33,598 nt of DNA from Thermoanaerobaculia bacterium (lineage in GTDB: Bacteria; Acidobacteriota; Thermoanaerobaculia; Thermoanaerobaculales; Sulfomarinibacteraceae): the NCBI GenBank assembly GCA_027067575.1, contig JAMOVQ010000125.1, positions 1 to 33,598 on the forward strand. Direction: 5' to 3'. Made by a program: the position numbers and the translations under genes. The notes beneath the pieces were generated by a model, which saw only the letters and a list, made by a program, of their open reading frames with translations, did not search any database and was not told the origin of the DNA. How positions within the stretch are numbered: position 1 is the first letter of the stretch; each line of letters starts with the position of its first letter. Positions 1 through 33,598 of this stretch are shown here, piece by piece.

Positions 1-509
1 CGGCCAGCGCCTCCTCCGGACCGATCAGCCGGCCGGTCAGGCAGAGCTCCGTCGCACGGTTCCACCCGACGCGAAGCGCCAGCACGTCCTGGATCATCTT
101 CGGCATGGCGATCCCGAGTTGGGCCTCGGAGAACCCGATCATGAACTCGCCGCGGGCCATCACGCGCCAGTCGCAGTGCTGGGAGAAGACGGCGCCCCCC
201 GCGGGGCTGTGTCCGGTAATCGCGGCCGCGATGGGGACCGGACACCGTGCCAGCGTCCGGAGCGCCTCGAGGAAGAGCCTGACGGCCCGCTCCATCCCGG
301 CGTCGTCGAGGGTGACGAGGAGCGGCAGGTCGAGCCCGCCCGTGAACATCCCCGGCCGGCCGGAGAGGACGATGGCCGCCGCGCCGTCGGCGGGCGCGGC
401 CTCGATGGCGCCGATCAGCGTCTCGATCAGCTCCGGGCTCAGGGCGTTGGCCGGGGGGCGGTCGAGCCTGAGCTCCAGGATCTCGCCGTGGATGGTCCGT
501 TCCAGCATG
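1..509 (-). CDS. Enoyl-CoA hydratase/isomerase family protein (partial, C-terminus off the window)
   Basis: About 169 N-terminal residues are visible; the gene runs off the left edge. The ATG at 509 follows a GGAGGTG ribosome site. The protein opens MLERTIHGEILELRLDRPPA, the usual start of the crotonase fold. It carries the oxyanion-hole segment GMFTGGLDLPLL (usually GxxFxAGxDL) and a second segment GHSPAGGAVFSQHCDWRVMA that matches the conserved helix around the active site. The family hydrates or isomerises acyl-CoA thioesters in the cytoplasm, in fatty-acid or amino-acid breakdown. The Glu used by true hydratases is not clear at either usual place, so the exact reaction cannot be assigned. 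Confidence 0.85.
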
Positions 510-696
510 AGCACCTCCGGTTGAACGGTACCACGGGCCCCGGGAACCACCATTCCACCGGCGCGCCTCCCCTGGCACCTCACCGTCCGTCCTCAACCGG
601 CGCGAGGGCAGAACGGGGTTGCAGGCCCGTGTGGTGGGCAGGGACGCCGGCCGGGGGTAGAATCGCGCGGTGGGGAGGCAGCGGGAGGAGGTACGG

Positions 697-954
697 GTGG
701 CGTGGTCGCTGGCGCTTGGGGGGCCGGGCTGGCCCCTCCGGGCGGCGGCGCTGGTCGAAGAGCGGGGAACGGTGCGGGGCCGTCCCGGCGTGGCCCCGGT
801 CCGGGAAGCGCCGGGCGCCGTCCTGCTGCATCCGCCAGGCGCCGCGTTCGAGGGGATCGAGGATCTGCGAACCGCCCAGAGGTTGTCTGGCCCTGTCTCG
901 AAGGTGGCGGGCGGGATCGCCTGCATGACTGGTATCCTCTCGCGCGAGGGGTGA
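697..954 (+). CDS. Possible small protein of 85 residues, doubtful
   Basis: A GTG at 697 sits six bases after a GGAGGAGG ribosome site, and the frame stays open to a TGA at 954, ten bases before purF. The predicted protein has no transmembrane segment, motif or family resemblance that I recognise. Its last third overlaps the probable purF promoter at 930-938, and its codon use there looks less like coding sequence. The ribosome site is the only positive evidence. It could be a real leader or short protein, or chance in GC-rich DNA. Confidence 0.2.
   Translation: MAWSLALGGPGWPLRAAALVEERGTVRGRPGVAPVREAPGAVLLHPPGAAFEGIEDLRTAQRLSGPVSKVAGGIACMTGILSREG
930..938 (+). promoter_or_regulatory. Candidate extended -10 promoter element for purF
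   Basis: TGG-TATCCT matches the TGn extended -10 pattern and lies 26 bases before the purF ATG. No TTGNNN box is present at the matching -35 distance. Confidence 0.35.
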
Positions 955-964
955 CGGAGGGACC

Positions 965-2431
965 ATGTGCGGCATCATCGGTGTGATCAGTGACGATGGC
1001 TCCCCGGTCTTCCGCGAGCTGGCGAACGGTGCGCACTTTCTGCAGCACCGGGGCCCGGCGTACGCGGGTCTTTTCGTGAGCGATCCGGCCCGGCGGGAGT
1101 GCGAGCTCGTCAAGGGCGAGGGCCTCGCCGACGACATCTTCAAGCGCCTGGACGAGCTCGAGGGGGACGTGGGCCTGGCGCACACCCGGTACAAGACCAT
1201 CGGGGCGGGTGGCCGTGAGAACGCCCAGCCGTTCTTCGATCCGTATTCCGGGATCGCGCTGGCACACAACGGCCACATCACGAACACCGAGCAGATCGCC
1301 CGGCAGCTGGCCGATGCGGGCCAGCGGCTGCGGGCCGACTGCGACGCCGAGTCGCTCCTCCGGGTGCTGGCGCTCTGGTTCGAGCACCATCGGCGGGCCG
1401 CACTGGGCGCGCCCGAGCCGGAGATCATGTTCCGGGCGATCGGGGAGGTGCTGGACCGGGTGACGGGCGCCTACTCCGTCGTGGTGGCCACGCGGGAGGG
1501 TCTCTACGCGTTCCGGGACCCCAACGGCTTCCGTCCCATGGTGTTCGGAACCCGGGAGCGGGGAGACGGCCGGCTCCTGATGGTGGCCTCCGAGACCATC
1601 GCGCTGGAACAGAACGGGTACGGCGTCGAGGAGGAGATCCCCGGGGGTTGGGCGATGTTCGTCGACCGGCACCTCGAGCGGACCACGATTCAGATCGCTC
1701 CTGCGGACCCGCGGCCGTGCGCGTTCGAGCTGATCTACTTCGCGGACGTGGACTCCACCATGTTCGGGGAACGGATCCGGACGTTCCGCTGGCGGGCGGG
1801 GAAGGCGCTGGCGCTTTACGTGGCGGAGCTCGACCCGGAGCTCGTCCGGTCCATCGACCTCGTCGTCCCGATCCCCCACAGCCCGATCCCCGGCGCCGAG
1901 GCGTTCGCCCAGACGCTCGAGAAGACGTTCGACGACCTCGCGCTCCAGTACGCCACGCCGGTGTCCAAGTACCGGTACGGCGGCCGGGTGTTCATGGAGG
2001 AGACCCAGGCGGCGCGGGACGAGGCGGCGATGCTCGACTTCAGGGTCGACGTCAAGGCGGTCCAGGGGAAGCGGGTATTCCTCGTCGACGACAGCATCGT
2101 CCGGGGAACCAACGCCCGGCGGATCGTCACGGCCATGCGCCGGGCCGGCGCCGTCAGCGTCCACCTCGGCGTGCTCTGGCCCATGGTGATCGACTCGTGC
2201 TTCCAGGGGATCAACACGCCGACGCGGATGGAGCTGATCGGCTCCCGGCTCAATGGGGACGAGGCGGCGATCTGCCGGGAGCTCGGGCTCGACGGGCTGT
2301 TCTACCTGCCGGTTGCGGTGTTCCGCGAAAGGGTGATCAAGAACGCACCGGCGTGCATGGCGTGCGCCACGGGCCAACGGGCGGTCAAGTTCGAGTTTCC
2401 CGGCTCCGTGATCCCGTCAATGGCCGGGTGA
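965..2431 (+). CDS. purF: Amidophosphoribosyltransferase, PurF type
   Basis: This 488-residue enzyme makes 5-phosphoribosylamine from PRPP and glutamine, the first step of purine synthesis. The ATG follows GGAGG. Cys2 directly after Met is the glutaminase nucleophile, so there is no long propeptide. The class II glutaminase domain spans about residues 2-240 (LQHRG, HNGHITN). The phosphoribosyltransferase domain follows, with PRPP motif VFLVDDSIVRGTN at about 371-383. Cys252, Cys412, Cys464 and Cys467 sit where the Bacillus-type enzyme binds its 4Fe-4S cluster. The usual VPDSG segment is replaced by VPIPHSPIPG at about 301-310, so this is a divergent member. No other purine genes are nearby. 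A hairpin terminator follows at 2598. Confidence 0.87.
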   Translation: MCGIIGVISDDGSPVFRELANGAHFLQHRGPAYAGLFVSDPARRECELVKGEGLADDIFKRLDELEGDVGLAHTRYKTIGAGGRENAQPFFDPYSGIALAHNGHITNTEQIARQLADAGQRLRADCDAESLLRVLALWFEHHRRAALGAPEPEIMFRAIGEVLDRVTGAYSVVVATREGLYAFRDPNGFRPMVFGTRERGDGRLLMVASETIALEQNGYGVEEEIPGGWAMFVDRHLERTTIQIAPADPRPCAFELIYFADVDSTMFGERIRTFRWRAGKALALYVAELDPELVRSIDLVVPIPHSPIPGAEAFAQTLEKTFDDLALQYATPVSKYRYGGRVFMEETQAARDEAAMLDFRVDVKAVQGKRVFLVDDSIVRGTNARRIVTAMRRAGAVSVHLGVLWPMVIDSCFQGINTPTRMELIGSRLNGDEAAICRELGLDGLFYLPVAVFRERVIKNAPACMACATGQRAVKFEFPGSVIPSMAG

Positions 2432-2597
2432 GGCCGGCACGTCACCGGTCTCGAACAGACCGAGCCAGTCGGATGGTGGATGATCTGAAGTGACCCCTGT
2501 GGCCACGCCCAGGAGACCTCTTGCATGGCGGCAGTGTGAATGAAATCACGAGGTGCGCCCCCGTCTGGAGCGCGGCAGCACACCCGCCGGAGCATCC

Positions 2598-2633
2598 AAC
2601 CCGCGGAGGAATGTCCCTTCCACGCGGGTTTCT
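2598..2633 (+). terminator. Rho-independent terminator after purF
   Basis: AACCCGCG (2598-2605) pairs with CGCGGGTT (2623-2630), and GGAA/TTCC can pair inside the loop. A short T-rich tail follows. The tail abuts the -35 box of the tRNA promoter, so the two transcription units are cleanly separated. Confidence 0.6.
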
Positions 2634-2661
2634 TGCCGGGGGATGCCGTCGGGGTTACCAT
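2633..2661 (+). promoter_or_regulatory. Sigma70-type promoter of the tRNA-CAU and zinc-ribbon unit
   Basis: TTGCCG (2633-2638), a 17-base spacer and TACCAT (2656-2661). The predicted start is near 2668, six bases before the mature tRNA 5' end. Confidence 0.65.
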
Positions 2662-2673
2662 GGGGCGCGCTGG

Positions 2674-2746
2674 GGGCCCATAGCTCAGCGGTCAGAGCCA
2701 CCGGCTCATAACCGGATGGTCCCAGGTTCGAATCCTGGTGGGCCCA
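2674..2746 (+). tRNA. tRNA with anticodon CAU (Ile2 or elongator Met)
   Basis: The 73-base cloverleaf folds by hand: acceptor GGGCCCA with TGGGCCC and discriminator A, D-stem GCTC/GAGC, anticodon loop CTCATAA with CAT at 2707-2709, and T-arm CCAGG-TTCGAAT-CCTGG. The first pair is G-C, so it is not the initiator. A CAU tRNA is then either elongator Met or Ile2, which reads AUA after lysidine modification. The GGGCCCATAGCTCAG opening and the GGCTCATAACC loop resemble Ile2 genes I recall, so I lean to Ile2 without proof. The top pair of the anticodon stem is an A-A mismatch (2700/2716). CCA is not encoded. Confidence 0.93.
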
Positions 2747-2765
2747 CGGACGGAACGGGGTGACG

Positions 2766-3512
2766 ATGGTGGACGACGCACGCAACGACCTGATCCTGAT
2801 GGTCCGGCTCCAACGGATCTACGACCGCATCGCCCAGCGGCTCCGGCAGCGCTCCAGCCCTCCCCCGGAGGTCCAGGAGCTCGAGCGGCAGAACCGCGAG
2901 CGCGAACGGGAGCTCGCCGAGATGGAGGCGCGGATCGTGGAGCTCGAGAAGGAGCTCGCGGGGGTGGTGCACAGGGAGGAGGAGTGCACCATCGAACTGG
3001 ACCACTTCCAGAAGCAGAAGAGCATGGTGACCAACCAGCGCGAGTTCGAAGCCGTCATCAACGAGATCGACTTCGCCACGAAGGAGCTCGAGAAGGTCAG
3101 GGAGCGCAAGAAGGAGCTGCTCGAGGAGACCGCGGGACTGCGCACGGAGATCGAATCGCGCCGGAGCGCCCGGCCCGAGGAGGAGGCTTCACACCGCCAG
3201 GTCACCGAGGCGTGGGAGCAGAGGCGTACCGAGCTCACCGCCGAGATCCGTACCCTGATGGCGCAGGCGAGCGAGCTCGAGGCGCAGCTTTCCCCACCGA
3301 ACCGGTCCCGGTTCCGTCAGCTGCTGGAGCGCAAGCACGGCACCCCGGTGGTTCCCGTGGTGGAGGGATCGTGCTCGTTCTGCCACTTCACGCTCCGTCC
3401 CCACCTCCAGCAGCGCGTCCGGCGCGCCCAGGAGATCATCCAGTGCGAGCACTGCCACCGGATCCTCTACCTTCCCGAGCTGCCGATCTTCGGCGAGGAC
3501 GGGGAGGACTGA
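2766..3512 (+). CDS. Coiled-coil protein with C-terminal C4 zinc ribbon
   Basis: The 248-residue protein starts at the ATG at 2766, only 19 bases after the tRNA and with no terminator between, so it is probably cotranscribed with the tRNA. Residues about 10-180 are a charged helical coiled coil rich in E, K, R and Q. The C-terminus has two CxxC pairs, CSFC and CEHC, separated by a segment ending RRAQEIIQ, the zinc-ribbon pattern of the DUF164 family. Members are widespread cytoplasmic proteins thought to bind nucleic acid or ribosomes; some are proposed hibernation or RNase H-associated factors. The function is not certain. An in-frame GTG at 2760 is an alternative start. Confidence 0.85.
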
Positions 3513-3522
3513 ACGGGCGACG

Positions 3523-3539
3523 CCCTCCTCCCGGAGGGG
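3523..3539 (+). promoter_or_regulatory. Hairpin that can cover the yggS ribosome site
   Basis: CCCTCC (3523-3528), loop TCCC, then GGAGGG (3533-3538). The right arm is the Shine-Dalgarno sequence of the gene starting at 3547. A six-pair GC stem could limit translation. It may simply be chance complementarity in GC-rich DNA. Confidence 0.3.
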
Positions 3540-3546
3540 GAGAACG

Positions 3547-4236
3547 ATGAACGAAACCATTCCCGCGCGGCTCGAAGCCGTCCGGCGGCGCATCGGCGAG
3601 GCGGCCCGGCGAGCCGGCCGCGATCCCGGGGGCGTCCGGCTCGTGGCGGTGGGGAAGACGTGGCCCGCACCGGTCGTGGCGAGGGCCGTCCGCGCGGGCG
3701 TGACCGACCTGGGGGAGAACCGGGTGCAGGAGGCGGCGGCGAAGAAGCCGGAGATCCCGCCGGCCCGCTGGCACATGATCGGTCCGCTCCAGTCGAACAA
3801 GGCACGCCTGGCCCTGGAGACGTTCGACGTGATCCAGACGATCGACCGCCCCCGGATCGCCGAACGGCTCGGGCGCCTGCTCGAGACCGACTGGCCCGGC
3901 CGCCGTCTCCCCGTGCTGCTGGAGATCAATGTGGGCGGGGAGCCGCAGAAGGCCGGGGCACTCCCGGCCGACGCGGAGACCGTGGCCAGGACCGTGCTCC
4001 GGTGGAGTGGCCTTGAGCTTCGTGGGCTGATGACCGTTCCCCCCTTCTCCGAGGATCCGGAGGCATCCCGCCCGTTCTTCGCCGAGCTCGCCGCACTCCG
4101 CGAACGGCTCCAGGACCGGCTCGGACACCCGCTCCCCGAGCTCTCCATGGGAATGAGCCACGACTTCGAGGTGGCGATCGAGGAAGGCGCGACCATCGTC
4201 CGCGTCGGGACCGCCATCTTCGGGCGCAGGAGGTGA
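3547..4236 (+). CDS. yggS: YggS/PROSC family PLP-binding protein
   Basis: This 229-residue protein has the normal length for the family. Lys37 in LVAVGKTWP is the expected pyridoxal-phosphate lysine at the end of the first barrel strand. [19 protein letters not shown], the [13 protein letters not shown] segment and the C-terminal [28 protein letters not shown] are all family hallmarks. The protein is an alanine-racemase-like barrel without the second domain. It buffers free PLP in the cytoplasm and affects amino-acid homeostasis rather than catalysing a known reaction. It is followed one base later by yggT, a frequent gene pair, and its 3' end supplies the yggT ribosome site. Confidence 0.94.
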
Positions 4237-4237
4237 C

Positions 4238-4543
4238 ATGCCCATCGTTCGGCTGATCGTCGGACCGCTCTTGACGGTGCTCGACCTGGTGCTTCGCCTC
4301 TCCATGTGGGTGGTCATCGCACGGGCCCTGATCTCGTGGGTCGATCCCAACCCGTACAACCCGGTGGTCCGGACCCTCCGGGCGCTGACCGATCCCGTCC
4401 TGAAGCCGATCCAACGGCTTCAGTGGCGCCTCCTGCGCGGGAAGGTGCCCATCGACTTCTCCCCGCTGGTGGTGATCCTCGGGATCCTGTTCCTGCGGCG
4501 GTTCCTGGCCGAGCTCTCCTTCCTGCTTCTCCGGTCCATGTGA
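4238..4543 (+). CDS. yggT: YggT family membrane protein
   Basis: This 101-residue protein has two hydrophobic segments, at about 5-30 and 70-92, joined by a conserved loop with [15 protein letters not shown] and [10 protein letters not shown], the signature of the YggT (YGGT repeat) family. It is an inner-membrane protein of unclear role, linked in other bacteria to osmotic stress and to division-site proteins. The start is firm: AGGAGGTGAC precedes the ATG, one base after the yggS stop, so translation is probably coupled. Confidence 0.92.
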
Positions 4544-4565
4544 CATGCGGGAGCCGCGGACGCGG

Positions 4566-4571
4566 TACCAT
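4566..4571 (+). promoter_or_regulatory. Possible -10 element for the aldehyde dehydrogenase gene
   Basis: TACCAT, the same hexamer as in the tRNA-CAU promoter, lies 25 bases before the start codon. The nearest -35-like sequence, GTGACA (4540-4545), is 20 bases away, which is too far for a good promoter. Confidence 0.3.
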
Positions 4572-4596
4572 ACGGGAGAGCCGAGGGAGGTGTGCC

Positions 4597-6033
4597 ATGC
4601 GTTCTCGGAAGCTGTTCCTCGCCGGACACTGGAACGACGGAGCGGACACGATCGAGATCCGTTCGCCCTGGGACGGCCGCCCCGTGGCCGAGGTCGCGCG
4701 GGGAGGCCCCCGGGAGCTCGAGGCTGCGGCCGCCGCGGCGGAGAAGGCCGCACCGGCGATGGCGGCTCTGCCCCCCTCGGAGCGCGCCGCGATCCTCGAA
4801 CGGGCCCACGCCCTGATCCGTGAGCGGCGCGAGACGCTCGCCGCCCTGATCGTCGAGGAGGCGGGCAAGCCGGTCACTCTGGCCCGGGGCGAGGCCGACC
4901 GGTGCGCCGACACCTTCGCCGAGGCGGCCCACGTGGCCCGCCACCCGGAGGTCGTCGCCCAGGACCTGGCGGGTTACCCGTCCGGCGCCGGGCGGCTGGC
5001 GCTGATCCGGCGCGTGCCCGTCGGACCGGTCCTGGCGATCACGCCGTTCAACTTCCCGCTCAACCTGGTCGCCCACAAGCTCGCCCCGGCCGTGGCGGCC
5101 GGGTGTCCCGTGGTGCTGAAGCCCGCGAGCCAGACGCCCAGCGCCGCCCTGGCGCTGGCGGAGATTCTCGACGAGGCCGGCCTCCCGAAGGGGGCTCTCT
5201 CCGTCGTCCCGTCCCGCGGGTCGGACGCCGAGCACCTGGTGGAGGACGACCGGTTCGGCCTGGTGACGTTCACCGGCTCCATGGACGTGGGCTGGCGGCT
5301 CAAGCGGATCGGCTGGCGGCGGCGGGTCGCCCTGGAGATGGGCGGCAACGCCGCCGTGGTGGTGGAGCCCGACGTGGAGGACGTGGAGGGTGTCGCCCGC
5401 CGGATCGCCGGAGCGGCGTACGGGTACGCGGGCCAGTCGTGCATCAGCGTGCAGCGGATCCTCGTCCACGAGGACCGCTACCTCGCCATGCGCGACGCCC
5501 TGGTCGCCGCGACGGAGGCGACGCCGGCGGGAGACCCGGCCGACGAGGGCACGGTATGCGGTCCCCTGATCGACGCGGCCAACGCCGAGCGGGTGGCAAC
5601 CTGGATCGCCGGGGCCCGGGCAGCCGGCGGGCGGATCCTCACCGGGGCGGGCCGGAACGGCAACCTGATCGCACCGACGCTCCTCGAGGAGGTGCCTGAG
5701 GACCAGCCGGTGGTCGCCGACGAGGTGTTCGGACCCGTGGCCGTGCTGTTCGCCTACGAGGACTTCGAGCAGGCCCTGCTGATGGTCAACGACTCCCGGT
5801 ACGGCCTCCAGGCCGGCATCTACACGAACGACGTGGTGAAGGTCCAGCGGGCGTGGGAGGTCCTGGAGGTCGGCGGCATCGTCCACGGCGACGTCCCCAC
5901 CTGGCGCACGGACCCGATGCCGTACGGCGGGGTCAAGGCGTCGGGGATCGGTCGGGAGGGCCCCCTCTGGGCCTGGCGCGAGATGACCGAGGAGCGGATG
6001 CTCGTCCTCGGGCGCGGCACCGTCGTGGGATAA
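4597..6033 (+). CDS. NAD(P)-dependent aldehyde dehydrogenase
   Basis: This 478-residue protein covers the whole aldehyde dehydrogenase fold. Asn152 in ITPFNFPLN, Glu247 in LEMGGN and nucleophile Cys282 in GYAGQSCISVQR form the active site, and FTGSMDVG is the cofactor loop. The C-terminal PYGGVKASGIGREG is typical of the family. The overall pattern is closest to lactaldehyde, succinate-semialdehyde or non-phosphorylating glyceraldehyde-3-phosphate dehydrogenases; the substrate cannot be fixed from sequence. The ATG follows GAGGGAGGTG. The longer upstream frame overlaps yggT and was not used. It is a cytoplasmic enzyme followed 7 bases later by the pentapeptide-repeat gene. Confidence 0.92.
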   Translation: MRSRKLFLAGHWNDGADTIEIRSPWDGRPVAEVARGGPRELEAAAAAAEKAAPAMAALPPSERAAILERAHALIRERRETLAALIVEEAGKPVTLARGEADRCADTFAEAAHVARHPEVVAQDLAGYPSGAGRLALIRRVPVGPVLAITPFNFPLNLVAHKLAPAVAAGCPVVLKPASQTPSAALALAEILDEAGLPKGALSVVPSRGSDAEHLVEDDRFGLVTFTGSMDVGWRLKRIGWRRRVALEMGGNAAVVVEPDVEDVEGVARRIAGAAYGYAGQSCISVQRILVHEDRYLAMRDALVAATEATPAGDPADEGTVCGPLIDAANAERVATWIAGARAAGGRILTGAGRNGNLIAPTLLEEVPEDQPVVADEVFGPVAVLFAYEDFEQALLMVNDSRYGLQAGIYTNDVVKVQRAWEVLEVGGIVHGDVPTWRTDPMPYGGVKASGIGREGPLWAWREMTEERMLVLGRGTVVG

Positions 6034-6034
6034 T
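6026..6034 (+). promoter_or_regulatory. Extended -10 element placed for a leaderless transcript
   Basis: TGG-GATAAT spans the stop codon of the dehydrogenase gene and ends six bases before the next ATG. A start 6-7 bases downstream would put the RNA 5' end on that ATG. No good ribosome site is seen there. Confidence 0.4.
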
Positions 6035-6040
6035 GCTCCG

Positions 6041-7483
6041 ATGGCGAACCCGGACCACCTGGCGCGGCTCGAGGCGGGCGACTGGAACCGGTGGCGCTCG
6101 GAACACCCGGGCATCGTCCCGGACCTGATCGACGCCGACCTCACGGAGAGGGACCTGTCCGGGCTCGACCTGTCCAAGGCCCATCTCCGCGGCGCCCGCC
6201 TGGACGGGGCGGTGCTGGCGGGCACGAACCTCACCCGGGCCACCCTCGACGGGTGCTCCCTCCGGGGAACGCACATGGCCCGGGCGATCCTCGACGGCGT
6301 CCGGCTGGACTTCCTCGACCTGTCTGGAAACGACCTCTCCGGGGCCAGCTTCCGCCGGGCCACGTTCCGTGGGACGAACCTCGAGCGCGCGAACCTCGCT
6401 GGAGCGAACCTCGCCGGGGCGAACCTCGAGGCGGGCCTCTTCGACGGGGCCGACCTCTCGGGCGCGAACCTGGAACGCGCCAGCCTGCGGGGCGCCCGCC
6501 TGGACGGGGCCCGCCTCCGGGAGGCCGACCTCCGGGGCGCGATCCTCGAGGGGGTGGAGCTCGGCGGGCTGGACCTCTCCCAGGCCGACCTCACCGGCGT
6601 CCAGGGGGAGGGGGTCCAGCTCTCGGGCGCGACGCTGGACGGCGCCGTGCTGCGCGAGGCCGTCCTGCGGCACGGCAACCTCCACGGCGCGAGCCTCGTG
6701 GGTGCGGACCTGACGGGAGCCCAGTGCGAGGGAGCGAGCTTCGGCCACGCCGACCTCGAGCGGGCGCGGCTCGTCCGGACGAACCTGGCGGATGCGGACC
6801 TCAGGGAGGCCAGCCTCCTTCACGCCGAGATCGACGAATGCGTCTTCGCGCGGGCCCGTCTGGCGAAGCTCGACTTCCGCTCGCCCAACCTCGGGCGCGT
6901 CTCCTTCGCCTCGGCGGACCTCAGCAAGGCGGTCTTCATCCGCTCGGCGTTGCGCAACGCCGACTTCCGGGACGCCAGCCTCGAGGAGGCCGACCTGCGC
7001 CACGCGAACCTCGAAGGCGCCCGGTTCACCGGGGCCAAGCTGGCCGACGCCCGGCTGCGCCATGCGAACCTCAAGAACGCCCGCCTGGACAGGGCCGACG
7101 CGCCGGGCGCAGACATCTCGGGGACGGTCCTGATCCTGGCGACCTTCCAGGACGCCAACCTGATCGACGCGGACCTCCGGTTCGCGGATGCCGTGGGCGC
7201 GGACTTCAGCGGAGCCGATCTCCGGGGGGCCGATCTCCGCAAGGCCGACCTGACGAAGGCGGTGCTCAAGGGAGCCAAGCTGTGGGGAGCCCGCCTCGAC
7301 GGGGCCCGGCTGCCGGCGGGCGTGGCGTGGTGGAAGCCGGTGCTCGGCCTCTCGCAGATGGGCGCCTCCGCGCGGAAGAAGGCCGAGAAGGCCCGCGAGG
7401 CCCGCCGTCAGGCGAGGATCCGCGAGGTGGCGGAGATCATCCGCAAGCGCGAGGCGGACGGTAGGAACCGCCGCGACGGCTGA
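6041..7483 (+). CDS. Large pentapeptide-repeat protein
   Basis: Of 480 residues, roughly 30-430 are A(D/N)LxG-type five-residue repeats (for example NLERANLAGANLAGANL), about 80 units or some 20 coils of a right-handed quadrilateral beta helix. A short N-terminal segment, LARLEAGDWNRWRSEHPG, precedes the helix. The last 50 residues are basic and helical (KKAEKAREARRQARIREV). There is no signal peptide or membrane segment, so it is probably cytoplasmic. Some repeat proteins of this kind mimic DNA and protect gyrase, but most have no known role and none can be assigned. Its expression may be leaderless and separate from the dehydrogenase. Confidence 0.93.
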   Translation: MANPDHLARLEAGDWNRWRSEHPGIVPDLIDADLTERDLSGLDLSKAHLRGARLDGAVLAGTNLTRATLDGCSLRGTHMARAILDGVRLDFLDLSGNDLSGASFRRATFRGTNLERANLAGANLAGANLEAGLFDGADLSGANLERASLRGARLDGARLREADLRGAILEGVELGGLDLSQADLTGVQGEGVQLSGATLDGAVLREAVLRHGNLHGASLVGADLTGAQCEGASFGHADLERARLVRTNLADADLREASLLHAEIDECVFARARLAKLDFRSPNLGRVSFASADLSKAVFIRSALRNADFRDASLEEADLRHANLEGARFTGAKLADARLRHANLKNARLDRADAPGADISGTVLILATFQDANLIDADLRFADAVGADFSGADLRGADLRKADLTKAVLKGAKLWGARLDGARLPAGVAWWKPVLGLSQMGASARKKAEKAREARRQARIREVAEIIRKREADGRNRRDG

Positions 7484-7501
7484 ACCGGACGGCGGCCGCG
7501 G

Positions 7502-8401
7502 TCAGGGCGCGGCGGCCGCCCGGGCCCGTGCGGCGTCCGGCCGGGGGACGTTCGGAAGCCCGGCGACCCATCCGAGCAGCGGGAACGCCGAGAGCTCGGT
7601 CTGGTCGAGCCCGAGCGGCACGATGGTGACGTACCCCGCGTCGAGCGCCCAGGTGTCCGTGCCCCGGTCCTCGCTCTGGGCGGGGCGCCACTTCGGCTGG
7701 TAGTACGCCGTGCCGTCCTCGCCCGTCCGGACGAGGACGAACTCCGTCTGCTCGGAGCGGGCCGTGCTCATCCGCGCCAGCCGGAACCCCCTGACGTGGG
7801 CCGTGTCCTTCGGCACGTTGACGTTGAGCAGCACCCCCGGCGGCAGCGGATGCTCCCGGACGGCATCGACGACGACCTTGGCGAGCACGGCCGCGGCGGC
7901 GAAGTCCGGCTTGGGGTCCGACCAGTCGAGCTCGAGGGAGAACGCCACCGCCGGCACGCCCGCCACCACGGACTCCCGGGCCGCGCCCACCGTCCCGGAG
8001 TACCACGCGAGGATCCCGTCGTTCTCGCCCCAGTTGATCCCCGAGAGGACCAGGGACGGCGGATCGTCGGCCAGCACGGCCCCGATCCCCATCCGGGCGG
8101 CCGTGGCCGGCGTGCCGTCGACGGACCAGGCCGCGCACCCGCCGACGGGCGCATGCTCCCTGACGGCGATGGGACCGTGGGTCACCACGGCCTGGGACTT
8201 CCCGCTCTGGTGGGAGGCCGGGGCGACAACCGTCACGCGGTACGACGGATCGCTCGCGATCTCGGCGGCCAGTGCGGCGATCCCGGGCTCGTCGATCCCG
8301 TCGTCGTTGACGATCATGACGTGAAACGGCTCCCCGGCCCCCACGGCCGCGGGGAGCAGAACCGACAGGAGCAGGGCGATCGCGAGAACACGGCAGCGCA
8401 T
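7502..8401 (-). CDS. surE: SurE-like 5'-nucleotidase with signal peptide
   Basis: The 299-residue protein begins with a signal peptide (LAIALLLSVLLPAAVGAGE, cleavage about residue 23) and then the SurE fold. Metal ligands Asp-Asp in MIVNDDGIDEPG, the Ser in ASHQSGKSQAV and Asn in SGINWGEND are all present. SurE hydrolyses nucleoside monophosphates and is normally a cytoplasmic stress-survival enzyme; here it should be exported to the periplasm, perhaps for nucleotide salvage. It lies 53 bases after fabG in the same direction and probably forms the tail of the lipid operon. A GC-rich inverted repeat (7491-7499/7512-7520) overlaps its 3' end. Confidence 0.87.
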   Translation of the reverse strand: MRCRVLAIALLLSVLLPAAVGAGEPFHVMIVNDDGIDEPGIAALAAEIASDPSYRVTVVAPASHQSGKSQAVVTHGPIAVREHAPVGGCAAWSVDGTPATAARMGIGAVLADDPPSLVLSGINWGENDGILAWYSGTVGAARESVVAGVPAVAFSLELDWSDPKPDFAAAAVLAKVVVDAVREHPLPPGVLLNVNVPKDTAHVRGFRLARMSTARSEQTEFVLVRTGEDGTAYYQPKWRPAQSEDRGTDTWALDAGYVTIVPLGLDQTELSAFPLLGWVAGLPNVPRPDAARARAAAAP

Positions 8402-8454
8402 CGAAACCTCCGTTCGAAGCAGTCTACCGCATCCGCGGGGAGCCGGCGGCCGGC

Positions 8455-9198
8455 TCAGATGTAGAGGCCGCCGGAGACGTTGAGCACCGTTCCCGTGATG
8501 TAGTCCCCGCCCGGGCCGGCCAGGAAGGCGACCGCCTCGGCGACGTCGTCGGCTGTCCCGAGGCGCGGGATCGCCAGCGCCTCCAGCAGACGTTCGCGCT
8601 GCCCGTCGGTCAGGGAGGCCGTCATCTCGGTCTCGATGTACCCCGGGGCCACGGCGTTGACCGTGATGTTCCGGCTGCCGAGCTCCCGTGCGAGCGCCCG
8701 GGTCATCCCGATCATGCCCGCCTTGGCCGCCGCGTAGTTCGCCTGGCCCGGGTTGCCCATCAGGGCGATGACCGAGCTGATGTTGACGATCCGCCCCCAC
8801 CGCCGGCGCATCATGATCCGGGAGGCGGGCTGGGTGACGTTGAAGACGCCGTCCAGGTCCACGGCCATCACCCGCCGCCACTGCTCCGGCTTCATCCGGA
8901 CGAAGATCTGGTCCTCCACGATCCCGGCGTTGTTGACCAGGACGTCGAGGCCGCCGAGCCGTTCGTGGACCTCCGCGACGACCTCGCGCGCCCGGTCGGC
9001 GTCGGCGACGTCGAGGACGAACGCCTCGGCCATCCCGCCGGCGTCCCGGATCGCCCGGACGGTCTCCTCCAGCGCCGCCTCCGACCGCGCCGCACAGGCG
9101 ACGGCCGCACCCTCCCTCGCCAGACGAGACGCCACCGCACGGCCGATGCCGCGGCTTGCGCCGGTGACCAACGCGACCCTGCCTTCGAGATCACCCAT
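8455..9198 (-). CDS. fabG: 3-oxoacyl-[acyl-carrier-protein] reductase
   Basis: This 247-residue short-chain dehydrogenase has the FabG length. TGASRGIGR binds NADPH, NNAG follows at about 89-92, and the catalytic residues are Ser142, Tyr155 and Lys159 (in QANYAAAKAG). The C-terminal GTVLNVSGGLYI is typical. It reduces 3-oxoacyl-ACP in each round of fatty-acid elongation in the cytoplasm. The start codon overlaps the end of fabD by 8 bases and has GGAGGAG upstream, which fixes the start and suggests coupled translation. Confidence 0.96.
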   Translation of the reverse strand: MGDLEGRVALVTGASRGIGRAVASRLAREGAAVACAARSEAALEETVRAIRDAGGMAEAFVLDVADADRAREVVAEVHERLGGLDVLVNNAGIVEDQIFVRMKPEQWRRVMAVDLDGVFNVTQPASRIMMRRRWGRIVNISSVIALMGNPGQANYAAAKAGMIGMTRALARELGSRNITVNAVAPGYIETEMTASLTDGQRERLLEALAIPRLGTADDVAEAVAFLAGPGGDYITGTVLNVSGGLYI

Positions 9199-10129
9199 GG
9201 CTCAGCTCCTCCAGCACCCGCTCGACCTGCTCCACCGTTCCCGCGGGGAGGCAGACCAGGTTCCGGTCGATCCGCCGGGCGAGGCCGCAGAGCACGTTAC
9301 CCGCCCCGACCTCCACGAGGTGCGTGATACCGTCGGCCGCCATCCTGCGGATCGTCCCGGTCCACAGCACCGGCGAGTCCACCTGGCGGACGAGCCCCTC
9401 CCGTGCCGCTGCCGCGTCCCGGACGGGGACCGTGTCCACGTTCCGGTACACGGGCACGGCGGGATCGGCCATGGGGGCCGCCTCGAGCTCGGGGGCCAGC
9501 CCCGCCCGCGCGGGGGCCATCAGCGGCGAGTGGAAAGGCGCCGACACGTTGAGGGGGATCGCCCGGCGGGCGCCCCGTTCCTTCGCCAGGGCGACGGCAC
9601 GTTCCACGGCGTCCGCGTCGCCCGCGATCACCACCTGGCCCGGCGCGTTGAAGTTGGCCGGAACCACCGTCCCGGAACCGTCCGAGGCCGCCTCACAGAC
9701 GGCGCCCACGGCCTCGTCGTCCATGCCGATGATGGCGGCCATGGCGCCCTTCCCAACGGGCACGGCCTCCTGCATCAGCCGGCCGCGAAGGCGGACGAGC
9801 CGTGCCGCGTCGGCCAGAGGCAGCGCCCCCGCCGCCACGTACGCCGAGTACTCCCCCAGGCTGTGCCCGGCCATGGCCTCGACCCGCAGGCCGCCGGCCT
9901 CGAGCACGCGCCACGCCGCGATGGAGTGCGCCAGGAGCGCAGGCTGGGTGTTGGCGGTCAGGCGGAGCGCCTCCTCCGGGCCCTCCCAGCAGACCTCCGA
10001 GAGCGGCTCACCCAGCGCCGCGTCCACCCCGGCGAACACCCCGGCGGCCGCCTCCCAGCGCCCGGCAAGGTCCCGGCCCATCCCGACGAACTGGCTGCCC
10101 TGCCCTGGAAACACCGCCGCGATCCGCAT
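9191..10129 (-). CDS. fabD: Malonyl-CoA:ACP transacylase
   Basis: This 312-residue protein starts MRIAAVFPGQGSQFVGMG, the FabD opening. Ser90 in GHSLGEYSA is the acyl-carrying nucleophile, and His in NVSAPFHSPLM is its partner. It moves malonyl from CoA to ACP to supply elongation units. The start lies 11 bases after the fabH stop, and a longer upstream frame would run through fabH and was rejected. Its end overlaps fabG by 8 bases. The order plsX-fabH-fabD-fabG is the classic bacterial fatty-acid cluster. Confidence 0.96.
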   Translation of the reverse strand: MRIAAVFPGQGSQFVGMGRDLAGRWEAAAGVFAGVDAALGEPLSEVCWEGPEEALRLTANTQPALLAHSIAAWRVLEAGGLRVEAMAGHSLGEYSAYVAAGALPLADAARLVRLRGRLMQEAVPVGKGAMAAIIGMDDEAVGAVCEAASDGSGTVVPANFNAPGQVVIAGDADAVERAVALAKERGARRAIPLNVSAPFHSPLMAPARAGLAPELEAAPMADPAVPVYRNVDTVPVRDAAAAREGLVRQVDSPVLWTGTIRRMAADGITHLVEVGAGNVLCGLARRIDRNLVCLPAGTVEQVERVLEELSHG

Positions 10130-10140
10130 CCGAAACCTCC

Positions 10141-11139
10141 TCAGAACCGGAACAGCATGGAGGCCCACGTCAGGCCCCCGCCGAACGCCGTGGCCAGCGC
10201 GAGATCGCCCCGTTTCAGGCGGCCGTCCCGGACGGCGTCGATCATGGCCAGCGGGATGGAGGCCGCCGATGTGTTCCCGACGCGGTCCACGTTGATGTAG
10301 ACCTTCTCCGCCGGGAGCCCCAGCCGGTTCCCCACCGCCTGGATGATCCGGATGTTCGCCTGGTGGGGGATGAACAGATCCAGATCGCCCGGCTCGATGC
10401 CGGCCTCCGTGAGCACGCCCAGGCTGATCTCCGTCAGGGCGCGGACCGCCACCTTGAACGTCTCGTTGCCGCGCATCTTGATGAACGGCAGCCGCGCCTC
10501 CAGCGTCTCCGGACGGTTGGGCGGGAACCGGCACCCACCGCCCGGCATCTGGATCAGGTCGGCGTACCGGCCGTCGGTCCGCCACGCCGTGCGGAGGATC
10601 CCGTCACCGGGCTCGGCCGGCTCCAGAACGATGGCCCCCGCGCCGTCGCCGAACAGGACGCAGGTCGTCCTGTCGGTCCAGTCGACGTACCGTGTCAGGC
10701 ACTCGGCGCCGACGACCAGCACCCGCCGGGCCTCCCCGGTGGTGATGAACTGCCGCGCCACGTTCACCGCGTAGACGAACCCGGAGCACGCTGCCGAAAG
10801 GTCGAAGCAGGCGGCGTTGACCAGGCCGAGCCTCGGCTGGACGATGGCCGAGGTCGCCGGGATCGGCTGCTCCGGTGTTGCCGTGGCCAGGATGAACAGG
10901 TCGATCTCCCCGGGCTCGAGCCCGGCGTCCTCGAGCGCCGCCGCACCGGCCCGGACCACGAGATCCGAGAGTGCCTCGTCGTCGGCGACCATGTGGCGCT
11001 GCCGGATCCCCGTCCGGGTGGCGATCCACTCGTCCGAGGTGTCCACGATCCGCTCGAGGTCCTCGTTCGTCAGAACCCGCTCGGGCAGGGCTCCACCCAT
11101 CCCGGTGATCCGGGCGGTCCGGGGCATGTCGTCATGCAT
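10141..11139 (-). CDS. fabH: 3-oxoacyl-ACP synthase III
   Basis: This 332-residue condensing enzyme has the catalytic triad Cys118 (DLSAACSGF), His259 (IPHQANIRI) and Asn289 (GNTSAASIP). It joins acetyl-CoA, or another starter, to malonyl-ACP to begin fatty-acid synthesis. The chosen ATG at 11139 follows AAGGGGAG with normal spacing and overlaps the plsX end by 8 bases. A second ATG four codons later (11127) is possible. The starter specificity, straight or branched, cannot be read from the sequence. Confidence 0.95.
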   Translation of the reverse strand: MHDDMPRTARITGMGGALPERVLTNEDLERIVDTSDEWIATRTGIRQRHMVADDEALSDLVVRAGAAALEDAGLEPGEIDLFILATATPEQPIPATSAIVQPRLGLVNAACFDLSAACSGFVYAVNVARQFITTGEARRVLVVGAECLTRYVDWTDRTTCVLFGDGAGAIVLEPAEPGDGILRTAWRTDGRYADLIQMPGGGCRFPPNRPETLEARLPFIKMRGNETFKVAVRALTEISLGVLTEAGIEPGDLDLFIPHQANIRIIQAVGNRLGLPAEKVYINVDRVGNTSAASIPLAMIDAVRDGRLKRGDLALATAFGGGLTWASMLFRF

Positions 11140-12187
11140 CGCTGTCGCTCCCCTTCGGCGCCCGGTCCGCGCCACGGGCCACGAGGCCCCCGGCCCGCCG
11201 GGCGATCTGCCCCACGGCGTCCGAGGCCGCATAGGCGGCCGCCGACCGGACAGCGTTGACGATCGCCTTGGCGTTCGACCGGCCGTGTCCGATCAGGCAC
11301 GGCCCCCGCACCCCGAGGAGCGGCGCCCCGCCGTACTCCGAGTAGTCCACACGGCGCTTGAGGTTCCGGAACGCCCCCTTTGCGGCGAGGAGCCCGGCGC
11401 TGTAGACCGGGGAACGCCGGGTCTCCTCCTTGAGCACGTTGACGAGCAGCTCGCCAACGCCCTCGGCAACCTTGAGGATCACGTTGCCCGTGAACCCGTC
11501 ACACACCACCACGTCCACGTCGCCCAGAAAGATGTCGCGCCCCTCCACGTTGCCGATGAAGTTGACGCCGGCCTCCTTGAGCGCCTCGTGCTGCTCACGC
11601 ACCCGGCGGCCGCCCTTCCCCTCCTCCTCGCCGACGGAGATCAGCCCGACCCGGGGGTTCTCCACGCCCAGGACCGCATCCGCGTAGATCGAGCCCATCA
11701 GGGCGAACCGGAGCAGGTGCTCCGGCCGGCACTCGATGGTCGCCCCCACGTCGAGTACCAGGGTGTGCCCCTTCGCCGACGGAAGCATCGCGGCCAGCGC
11801 CGGCCGTTCGATCCCGTCGATCAGCCCGATCCGCGCCTTCGCGGCGACCCACGCGGCGCCCGTGTTACCCGCCGTCACCATCGCCACGGCGTGCCCCTCG
11901 CCGACAAGCTCGGCGCACACCGTCAGCGACGACCGGCGTTTCTTCCGGAGCACCACGACCGGCGGGTCGTCCATGGTGACCACGTCGGGGGCATCGACGA
12001 GCTCGAGCCCATCCGGCAGCTTCCGGAACCGTCCCAGCTCCCGGCGGACCGTCCGGTGCGGCCCGACCAGGAGAACGGGGATCCCGAACCGCTCCACGAC
12101 CTCGAGGGCGCCCTGGACGGTCACCTCGGGCGCGTTGTCCCCTCCCACCGCGTCCAGCGCGACGGCTCCGGGAAGTGACGGCGCCAT
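11132..12187 (-). CDS. plsX: Phosphate acyltransferase PlsX
   Basis: This 351-residue protein has the PlsX start VALDAVGGDNAP and the segments VTAGNTGA, MLPSAKGHTLVLDVGA, CDGFTGNVILK, and GAPLLGVRGPCLIGHGRSN. It makes acyl-phosphate from acyl-ACP for phospholipid synthesis and acts at the inner face of the membrane. It starts three bases after the rpmF stop. The C-terminal 20 residues (ARGADRAPKGSDSDA) are an unconserved tail. The position between rpmF and fabH is the standard one. Confidence 0.95.
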   Translation of the reverse strand: MAPSLPGAVALDAVGGDNAPEVTVQGALEVVERFGIPVLLVGPHRTVRRELGRFRKLPDGLELVDAPDVVTMDDPPVVVLRKKRRSSLTVCAELVGEGHAVAMVTAGNTGAAWVAAKARIGLIDGIERPALAAMLPSAKGHTLVLDVGATIECRPEHLLRFALMGSIYADAVLGVENPRVGLISVGEEEGKGGRRVREQHEALKEAGVNFIGNVEGRDIFLGDVDVVVCDGFTGNVILKVAEGVGELLVNVLKEETRRSPVYSAGLLAAKGAFRNLKRRVDYSEYGGAPLLGVRGPCLIGHGRSNAKAIVNAVRSAAAYAASDAVGQIARRAGGLVARGADRAPKGSDSDA

Positions 12188-12190
12188 GGA

Positions 12191-12376
12191 TCAGTCGAGC
12201 TCTTCCACCTCGACGACCTGACGGCCCTTGTAGCTCCCGCAGTGCGGGCACACCCGGTGCGGCGGCTTGGGCTCGAAGCAGCTCGTGCACAGGCTCCAGC
12301 CCGGCGGGACCAGCGCATCGTGGGAACGGCGCTTCCGGGAGCGCGCGTGGGAATGACGTCGTTTCGGATTGGCCAT
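12191..12376 (-). CDS. rpmF: Ribosomal protein L32
   Basis: This 61-residue basic protein opens MANPKRRHSHARSRKRRSHD, the L32 signature, and has zinc-ribbon pairs CTSC and CPHC. It is a component of the large ribosomal subunit. The start has AGGAG inside the end of the upstream yceD gene, three bases away. The link of L32 to fatty-acid genes is conserved in many bacteria and is thought to balance ribosome and membrane supply. Confidence 0.96.
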   Translation of the reverse strand: MANPKRRHSHARSRKRRSHDALVPPGWSLCTSCFEPKPPHRVCPHCGSYKGRQVVEVEELD

Positions 12377-12379
12377 CGT

Positions 12380-12913
12380 TCAACTCCTGTCGGGATCGTT
12401 CTTGAGGGCCAGCAGGGGCGCCCACCGCGGGTCGATCGCCTTCGCCCCGCAGGTACACCGCTCGCCAGCCGTCAGATCGGCGCCGCACCCGGCGCAGAGG
12501 CCAGCGCAGCGCTCGTCACACAACGGTTTCATCGGCAGCGCGAGCAGCACCTGCTGCACCGCCAGCTCACCGAGATCGAGAACCGGATCGGCGAGGAAGG
12601 CGACCTCGAGCTCGTCGTCCTCGAGCTCGAGCTCCTCGTCAAGCGGTGCCTCGCTGGCCGGACGCAGCTCGTAACCGAACCGCTCCGCGGCCTCCCAGGG
12701 GACCTGGGCCGTACACCGGGCGCACCGGACAGCGCCCCGCGCCTCGATCCGGCCCTCCACGTGGAACCCGCCGTCCACACGGCGCACCGAGCCCTCGAGG
12801 CGCACGGCCACCGATCCAGCCACCACCGGATCGGCGAGGTCGGCCGCACTGACCTCGATCGTCTCCCCGAACGTACGGGGCTCCTGCTCGAGCTCGGTCA
12901 GGTCGATCACCAC
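12380..12913 (-). CDS. yceD: YceD/DUF177 family protein
   Basis: This 177-residue acidic protein begins MVIDLTELEQEPRTF-like after a GTG. An N-terminal beta-rich region contains a CARC pair (GAVRCARCTAQV), followed by an acidic stretch (DEELELEDDELEVAF) and then a cysteine-rich end with CDERCAGLCAGCGADL and CTCG. The conserved LCxxCGxDLN-like block is the family signature. YceD proteins usually sit before rpmF; a role in 23S rRNA handling is proposed, but the biochemistry is unsettled. Two consecutive GTG codons (12913, 12910) after GGGAGG both fit as starts. Confidence 0.88.
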   Translation of the reverse strand: MVIDLTELEQEPRTFGETIEVSAADLADPVVAGSVAVRLEGSVRRVDGGFHVEGRIEARGAVRCARCTAQVPWEAAERFGYELRPASEAPLDEELELEDDELEVAFLADPVLDLGELAVQQVLLALPMKPLCDERCAGLCAGCGADLTAGERCTCGAKAIDPRWAPLLALKNDPDRS

Positions 12914-12935
12914 GGTCCCCTCCCTAGGACGCGGC

Positions 12936-12964
12936 AGTATACCCGCCCGCCCCCACAACGTCAA
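12936..12964 (-). promoter_or_regulatory. Sigma70-type promoter of the yceD-rpmF-plsX-fab operon
   Basis: On the minus strand, TTGACG (12959-12964), a 17-base spacer and TATACT (12936-12941). This is the best match to the sigma70 consensus in the window. The -35 box overlaps the stop codon of the upstream gene, and the predicted start is about 15 bases before the yceD GTG. Confidence 0.75.
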
Positions 12965-13767
12965 CGATGGGAACCGGTTCCCGGAGCGGACGGCAGGGGA
13001 GCCAGCGCGCCACGCCACGCGGCGGCCGTGACCACGCCGGCTCCGATGGCAAGCACGGAGACCGCCGTCCACAGGCCCCCTCCGCCCACGGGGACGAGGC
13101 GCAGAATGAGCAGCACCGTCAGCACGAGGGAGGCCCTGATGGGGATCGGCCAACCGGCCAGGCCGGGAAGGAGGCGCGTGCCCAGATGCGCCGTCAGCGC
13201 TGCAAGGCCCAGCACCTTCAGAACCAACGTCAGGACGACCAGCAGGACCACGCCCGCGGGCGCAAGCGGCCCCAGGCCGAGCACTGCGACGAGCGCCGTG
13301 AAGACGGTGAGCACCGCCACCACGCCGAGCAGCGCCGATTCCACCGAAAGGAGGTCCGGACGCCCCGCCGCACGCCGCGCCATGCCGGGGAACAGCACGA
13401 GAACGAGGTTGACGGCCAGCAGCCAGCCACCCGTCACCAAGAGCTTCAGGGCGATCCCCGTCCGGAGGGGGCACGGGCCCGGGGAACGGAGTCCCAGCCC
13501 CGCGAGCGAGCTCACGGTGACGACCCGCCCCCGGACCTCGGCCCCGGCCCTCCGATCGACACGACCCAGTACCGCCACCACGTCGCCGTCGACCCGCGCC
13601 CCGGGCTCGAGGGTCACGTTCCCCGCAACGGCCACTACGTCCCCGTCCACCGGGCCCGAGACCGTGACGTCCTCGAGAAGCGCCAGATCGCCGCCAGCCC
13701 ATCCGGAACCGGCCAGGGCCATCGCCACGAGGAGCATCGCGGCCACGGTGGACGGGCGGACCGTCAT
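12961..13767 (-). CDS. Membrane protein with N-terminal bactofilin-like repeats
   Basis: The 268-residue protein has a signal or first membrane segment (AAMLLVAMALAGSGWAGG). Residues about 32-85 contain two repeats of the DGDVVAVxGxVxxxxGAxVxGDVV type seen in polymer-forming bactofilin sheets. About six hydrophobic helices fill residues 105-255. It starts inside the stop codon of the anti-sigma gene (ATGA overlap), so it belongs to the sigma operon and may be its effector or sensor partner. A role in envelope organisation is inference only. Similar fusions of short bactofilin repeats to membrane helices occur in many uncharacterised proteins. Confidence 0.75.
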   Translation of the reverse strand: MTVRPSTVAAMLLVAMALAGSGWAGGDLALLEDVTVSGPVDGDVVAVAGNVTLEPGARVDGDVVAVLGRVDRRAGAEVRGRVVTVSSLAGLGLRSPGPCPLRTGIALKLLVTGGWLLAVNLVLVLFPGMARRAAGRPDLLSVESALLGVVAVLTVFTALVAVLGLGPLAPAGVVLLVVLTLVLKVLGLAALTAHLGTRLLPGLAGWPIPIRASLVLTVLLILRLVPVGGGGLWTAVSVLAIGAGVVTAAAWRGALAPLPSAPGTGSHR

Positions 13768-14288
13768 CGCTGGCGTGCCTCCAGGCGGCGGAGCAGCCGG
13801 CGTCCGACGAGGAGCCCCCCGAGAACGAGGAGCATGGCCCCCCAGATCACCCAGCCCGGCACCACCGATGCGAGGGCGCCCGCCGCCACGGCCACCGACC
13901 GGACCCATGCGATGGCGCCGCCCGTCAGGCCGAGGCATCCGGCCACCGCCGTCCCGGGGACCGCCGCGAGCAGCCCGCTCCCCGGAACGCCGCCGAGCAG
14001 CACCGCCGCGCCCAGCACCAGGAGAACCGACGCCGCAAGTGGAAGCAACCGGAGAAGCCGCTGCGCCCTCCGCCGCCGACCCACCGCCTCCATGATCCGT
14101 TCGGTCAGGGCGGCGTCCTCCGGCGGAAGCGCCACGGCCAGGAGCCGGGCCAGCTCGCGTTCCTGCTCCGCGGCACGGGCACACTCCTGGCACGCGCCGA
14201 GATGCCGGACGGCGTCCTCCGGCAGGGTATCGGTCCGCCCGCCGGACTCGGCGAGCAGCTCCTGGACACGCTGGCATTCCACGTTCAC
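13764..14288 (-). CDS. Anti-sigma factor with zinc-finger domain
   Basis: This 174-residue protein has the cytoplasmic anti-sigma zinc-binding pattern His29-x3-Cys33-x2-Cys36 (HLGACQEC), preceded by a Cys at position 5. After a basic segment (GRRRRAQRLLRL) come two or three hydrophobic helices between about 80 and 160. Such proteins hold the partner ECF sigma factor at the membrane until a signal releases it. The GTG start overlaps the sigma stop (GTGA) by four bases, which fixes the pairing. The sensory part is mostly membrane-embedded, so the signal is unknown. Confidence 0.85.
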   Translation of the reverse strand: MNVECQRVQELLAESGGRTDTLPEDAVRHLGACQECARAAEQERELARLLAVALPPEDAALTERIMEAVGRRRRAQRLLRLLPLAASVLLVLGAAVLLGGVPGSGLLAAVPGTAVAGCLGLTGGAIAWVRSVAVAAGALASVVPGWVIWGAMLLVLGGLLVGRRLLRRLEARQR

Positions 14289-14872
14289 CCCGGTATCCTC
14301 CCCTGGCGGTACCCCACCAGCTCTTCCCGAAGTACGGAATGGGCGCGAAAAAGTTTGTTCTTCACCGTTCCGAGCGGCATCCCCTTCAGTTCGGCGATCT
14401 CCTGGTACGAGAGCAGCGCGAAGTGGCGGAGCAGGACGAGCTCCCGGTAGTCGTCCCGCAACCCCTCGATCGCCCGCCGGAGCGCCCCCGCCAGCTCGTG
14501 GTTCTCGAGGTGGCCCATGGGATCCTTGTCTGGAGCCGGGATCGGCATGGTCTGCTCGTCCCCTTCACCCGACACGACGGTCAGCGGCGTCGTCGGCAGC
14601 TTCCGCTTCCGCAGGTGATCGATGGCGAGGTTGTGGGCGATCCGGAATAGCCAGGTGGTGAACCGGTACCGGTCGTCGAACGACGCCGCGGCACCCCACA
14701 CCCTGAGGAACACCTCCTGGGTCAGGTCCCTCGCGAGCTCCACGTCCCCGACCATCTGGACGAGGAACCCGACCACACGCCGTTGATACCGGGTGACGAG
14801 AACCCCGAACGCCACCTCGTCACCCTCCGCGGCCCTCGCGAGCAGCGCCTCGTCGCTCCGTTCTTCCGGCAC
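14285..14872 (-). CDS. ECF-family RNA polymerase sigma factor
   Basis: This 195-residue protein has region 2 (ARDLTQEVFLRVWGAAASF and TWLFRIAHNLAIDHLRKRK) and region 4 (LSYQEIAELKGMPLGTVKNK) of the RpoE-like group, joined by an acidic linker. It directs polymerase to stress or envelope promoters and is probably held by the overlapping anti-sigma gene. The start is a GTG; no ribosome site is visible, and a TGG-TACCAT element ends seven bases before it, so the transcript may be leaderless. The gene lies 57 bases downstream of the 20-haem cytochrome gene in the same direction. Confidence 0.93.
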   Translation of the reverse strand: MPEERSDEALLARAAEGDEVAFGVLVTRYQRRVVGFLVQMVGDVELARDLTQEVFLRVWGAAASFDDRYRFTTWLFRIAHNLAIDHLRKRKLPTTPLTVVSGEGDEQTMPIPAPDKDPMGHLENHELAGALRRAIEGLRDDYRELVLLRHFALLSYQEIAELKGMPLGTVKNKLFRAHSVLREELVGYRQGRIPG

Positions 14873-14879
14873 GCCGCGT

Positions 14880-14888
14880 ATGGTACCA
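14880..14888 (-). promoter_or_regulatory. Extended -10 element for the sigma operon
   Basis: TGG-TACCAT on the minus strand, ending seven bases before the GTG start. No TTGNNN box at -35. It may be read by the sigma factor itself or by the housekeeping factor as an extended -10 promoter. Confidence 0.4.
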
Positions 14889-14929
14889 CCCGCACCGGGA
14901 GCCCCCTCTCTCCGATGGCTCCGGCCGGA

Positions 14930-16936
14930 TCAGCCGTGACAGGTCTGGCAGAACTCGCCGGGCATCCCGCCCTCGTGACAGGTGGAGCAGGTATCCAGGT
15001 CGAGCCTGTGCTCCAGGAACAGCTCCCCATGGGTCTCGGCGAAGTCGTCCGGGTGCGGCATCTTGATCCCATGGCACTCGTTGCACTCGTCCGGCGTCAG
15101 GGCCACGCCCCCGTGGTGATCGAGCTCCGTGTGGCACGTCAGGCAGTCGATGTCGTGCTTCGCGTGGTTGGCGTGGGACAGCGCCATGCCGTGCCACTCG
15201 ATCTCCTTCGCCGGCCCGGCCAGGTGGCAGGGGGTGCACCGTTCCCGGGACTCCTTCGTATCGTGACACTGCATGCAGGTGTCGAACCCGACCTTCTTCA
15301 CCACGGTGCCCATCGTCTTCCGGAACCCCTTCGGATGCGGGAGCGGCACGCCTTCGTGACAGGTCGAGCACGCCGCCTTGCCCCAGGAGAGCTTGCCGTG
15401 GTCGGAGTACGGCGTGTGGCACGACTCGCAGTCGCCCACGGCCTCGACGTGCCTCGCGTGAGGGAACGCCGTCCCCTCGTACCGGACGGTCACAGGCATC
15501 TGGAGGTGGCACCGGGCGCACTCGTTCGCCGTCAGGCGTTTCGCATCGGCGATCCGCGGGTAGCGGGTTCCCACCTTCGCGAGGGCGAGCGCACGGTTGG
15601 CGTCCGCCACCGCACCGTCCAACAGCCTGACAGCGAAGGTGATGTTGTGCTCGCCGTGGCCGCGCTCCACCTGCCTGAGCCGTGTCGCAGCGTCGCCGAG
15701 CGCCTTCCTCGCCGCCTCGGGGATCCTCCGCCCCCGCAGGGCGCTCCGTGCACCGGAGACCGCCGAACGGGCCGCCCGGAGGTCCCGTCTCAGGATCGCC
15801 GACCACTGGTGGAGGATCCGGTCGTACCCGGGACCGTGGCAATCGTTGCACGCCTTCGCCGAGGGCTTTCGAACGTCGCCGTCGGGGCCCGTGCTCCAGC
15901 CCGAGTGGCACCCCTCGCAGTGGACGTGGACCTTCGCCATGGGGTCTGGTGCGACCTCCGACGACGGGCGGGCCGCATCCAGGCCCAGGTAGAGGCTCCG
16001 CTCGGCCTGGTGGACGTTGCGATGGCAGTCGGCACAGCTGGCGTCGTCCGCCACCGTGATCGGGTGGACCCGGTGCTCGATCGGGTGGTGGCAGAAGGTG
16101 CAGGCGAACCCGCGCCGGAGCACGTGTTCCGAATGGACCAGCTCCACATCGTCGAACTTCGCGTCGCGGTCCCCCGCCGGATGGCAGGCCACGCACCGCT
16201 CGCGGTCCACCGCACCGTCACCCCGGGTGACGTCCGCGTGGCATCCGGTGCACTCCATCTTCCGATCCACCACCATGGTGTGGTCGTACCGTGCGTCGCC
16301 CTTCAACCGGTCGGCCTCGTGACAGAGACGGCAGCGTGAGATGTCCTCCTCCCACTTGAGACCCCTGAAGTGGCAGGTCGTGCAGCTCGTCGTGTCCACC
16401 GGCTTCTCGTGGCCGTGCACGACCTGCTGGTGGCAGGTCGTGCAGGCGAGCAGGATCCCCCGTTTCTTCTGCTCCAGGTGGGAAGCGTGGGAGAACCGGA
16501 CACCGTGCCACACGACATCCCCCTTCTCGCCGAGAATCTCGGCGTGGCACCCATCCTGGGCGCACGAGCGGTTCCCCGGGAACCGGAACGCGTCCGTCGT
16601 GTGGACGCCCGTCATCCGGTCCACGATCAGCGAGATCGCCACCCCCTCCTGACGGGCCGACCCGCCGATCCCCGGCGGGAAGTGGCATTCGGAGCAGGCG
16701 ACGTCCTTGTGGCTCGACGCCGCCCAGGAGCTCGAGTATTCACCGAGCCACGGGAAGAGCCGGTAGAACCCCGGGCTCGACGTCGCCCGCAGGGCGAGCC
16801 ATCCCACGACGGCCACGATGGCGATCACGACCGCCGTACCAAGGACGAGACGCCTCAGCCGCGCCCTGTCCTGTTCCCGGTTCTCCCGCTCCTGCCCGTC
16901 GAGCTCCGAACCCCCACCCTGTGCACTCGTCTCCAT
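14930..16936 (-). CDS. Membrane-anchored multihaem cytochrome c with 20 haem sites
   Basis: This 668-residue protein has one N-terminal helix (about 30-50) and a periplasmic remainder with 19 CXXCH motifs plus one CX4CH (CAQDGCH, about 126). Eleven sites lie before a haem-free helical segment (about 370-455, containing GHGEHNITFAVRLL) and nine after it. The segment after the anchor, SSPGF...SSWAASSHKDVACSECHFPPG, reads like a NapC/NirT quinol dehydrogenase but has lost the first haem motif. The helical insert recalls those of multihaem nitrite and tetrathionate reductases; that is inference. The likely role is periplasmic electron transfer. The ATG at 16936 has GGAGG upstream; a GTG one codon earlier is too close. 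It has its own promoter at 16976-17004. Confidence 0.92.
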   Translation of the reverse strand: METSAQGGGSELDGQERENREQDRARLRRLVLGTAVVIAIVAVVGWLALRATSSPGFYRLFPWLGEYSSSWAASSHKDVACSECHFPPGIGGSARQEGVAISLIVDRMTGVHTTDAFRFPGNRSCAQDGCHAEILGEKGDVVWHGVRFSHASHLEQKKRGILLACTTCHQQVVHGHEKPVDTTSCTTCHFRGLKWEEDISRCRLCHEADRLKGDARYDHTMVVDRKMECTGCHADVTRGDGAVDRERCVACHPAGDRDAKFDDVELVHSEHVLRRGFACTFCHHPIEHRVHPITVADDASCADCHRNVHQAERSLYLGLDAARPSSEVAPDPMAKVHVHCEGCHSGWSTGPDGDVRKPSAKACNDCHGPGYDRILHQWSAILRRDLRAARSAVSGARSALRGRRIPEAARKALGDAATRLRQVERGHGEHNITFAVRLLDGAVADANRALALAKVGTRYPRIADAKRLTANECARCHLQMPVTVRYEGTAFPHARHVEAVGDCESCHTPYSDHGKLSWGKAACSTCHEGVPLPHPKGFRKTMGTVVKKVGFDTCMQCHDTKESRERCTPCHLAGPAKEIEWHGMALSHANHAKHDIDCLTCHTELDHHGGVALTPDECNECHGIKMPHPDDFAETHGELFLEHRLDLDTCSTCHEGGMPGEFCQTCHG

Positions 16937-16975
16937 CACGGCCTCCGCGGGGCCTCGCCCCCTGGTGTCGGGTGC

Positions 16976-17004
16976 ATCGTAGGCGATTGTGAAAACCTGC
17001 GCAA
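16976..17004 (-). promoter_or_regulatory. Sigma70-type promoter of the 20-haem cytochrome gene
   Basis: On the minus strand, TTGCGC (16999-17004), 17-base spacer, TACGAT (16976-16981). It lies between the terminator of the 23-haem gene and the 20-haem start codon, so the two cytochromes can be regulated separately. Confidence 0.6.
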
Positions 17005-17038
17005 TGATTTCGACAGTGGCGCAACCGCAGGGAAACAG

Positions 17039-17062
17039 GAAGGGCGCCCGGAGGCGCCCTTC
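17039..17062 (-). terminator. Rho-independent terminator after the 23-haem fusion gene
   Basis: A perfect 10-pair stem, GAAGGGCGCC (17039-17048) with GGCGCCCTTC (17053-17062), and a four-base loop. On the minus strand it is followed by a loosely T-rich stretch, TCCTGTTTCCC. It starts 21 bases after the stop codon. Confidence 0.7.
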
Positions 17063-17083
17063 AGAAACGTCACACGGACATGC

Positions 17084-20000
17084 TCACCGGTAGCTGAACA
17101 GCATGGCGTACAGGATAGCCAGGATCAGCGAGAGTCCGATCGTCAGCGCGGTGAACCCGAAGATCCGAATCCACTTGAGCTTCTTCCGGGGCATTGGCCC
17201 GGCGATCCGCGCTTCGGGCTCGCCGCTGGCCAGCAGCTGCTCGTACTCGCCCGGCTTGTCGTGTTCGAGCTCCTCCACGGGAACTCGGCCCGTGAAGATC
17301 ACCGGATCCATCGGGAACTTGTCCGGCCGGAAATGGGTGTTGAAGAAGTGGATCGTGAAGATGAACGCCACCGCCAGAAGCGCCTCGTCGCTGTGGACGA
17401 TGGTGGCCACGTTGATCATCCATCCCGGCAAGAACCGCGTGAAGAACGTCGGGAACCACAGCATCAGTCCGGTGGAGCCGATGACGAAGACGCCCCAGAA
17501 GACGGCGAAGTAGTCGAACTTCTCCCAGTAGGTCCAGCGCCCGAACCGGGGGCGCTCCCCGCGGCCGAAGAACCACCGGACGTGCTGCCAGAACTCCTTG
17601 AGATCCCGCAGGGTGAACATCATGGAATCGGGCCCGAAGATGAACTCGATCCACCCCTTGCCCGACTCCCGCTTCATCCGGAAGATCTGCCGGACATGGT
17701 AGAGGAACAGGGCGATCAGCACCACGGCTGCGAACCGGTGCAGGACGCCGGTGACCGCGAACCCGCCGAGTACATGGGAGACGGTCTTGGCCCATCCGGC
17801 GTAGGAGAACTTGAGCGTCATGCCGGTGATGGCCAGGGTGAAGAAGCTCAGCATCATCACCACGTGCATGATCCGCTGCTCCAGGGTAAACCGGACGTAG
17901 AACCGGTCCTTCTTGACCTCACGGACGTGCCGCCAGGTGCCGCGGGTGCGCCACAGGCGGTACAGCCAGAGGAGTGTGTGGAGCGTGAAGAAGACGAGCG
18001 TCCCCACGAGCAACGCGGTCATGAACAGGAAGACGAAGTAGAGGTACGGATACTTCTTCGGGTTGTGGTGAGTCGCGTGGGTCAGGTACCCGGCGAACTG
18101 GCGGTGTGCGCCCGGGTGGCAGGTCGCGCAGGTCTGGACGACGTTCTCGTACGACAGCGTCGAGCGTGGATCCTCGGGCGGCAGGATGTTGTGGACGCCA
18201 TGGCAGTCCGAGCACTTGGCCGCCCCCTCGTCGCCGAGCCTGGAGACCTTGCCGTGGACCGTCTCGAAATAGGTCTCCATCTCGGGCTCGTGACACCGCC
18301 CGCACTGCTCCATCATCATGGTCCGGAACCCCTTGACGTCGGTCCGGCTGATGGTGTGGGACGTGTGGCAGTCCTCGCAGGTCGGGAGCTTCTCGGGATG
18401 TTTCGCCCCGTTGCCCGGCCAGTGGATGCTCTTCTTGAACTCCTCCTCGATCCCCTTGTGGCAGGTGCCGCAGGTGTCGGCCAGGTGCTTCGGGTTGATC
18501 GAGGAGTCCGGATCGGACTTCGGCAGCTCCCGGTGGGCGGTATGGCAGTCGGTGCAGGTGGCCGACACCACGAGCCCCGCCTCCAGGACACCCTGACCGT
18601 GGATGCTGTCCCGGTAGCTCTGGACGATGTCGGGAACGTCCGTCTCGATCCGCTTCGCGGCCAGCCCGCCGGCGGCGTGGCACCGGCCGCACAGGTCGGG
18701 CACGTTGCGCGCGAAGGTCGGAGAGGTGGGCAGCCTGTGGCTCAGCGTCGCGTGGGGATCGTGACACGTCCGGCAGGTCGGCGCGTCGGGGTCGCCCATC
18801 GCCGCAAGCTTCCCATGGGAGCTCTTGCTGTAGTCGGTGACCACGGCGGCGTGGCAGACACTACAGTCCACGGGGTTCTCGATGGCGGCGCACGGCCGCT
18901 TGAGCGCCGAGCTGACCTCGGTGTGGCACTGGGCGCACGCTACCGTCGCGTGACTCGACGTGTTGTACCGCTCCTCGTCCACGAACAGGGAGACCGTCTT
19001 CCCATCCCGCACGACCGAGAGGTTCGGGTCGCCGTGGCACCCCATGCACTCCTTGTTCGCCACCCGGGTCGGATTGGCGGGGGCCCGCCGGATCTTGTGC
19101 GGCTGGTGGCAGTCGATGCACGCCGGGATCTTGTGAGGCGCCTCCTCCCAGAGCCGGCCCTCGATCACCTTGACGTGGACCTTCTCGATCTGGGCGTGGC
19201 ACCGCGTGCACGTCTTCGCCACGTTCTTCGGGTTGATGCTGGAGTCGGGGTCCGAGTGGTCGAGGATCAGGTGGGAGTTGTGGCACGAGGTGCAGACCGC
19301 CGTGACGGTCAACCCTTTCTTGAACAGTCCCTCACCGTGGATCGACAGCGAGTAGTTCTCCAGGATCCGGTCCTGCGGGATGTTCCGCTCCAGCGAGACC
19401 TTCGACCCCTCGTGGTGACACCGCCCGCACAGGAGCGGGACGTTCATTACGTTGGTGGGCGAAGCCGGATGCGATTTCGGAAGGATTTCGTGGTGAGAGT
19501 GGCAGGTGATACAGCTGGGCGCCAGCGGATCACCCTTGAGCGCAGCCTTTGCGTGGACGCTCCGTTTCTGCTCCGCGACCTCCTTCGGATGGCAGGCGAC
19601 GCAAATCGCCAGCTCGGCCTTCTCGTTCCGGGGCTTGCTGACGTCGTGCCCCTTGTGGCAGTCCACGCAGCTCGCCCGCGGCACGTTCTCGCCGTGGGCC
19701 CCGTGAGCGCCCCGCTCAACCTGCCGAACCTGGGCCGCGTGGCACTGTCCGCAGAGCGACTCGGCGTTGGCCGGGTTGACGGGGGACGCCGGATCGCGCG
19801 GCGGCAGGACGTCGTGGTGGCCATGGCACCGGACGCACGCCGCCGAGGCCTCGCGCCGGTCCTTCGCCCACTTTCCATGGGGACCACGGGCCAGCTCGTC
19901 CTCGACATCCTCGTGGCAGAGAACGCACCGGACCGGCTGGACCTCCTCCGCGTGCGGGAAGTCGGACCCCTCCAGGTCCGAGTGGCAGGCGATGCACATG

Positions 20001-20248
20001 AGCTCGCCGTGGGCCGAATGTGAGAACGCCTCGCCGTCGACGAAGACAGAGATCTCCTCTCCGCTCCGCTCACCGGTGAGATCGCGATCCGAATGACAGG
20101 TCAGGCAGTCGTCGTTCGTCTGCGCCAGGACGGGAACCGGGAACCCGAGAACCGCCAGGGCGAACACCACCGGCAGCAGACGGACCCATCCACGCCCTCC
20201 CCCCGGGCGATCGTGTCTCCCCACCACGCTCGTCACCTCCACCTTCAT
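17084..20248 (-). CDS. 23-haem cytochrome c fused to a membrane cytochrome b domain
   Basis: This 1054-residue protein has a signal peptide (cleavage about VLA-QT, residue 42). Residues 48-711 hold 23 CXXCH motifs in the periplasm. A membrane helix at about 735-765 leads to a five- or six-helix cytochrome b domain (790-1052) resembling formate dehydrogenase gamma/HydC, with candidate haem-b ligands His795, His837, His851, His952 and His967. The architecture matches CbcL-type quinol:cytochrome oxidoreductases of Geobacter, but with far more haems. Residues about 48-385 and 401-631 are diverged duplicates; SDPDSSINPK occurs in both. The likely role is passing electrons between quinone and periplasmic carriers. 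GGAGAGGG precedes the ATG. A terminator follows, and a promoter lies upstream at 20278-20306. Confidence 0.93.
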   Translation of the reverse strand: MKVEVTSVVGRHDRPGGGRGWVRLLPVVFALAVLGFPVPVLAQTNDDCLTCHSDRDLTGERSGEEISVFVDGEAFSHSAHGELMCIACHSDLEGSDFPHAEEVQPVRCVLCHEDVEDELARGPHGKWAKDRREASAACVRCHGHHDVLPPRDPASPVNPANAESLCGQCHAAQVRQVERGAHGAHGENVPRASCVDCHKGHDVSKPRNEKAELAICVACHPKEVAEQKRSVHAKAALKGDPLAPSCITCHSHHEILPKSHPASPTNVMNVPLLCGRCHHEGSKVSLERNIPQDRILENYSLSIHGEGLFKKGLTVTAVCTSCHNSHLILDHSDPDSSINPKNVAKTCTRCHAQIEKVHVKVIEGRLWEEAPHKIPACIDCHQPHKIRRAPANPTRVANKECMGCHGDPNLSVVRDGKTVSLFVDEERYNTSSHATVACAQCHTEVSSALKRPCAAIENPVDCSVCHAAVVTDYSKSSHGKLAAMGDPDAPTCRTCHDPHATLSHRLPTSPTFARNVPDLCGRCHAAGGLAAKRIETDVPDIVQSYRDSIHGQGVLEAGLVVSATCTDCHTAHRELPKSDPDSSINPKHLADTCGTCHKGIEEEFKKSIHWPGNGAKHPEKLPTCEDCHTSHTISRTDVKGFRTMMMEQCGRCHEPEMETYFETVHGKVSRLGDEGAAKCSDCHGVHNILPPEDPRSTLSYENVVQTCATCHPGAHRQFAGYLTHATHHNPKKYPYLYFVFLFMTALLVGTLVFFTLHTLLWLYRLWRTRGTWRHVREVKKDRFYVRFTLEQRIMHVVMMLSFFTLAITGMTLKFSYAGWAKTVSHVLGGFAVTGVLHRFAAVVLIALFLYHVRQIFRMKRESGKGWIEFIFGPDSMMFTLRDLKEFWQHVRWFFGRGERPRFGRWTYWEKFDYFAVFWGVFVIGSTGLMLWFPTFFTRFLPGWMINVATIVHSDEALLAVAFIFTIHFFNTHFRPDKFPMDPVIFTGRVPVEELEHDKPGEYEQLLASGEPEARIAGPMPRKKLKWIRIFGFTALTIGLSLILAILYAMLFSYR

Positions 20249-20277
20249 CCCTCTCCCGGCTCCGCCGGATCGCGATC

Positions 20278-20306
20278 ACCCTATCGCCACACAGTCAAGA
20301 TTGCAA
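20278..20306 (-). promoter_or_regulatory. Candidate promoter of the 23-haem fusion gene
   Basis: On the minus strand, TTGCAA (20301-20306), 17-base spacer, TAGGGT (20278-20283). A second -35-like box, TTGACT (20293-20298), lies inside the spacer but has no matching -10. Confidence 0.5.
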
Positions 20307-20327
20307 GTCTTCTCAAACAATCGAACA

Positions 20328-20342
20328 TGAGATTACATCTCA
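20328..20342. promoter_or_regulatory. Palindrome upstream of the 23-haem gene, possible operator
   Basis: TGAGAT-TAC-ATCTCA, a perfect 6-3-6 inverted repeat, lies about 65 bases upstream of the predicted transcription start and overlaps the stop codon of the radical SAM gene. Read on the minus strand, its GAGATGTAATC core is shared, with one change, by the region before the 11-haem operon at 29661-29671. The surrounding 60 bases are AT-richer than the rest of the window. Confidence 0.4.
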
Positions 20343-21415
20343 CCACCCCCCCCCATTGCACCCGGGTGCTTCCAGAGCCCGGGGACCGGTAGACCGCAGT
20401 CGGGGCAGGTCCCGTCCGGCCGCACGCGGTTCGAGAGCACGCGGAAGCCGTGCCGCGAGACGAGCAGCGCACCGCACGCCGAACACCGGGTGTCCTCTCC
20501 CCCCTCGATCAGCCCCGGGAGGTTCCCGGCGTAGACGAACCGGAGGCCCTCCCTCCGGCCGGTCTCCCACGCCCGCACCAGCGTCTCCGGCGGAGTCGCC
20601 CCCCGGTCGGTCACCCGGTAGTCCGGGTGGAACGCCGTGACGTGCCATGGAATGTCCGGGGAGACCGAGACGAGGAACCGTGCAGCGTCCCGGAGCTCGG
20701 CGGGATCGTCGTTGAACCCGGGCACCACCAGAGTGACCACCTCGACCCAGAACCCGGCCGAATGTGCCCGGCGAATCGTGTCCAGGACGGCGTCGAGGTG
20801 CCCGCCCAGCGAACGGTACCCCCTGGGTCTCATGGTCTTGAGGTCGATCTTCATCATGTCCATCACGGGCCGGAGGTACTCGAGCACATCGGGCGTGGCA
20901 TGACCGTTGGAAACGAACCCCGTCAGCAGCCCTTCCGGCCGCGCCCGCTTGAAGATCGACCGGGCCCACTCCGCCGTGATCAGTGGCTCGTTGTACGTCG
21001 AGACGACTGCGGCCGCTCCCGCCTCCAGAGCGGTCCGGACCAGCCCGTCCTCCGTGACGGGCTGGATCCGGGCCGTGGCCCTAGGGTCCCGAAGCGTCTG
21101 GGAGGTCAACCAGTTCTGGCAGAAAGGGCAGCGCATGTCACAGCCGAGCATCCCGAAGGAGAACGCCGCAGCCCCCGGGATGACATGGAAGAACGGCTTC
21201 TTCTCGATGGGGTCGAGCGCCACCCCCGCCGTGTACCCCCACGGAACGCGGAGTGACTCCCCCTCGCGAAAACGCACGCGGCACGCGCCGCGGCGGCCGT
21301 CCGCCAGGAGACAGCGATGGGCGCACGCCACGCACCGGAGCTTCCCCGAACGGTGCGGCCGCGCCAGCTCCGCCGAGTGCCTGGTGTACCGGTCGAGAAC
21401 AGTGCCAGCCTTCAT
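20333..21415 (-). CDS. amrS: AmmeMemoRadiSam system radical SAM enzyme
   Basis: This 360-residue protein has the radical SAM cluster motif CDMRCPFCQN (Cys92, Cys96, Cys99), an N-terminal cysteine-rich segment (CVACAHRCLL) and a C-terminal zinc-ribbon-like CSAC/CPDC pair. The blocks GVALDPIEKKPFFH, STYNEPLI and KIDLKTMRPRGY match the pyruvate-formate-lyase-activase-like branch called AmmeMemoRadiSam. Its substrate is unsettled; partners of the Memo and AMMECR1 type are not in this window. The start has GGAGGATCCG upstream. It reads toward the cytochrome cluster, with 84 bases between, which contain a separate promoter. Confidence 0.87.
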   Translation of the reverse strand: MKAGTVLDRYTRHSAELARPHRSGKLRCVACAHRCLLADGRRGACRVRFREGESLRVPWGYTAGVALDPIEKKPFFHVIPGAAAFSFGMLGCDMRCPFCQNWLTSQTLRDPRATARIQPVTEDGLVRTALEAGAAAVVSTYNEPLITAEWARSIFKRARPEGLLTGFVSNGHATPDVLEYLRPVMDMMKIDLKTMRPRGYRSLGGHLDAVLDTIRRAHSAGFWVEVVTLVVPGFNDDPAELRDAARFLVSVSPDIPWHVTAFHPDYRVTDRGATPPETLVRAWETGRREGLRFVYAGNLPGLIEGGEDTRCSACGALLVSRHGFRVLSNRVRPDGTCPDCGLPVPGLWKHPGAMGGGGEM

Positions 21416-21476
21416 CGGATCCTCCTTCCACCCTTCAATGTGGGACGCCAGCCTGCATTCCGCACGTCTCGGGCCG

Positions 21477-21485
21477 TGGTACCAT
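21477..21485 (+). promoter_or_regulatory. Extended -10 element for the unknown gene at 21550
   Basis: TGG-TACCAT, identical to the element before the sigma-factor gene. It lies about 65 bases before the start codon and is divergent from the radical SAM gene. Confidence 0.4.
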
Positions 21486-21549
21486 ACCCGCGTCGATCGC
21501 CGGAAGCTGAAGCTGTCGGGCTACCGAACGGCATCGGGGAGGAGACAGG

Positions 21550-22581
21550 ATGAGCGTTCTCGAACAGAATCTCGACGCCTACGCGGTTCTGTCCGACATC
21601 CTGTACATGCTCCGGGCGCGAGTCGGCGAGGCGCTCGAGGAACGGTGCCCGGACGGCTGGTACCGGGATCCGTCCCTCACCGGCGTCGTCGATCGGCTCA
21701 TTGCACGCAAGGAGCGCGAGAAGGCGATCGACTGGTACAGCAGCGAGTATCAGGCCCTGATCGAGTTTGCCTCCTTCGAGGACATCCTGGAAATCCTGGA
21801 GAAGCACGAGGAGCTGGTTCCCCAGCTCAAGACGCTCGTGCCGTCACCGCATCTGCTGCACGCCCGGATGCTCGAGCTCGAGGCGCTCCGCGAGAAGCTC
21901 GCCATGGCACGAGCGATCACGGAGAACGAGCTGTCGTTCCTGACGACCTTCCACCAGCGGTTCCGCAGGGCGCTCGACGAGGACAGATCGACCACGGCCC
22001 CCGCACAGCCGGTCCGCGGACCGGTACCCGTTGAAGCCGTCCCATCTCACGAGGGGCCGCATGGAAGGAACGGGGCTGAGGCGGCAGCGTCCCCGGCGGT
22101 GGATGAGGCAGGGGCCGGGGAAAGACCGGGGAGCGCCCAGCCGGAGCCTTCCACTCCCCCCTCGAAGAAGGGCGGAACACCTCGGTCCGCTCCCGCGGCC
22201 AACCCGGCCAGTCTCCCCTTGGAGAGTGAGCCGGTATCGGCGCCGGCCACCATCACTGCCGCCATCGAGAGCGGTGACACCCAGGAGATCCTCCGGTTCC
22301 TCTACCGTGAGGTGACGGCCATCGCCGACGGACTGTTCTCCTCGAACAGCACCCCGGCCCCAGTCTACTGGAAGGCCGTCCGCGGCAGCCAGTGGTACGA
22401 GAACAACTTCTCGGTCCTGGGCCTCAAGCCTCTCTCCGACTTCTACGCGATCGTCGAGAAGGCGATCGAACGCCGCGAGGAGGGCACGGGCCGTGAGGAG
22501 ATCCAGGAGTTCCTCAAGAACCACAACTTCGCCAAGATCCTCCTCGGTCTCCGTGACATGTTCCAGCAGAACCGGCTGTAG
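21550..22581 (+). CDS. Uncharacterised two-domain protein, N-terminus possibly HEPN/Swt1-like
   Basis: I do not recognise this 343-residue protein with certainty. Residues 1-145 are mostly helical and acidic (YAVLSDILYMLRARVGEALEE and later LLHARMLELEALREKLAMAR); the layout recalls the Swt1-type HEPN domain, but the RNase motif Rx4-6H is absent. Residues about 146-235 are a Pro/Ala/Ser/Glu-rich linker, probably disordered. Residues 236-343 form a second compact domain with WKAVRGSQWYENNFSVLGL and FLKNHNFAKILLGLRDMF. There is no signal peptide or membrane helix, so it is cytoplasmic. GGAGACAGG precedes the ATG. It converges on the transglycosylase gene, so the neighbours give no functional hint. 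Confidence 0.85.
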   Translation: MSVLEQNLDAYAVLSDILYMLRARVGEALEERCPDGWYRDPSLTGVVDRLIARKEREKAIDWYSSEYQALIEFASFEDILEILEKHEELVPQLKTLVPSPHLLHARMLELEALREKLAMARAITENELSFLTTFHQRFRRALDEDRSTTAPAQPVRGPVPVEAVPSHEGPHGRNGAEAAASPAVDEAGAGERPGSAQPEPSTPPSKKGGTPRSAPAANPASLPLESEPVSAPATITAAIESGDTQEILRFLYREVTAIADGLFSSNSTPAPVYWKAVRGSQWYENNFSVLGLKPLSDFYAIVEKAIERREEGTGREEIQEFLKNHNFAKILLGLRDMFQQNRL

Positions 22582-22613
22582 GGAGCACCGGAGAGCTCCT
22601 GCCGAGCGATCGA

Positions 22614-24605
22614 TCAGAACTCCCTCGTGTAGAGCATGTACCGCCTGAGGATCCGTCTCGTGTAGGCCACCGCGCGGCGGCAGCGGCACACGCCGGCCGG
22701 GAAACGGCTCGCCACCTCGGGATCGTCGAGGACGAGCATGGCGGTCTCGACGTTGTCCCGCCAGCGATCGGGGTCGAGCCCCATCTCCTTCGCAAGCTGC
22801 CTGGCGTCCATCACGTGGCGCGGTCCAACGTTGTACGAGGCGATGGCCATGGCCATCCGGTCCGCGAGCGGCACGTCCGGGAAATCATCCATCAGCATCC
22901 GGAGGTACCGTGCGGCGGCCGGTATGACCTCGGCCGGATCGAACGGATCCCTGATCCCGAGCCACTGCCACGTCGCTGGCATGAACTGGAACAACCCGGC
23001 GGACCCCCCCGGCCCAACCGCCCGGGCATCGAACCGGGACTCCTCGTACATCAGCGAGGCCAGGAGCCTCCAGTCGATCCCGTACCGCAGCGCCGCACGC
23101 TTCAGTTCGGCGTCCCACGGGGTCAAGGCGTACGTCGGGATCTCCGGCAGCCGGCTCGGATGCCTGCGGCGGTGGAGCCCCAGCAGGGTTCGGGCGAGAA
23201 CGGCCAGCGTGCCGTCCCTCCGGAGCCTGCCGAGGGAACCCCGGGCCCGGCGCGCCAGTACCGGCGAGTCCACGTTGAGGACCCAGGCCAGAGACTGCGA
23301 TCTGGCGGCAACCGGCCCCTCGACGAGCGTCTGCCACTCCTGGAGCTCAAGACGGGCGAGGTCGCTGCCCACCACCGCCACATCGGCGTCGCCCTTGGCA
23401 AGCCGGGTCAGCGCGGCGAGCCCGCCCGCCCCGGCGGGGAGATCGGCCAGAACCGGCGCCGGCTCCAGCCCGAGCGAGCGGACGACCTCCGCCGCGTACC
23501 CCGCCGCAGCCACACGCCGTCCGGCCAGCTCGCCGATCCACGCGGGGCACCATTCCCCCCGCCGGCACACCACCACGAGATCCACCAGGCGGTAGCCGTC
23601 CACCACACGGAACAGTCGTCGCGCCCGCTCTTCTGCCGGCTCGTGCAGGGCCATGAGATCACCGTGCCCTTCTTCCAGCCAGTCGAGGGGGTCACTCCCA
23701 GGTGGAGGGATCGACAGCTCGAGCATCACGCCCAGGGACCGTGCGAACCGCCGGACGAGCTCGTACTCGAAGCCGCTGAGCCCGCCATGCTCCACCGTGC
23801 ACGTCACCGGGCCGTTCGTCGTGACGAGCCGCAGCCGGCGGGCCTTCCGGACCTCCCTCAGATCACGGCAGGCCGGCGGGGAGACGGCACCGCGCAGCAC
23901 GTGGCGGGCAAAGAGAAACTGATCGACGGCGGTCTTGAGCGCCGGTGCATCCGAACGGACGTACCAGGCCAGCGGCCTGCGCTCCGCCACGACCCGAACG
24001 ACGCGGATGGCATCGTCGAGGCCTGCCGCGGCCAGACTCTCCGAATCCACGACCGTCGCCTCGTACCGCCCCGAGGCCACCCTTCGGATCGCGGCGGCTC
24101 CGCACACCTCCTCGGGAAGAGGCAGCGGGGCCGGGCCGTCCCTGTTCGCAGCGAACAGATCCCAGTAGACGTTCGACCGGTGCAGGCGGACGGTAACCAC
24201 GGGGGCGTCCCGGGCCCCGCCCGCCACGAGCAGGTCATCCACCCAGCCCACGGCAGCCGTCGGCACGATCCCCTGGGCGGCGAACCCCCGTGGGGCGAAC
24301 CGCACCACGGCGATGTCTGCCCGCCCTGCCCGCAGGGCGAGGTAGACGGCATCGCACCGCCGTGGCTCGAGCCAGCGAATGGAAACCCCGAGTCGGCCCG
24401 CAAGGTGTTCGATCGCCATCTTCTGCCCGGAACCGATCCCCCCTCCAGCCGCCTCTCGCGAGAACCCCGGCCACACGGCGACCCGAAGCGTCCCCGAGCT
24501 CCTGACGGCCTCGAGATCCCGCCTCCCCCCGGAGCCGCGGCCGCACCCCGCCATCACCACGATGACCAGGACCAGGGCGACCGTCTTCCCGACATGGCGT
24601 CTCAC
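22614..24605 (-). CDS. mltF: MltF-like lytic transglycosylase lipoprotein with two solute-binding-like domains
   Basis: The 663-residue protein has a lipoprotein signal (VALVLVIVVMAGC, Cys about 21). Two periplasmic-binding-protein-3-like domains follow, opening LEAVRSSGTLRVAVWPGF and LREVRKARRLRLVTTNGP. The C-terminal SLT domain has catalytic Glu522 (YEESRFDARAVG), GLFQFMPATW and ASYNVGPRHV. It should cut peptidoglycan to leave anhydro-muropeptides at the inner face of the outer membrane. Escherichia coli MltF has one binding-protein domain; the second here is an addition. The only in-frame start is a GTG that nearly touches its GGAGG, with an in-frame stop just upstream, so initiation may be weak. 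Confidence 0.85.
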   Translation of the reverse strand: MRRHVGKTVALVLVIVVMAGCGRGSGGRRDLEAVRSSGTLRVAVWPGFSREAAGGGIGSGQKMAIEHLAGRLGVSIRWLEPRRCDAVYLALRAGRADIAVVRFAPRGFAAQGIVPTAAVGWVDDLLVAGGARDAPVVTVRLHRSNVYWDLFAANRDGPAPLPLPEEVCGAAAIRRVASGRYEATVVDSESLAAAGLDDAIRVVRVVAERRPLAWYVRSDAPALKTAVDQFLFARHVLRGAVSPPACRDLREVRKARRLRLVTTNGPVTCTVEHGGLSGFEYELVRRFARSLGVMLELSIPPPGSDPLDWLEEGHGDLMALHEPAEERARRLFRVVDGYRLVDLVVVCRRGEWCPAWIGELAGRRVAAAGYAAEVVRSLGLEPAPVLADLPAGAGGLAALTRLAKGDADVAVVGSDLARLELQEWQTLVEGPVAARSQSLAWVLNVDSPVLARRARGSLGRLRRDGTLAVLARTLLGLHRRRHPSRLPEIPTYALTPWDAELKRAALRYGIDWRLLASLMYEESRFDARAVGPGGSAGLFQFMPATWQWLGIRDPFDPAEVIPAAARYLRMLMDDFPDVPLADRMAMAIASYNVGPRHVMDARQLAKEMGLDPDRWRDNVETAMLVLDDPEVASRFPAGVCRCRRAVAYTRRILRRYMLYTREF

Positions 24606-24733
24606 CCTCCAACTCTAACCCGGACCGGCCTCCACCTCCGCCCCCCGCCGGCGCCTTCGCCCGAAAGGGACACTCCCCACTGTGGAACCAGAGACCGTGA
24701 GACCGTTGCCGTGATGCGTCCGGCCTCCCGGGG

Positions 24734-24762
24734 TTGAAGGTGGACGAGCCGTGTGGTATCTT
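24734..24762 (+). promoter_or_regulatory. Sigma70-type promoter of the tRNA-Gly and bactofilin unit
   Basis: TTGAAG (24734-24739), 17-base spacer, TATCTT (24757-24762), with a TGG just before the -10. The predicted start is about 5 bases before the mature tRNA. Confidence 0.65.
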
Positions 24763-24774
24763 CCGATCGCCCGA

Positions 24775-24850
24775 GCGGGCATAACTCAGCTGGTAGAGTG
24801 TCAGCTTCCCAAGCTGAAAGTCGCGGGTTCGAATCCCGTTGCCCGCTCCA
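24775..24850 (+). tRNA. tRNA-Gly (anticodon CCC)
   Basis: The cloverleaf folds fully: acceptor GCGGGCA/TGCCCGC with discriminator T, D-stem ACTC/GAGT, anticodon stem TCAGC/GCTGA with loop TTCCCAA (anticodon CCC at 24808-24810), T-arm GCGGG-TTCGAAT-CCCGT with the last pair a G-T wobble. CCA is encoded, unlike the CAU tRNA at 2674. It reads GGG codons. Confidence 0.95.
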
Positions 24851-24881
24851 TTCTTCGAACCGTCCGCCTCGGAGTTGCAGC

Positions 24882-25412
24882 ATGGGCCTCTTCGGCAAAC
24901 CCAGAAACCCGGCTCCTCCGAAGGTACCGGACCACGAACCCGGCAGGCCGGTGGCATCCGGGGGTTCCCGTCCGTCCGGGACACCAGCATCCACGACCAT
25001 CGTTGCCCGCGGCGGTGAGATCGAGGGACGGATCGCCGGTGAGGCCGGGGTCCGGGTCGAAGGCCGCGTCACCGGGGAGATCAAGTCGTCAGGCGCCGTC
25101 GTGGTAGCCAGCGAGGGAACCGTCCGGGGCGACGTGCACGGGCTGGTCGTCACCGTTGCCGGTTCCGTCGAGGGCAACGTCTCGGCGGCCGAACGGGTTG
25201 AGCTCGCCCCCGGTGGAAACCTCGTGGGCGACATCATGGCACCACGGGTTCACATCGCCGAGGGAGCGATGTTCGAGGGTCAGGTGCACATGCAGAAGCG
25301 TACGGATCGCGCCAAGCCTCCCCGGAACGATGGAGCCACATCGGGTTCGAAGGCCAGCTCCACCCGAGAGGCCCGCCGTCGCGGCAACACGGGGGCCGGG
25401 AGGAACTCCTGA
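24882..25412 (+). CDS. Bactofilin (polymer-forming cytoskeletal protein)
   Basis: This 176-residue protein has the bactofilin beta-helix core at about residues 36-135, seen as repeated short units such as [19 protein letters not shown] and [20 protein letters not shown]. Flexible Pro/Gly-rich N-terminal and basic Ser/Arg-rich C-terminal tails flank it, the normal layout. Bactofilins polymerise without nucleotide and scaffold cell-wall enzymes or DNA-segregation proteins at the membrane. The ATG at 24882 has GGAG upstream. The gene begins 31 bases after tRNA-Gly and appears to share its promoter. A murein transglycosylase is the divergent neighbour, which fits a cell-wall context. Confidence 0.92.
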
Positions 25413-25586
25413 GCCGGGCGCCGACACACCGGGGCCAGTCCACTGATCATCCGTTTCTGAAGAATGAATACGACGACTTTGTGATAGCCTTCACGTGCCC
25501 GGACGGGCCGTGGATCGCACCATGGCCGGCGGCTCGTTCCGGGAAGAGTCCGGGCCGGTCTACGGCCCCCTGAATCGGAGGAAACC

Positions 25587-26705
25587 ATGAAGATCGGGAT
25601 TCCGAAGGAGATCAAGGACAACGAGTACCGCGTCGGGATGATCCCGGCCGGGGTCCGGGCCCTGGTGGACGAGGGGCACGAGGTGGTCGTGGAGAAGAAC
25701 GCCGGGGCGGGCTCCGGATTTGCCGACGAGGAGTACGTCGCTGCGGGGGCGTCCATCCTCCCCACGGCGGACGACGTCTGGGCCGCGGCGGACATGATCA
25801 TCAAGGTCAAGGAGCCCGTGGGACCCGAGTACGGGAGGATGCGTGAGGGACAGATCCTCTTCACCTACCTGCACCTCGCCCCGGAGCCCGAGCTGACCGA
25901 CGTCATGCTCCGGCGCCGTGTCACCGGCGTGGCGTACGAGACCGTGACCGACGAGCACGGCCACCTGCCACTCCTGACGCCCATGTCGGAGGTGGCCGGC
26001 CGTCTGGCGATCCAGGTCGGCGCCTACTTCCTCCAGCGTCCCAACGGTGGGCGCGGTGTCCTTCCGGGCGGCGTTCCCGGCGTACCGCCGGCCGACGTGG
26101 TCATCATCGGCGGCGGCGTCGTGGGGATCAACGCGGCGAAGATGGCCCTCGGGCTCGGTGCCCACGTCTCGATCCTCGAGAAGAACCTCGAGCGAATGCG
26201 CTACCTCGACGACGTGTTCTCGGGGCAGGTCACCACCATCGCCTCCAACCGGCACAACCTCGAGCTGGCCTGCGCCCGGGCGGACATCCTGGTGGGCGGC
26301 GTGCTCCTTCCCGGCCACTCCGCACCGAAGCTCGTCACGCGGGAGATGCTCACGCTGATGAAGAACGGCTCCGTGATCGTCGACGTGGCGGTGGACCAGG
26401 GTGGGTGCGTCGAGACGACGCATCCCACGACCCATTCGGAACCGACGTACACCGTGGAGGGTGTGATCCACTACTGCGTCGCGAACATGCCCGGCGCCGT
26501 GCCGCGGACCTCGACGTTCGCGCTGACCAACGCGACGCTTCCCTACGCGATCCGGCTGGCCAACGAGGGGCTGGACGCGCTCCGGAACGACCCACACCTC
26601 CGCGAGGGGCTGAACACCCACGACGGCAAGCTGACGTGCGAGCCGGTGGCCGACAGCCAGGGCAAGCCGTACACGCCGGCCGAGGAAGCGCTCGGCATGG
26701 CCTGA
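25587..26705 (+). CDS. ald: Alanine dehydrogenase
   Basis: This 372-residue enzyme interconverts L-alanine with pyruvate, ammonia and NADH. The start [20 protein letters not shown] is diagnostic. Lys73 (IIKVKEP) and His96 (YLHLAPE) are the catalytic pair, [14 protein letters not shown] is the NAD loop, and [13 protein letters not shown] is conserved. GGAGGAAACC precedes the ATG. It stands alone between the bactofilin gene and the tetrahaem cytochrome, with a hairpin terminator after it. The 174 bases upstream are AT-richer and likely hold a promoter, but I found no convincing boxes. The role may be nitrogen assimilation or use of alanine as a carbon source. Confidence 0.96.
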
Positions 26706-26733
26706 GTCACGGGCCGTCCGTGTCCGTCTTCTG

Positions 26734-26758
26734 CGGGGCGGCCTCCAGGGCCGCCCCG
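26734..26758 (+). terminator. Hairpin terminator after ald
   Basis: CGGGGCGGCC (26734-26743), loop TCCAG, GGCCGCCCCG (26749-26758), followed by TTGCCTTCC. Perfect 10-pair stem 28 bases after the stop codon. The rest of the 290-base gap to the next gene holds only the opposing terminator and no recognised gene. Confidence 0.65.
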
Positions 26759-26949
26759 TTGCCTTCCGGGCCGGACGGGTCGCAGGGGACGCCGAGGAAC
26801 GGGGCCAGGGTGTTCCTTTTCACCACGGAAGGCGGATGACGCCAGCCCACTCCTGGTTTCAGCTTGCAGCGGGCCTCCTGCGGGGCCATCGACCGTGGAG
26901 CCGCGGCTGCCGTACACGGCGTCTCTGCTTCCCCACGCTCCACGAGAAA

Positions 26950-26973
26950 AGGCGCGGGCCGCGGCCCGCGCCT
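26950..26973 (-). terminator. Rho-independent terminator after the tetrahaem cytochrome gene
   Basis: AGGCGCGGGCC (26950-26960) pairs perfectly with GGCCCGCGCCT (26963-26973). On the minus strand the stem is followed by TTTCTCG. It lies 22 bases after the stop codon. Confidence 0.8.
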
Positions 26974-26995
26974 CGTACCGGTCGATGGTCTGGAG

Positions 26996-27478
26996 TCACT
27001 GCCCCATCATCTTCTTGGCCAGCTCCTCGTTCTTGAACTCGTGGAGAGCCGCCTTGTCGTTGACCTTCTCAGCGAACACGACCTTGTGGGAGTGGTCGTC
27101 CCCGGTGTGGCAGCCGTCGCACGTGGCCTGGGTGACGTCCTTGAGGCCGTTGGCCTTCGCCTTCTCGAGATCCCGCATCACGCTCATCTTCTTGTACGCC
27201 GAACCGGGGCCGTGGCACGCCTCGCACTGCACGCCAGGAAGGTTCTCGTCGGCGTTGGTCGCGTGGCACTTCAGGCAGCTCGCGTCGTACGGCCGCCCCT
27301 CGGCGCCCTTCTTGGCGATCTCGGTGGCCTTGGCGTGATGGGTCTCCATCCAGGAGTTGTACTGGACCTTGTGGCACATCTTGCACTTCTGGGCCCCGAC
27401 GTAGGTCGGCCCGTCCGCCAGGGCCACACCGGCCAGCGCCACGGCCACGATCCCCGTCGCGATGATGAACTTCTTCAT
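26996..27478 (-). CDS. Tetrahaem cytochrome c, c554-like
   Basis: The 160-residue protein has a signal peptide (FIIATGIVAVALAGVALADG, cleavage about residue 21) and four CXXCH motifs: CKMCH, CLKCH, CEACH and CDGCH. The opening of the mature protein, YVGAQKCKMCHKVQYNSWMETHHAKA, is the signature of the cytochrome c554 family first known from ammonia oxidisers and common in metal and sulfur respirers. It is probably a soluble periplasmic electron shuttle. The C-terminal 25 residues are Lys/Glu-rich. AGGAGG precedes the ATG. It has its own promoter at 27529-27557 and lies just downstream of the cytochrome b gene, a likely partner. Confidence 0.93.
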   Translation of the reverse strand: MKKFIIATGIVAVALAGVALADGPTYVGAQKCKMCHKVQYNSWMETHHAKATEIAKKGAEGRPYDASCLKCHATNADENLPGVQCEACHGPGSAYKKMSVMRDLEKAKANGLKDVTQATCDGCHTGDDHSHKVVFAEKVNDKAALHEFKNEELAKKMMGQ

Positions 27479-27528
27479 TCGAGCCTCCTTTCGAAAGGGT
27501 TCCCCACGTGACCCCTCTCTGTCATGAG

Positions 27529-27557
27529 AGTGTAACCGACCTTCCCGCCTCCGGCAA
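27529..27557 (-). promoter_or_regulatory. Sigma70-type promoter of the tetrahaem cytochrome gene
   Basis: On the minus strand, TTGCCG (27552-27557), 17-base spacer, TACACT (27529-27534). This allows the small cytochrome to be made in excess of the upstream membrane complex. Confidence 0.65.
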
Positions 27558-27561
27558 CGCC

Positions 27562-28347
27562 TCAGTAGCGAACGGTCTCGATCGCCACCGGAACGGCCCG
27601 GAGCCAGACGACGAAGCCGATGGCCGCCAGGACGATGACCGTGGCGATGCCGATGAAGATGAGGAACTTCTTCGTGTCGATCGGGGCCGGCTCAGGCCTC
27701 ATGCCCGCCATCAACTCGGCGAACTCCTTCGGATGCTCCTCGATGTACAGCTCTTTCGGGAGCTTCCCTGTGAACATCGACGTGTTCCAGTGCTTCCAGT
27801 GGACGAAGTACGAGTGCCACGTGATGATCGCCAGCGCCGCCAGCGTGGCCTCGCCGCCGTGGGCCGCCTTCGCCGCCAGGATGAACTGGCCTGGAACGAG
27901 CTGGGCGAATCGGACCGGGTAGAGCATGATGATGCCCGTGGCAACCATCAGAAACGTCCCCCACACCAGGGCAAGGTACTCGAGTTTCTCCGGCCAGGAG
28001 TACCGTCCGTACTGGGGCTCGTGTGTCACCAGGCCAAGGTTGTATCGGATGTGCTGGACGAAGTCCTTCGCATCCTGGAGTGTGGGAAGGAGAACCGGAG
28101 GCAGCTTCCGGAGCCAGAGGAACCAGATCAGCTCCAGGGCGTGGTAGACGAGCTGGAGCGCCATGATCGTCCCGAGGAGGTGGTGGACGAAACGCATCCT
28201 CGAGACCCCGCCGAAAATCAGCACGACACCCTTGGCCCAGCTGGCGCTCGGGAACTTCTGTGGAAAACCGGTAATGACCAGCCCGGTGAAGGTAATCAGC
28301 ATGACGAGATGACCGATGATGTGCCGGCGCTCGAAACGGCGGATCAT
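27562..28347 (-). CDS. Membrane cytochrome b subunit
   Basis: This 261-residue protein has five or six hydrophobic helices and the His pattern of the formate dehydrogenase gamma/HydC cytochrome b group: His9 and His13 in RRHIIGHLVML, His pairs in RFVHHLLG and LVYHALEL, and AAHGGEATLA with ITWHSYFVHWKHW near the end. It clearly matches the C-terminal domain of the 1054-residue fusion protein; both end in FTG(K/R)(L/V)P followed by an acidic tail and one more helix. It should exchange electrons with quinone and pass them to the 11-haem subunit encoded upstream, whose stop codon overlaps its ATG (ATGA). Confidence 0.9.
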   Translation of the reverse strand: MIRRFERRHIIGHLVMLITFTGLVITGFPQKFPSASWAKGVVLIFGGVSRMRFVHHLLGTIMALQLVYHALELIWFLWLRKLPPVLLPTLQDAKDFVQHIRYNLGLVTHEPQYGRYSWPEKLEYLALVWGTFLMVATGIIMLYPVRFAQLVPGQFILAAKAAHGGEATLAALAIITWHSYFVHWKHWNTSMFTGKLPKELYIEEHPKEFAELMAGMRPEPAPIDTKKFLIFIGIATVIVLAAIGFVVWLRAVPVAIETVRY

Positions 28348-29573
28348 GACTCACCTCCGTGCCGCCTGCGGTTGACCCTGGTCCGGTAGACGTCCGTGCC
28401 GATGAAGAACAGGAAGAATCCGATGGTCCCCGGGATGATGATCTTGTAGAACAGGTTCACGTAGTAGATCCACGGGTACTGGTCGGGACTCGGAACGTAG
28501 TGGCTCGTCCACGCCGAGAGGAACTTCGGCGTCGCCGCCGGGTGGCACCGCTGACAGTGCTTGAGCAGGTTCTGCTCGATCTGCTTGCGGCCCTGATCGT
28601 GGACGGCGTAGACGTCGTGGTAACCGTGGCAGTCGTAGCACACCGCCTGGTTGAGCGGCTGGTCCGGCGTGACCTCCTCGAACAGCTCGGCCGTCGTCCC
28701 ATGGAAGTCCGCGACGTAGGTGGAGAACACCTCTGTCGAGAGCCCGTACTTCGACATCATCGCCTCGTTGGCGTGACACCTCCCGCAGAGCTGCGGGCTG
28801 GAGGCCCGGAACCGCGGGCTTCTCGGGTTCGGCGTGGCATGGGGCTCGTGACAGTCGACGCACGTGGGGACGTCCGGGTTGTCGTCGGCCATCAGCGCCG
28901 CGCCATGCACACTCTCACGGTACTGCTGGGCGATGCGGGCGTGACACCGGCCGCAGGTGAACGAGATCTGGCGCCGGGCCGTTCTCGCGTTCGCGTCCGT
29001 CGTCTTCTGGATGTCGTGGCCACCGTGGCAGGAGATACACGTGGCCGATCCGATGATCCCGCCGAGCTCGACACCCTGGCCGTGAACCCCGTTGAGGTAC
29101 TCGGCGTTGGTGTGGCACTTCAGGCAGATCCTGCTGACGTTGTACGGGTGCAGAGGCGACCGCTGGTCGGTCGGCGGGTAGATCCCGTGGGCCCCGTGGC
29201 AGTCCCAGCACTGCACCTTGAAGCTGCTCCCGCCGGTCGGATCCCGGTGGACCGAGTTGTTGAGCTGGTCCACGACCCCCTGATGGCACTCGACGCACGG
29301 GTTTGCCAGACGCGTCTCCGCCGGATGGGGGAACCTGGTGATCGCGACGTGGCAGTCGGCGCAGACGAGCCCCATGTGGGACGGGCATCCGCCCTGTGCG
29401 ACCGTCAGCGCTGCAACTTGCGTGTCGTCGAGCTCCTTGCCGATGGCCTGCCCCGCCACCCTCAGGGTCGCCGGGTCACCATGGCAGGACAGGCAATCGA
29501 GATCCTGTCCGGCAAAGACCGGAAGCGCCAGCGCTGCGGCAAGGAGCGGGATCACGAATCTCTCGGCTCGCAT
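28344..29573 (-). CDS. 11-haem cytochrome c with C-terminal membrane anchor
   Basis: The 409-residue protein has a signal peptide (IPLLAAALALPVFAG, cleavage about residue 22) and 11 CXXCH motifs, then one C-terminal helix (NLFYKIIIPGTIGFFLFFIG). Its end, CQRCHPAAT...YPWIYYVNLF, aligns with residues about 707-745 of the 23-haem fusion (CATCHPGAH...YPYLYFVFLF), just where the fusion enters its membrane domain. It and the overlapping cytochrome b gene therefore look like a split version of the fusion protein. The likely role is electron transfer between quinone and periplasm. The ATG at 29573 has GGAGGGACGT upstream; an in-frame start nine codons earlier lacks one. Confidence 0.93.
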   Translation of the reverse strand: MRAERFVIPLLAAALALPVFAGQDLDCLSCHGDPATLRVAGQAIGKELDDTQVAALTVAQGGCPSHMGLVCADCHVAITRFPHPAETRLANPCVECHQGVVDQLNNSVHRDPTGGSSFKVQCWDCHGAHGIYPPTDQRSPLHPYNVSRICLKCHTNAEYLNGVHGQGVELGGIIGSATCISCHGGHDIQKTTDANARTARRQISFTCGRCHARIAQQYRESVHGAALMADDNPDVPTCVDCHEPHATPNPRSPRFRASSPQLCGRCHANEAMMSKYGLSTEVFSTYVADFHGTTAELFEEVTPDQPLNQAVCYDCHGYHDVYAVHDQGRKQIEQNLLKHCQRCHPAATPKFLSAWTSHYVPSPDQYPWIYYVNLFYKIIIPGTIGFFLFFIGTDVYRTRVNRRRHGGES

Positions 29574-29671
29574 ACGTCCCTCCGGGGAGTAAATGTGCAC
29601 AGTTTCACATGCCTGTCAAGTGATGTCCCTGCAACGAAAACATTGCCTTATTGAGTGATTGATCACATCTC
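29574..29671 (-). promoter_or_regulatory. Control region of the 11-haem/cytochrome b operon
   Basis: Read on the minus strand, a perfect TTGACA -35 box lies at 29614-29619, but the -10 at the right spacing is poor (ACATTT at 17 bases; TTTACT at 20). A palindrome, GTGAT-CA-ATCAC (29655-29666), and the sequence GAGATGTGATC (29661-29671) lie 35-55 bases further upstream. A weak -10 with an upstream palindrome fits an activator-dependent promoter. This stretch is AT-rich for the window. Confidence 0.45.
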
Positions 29672-29725
29672 GGGAGGCTCGGGACCGGAGTGGCGCGTTC
29701 CGGCGCGCATCCCGCCTCCCCGGCC

Positions 29726-30349
29726 TCACTCCGGGGCCTCCGCAGGATCGGGGGGTGGGATCAGCCACCGCTCCTCGCCCTCCACGGCGCCATCCGGCTC
29801 GTGGCACCGGCGGCACCGGGCCTCGTAGACGCCGGCGGCGCCCACGACCACCTGCTCCGAGGACCCGACCAGCCGCTGGGTGTAGCTTGCCGGGGCCCCG
29901 CACCGTGCGCAGATCGCGGTGATCTTCTGGACCTGTTCGGCGATGGCGAGCAGCTCGGGCATCGGGCCGAACGGCACCCCGCGGTAGTCCATGTCGAGCC
30001 CCGCGACGATGACGCGCTTGCCCAGGTCCGCGAGGTGCCGGCACACGCCGGGCAGCCCGTCGTCGAAGAACTGCGCCTCGTCGATCCCCACCACGTCCGT
30101 CCGTGGGTCCAGCGCGGAGATGATCTCCTCCGAGCGTTCTACGGTCTCCGAGGGGATCCGCCACCGCGAGTGGGAGACCACCTCGCCGTTCGCGTACCGG
30201 TCGTCCAGCACCGGCTTGAACACCTGGAGCCGCTGCCGTGCGATGGCCGCCCTCCGGAGCCGCCGGATCAGCTCCTCGGACTTCCCCGAGAACATCGGCC
30301 CCGTGATCACCTCGATCCAGCCCGCTCCCGGCCGGATGAATCCGTGCAC
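29726..30349 (-). CDS. tdk: Thymidine kinase
   Basis: This 207-residue type II thymidine kinase phosphorylates thymidine in salvage. The P-loop GPMFSGKS is at residues 17-24, GIDEAQFF carries the acidic magnesium-binding residue, and [19 protein letters not shown] is the family's substrate region. Zinc-ribbon pairs CARC and CRRC flank the lasso loop (ASYTQRLV). The start is a GTG with GGAGG six bases before it. A C-terminal Pro/Glu tail is unconserved. It is cytoplasmic and unrelated to the cytochrome genes around it. Confidence 0.95.
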
Positions 30350-30687
30350 CTCCCACCTCCGTGCCGCAAGACTACCACTGCCGAGACCCCGATCACGGAC
30401 ACAGCGTCACGGACACCGTCACGGGCACGGGCCCAGGCACCGACACCGACGGAGGCACGGTTCCGGACGGGAGAGCCGCGCCGCGCTCGAGCTCCGTCGA
30501 GCGCCCCGATCCCCGCGCCCGACACCCCCGGCACCCTGGGAACGAGCCCGGCGACGTTCGGCCTTGCGTCCCCCGCCCACGGGGCCGGCCGCGATCGAAG
30601 CCGTCCCGTCGGCCGAAGCACGGCAACGCGTCGCTCTGGTTCCTCGGGCCGAGGTCGGAGTACCCGCCCATGTCGTGGATCCGGACG
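30350..30687. other. Non-coding gap downstream of the 761-residue gene and upstream of tdk
   Basis: These 338 bases contain the tdk leader and promoter and, at 30393-30428, three close copies of TCACGGACAC or TCACGGGCAC at 12- to 14-base spacing. No frame looks like a real protein. No RNA gene was recognised. Confidence 0.5.
30369..30377 (-). promoter_or_regulatory. Extended -10 element for tdk
   Basis: TGG-TAGTCT on the minus strand. The predicted start would leave a leader of about 12 bases carrying GGAGG before the GTG. No -35 match was seen. Confidence 0.4.
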
Positions 30688-32973
30688 TCACCGAGGATCC
30701 GGACCGGCCTCGGTGACCGAACCGCCCACCACCGTGACCCGTTCGCAGCGTCCACCGGGGGAAGCCATCATCGGCGAGGCTCCGGTACACACGAGGTAGG
30801 AACCGGGCCGCAGGCGACCCAGCAGGAGCCCTCCCTCCCGCACGCGGGGCAGGCCGTTCATCGAGTTCCAGCCCGGGAAAAACGTCCCCGAGAGGGACGC
30901 CCCCCCGGGTGAGAAGAGGACCACGTCACGTCCCGCTGGCTCGGAGGGACCGCGCACGAGGAGATCACCACACCCCTGCTCCACCACGATGGACAGGGGA
31001 TCCTCCGCCGGAAGTGCAACCTTCGAGAAGTGCAGACAGAACCCGGACGCGGCCACGACCAGCGTCCCTCCGGCGACGCCCGAGGGCACGTCGAGTTCGA
31101 ACGATCCGTCCGGGGCCGTCAGCCCGGGTCCGGCGGCCTCGGCATGGCCCGGGACGAGCATCATGACCATGGCGCCACCCACCGGTCCGAAAGGGCTGGT
31201 GACGGTTCCCCTCAAGCGATCGGACGCCTCCAGGATCAGCGTCACGCCTTCGGCCGGGGTCTCGTCACCCACCACCACGGTAACGGACTCCGATCGCTGG
31301 CCGCCGCTCTTCGCGCCGACGGTGTAGCGTCCGGAGTCCAGACCTTCGAGCGAGAACGAACCGTCGGCCTCCGAGACCGTGCCAAGCAGCGCTGGCGGAA
31401 CGTCCTCCCTCGTCGAGAGCGCGACAGCCGTCACCCTTGCTCCGCCCACCGGACGACCCTGTTCATCCACCACGGTCCCTGTGATGCCCGAGCCGGGCAG
31501 GTCGATCACCACCTCGGCGCACCGGTCCCCGGAGTCGGCCTCGACAACGAACGGACCCGTCGTCCGCCGGATGTTCGCCGAGGACGCGTCCACGGCGACC
31601 AGCCACTCGCCCGGATGGGGCAACCAGCCATCGAACACCCCCTCCCGATCGCTCTCCAGAGGGACGCCCACGAGACTGCCCTCCGGCGCCCCGTCGGCGG
31701 TCCGGCGCAGTTCTCGGAACTCGAGGTGGGCCATGACGGGTTCCCCGGCGGCGGTTACCCGGCCGCAGGTCCGGAGCAGCGGCATCTCGATGCGGAGATC
31801 GTGCGATCCCGCCTCCAGCTCCACGTCCTCGTCCCACCACCTCGAGCCCTCCGCATCGGCGACCACCACCCGGTACCTTCCCGGTCTCAAGCCGTCGTGG
31901 GACCAGCTCCCTCCGGCGTCGGTCTCGCCCCCGGCGACCCTGTTCATGACGGCCCATGTCTCACTTCTGAGGCGGTGGAGTTCGACGGTCCAGCGCCGTT
32001 CCCAGGGATCGGACGGGGGATCGACGAGCACCGTCAGGCGGGTAGGCTCCTGGAGCAGCACCTCCCGTGGGAGGGTGGTCTCGGCACCCGGGAACACGTC
32101 GAAGGGCCCAACCTCCGCCACGGCGTACCCTGGGGCCGAGGCTCGCAACAGGTACCGGCCCGGAGCAACACCGGTGAGGTGAAAGAAGCCCCTGGCGTTG
32201 GCACGGGTGGTTGCTGCCGTCCGGGACGTGCGGCTCACCTCGTCCGCAGACTGGGGACCCTGCGTGTATGGAACCAGCGTGAGTACGGTTCGGGACAGGT
32301 CTGAGACATTCCCGGTGGCGGCAACCCACCCCACCACCGAGGCGCCGCGCCTGAACGTGACCGTGCCGAGGGATCGAGCCTTGCCCGGATCCACCTTCAC
32401 GCCCCAGAGATAGTGCGACACATGCCCTGGGATCCGCAACCTGACGTCCCAGGTGCCGGCTGGAACGGTACACTGGAAACGAGCTGCCTCCGGTTGCGCC
32501 GCGGGTAGACAGGAGAACGGTTCCCCGTCCAAGACCGGCAGATCACCGCCACGATCGGGCGGGGACCAGAGGGTCACCGTCGGGGACGTGACCTTCCCGC
32601 CCTCCTGCAGCCTGGGCCTCAGCACGATCTCCCCGGTTTTCCAGAGGTCGAGGGTCACGGTCCGCTCCCCGGGGACCACGACGGTTTTCGGGGCCGACCA
32701 GAACCCCTGCGCCATCGCGTCCACGGTCCACACACCGGGACCGGGGATGTTCAGGTCCGTTACGAGCCCATCAGCTTCCCCCCGGAGCACCGCACGGACC
32801 TCTGCCGTCCGTTCCCCGCCCACGGCCCGCACCAGAACCTCTCCGGGATCGGGCGAACCGTGAACCCTCAGGTGAACGGTGACGGGGATGGGGGCCGCAT
32901 GGGACACCACCGCAGCCCCGACGATCCCGAAGAGCAACGCCCATGTCACAACCCAGCCTTTCCTGCTTCCCAT
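30688..32973 (-). CDS. Secreted protein with carboxypeptidase-regulatory-like repeats
   Basis: The 761-residue protein has a signal peptide (WVVTWALLFGIVGAAVVSHAAP, cleavage about 26) and is otherwise a string of beta-sandwich domains. The clearest is at about 495-570, with GITGTVVDEQGRPVGGARV, DGSFSLEGLDSGRYTV and a closing VTVVV strand, the CarboxypepD-regulatory pattern. Similar DxxGxFxxxGLxPGxY blocks recur (for example ARGFFHLTGVAPGRYLL and GSWSHDGLRPGRYRV). There is no catalytic domain, membrane anchor or obvious sorting signal. It may be a surface or adhesion scaffold; the role is unknown. A 10-pair inverted repeat (30687-30696/30708-30717) spans its last codons. GGGAGGGG precedes the ATG. 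Confidence 0.88.
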   Translation of the reverse strand: MGSRKGWVVTWALLFGIVGAAVVSHAAPIPVTVHLRVHGSPDPGEVLVRAVGGERTAEVRAVLRGEADGLVTDLNIPGPGVWTVDAMAQGFWSAPKTVVVPGERTVTLDLWKTGEIVLRPRLQEGGKVTSPTVTLWSPPDRGGDLPVLDGEPFSCLPAAQPEAARFQCTVPAGTWDVRLRIPGHVSHYLWGVKVDPGKARSLGTVTFRRGASVVGWVAATGNVSDLSRTVLTLVPYTQGPQSADEVSRTSRTAATTRANARGFFHLTGVAPGRYLLRASAPGYAVAEVGPFDVFPGAETTLPREVLLQEPTRLTVLVDPPSDPWERRWTVELHRLRSETWAVMNRVAGGETDAGGSWSHDGLRPGRYRVVVADAEGSRWWDEDVELEAGSHDLRIEMPLLRTCGRVTAAGEPVMAHLEFRELRRTADGAPEGSLVGVPLESDREGVFDGWLPHPGEWLVAVDASSANIRRTTGPFVVEADSGDRCAEVVIDLPGSGITGTVVDEQGRPVGGARVTAVALSTREDVPPALLGTVSEADGSFSLEGLDSGRYTVGAKSGGQRSESVTVVVGDETPAEGVTLILEASDRLRGTVTSPFGPVGGAMVMMLVPGHAEAAGPGLTAPDGSFELDVPSGVAGGTLVVAASGFCLHFSKVALPAEDPLSIVVEQGCGDLLVRGPSEPAGRDVVLFSPGGASLSGTFFPGWNSMNGLPRVREGGLLLGRLRPGSYLVCTGASPMMASPGGRCERVTVVGGSVTEAGPDPR

Positions 32974-32991
32974 GACGGCCCCCTCCCTTTT

Positions 32992-33020
32992 TCTACAAAC
33001 AGCTTACGGTGTCACTACAA
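32992..33020 (-). promoter_or_regulatory. Candidate promoter of the 761-residue secreted protein
   Basis: On the minus strand, TTGTAG (33015-33020), 17-base spacer, TGTAGA (32992-32997). The -10 is weak, but the stretch is the most AT-rich locally, and the predicted leader of about 12 bases contains GGGAGG. Confidence 0.4.
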
Positions 33021-33155
33021 CCACAAGACAACCGGCGCCAGCTAGGATGCAGTGACCCGGGCCTTGGACGCCGATACACGGCCCCGGACCATCGGAAATC
33101 CTCGCCCTGGACCTGCCCTTCCCCAAAAGGAAGCACTCCCATCGGTACCCCACCC

Positions 33156-33230
33156 CTCACCCACCCAGGGACGAGCAAGGCGATGTCCCGGTTCACGTTC
33201 CAGAGAATCCCGGTCCGTCACGATTGGGGC
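33156..33230. repeat. Direct repeat copy 1
   Basis: The 75-base unit opens CTCACCCACCCAGGGACGAG and closes TCACGATTGGGGC. It matches copy 2 (33295-33369) with about 12 differences by eye, some 84% identity. The period is 139 bases, and similarity may extend weakly to both sides. No terminal inverted repeats or coding potential. Confidence 0.75.
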
Positions 33231-33294
33231 TGGCCGGGCAACCATCCCAATCCGCCAGCCGAAACGAAAGGCCATCCACCTGGTGCCCCATTCT

Positions 33295-33369
33295 CTCACC
33301 GACCCAGGGACGAGCGCAGCGATGTCCCGGCTGGCGATCCGGAGAACCCCGGTCCTTCACGATTGGGAC
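33295..33369. repeat. Direct repeat copy 2
   Basis: It opens CTCACCGACCCAGGGACGAG and closes TCACGATTGGGAC. The conserved blocks CCCAGGGACGAGC, GCGATGTCCCGG, CCCCGGTCC and TCACGATTGGG are shared with copy 1. Confidence 0.75.
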
Positions 33370-33598
33370 TGTCCCCGCAACGGAGCCTTCCGCCATACAG
33401 CAATCGAGCGCCCCACGAGGAACGGGCCGGCGTGGGGGCGGGGGCGGTCCGGGGACGGAGGCGAGGGCAATCCCCGTGGAGGCGTGCCCGGGCGGCGAGC
33501 GCAGCCGTCTTGGCCCGAGAGGGGGCGTGGGAGGGGGAAGGGTAAGACGGTGAACGGTGCGGGGAGACCGGCGAACGGTCGTTGCCGAGGGGGTCGCA

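Follow-up and report, generated by a model that had tools for sequence, protein, structure and literature searches.

The closest described counterparts of the locus analysed here are the quinone-linked modules of Geobacter sulfurreducens, which include a fused form, CbcL (9 c haems plus a di-haem cytochrome b), and a split form, CbcBA (a heptahaem c subunit plus a PF01292 cytochrome b) (PMC9129911, PMC12307469, PMC7726332). The two coexist in this organism and are used at different low potentials (PMC12307469, PMC7726332), with CbcBA being required near -0.2 V (PMC12307469). CbcL has six helices (PMC9129911), and a 2018 listing recorded CbcL/MtrH/MtoC homologues, with 3-23 CX2CH motifs, in 15 phyla (PMC6295460). 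A cell that combines a fused with a split module thus belongs to a kind already known.

The window examined here, the whole of a contig of 33,598 bases from a genome totalling 3.08 Mb, holds such a combination, with the two modules about 7 kb apart on the same strand. Judging by named relatives, it belongs to the class Thermoanaerobaculia of Acidobacteriota (80% identity to L120). Judged against published descriptions, the CbcL family and the fusion in the window both carry a multihaem c domain, an anchor and a di-haem cytochrome b on one chain with six helices (PMC6295460, PMC9129911); CbcL has 9 c haems, however, whereas the fusion has 23, along with an eight-haem internal repeat and a 19-haem partner gene. 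CbcBA (Cbc5), by the same kind of descriptive comparison, shares with the split module a separate membrane-bound c subunit and a PF01292 cytochrome b in a cell that also has a fused form. CbcA has 7 haems, whereas the split module has 11, a further 4-haem cytochrome after the b gene, and its nearest kin outside the class in Chloroflexota. We did not find published descriptions of the eight-haem repeat, of the re-split 19-haem pairs or of the exchange of a 19-haem partner reported below. With a probability of roughly 0.78, we consider both modules to be quinone:cytochrome c oxidoreductases of the inner membrane, of the same kind as CbcL and CbcBA, and ancient paralogues with a putative division of labour.

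The split module (26996-29573) consists of three genes on the minus strand and, as in CbcBA-type systems, places an anchored multihaem c subunit beside a PF01292 cytochrome b. The c subunit is a periplasmic 11-haem c-type cytochrome (28344-29573; 409 aa, 11 CXXCH) with a Sec signal, Pfam matches to Cytochrome_C7 and Cytochrom_c3_2, and a C-terminal membrane anchor. Hydropathy places the anchor helix at residues 374-396 (28386-28454); in the AlphaFold model of this protein (pLDDT 85.8) the region is a helix spanning residues 367-404, and it matches fusion residues 733-769. The stop TGA of the 11-haem gene and the start ATG of the b gene share a four-base ATGA, read directly from the sequence at 28344-28347, and an identical overlap occurs in 4 other genomes of the window's family; a Shine-Dalgarno-like GGAGG precedes the ATG of each of the two genes. 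The b subunit itself (27562-28347; 261 aa; PF01292, E=3.7e-10) is FdnI-like with two putative b haems, and is followed by a periplasmic 4-haem c554-like cytochrome (26996-27478; 4 CXXCH; PF13435), a gene that comes after the split b gene in 11 of 15 such loci.

The fused module centers on a 23-haem/cytochrome b fusion of 1054 aa (17084-20248, minus strand), orthologues of which are present in most genomes of the window's family. Its first 12 haem motifs (19106-20107) form the N-terminal part, its last 11 (18116-19048) are in register with the 11-haem protein, and these are followed by an anchor helix predicted from hydropathy at residues 738-756 (17981-18037) and a cytochrome b domain at residues 786-1050 (17099-17893; Foldseek match to 1kqf_C, E=1.7e-4). 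Three features of the CbcL/MtrH/MtoC family are found in this protein: 23 CX2CH motifs at the N-terminal side, within the range of 3-23; about six C-terminal helices, with hydropathy peaks at 738, 793, 831, 914, 948 and 1032; and conserved transmembrane histidines as predicted b-haem ligands, H795, H837, H851, H952 and H967 being present in 42 of 42 fusions. The structure model of the full-length fusion is of low confidence (pTM 0.47). Downstream lies a 19-haem cytochrome with an N-terminal anchor (14930-16939, minus strand; 19 CXXCH), which is likely the electron partner of the fusion. Directly downstream of the 19-haem gene, an ECF sigma factor (14285-14872) and a possible anti-sigma factor (13764-14288), both on the minus strand, are encoded and could regulate the fused module. 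On the other side, 84 nt upstream of the fusion, is a radical SAM enzyme of the AmmeMemoRadiSam system (20333-21415, minus strand), a homologue of which is likewise found upstream of the fusion in two relatives (L048 and L050).

With respect to the b domains, a two-row b profile found FdnI of formate dehydrogenase N (1kqf_C) in the PDB, and the b domain of the fusion model aligns with this chain at a target-normalised TM-score of 0.77 (Foldseek). Five histidines of the split b protein (H13, H55, H69, H163 and H178) are invariant in an 18-row alignment, and four of these, H13, H55, H163 and H178, align with the four haem-b histidines of FdnI, positions that we take to be its haem ligands. The fold and these four histidines are thus common to FdnI and the b domains described here, which differ from FdnI in having the extra invariant H69 and in pairing with a multihaem c protein, whereas the partner of FdnI is an iron-sulfur subunit. 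By hydropathy, each module has six predicted helices, five of them in its b part and the remaining one in its c part.

A preliminary description of this DNA had proposed that the 11-haem and cytochrome b genes reproduce the layout of the fusion, namely a multihaem domain, one helix and a cytochrome b, and our alignments bear this out: the split pair matches the last 11 haems, the anchor and the b domain of the fusion, with homology throughout the 11-haem domain. The match of the 11-haem protein, originally placed at its C-terminus against fusion residues 707-770, is in fact far longer, extending over residues 26-402 against 400-769 (28% identity, E=3e-47), and the cytochrome b aligns with the fusion's b domain along 253 aa at 30% identity (E=1e-39). 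Hydropathy also agrees that the split point falls between the anchor helix (374-396, or 738-756 in the fusion) and the b domain. Each of the 11 haem motifs in the 11-haem protein has its counterpart, in register, among the final 11 of the fusion. Moreover, the match to fusion haems 18-23 stays at E ~1e-16 once the motif Cys and His residues are masked, and the top score among 200 motif-keeping shuffles was 53 bits, as compared with 161 observed.

This match is offset by 12, 10, 8, 2, 0 and -2 in fusions that carry 23, 21, 19, 13, 11 and 9 haems, respectively, which indicates that the 11-haem unit is always membrane-proximal and that haems are gained or lost at the far end. Within the window's fusion, haems 8-12 repeat haems 16-20 at an offset of eight (44% identity, E=8e-23, motifs masked), and an eight-haem offset gives the best internal repeat in all 19 fusions examined that have 19-23 haems (35-48% identity, motifs masked). 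A MAFFT alignment hinted at two in-register 11-haem units, but with the strongest repeat offset at eight we prefer the eight-haem reading. The fused acidobacterial lineage would then have combined an 11-haem arm with an eight-haem repeat to reach 19 haems, and subsequently 21 or 23.

The relationship between the two modules was examined in 60 relatives together with 297 genomes sampled from the phylum, among which three groups recur, and in a b-domain tree of 92 sequences. Group A, to which the window's fusion belongs and whose members carry 9 to 23 haems, is mostly fused and forms a clade of 65 b domains (support 100/100), 45 of them fused and 20 split. Group B, the window's split form, is always split and joins Chloroflexota and other split kin in an all-split clade of 19 (support 100/94); group C consists of fused 11-haem proteins. 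A tree uniting the window's fused group with B is rejected (delta lnL 145, p-AU 1e-49). The split and fused modules of this cell are ancient paralogues: with their b domains in separate deep clades and the joining tree rejected, neither module arose recently from the other. The suggestion that the window's own pair illustrates how a fusion, or a fission, arises consequently does not hold. A recent duplication with fission or fusion within the lineage is a scenario to which the identical layout, the distance of 7 kb on one contig and an ATGA overlap removable by a small change lend some appeal. We regard it as extremely improbable, however, given b domains that are 30% identical and lie in different deep clades (AU p=1e-49), and a split 11-haem protein that is closer to many Chloroflexota 9-haem proteins (42-46%) than to the clade-A split 11-haem proteins (~30%).

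In terms of the split lineage, the nearest kin of the b subunit outside the class are 9-haem/b pairs of Chloroflexota, all of which are split. The 11-haem protein tells the same story, being 42-46% identical to many Chloroflexota proteins and about 30% identical to the split 11-haem proteins of acidobacterial clade A. The nesting of group B among Chloroflexota in the tree suggests a possible transfer from that phylum, but a tree holding Chloroflexota as a single clade is not rejected (p-AU 0.157). Plasmid searches were empty or marginal. Within the window's family, group B is found in 5 genomes and group C in 11 (plus 2 fragments), never together, a pattern with few independent events behind it. 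In many b proteins of the Chloroflexota loci (L133-L199), the b domain is followed by haem motifs, of which L193 has up to ten; this b-then-haem order is the opposite fusion topology, and some of these loci have two c/b pairs in tandem. A further Acidobacteriota module type, in which two b genes surround an 8- to 11-haem gene together with a 15- to 18-haem cytochrome, was seen at L287-L290, L101 and L108-L112.

Fission is nonetheless visible elsewhere in the fused clade. In four genomes of one family (f20; L242, L245, L248 and L249), a 19-haem protein ends just past the anchor helix and is followed by a separate b gene. These four pairs nest inside the fused 19-haem clade (100/100), with the cut in the same linker and the anchors intact; the alternative to this nesting is disfavoured (delta lnL 56), at an AU support that is modest (p-AU 0.03) and for a group named after inspection of the tree. 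The stop/start junctions vary, two sharing a reading-frame overlap and the others reading TAG-ATG and TGATG, and this variety argues against sequencing error. The tree thus indicates that fission happened within the fused clade in this one family. A single origin for all split forms in clade A is rejected (p-AU 0.002). By these sequence comparisons, the junction breaks repeatedly in the predicted cytoplasmic linker, as expected from the topology.

From the observed homology and haem register, the phylogeny, the fission seen in a relative and the gene neighbourhoods, we infer a mode of action that covers quinol binding, flow direction, partners and division of labour. Quinol oxidation, with the electrons delivered to periplasmic cytochromes, is the most likely role of the two modules, as for CbcL and CbcBA of Geobacter. 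The b part, with five helices and two putative b haems, would take electrons from membrane quinol; these would cross from the b haems to the c haem closest to the anchor and then move outward along the c haems. The periplasmic acceptor would be the 4-haem cytochrome for the split module and the 19-haem cytochrome for the fusion, and the onward route would probably be an outer-membrane MtrA/MtrB-like conduit encoded elsewhere in the genome. Outside the window, the genome has genes for a decahaem cytochrome of the GSU2203 family and an MtrB/PioB-like porin of the GSU2204 family, a pair that plausibly forms this conduit. Because a haem-copper oxidase is encoded as well, the split and fused modules may not be the main respiratory route. 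At L202 (G000:C94, 8128-10356, minus strand), a GSU2204-family MtrB/PioB-like frame crosses one TGA that coincides exactly with the end of the NCBIfam model NF041027, which covers part 1 of a known selenoprotein family. A tRNA-Sec candidate (78.7 bits) and SelA are present in the genome, so the TGA is probably a selenocysteine codon.

The modules might instead run in the opposite direction and, as MtoC does in Fe(II) oxidisers, draw electrons from donors in the periplasm or outside the cell to reduce quinone. CbcL/MtrH/MtoC homologues occur in organisms that oxidise Fe(II) as well as in those that reduce Fe(III), and direction is revealed by no sequence feature (PMC6295460); we hold this reading to be unlikely. 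Slightly less so, though still improbable, is service to periplasmic reductases or detoxification instead of extracellular acceptors. The haem domains give NrfB- and DmsE-like matches, and a weak fold similarity links the 11-haem model to hydroxylamine oxidoreductases. Against this, ten non-motif histidines are kept in 28 of 28 eleven-haem rows of the alignment, and H358, a candidate for the eleventh ligand, has a frequency of 46%, which is the share of the window's clade. Together, these residues suggest bis-His, six-coordinate haems throughout the 11-haem domain, and hence a wire that lacks a catalytic haem rather than an enzyme. The presence of putative outer-membrane conduit genes likewise favors extracellular acceptors. 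Catalysis resembling that of hydroxylamine oxidoreductase was itself considered and set aside: the TM-score of this sole notable fold match is just 0.33, a similarity that we read as shared haem packing, and neither the fold nor the five-coordinate haem of the octahaem enzymes was found.

A 19-haem homologue follows the fusion in 3 genomes (the window's, L048 and L050) and sits with a split module in two others (L104 and L101), both of which are without a fusion. This placement beside either module type, depending on the genome, hints at interchangeable use. In its strongest form, the split and fused modules would be interchangeable entries to one 19-haem periplasmic wire, with the fusion arm, lengthened by its eight-haem repeat, reaching the conduit without a diffusible carrier, an arrangement that we consider doubtful at best. 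If true, one quinol pool would supply both a fixed wire, through the fusion, and a shuttle route, through the split module and its 4-haem carrier.

The preliminary description had also held that the modules are separately regulated, which is plausible in view of the opposite-strand genes that lie between them. A promoter scan performed at chance level and identified no promoter. Also between the modules is a tRNA-Gly (ccc; 24775-24850, plus strand), opposite a predicted open reading frame (24602-25237), and a tRNA-Met (cat) is found at 2674-2747 on the plus strand. The accompanying proposal, that the two modules are used with different acceptors or redox potentials, fits the Geobacter precedent, and by analogy with that organism two modules would let the cell oxidise quinol against acceptors of differing potential.

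Taken together, these observations connect a lineage of uncultured acidobacteria with the quinone-linked electron transfer through multihaem proteins that is known from Geobacter. The family offers a natural series, from 9 to 23 haems and fused, split or re-split at one linker, for probing the role of fusion and of haem number. Moreover, at least two modules are present in 77 of the 147 Acidobacteriota genomes that have any such domain, and these frequent pairs of distantly related modules would carry over to another phylum, in a testable manner, the concept from Geobacter of quinol oxidases that are each specific to a potential.
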